Source of the DNA: Sedimentisphaerales bacterium | GTDB taxonomy: Bacteria > Planctomycetota > Phycisphaerae > Sedimentisphaerales > SG8-4 | DNA: 5,255 bases | Assembly (NCBI GenBank): GCA_016932895.1 | Contig: JAFGCA010000673.1 | Coordinates: 1-5,255 of the forward strand | Reading direction: 5' to 3' | In this document: one piece after another, positions 1 to 5,255 of the stretch | How the letters are laid out: the number at the start of each line of letters is the position of its first letter | How positions within the stretch are numbered: position 1 is the stretch's first letter | Position numbers and translations under genes: made by a program | Notes under the pieces: model-generated | Seen by the model: the letters and a program-made list of their open reading frames with translations, nothing else | Database searches by the model: none | What the model was told of the DNA's origin: nothing

Positions 1-109
1 CGCGGGCGTGGAAAGCGTACTGCGACGCCACGCCTCGAACATTGTCACCTGTGAAAACTGCTCCCGTATTCTGTACATCCCGAAGGAAGAACCTGAGGAA
101 GCAGAATAA
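1..109 (+). CDS. C-terminal end of a C4 zinc-ribbon protein (DUF164/CdsZ-like), partial
   Basis: The reading frame is open from the window edge (first full codon at 2) to TAA at 107-109, leaving 35 residues of the C-terminus. It contains CENCSRILYIP, in which one CxxC pair (codons at 50-52 and 59-61) is followed by R-I-L-Y. This is how the second half of the zinc ribbon ends in DUF164/CdsZ-type proteins, which have a long N-terminal coiled coil and a C-terminal four-cysteine zinc ribbon. The first CxxC pair and the coiled coil would lie upstream, outside the window. An acidic tail (EEPEEAE) follows the motif. About 290 bases separate it from the riboswitch, so it probably belongs to a different transcription unit from the fluoride operon. 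The family call rests on a short segment only. Confidence 0.75.
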   Translation, partial: AGVESVLRRHASNIVTCENCSRILYIPKEEPEEAE

Positions 110-362
110 AGGTTCCAGAGGTCAGCCTGGAAACCAGAACAGTGGCGATGTGAGCGGGGCAGGAAGGAGAATTGGCGCGTGTGAAGGACTGTCTCGGGGT
201 GAAAAAGGGACAGATTCCTTTATGAAGCTCACCGAAGTGGGAGACGGGGAGGAGAATCGAATCACAAGTACCCCCACGTCTTTTCCAGGTCGTAGCCAAG
301 TTGCCGCAATCCTGAAAGGATTGAGTTGCGAGTCTTCGGGTAGACTCAGCGAATTCAGTCTA
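110..362. other. intergenic stretch with small hairpins, no convincing gene
   Basis: No convincing coding signal is visible here. Open frames crossing the stretch have no recognisable motif, and one overlaps the zinc-ribbon gene out of frame. Several inverted repeats can be seen: GGTTCCAG (111-118) with CTGGAAACC (127-135, one bulge); CTGTC (189-193) with GACAG (209-213); CAATCC (307-312) with GGATTG (318-323), loop of five; and GAGTCT (330-335) with AGACTC (342-347), loop of six. None is followed by a T-run, so none is a standard intrinsic terminator. I looked for hallmarks of RNase P RNA, tmRNA and SRP RNA and did not find them. The stretch may hold the 3' untranslated region of the zinc-ribbon gene plus the upstream part of the operon promoter. 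Confidence 0.5.
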
Positions 363-392
363 TTGGCACGGGCCGGAAAGAGACAGTAGCGT
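363..392 (+). promoter_or_regulatory. weak candidate promoter for the fluoride operon
   Basis: TTGGCA (363-368) resembles a -35 box. It lies 18 bases from TAGCGT (387-392), a poor -10 box with 3 of 6 consensus bases. Initiation would then fall at about 399-401, just upstream of the first aptamer stem at 405, which is where a riboswitch leader should start. Location supports the call more than sequence does. A different sigma factor or another start point is possible. Confidence 0.25.
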
Positions 393-401
393 ACAGACCA
401 T

Positions 402-458
402 TGTGGGGATGGAGTCCCCCTTGATAACTGCCCGGGCCGGGCTGATGACTCCTACCGC
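402..458 (+). promoter_or_regulatory. fluoride riboswitch aptamer (crcB motif)
   Basis: The aptamer follows the fluoride-riboswitch plan closely. GGGG (405-408), AT, GGAGTC (411-416) and CCCC (417-420) form the first hairpin, with GGAGTC in its loop. A linker ending AACT leads to a second stem, GCCC (430-433) with GGGC (439-442), and then TGAT, GACTCC (447-452) and TAC. The loop GGAGTC is fully complementary to GACTCC, giving the pseudoknot that defines this class, and the GCTGATGACTCCTAC end is its most conserved segment. The class binds fluoride through Mg2+ ions and usually turns on fluoride-tolerance genes. Downstream genes include two known regulon types, a cation/proton antiporter and enolase, which independently supports the call. 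A terminator at 504-524 points to control of transcription. Confidence 0.95.
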
Positions 459-470
459 GCAGGTTTCTGT

Positions 471-497
471 GGCGGCAGGGGTCGTTACCATGCCGCC
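471..497 (+). promoter_or_regulatory. hairpin in the riboswitch expression platform
   Basis: GGCGGCA (471-477) pairs with TGCCGCC (491-497), a 7-bp stem with a 13-base loop between the aptamer and the terminator. Parts of it can pair elsewhere. GCGG (472-475) also matches CCGC just after the aptamer (455-458) and CCGC in the 5' arm of the terminator (504-507). These mutually exclusive pairings are what a ligand-controlled antiterminator needs, but which fold forms with and without fluoride cannot be settled by eye. Confidence 0.5.
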
Positions 498-503
498 AAG
501 AAT

Positions 504-524
504 CCGCTGCAAAGCGGTTTTTTT
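504..524 (+). terminator. intrinsic terminator of the fluoride riboswitch
   Basis: CCGCT (504-508) and AGCGG (513-517) form a 5-bp GC-rich stem closed by the GNRA-type loop GCAA (509-512). Seven T residues (518-524) follow at once. It sits between the fluoride aptamer and the first gene of the operon, so it is most likely the regulated attenuator: termination without fluoride, read-through when the aptamer is bound. The first start codon lies 47 bases further on. Confidence 0.85.
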
Positions 525-555
525 GTGCCTGCGAGACGGCCCGGGAGCTTTCAGG

Positions 556-563
556 AAAGGAGG
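556..563 (+). promoter_or_regulatory. strong ribosome binding site of the antiporter gene
   Basis: AAAGGAGG ends 8 bases before the GTG at 572. This near-perfect Shine-Dalgarno sequence decides the start in favour of GTG, since no ATG is available at a suitable distance in this frame. It lies well downstream of the terminator and is not visibly sequestered by the aptamer, which fits control of transcription rather than of translation. Confidence 0.85.
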
Positions 564-571
564 ACTCTATT

Positions 572-1777
572 GTGGAACAGATTTTCGCTACGGCTTCCCT
601 TTGGCTTGGATTGGCTGTCATCTCTGCAATCGTCGCCTATCACCTGCGCATATCCATAGCGCTGGTTGAAATCTGCGTGGGTGTAGTTACCGCCGCCGTG
701 GCCGCTCACCTCGGCAGGACAGAAGACTTGGGTTCGAATCAGGAATGGCTGCGTTTCCTGGCGTCATCGGGCGCCGTGTTGCTGACTTTCCTGGCAGGCG
801 CCGAGCTTGAAGCCGAGGTGATTCGAAGGAAGTTGAAAGAGGTCACCGTCGTCGGCTTAGTCGGTTTCTTCGCGCCCTTTCTCGGCTGCACGGCAATCGC
901 ACATTATGCGTTGGGTTGGGGTCTCCGTGCCAGCTTACTTTGTGGAGTGGCGCTGTCCACCACCTCGATGGCGGTTGTGTACGCGGTAATGCTGGAAACA
1001 GGCTTCAACAAGACCGAATTCGGCAAGGGCATTCTGGGAGCTTGCTTCATCAATGATCTTGGGACGGTCATCGCGCTGGGTTTGTTGTTTGCGCCATTCA
1101 CGTACAAGACCCTCGTCTTCATTGCCGTGACAAGTCTTGTTTTGGTGATGCTGCCGATTATGACTCGCTGGCTGACTCGAATCTATGCCTACCGCACCGC
1201 GGCGATCCGAACCAAATGGCTGGTTCTATCGCTTTTCGGCTTGGGCGCGCTCGCGCTTTGGTCGGGCAGCGAAGCGGTTCTTCCCGCCTATCTCGTCGGC
1301 ATGGTGCTTGCCGAATTCTCAAATGGGGATGACCTTTGGATTCGGCGGCTTCGAACCTTGACCCTCGGCTTTCTCACCCCTTTCTATTTTCTTCGCGCGG
1401 GAACGTTCGTTTCTTTGCCGGCGCTGGTGTCGGCGCCGACTGTTTTCCTGGCATTGGTAGCAGGCAAGGTGCTATCGAAAATCTTCGGACTGCATCCATT
1501 CATCGGGCTATTCCGGCGACAACACGATGAGCGTTGGTATTACACCTTGATGATGTCCACAGGACTGACATTTGGGACAATATCAGCCCTTTATGGGCTT
1601 TCCCATAACATCGTGTCCCAGGAACAGTATTCCTTCTTGGTGGCGGTGGTCATTACGAGCGCTGTCGTTCCCACTCTCATCGCTGGCCTTGCTTTTCTTC
1701 CCCGGCATCTCTTGCCGACCCCGGGCAAGCTGGTAAAGGCAGTGCCTGGGGAAGAGGGCTTGAGCGAAGAGGGATGA
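572..1777 (+). CDS. CPA-family cation/proton antiporter (Na_H_Exchanger domain), fluoride-regulated
   Basis: This 401-residue integral membrane protein is built of hydrophobic segments throughout, roughly 11 to 13 helices by eye. Family features are TTSMAVVYAVM (130-140), the paired N161-D162 in a membrane segment (CFINDLGTVIALG) where these antiporters bind and exchange ions, LPAYLVGMVLAEF (237-249), TPFYFLRAG (269-277) and MSTGLTFGTISALYG (328-342). The Asn-Asp pair resembles electroneutral CPA1-type exchangers rather than the Asp-Asp of electrogenic ones. The protein has a short charged C-tail and no TrkA-N or universal-stress domain. GTG is the start because AAAGGAGG lies 8 bases upstream. 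As first gene after the fluoride riboswitch it fits the Na+/H+ antiporters known in such regulons. Its substrate is not shown by sequence: it could relieve HF-driven acidification or move fluoride itself. Family is confident, substrate is inferred. Confidence 0.88.
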   Translation: MEQIFATASLWLGLAVISAIVAYHLRISIALVEICVGVVTAAVAAHLGRTEDLGSNQEWLRFLASSGAVLLTFLAGAELEAEVIRRKLKEVTVVGLVGFFAPFLGCTAIAHYALGWGLRASLLCGVALSTTSMAVVYAVMLETGFNKTEFGKGILGACFINDLGTVIALGLLFAPFTYKTLVFIAVTSLVLVMLPIMTRWLTRIYAYRTAAIRTKWLVLSLFGLGALALWSGSEAVLPAYLVGMVLAEFSNGDDLWIRRLRTLTLGFLTPFYFLRAGTFVSLPALVSAPTVFLALVAGKVLSKIFGLHPFIGLFRRQHDERWYYTLMMSTGLTFGTISALYGLSHNIVSQEQYSFLVAVVITSAVVPTLIAGLAFLPRHLLPTPGKLVKAVPGEEGLSEEG

Positions 1778-1932
1778 CGCGGTATGAGGCCGTCGGCAAC
1801 GGCCGGAACGACCTGCCCATGATCAAGCTGGCGGGCGCAGCCATCGGGAGGATCGGGCGTAAGGAAGCCGTCACTGAATTGCTCGCGACGTGGATGCGGT
1901 GGTGTGAGGTGCCCGCGACGCACAGGACTTGA
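1774..1932 (+). pseudogene. small ORF resembling the C-terminal motif of a HAD-superfamily phosphatase, probable remnant
   Basis: This 52-codon frame starts at ATG 1774, overlapping the antiporter stop as ATGA, and ends at TGA 1930-1932, 44 bases before the enolase start. Near its start it reads YEAVGNGRNDLPMIKLAGAAIG, which matches HAD motif IV (G-[DN]-G-x-N-D-x-x-M) with the usual following A-G-x-x-I-G strand, as in soluble P-type-ATPase-like and Cof-type phosphatases. The HAD nucleophile motif DxD, motif II and the cap are absent, and upstream sequence in this frame lies inside the antiporter gene. It therefore cannot be a complete phosphatase. The simplest reading is the 3' remnant of a HAD gene lost by deletion; a real translationally coupled small protein is the alternative. 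No usable Shine-Dalgarno spacing is seen (GAGGG directly precedes the ATG). Confidence 0.5.
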
Positions 1933-1963
1933 CAGCCAAGGTGCATTCCGGAAAACAGAAAAG

Positions 1964-1969
1964 AAAGGA
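1964..1969 (+). promoter_or_regulatory. ribosome binding site deciding the enolase start
   Basis: AAAGGA lies 7 bases before ATG 1977. An in-frame TTG at 1929 would add 16 residues rich in Lys, Gln and Glu that enolases do not have. The site plus the normal enolase N-terminus select 1977. Confidence 0.75.
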
Positions 1970-1976
1970 ACAGGAA

Positions 1977-3257
1977 ATGGAAGCAGCGGTCAAATTCATC
2001 AGCGTAATGGAGATTCTGGACTCTCGAGGCAACCCCACCGTGCGGGTATCCTGCACGCTCACGAACGGTATGACGGCCTCCGCGTCCGTGCCGTCCGGGG
2101 CCTCGACGGGCGAAAACGAGGCGGTCGAACTGCGCGATGGTGATAAAAAGCGCTACGGCGGCAAGGGTGTCTTGACGGCGGTCAAGAATGTCAACGAGAT
2201 CATTGCGCCACGTGTTATCGGCATGGATCCATCCCGCCAGGGGGAGATTGATCGGCTGATGATCGAGTTGGACGGCACGCCCAACAAGGGCAAGCTGGGG
2301 GCCAACGCAATCCTGGGTGTCTCGATGGCCGTGGCCCGAGCGGCAGCCGCGACGGCGGGCCTTCCCCTGTACGCTTACCTCGGCGGCGTCGGGGCGATGC
2401 GGTTGCCCGTGCCGATGCTGAACATCCTCAACGGCGGCAAGCACGCCGACAACAGCGTGGACCTTCAGGAGTTTATGGTCATGCCGATTGGCGCCCCGAA
2501 CTTCGCCGAGGCCTTGCGATACGGCGCCGAGACATTCCATGCTCTCAAGAAAATCCTCGCCAAGAAGGGGTACGCCACCAGCGTCGGAGACGAGGGCGGT
2601 TTTGCTCCCAATCTCAAAAGCAACGAGGAGGCGTGCGAGGTGATCGTCGAAGCCATCGAGGCCGCAGGCTATCAACCCGGCAAGGACGTGGCCATCGCCT
2701 TGGACCCGGCCGCCAGCTCCTTCTTCGAAGACGGCATCTATGTCCTCGCCAAGTCTGGCCAGGGTAAGAAGACCAGTGCCGAGATGACCGCGCTGTACAA
2801 GCAGTGGCTCGCCAAGTATCCCATCGTCTCCATCGAGGACGGCTTGGGGGAGAACGACTGGGACGGCTTCAAGGCCCACACGGCTGAGTTGGGCGGCATG
2901 ACCCAGATTGTCGGCGATGACCTGTATGTCACGAACACAAAATTCATCGCCCGCGGCATCGCCGAGCGGTCCACCAATGCCGTTCTCATCAAGCTCAACC
3001 AGATTGGCACCGTTACGGAGACCATCGAGGCCATCGAGATGTGTCGCAAGGCTGGCTGGGGCTATGTAATATCCCATCGCTCCGGCGAGACCGAAGACAC
3101 CTTCATGGCGGATTTCGCGGTGGCAATGGGCGGCGGACAGATCAAAACCGGCTCGGCCTGCCGCAGCGAGAGGGTCGCCAAATACAATCGGCTCCTGGAG
3201 ATCGAGGCGGAGTTGGGAACAGCAGCGGTTTTCACCAACCCGCTGGCGAGAGCTTGA
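1977..3257 (+). CDS. eno: enolase (phosphopyruvate hydratase), in a fluoride-riboswitch operon
   Basis: Enolase converts 2-phosphoglycerate to phosphoenolpyruvate in glycolysis, using Mg2+, in the cytoplasm. The 426-residue product is full length (family about 430). Visible landmarks are the substrate loop PSGASTG (39-45), GGKHADN with His156, QEF with Glu165, and GDEGGFAPN with catalytic Glu206. The Mg ligands are Asp243, Glu287 (SIEDGL) and Asp314 (VGDDLYVTN). Catalytic Lys339 (LIKLNQIG), the SHRSGETED signature (366-374) and Lys390 (IKTGS) are also present, so it should be active. Around Asp243 it reads LDPAASSFF, where many enolases have a Glu before the last two aromatics. Enolase is a classic fluoride target and a known member of fluoride-riboswitch regulons, so this copy is probably a fluoride-induced supplement. 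Whether it is the only enolase gene in the genome cannot be seen here. Confidence 0.96.
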
Positions 3258-3339
3258 CGAAAACCCGTCTTCAGGCGCCTGCGAACGATCGCGACAAGCG
3301 AGCCAACGGCGCCGCGACTCGTTCATGGAGAAGCCTCCG

Positions 3340-3858
3340 ATGCGACGACCAAAGGCTGATGCCATTAGCGACAATCATCGGCGCAGCATTTCCAACACCC
3401 TGGGATTGCTGGATGAGAGGCTCTGTCGCTTCGAGCGATGGGCCAAGGGCTTAACCGCAGAAGCGCCGCTTTACCGGGAACGCGACGACCTGGATGAAAG
3501 TCAAAAACAGGCCATACTCGCGCAGATTTTCGCGGCGCGCGCCACTCTCGGCCACATGCGAGAGGAGTTCGGGCTCGACCAGCAACAAGCCAGCATAACG
3601 AAGCTCATCGCATCCCAATGCGATTGGTTCTGGGAGTTTCTGGTCCAATTGGAGTCCAAGCAGCTCAACCGGTACGGGGAGGTGCCCGCTGGCTTCGCCG
3701 CCTGCTTCGACCCGAAAGTCAAATTCCTGATCAAGTGTCTCGAGGCAATCTCCGGGATAGCCCGCCGCGCTGCAGGGCACGAAGGAATACCACAAGCGTC
3801 CCGCACCGGGGAAACAGCGAACAGAGAGATTTGCGATGAGAAGGAGAAGCCCCGCTGA
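3340..3858 (+). CDS. uncharacterised soluble helical protein (172 aa)
   Basis: I do not recognise this family. The product has no signal peptide or membrane segment and appears largely alpha-helical. Visible parts are SNTLGLLDERLCRFERWAKG (18-37), LYRERDDLDESQKQAILAQI (44-63), a helix-rich middle, ASQCDWFWEFLVQLE (91-105) with two Trp and two Phe, RYGEVPAGFAACFDPKV (111-127), and a polar, probably disordered tail after about 145. No metal-binding or nucleotide-binding motif is evident. ATG 3340 is chosen because GGAG (3327-3330) lies 9 bases upstream; an in-frame ATG at 3325 would add five residues but has no such site. The gene follows enolase by 82 bases and overlaps the transporter gene by 23 bases, so it is probably co-transcribed and coupled to it. 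Its role, perhaps regulatory or as a partner of the transporter or enolase, is unknown. Confidence 0.75.
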   Translation: MRRPKADAISDNHRRSISNTLGLLDERLCRFERWAKGLTAEAPLYRERDDLDESQKQAILAQIFAARATLGHMREEFGLDQQQASITKLIASQCDWFWEFLVQLESKQLNRYGEVPAGFAACFDPKVKFLIKCLEAISGIARRAAGHEGIPQASRTGETANREICDEKEKPR

Positions 3859-5071
3859 CGGGCACGAACTGCCGGAGGATGCCTTGCGGCCGCCTCCGGC
3901 TCTTGGGCATCCCCGTACTGCTCTGAAATTCGTAGTTCTTCTCGGCGTTGTCAGCCTATTCGCCGATTTGACATACGAGGGGGCCCGAAGTGCCGTCGGC
4001 CGCTATCTTGGGATTTTGGGCGCGAGCGCTGCCGCTGTCGGGATCGTGGCCGGGTTGGGGGAATTGGTCGGTTATGCCCTTCGCCTCGTTTCCGGATACC
4101 TCAGCGACCGCACCGGACGGTACTGGGCCATCACGATTACGGGGTACACCGTGAATCTCCTCGCTGTCCCGCTGCTTGCCCTCGCAAGACGGTGGGAGCT
4201 GGCTGCCGCCCTGATCATTCTGGAGCGGATAGGTAAGGCGCTTCGCACCCCGGCGCGTGACGCAATGCTCTCCCATGCTACGGGCAGCATGGGGCGAGGC
4301 TGGGCGTTCGGCCTGCACGAGGCGCTTGATCAGGTGGGGGCAGTGCTGGGGCCGCTCGTTGTGGCGGCCGTTCTATACGCCGGTGGCGGTTACCGCACCG
4401 GGTTCGCCATACTTCTCGCGCCCGGGTTAGTGGCCCTGGCTGTGCTTATCGCCGCGCGTCGGCTCTACCCACGCCCGCAAGATCTGGAGATGGAGACCTC
4501 TACGCTGCACATTCAGGGAATGAGCCGCTTGTTCTGGCTCTATCTGGCAGGGGTTGCGTTGATTGCTGCCGGTTTTGCCGACTTTCCGCTCATTGCGTTC
4601 CACTTTGGTCGGGCAGGGGTCGTGTCTGAGGTCTGGATTCCCACCTTGTATGCTGTCGCCATGGGCGCGGATGCGATCTCTGCGCTTGTCTTCGGGCGGC
4701 TTTTCGACCGTCTGGGATTTCGGATGCTCCTGCTGGCAACGGTCCTGTCGGCGCTGGTTGCTCCTCTGGTCTTTCTGGGTGACTTCTATGCGGCGCTGCT
4801 TGGCATGGGGCTCTGGGGCATCGGTATGGGCGCGCAGGAGTCGATCATGCGGGCAGCCGTAGCCAGCATGGCAACCCGGCAGCGCCGCGGCACAGCTTAT
4901 GGGATCTTCAACACGGGTTATGGTTTGGCCTGGTTCCTGGGAAGCGCCCTCATGGGAATACTCTATAATCTATCACTTCCGGCACTCATCGCCTTCTCGG
5001 TCGGTGTTCAGTTGCTGTCGCTGCCCCTTATGCTTATGGTTGCCAGGCGCCAGACCCAAATGGAGAGGTGA
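3836..5071 (+). CDS. major facilitator superfamily transporter, last gene of the fluoride operon
   Basis: This is a 411-residue, about 12-helix inner-membrane transporter with two homologous halves. The N-terminal 27 residues are cytoplasmic and polar. The first helix region ends in FADLTYEGARSAVGRYL (42-58). Loop motif A appears in the first half as GYLSDRTGRYW (87-97) and in the second as GRLFDRLGFRM (287-297). Between them lie ERIGKALRTPARDAML (130-145), GWAFGLHEALDQVGAVLGPL (155-174) and a central loop at about 208-232. The DLTYEGAR and GLHEALDQ segments suggest a well-defined MFS subfamily whose substrate I cannot name. The ATG at 3836 overlaps the preceding gene by 23 bases with only an AGAGAG purine run upstream, suggesting translational coupling. 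Position in a fluoride-switched operon suggests export of fluoride, or of a metabolite that accumulates under fluoride stress; this is inference. Confidence 0.88.
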   Translation: MRRRSPADGHELPEDALRPPPALGHPRTALKFVVLLGVVSLFADLTYEGARSAVGRYLGILGASAAAVGIVAGLGELVGYALRLVSGYLSDRTGRYWAITITGYTVNLLAVPLLALARRWELAAALIILERIGKALRTPARDAMLSHATGSMGRGWAFGLHEALDQVGAVLGPLVVAAVLYAGGGYRTGFAILLAPGLVALAVLIAARRLYPRPQDLEMETSTLHIQGMSRLFWLYLAGVALIAAGFADFPLIAFHFGRAGVVSEVWIPTLYAVAMGADAISALVFGRLFDRLGFRMLLLATVLSALVAPLVFLGDFYAALLGMGLWGIGMGAQESIMRAAVASMATRQRRGTAYGIFNTGYGLAWFLGSALMGILYNLSLPALIAFSVGVQLLSLPLMLMVARRQTQMER

Positions 5072-5102
5072 TACACGGGCAGAACTTTTGGCTGATAAGA
5101 TA

Positions 5103-5131
5103 TTGACCCCAGGGGCAGTCAGTGGTAAACT
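5103..5131 (+). promoter_or_regulatory. candidate sigma70-type promoter downstream of the operon
   Basis: TTGACC (5103-5108) matches 5 of 6 bases of the -35 consensus and is spaced 17 bases from TAAACT (5126-5131), which matches 4 of 6 of the -10 consensus. Initiation would be near 5138. The spacer holds CCCCAGGGG inside a longer imperfect inverted repeat, TGAC...GTCA (5104-5121), which could be an operator. It would drive the next gene, whose start lies beyond the window. No T-tailed terminator is visible between the MFS stop codon and this site. Confidence 0.5.
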
Positions 5132-5248
5132 CTTTAATAGGATTTGGTAGAGAGCCAGTCAACAGGTTGTTGCAGAGGAGCGGGCCGGATAGTCGCCTTT
5201 TCCTCGTGCGGGGCAGGCCCATTTGGGCTGTGCTGTCGCGGGCGGAAG

Positions 5249-5255
5249 AGGAGGA
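5249..5255 (+). promoter_or_regulatory. Shine-Dalgarno sequence at the window edge
   Basis: The window ends in AGGAGGA, a near-perfect ribosome binding site, so a + strand gene probably starts within about 10 bases beyond the edge. Together with the promoter near 5103 this gives a 5' leader of roughly 115 bases containing the short inverted repeat GCCCATTTGGGC. Confidence 0.45.

Follow-up and report, generated by a model that had tools for sequence, protein, structure and literature searches.

What kind of fluoride response is encoded by an operon that stands behind a fluoride riboswitch, carries no recognizable fluoride exporter and includes two genes that could not be named from fluoride regulons? 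This question is raised by a contig stretch of 5,255 nt (the window), and the absence of CrcB and similar statements are judged within that stretch. On the evidence presented here, the window likely holds a fluoride-tolerance operon under the control of a fluoride riboswitch, and its 172-residue protein is likely a member of a fluoride-response family.

Riboswitch and gene content

The features of the window are summarized in Table 1. A fluoride aptamer followed by a terminator had been claimed for this locus; the aptamer and a terminator-like hairpin were found. The covariance-model search proposed in the original prediction gave a match to the full length of RF01734 (model positions 1-64, E-value 3.6e-12) that passes the gathering cut-off of 34 bits; the aptamer itself is thus confirmed, although it starts at 396 and not at 402. 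In this riboswitch family, binding of fluoride to the aptamer prevents termination. Terminator-like hairpins are no more numerous in the window than expected by chance (5 found, 5.7 expected), so that the hairpin at 504-524 counts by its place. In the minimum free energy fold of 396-527 the 3' strand of the aptamer is taken up in a competing hairpin that lies 5' of the terminator-like one, which is the presumed site of switching. By analogy with the family, the riboswitch would bind fluoride and control read-through.

Table 1. Features of the window, with coordinates, strand and supporting evidence
Feature	Position	Strand	Evidence
Fluoride riboswitch aptamer RF01734	396-461	+	cmscan, 50.6 bits
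Terminator-like hairpin, presumed expression platform	504-517 (hairpin), 518-524 (seven T)	+	terminator scan
Cation/proton antiporter, Na_H_Exchanger family, 401 aa	572-1777	+	PF00999
52-codon ORF with GNGRND motif	1774-1932	+	sub-threshold NCBIfam HAD matches
Enolase, 426 aa	1977-3257 (ATG 1977 most likely start)	+	TIGR01060, PF00113, PF03952
172-aa protein of unnamed family, predicted soluble and helical	3340-3858	+	relatives behind RF01734; fold model
MFS transporter, 411 aa	3836-5071	+	PF07690

The genes follow the riboswitch on the same strand in the order antiporter, 52-codon ORF, enolase, 172-residue protein and MFS transporter, joined in turn by a 4-nt overlap, gaps of 44 nt and 82 nt, and a 23-nt overlap; gene coordinates and family matches thus bear out the compact same-strand run that had been described. 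The whole run may form one transcript. Two further terminator-like sites on the + strand within the antiporter gene (1209-1226 and 1419-1438) argue mildly against this. The promoter scan decides nothing, since it gave no site even upstream of the riboswitch and its single site in the window, at 5103, lies 3' of the last gene. An RNase P RNA, guessed by eye to begin near 5175, was not supported.

The antiporter matches PF00999 over residues 14-369 (101.4 bits, cut-off 26.2) and shares 72% identity with its counterpart in locus L001, which likewise follows a fluoride riboswitch. It does not reach the cut-off of the CPA2 subfamily TIGR00932 in the NCBIfam scan (90.6 versus 238.3 bits) and is therefore assigned at the PF00999 level only. 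The 52-codon ORF had been called a HAD remnant. It does carry the GNGRND motif, which we ascribe to the C-terminal region of HAD phosphatases, but the assignment is weak, with a best score against the NCBIfam HAD phosphatase families of 15.8 bits for a cut-off of 137 (E-value 0.008). The ORF is possibly a relic of the C-terminal part of such a phosphatase, and a short one at most; the HAD motif pattern was found in none of the relative loci fetched. The enolase is an unambiguous TIGR01060 equivalog (660.9 bits, cut-off 300). Antiporters and enolase are listed, with their roles, as fluoride-riboswitch-linked genes in the consulted portion of PMC11139923, in keeping with their description as known members of such regulons.

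Sequence and predicted fold of the 172-residue protein

Neither the 172-residue protein nor the MFS transporter had been nameable from fluoride regulons, and neither is among the named regulon genes in the portions of the literature covered, which lie outside the Baker 2012 survey. Searches of Pfam, NCBIfam (0) and PADLOC (0) gave no significant match to the 172-residue protein. Its only Pfam match is a sub-threshold one to GvpK (E-value 0.023), and a Pfam scan of 14 family members returned eight different families, one member each, with a best E-value of 0.0014. Its start at 3340 was chosen because the relatives P0002-P0004 start there. Between the window and L001, 43, 34 and 74 changes fall on the first, second and third positions of 144 codons; since third positions change most, the gene encodes a genuine protein on which selection acts.

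No membrane segment is predicted, and the fold model (pLDDT 85.4) predicts a soluble helical bundle. The alignment used for the model has 94 rows, made up of 89 of 120 listed proteins and five from the loci; one of the listed proteins, P0064, bears the source name exopolyphosphatase/pppGpp-phosphohydrolase. Comparison with the PDB gave no Foldseek match at E-value ≤0.001 and Z scores in the range common for helical bundles, and fold matches of the ferritin-like, Dps-like and rubrerythrin types were rejected on these grounds. The sequence profile gave two matches to PDB chains, both with an E-value of 1.2. Neither fold nor profile matches point to a role for the protein.

Linkage to fluoride riboswitches

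The gene-neighbourhood comparison suggested in the original prediction was run, and it ties the 172-residue protein to the riboswitch. Relatives of the protein were found in 14 distinct genomes, derived from five loci of a contig pattern scan and from two phylum searches, each of which also returned one genome already known. RF01734 lies upstream on the same strand in all five loci of the contig scan. That scan uses short patterns and is not exhaustive, as the phylum searches gave members that it had missed. These searches found relatives in 4 of 40 genomes and in at least 7 of 387, the latter a lower bound since up to nine first-look candidates per genome were scored. On viral contigs, 30 pattern matches included no relative of the protein, and tblastn against plasmids gave no match to it. 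Overall, RF01734 precedes the gene on the same strand in 13 of the 14 genomes. Riboswitch matches below the cut-off were left out (G003 contig C46, 27.8 bits; G008, G015 and G016, 24.3-29.6 bits). The exception is G154 (L035), which has the protein, yet no RF01734 match in an Rfam search of its genome and no riboswitch core motif at up to two mismatches in the 16 kb around the gene.

Nine gene orders, beyond that of the window, were seen around the gene in its relatives, so the linkage outlives rearrangement. Together with the riboswitch in 13 of 14 genomes, this argues that the 172-residue proteins form a real fluoride-regulon family. Gene neighbourhoods in more than one phylum would place the family in the fluoride response, and the protein appears to be a so far unnamed part of the way bacteria cope with fluoride. 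Other genes recurring behind such riboswitches in the relatives encode a dynamin-like GTPase, DUF6062 and DUF190. A literature search found no link between the fluoride riboswitch and dynamin. An RND pump stands behind the riboswitch in two relative genomes; in the part of PMC5533749 covered, the RND genes beside the Enterobacter cloacae FRM operon showed no clear induction (0.9- and 1.4-fold).

The 82-nt gap between enolase and the 172-residue gene could mean that this gene and the MFS gene are mere passengers behind a fluoride operon, and among the operons seen it is only in the window that antiporter and 172-residue gene are separated by the HAD-like ORF and a complete enolase gene. Such a reading is very improbable given the 13 riboswitch-led relatives, in two of which (L003 and L029) the gene is the first behind the riboswitch. 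This counter-evidence concerns the 172-residue protein and not the MFS transporter. In five loci (L001, L002, L004, L005 and L032) the gene is directly 3' of the antiporter, its start overlapping the antiporter stop, as might be expected of a regulatory subunit of the antiporter; that role is nonetheless rather unlikely, as the riboswitch operons of L003, L029, L033, L034, L036 and L037 contain no antiporter.

Fluoride exporters

That no CrcB is encoded in the window was upheld: three CrcB seeds gave no tblastn hit at E-value ≤1e-4. No CLC was seen in a Pfam scan of the named ORFs. In the relatives, CrcB is encoded in the same operon as the 172-residue protein in 7 of 14 genomes and outside that operon in two more, G001 and G154. 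In the remaining five genomes, all riboswitch-positive drafts that may be incomplete, no CrcB was found and no CLC bearing the CLC-F signature; one sub-cut-off CLC match with internal stops in G057 (L059) fell outside the signature check. The proposal of a different export solution is thus only partly supported, with five relatives in which no exporter was found and seven that carry CrcB in the operon itself. The latter indicate that the protein is often an addition to Fluc and not a replacement for it, while the former make an exporter-free version possible.

We consider it reasonably probable that an ordinary CrcB or CLC-F is encoded elsewhere in the host genome and that the operon of the window is an auxiliary set. 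The nine relatives with CrcB agree with this, as do all six genomes from the phylum of G001 that have an above-cut-off riboswitch and lack the 172-residue protein, each of which has CrcB; among the three with sub-cut-off riboswitches (G008, G015 and G016), G015 gave no CrcB match. According to section 11 of PMC11139923, more than 85% of surveyed bacterial strains have a fluoride exporter, and bacterial fluoride export is there ascribed to two exporter types. Against an auxiliary set stand the five relatives without a detected exporter. In addition, the antiporter closest to that of the window comes from G001 (L001), and the sole CrcB match in that genome, covering domain positions 24-103, is on a different contig.

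MFS transporter

The MFS transporter matches PF07690 with 103.7 bits (cut-off 33.4, Pfam scan) and stays far below the cut-off of the tetracycline efflux family NF012174 (38.7 versus 475 bits, NCBIfam). From its distribution it appears to be the less constant member of the operon. Close orthologues were found in at least 9 of 387 genomes of one phylum sample, a lower bound given that up to four first-look candidates per genome were scored, and only one of the nine is in a riboswitch operon. In L032 such an orthologue, 52% identical, adjoins the 172-residue gene behind a riboswitch; this arrangement was seen once.

In both the window and L032 the transporter gene closes the run, and in L105 and L107 the first gene after the riboswitch encodes a distant MFS protein (31.5% identical). 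These observations would fit a fluoride exporter of a third bacterial type. We regard this as a long shot, because L032, L105 and L107 also have CrcB in the operon, and because, for 10 of the 11 close orthologues found, the surrounding sequence that was fetched contains no riboswitch. Moreover, of the five relatives without a detected exporter, close orthologues were found in G009 and G010 alone, in each case on another contig than the riboswitch operon. As a parallel we weighed the benzoate transporter BenE-I, which raises fluoride tolerance in P. putida; in the portion of PMC13104614 covered, the authors favour an indirect effect. The MFS protein of PMC11477304 was rejected as a riboswitch parallel, since it stands under an FMN and not a fluoride riboswitch in the part of that source covered.

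Proposed function

In the fluoride-tolerance operon that we favour, fluoride would bind the aptamer and prevent termination at 504-524, and the downstream genes would then be read. The antiporter may offset the acid brought in by HF, and the enolase gene may raise the amount of an enzyme inhibited by fluoride. The 172-residue protein, presumably cytosolic, would most likely protect or adjust a fluoride-sensitive target. It is probably not itself a transporter, as it lacks a predicted membrane segment, occurs with or without CrcB, antiporter, GTPase and DUF6062, and can be the first gene. For the MFS transporter, export of a secondary product or ion is the probable role.

In genomes lacking Fluc and CLC-F, the 172-residue protein might instead be the core of an exporter-independent tolerance based on target protection or on capture of a fluoride complex; this stronger version is distinctly unlikely. 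The protein would then act alone or with DUF6062, the dynamin-like GTPase or the antiporter. A conserved, unnamed family that apparently goes with the fluoride switch across more than one phylum, in some genomes with no exporter found, offers direct access to the part of resistance that does not depend on export, and the dynamin-like GTPase recurring under the riboswitch points to a possible contribution of membrane maintenance.

Comparison with known fluoride operons

The window resembles the fluoride riboswitch regulons (crcB motif, RF01734) of PMC11139923, as far as that source was covered, in having an aptamer and a terminator-like hairpin before antiporter and enolase; it differs from known RF01734 regulons in two additional genes, one for an MFS transporter and one for a predicted helical protein whose family has no name, and in the absence of CrcB. 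In the covered part of PMC5533749, the FRM fluoride operon of E. cloacae is riboswitch-led and reads ppaC-uspA-eno-gpmA-crcB-orf5249. The window shares with it the leading riboswitch and the enolase, and a Usp gene also occurs in the relatives L030 and L031. The E. cloacae operon has crcB and a pyrophosphatase, whereas the window has the antiporter, the 172-residue protein and the MFS transporter. An antiporter also stands under a fluoride riboswitch in Clostridioides difficile, where, in the portion of PMC11477304 covered, it is of the NhaP type and is paired with a CLC protein, a partner not seen in the window.

The riboswitch and the genes behind it

The original prediction placed a fluoride aptamer and a terminator ahead of the gene run, and the aptamer and a terminator-like hairpin are present: the covariance model finds a full-length fluoride riboswitch (RF01734) with 50.6 bits against a cut-off of 34 (E 3.6e-12), and a hairpin with seven T lies 3' of it. 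When 396-527 is folded at minimum energy, the aptamer's 3' strand pairs into another hairpin; in this model, such capture by a rival hairpin is as would be expected for a switch choosing between folds. Pfam and NCBIfam agree with the predicted identities of the antiporter, enolase and MFS transporter, and neither database has a family for the unnamed 172-residue protein. The antiporter belongs to PF00999, with a score below the CPA2 cut-off; its likely role and that of enolase under fluoride riboswitches are taken from a review (PMC11139923). The predicted HAD remnant stands in part: the ORF of 52 codons lying between the antiporter and enolase genes contains a HAD-like motif, and it matches no family above cut-off. 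The motif pattern is absent from the other loci checked, and relic seems a fair word for this ORF. The window antiporter shares 72% identity with its counterpart in locus L001, and the enolase 76% with the one in L104, both from the phylum of G001 (a Sumerlaeota MAG); because of these identities, the window may have shared genes with that phylum.

Features of the window and of loci from relatives (L), with the basis of assignment
Feature	Locus	Coordinates	Strand	Basis
End of upstream gene	window	1-109		by eye; cysteines as in zinc ribbon
Fluoride aptamer	window	396-461		RF01734
Hairpin with seven T	window	504-517	+
Dynamin-like GTPase	L001	9451-11169		PF00350
Dynamin-like GTPase	L030	9208-11070		PF00350
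Dynamin-like GTPase	L031	9972-11828		tblastn likeness
Dynamin-like GTPase	L033	5418-7316		PF00350
Dynamin-like GTPase	L103, L104, L107			PF00350
Dynamin-like GTPase	L105			tblastn likeness
DUF6062	L003	9465-10148		PF19538
DUF6062	L029	408-1088		PF19538
DUF6062	L107			PF19538
DUF6062	L103, L104, L105			tblastn likeness
172-residue family member	L035	7540-7989
Enolase, two short pieces	L036	1693-2181
Tripartite RND pump	L061	1956-7707		OEP, HlyD, AcrB (Pfam)
Tripartite RND pump	L062			likeness alone
Na_H_Exchanger protein	L063	3180-4442

Linkage of the 172-residue family to the riboswitch

The neighbourhood of the 172-residue protein is the finding of this analysis. When the genome collection was scanned for patterns from an alignment of the family, five loci came up (one Sumerlaeota, one Kiritimatiellota, one Chthoniobacterales and two Spartobacteria MAGs), and in all five RF01734 lies upstream of the gene and in its orientation. 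In the phylum of G001 the family was found in 4 of 40 genomes, and in that of G003 (a Kiritimatiellota MAG) in at least 7 of 387, the latter an even sample from a larger group; one in each set was already known. In total 14 genomes carry the protein, 13 of them with a riboswitch above cut-off, and in all 13 a switch lies upstream of the 172-residue gene on the same strand. The one exception, G154, has no riboswitch found in its genome; at its locus L035 a serine-recombinase-like ORF was seen by eye near the gene.

Gene order behind the riboswitch, read mainly from seeds by tblastn (E ≤ 1e-4)
Loci	Genes
L001	antiporter, 172-residue protein, dynamin-like GTPase
L002, L004, L005	CrcB, DUF190, antiporter, 172-residue protein
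L032	CrcB, DUF190, antiporter, 172-residue protein, MFS
L003	172-residue protein, DUF6062
L029	172-residue protein, TPR-like, DUF6062
L030, L031	GTPase, antiporter, Usp, 172-residue protein
L033	GTPase, 172-residue protein
L034, L037	CrcB, DUF190, 172-residue protein
L036	enolase pieces, CrcB, DUF190, 172-residue protein

Counting the window, the neighbourhood comparison gives ten distinct gene orders. Chance association of the family with the riboswitch is not credible, nor is the linkage explained by inheritance of a single fixed operon; both the riboswitch and its linkage to the family are shown. The enolase of L036 looks broken or misassembled.

The MFS transporter is placed differently. 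Close orthologues (E ≤ 1e-60) occur in 2 of the 40 genomes, both of which have the 172-residue protein; there the MFS gene is on a different contig from it, with no riboswitch in the stretches examined. At least nine of the 387 genomes also have one; of these nine orthologues, one lies within the riboswitch operon L032 and eight have no riboswitch in the 8.9-14 kb examined. In L105 and L107 the riboswitch is followed first by the gene of a distant MFS (31.5% identical). Because of L032, L105 and L107, set against ten orthologues with no riboswitch in the stretches examined, MFS transporters do come under the fluoride riboswitch, and the window's subfamily is not bound to it.

The wider regulon

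Six genomes in the phylum of G001 have a riboswitch above cut-off but lack the 172-residue protein, and all seven of their riboswitch loci above cut-off were read. A dynamin-like GTPase with DUF6062 lies behind the switch in four (L103, L104, L105, L107), CrcB is on the same strand in five, and L106 has an antiporter. The GTPase thus follows a fluoride riboswitch in eight loci overall, and no paper joining the two was found in the literature searched. DUF6062 also recurs behind these riboswitches, together with the 172-residue family in L003 and L029. DUF190, sometimes in two copies, adjoins CrcB downstream of the riboswitch in L002, L004, L005, L032, L034, L036, L037, L103, L105 and L107 (PF02641 for L005, likeness for the others). 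Second riboswitches precede another Na_H_Exchanger protein in G394 (L063) and, with lower scores (39.1 and 35.3 bits), a tripartite RND efflux pump in G010 and G009 (L061 and L062); no CrcB or CLC was found in either pump genome.

The 172-residue protein and its likely role

A sequence search listed nine proteins, query included, and a profile of 14 members matched 205; no Pfam domain appears among the 120 matches listed. The sole one of these with a taxon in its name, P0010, is from a Planctomycetota MAG. Between 92 and 94 of the 94 aligned members retain each of N12, H13, R15, D25, C29, W34, Y45, R67, W98, E99, Y112 and G113, and codon changes in the gene fall mostly at third positions. No membrane segment was found in the protein. 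A confident model from 94 sequences (mean pLDDT 85.4, pTM 0.67) predicts helices at 11-35, 53-77, 86-102, 106-112 and 119-144, with no clear structural match found for the fold.

A role purely as a subunit of the antiporter is argued against by 6 of 14 relatives, in which the riboswitch operon has the 172-residue gene without an antiporter. In L003 and L029 the gene comes first, followed on its strand only by DUF6062 and, in L029, which runs to the contig end after these genes, a TPR-like gene. Because the protein is soluble, occurs with or without every partner seen, and is the first gene in these two loci, a cytosolic role in protection or regulation seems likelier to us than transport.

Comparison with known fluoride exporters

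Of the 40 genomes from the phylum of G001, 10 carry a riboswitch above cut-off and 23 carry CrcB. Among the riboswitch genomes CrcB is found in 1 of 4 with the 172-residue protein versus 6 of 6 without (one-sided Fisher, by hand, about 0.03, from drafts of unstated completeness); the true weight of this value is lower, because G009 and G010 appear closely related. Of the 14 genomes with the family, CrcB (PF02537) turned up in 9, inside the operon in seven (G002, G004, G005, G057, G331, G341, G394) and elsewhere in G001 and G154. The CLC search covered these 14 genomes, four of them from the phylum of G001, and found PF00654 above cut-off in eight. Fluoride-specific CLCs are marked by GREGT/V, GNNLI/GMGLI and GEVTP, according to section 11 of the review (PMC11139923). 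Nine of ten CLC loci checked have GREGP, and in those nine the search for the other marks found nothing; the tenth, L060, is without GREGP and lies in the CrcB-positive G002. The CrcB count and the GREGP-type CLCs therefore leave 5 of 14 genomes, drafts of unstated completeness, with no known fluoride exporter found: G003, G009, G010, G019 and G195 combine the riboswitch with the 172-residue protein, and among them only G195 has a CLC, which bears GREGP.
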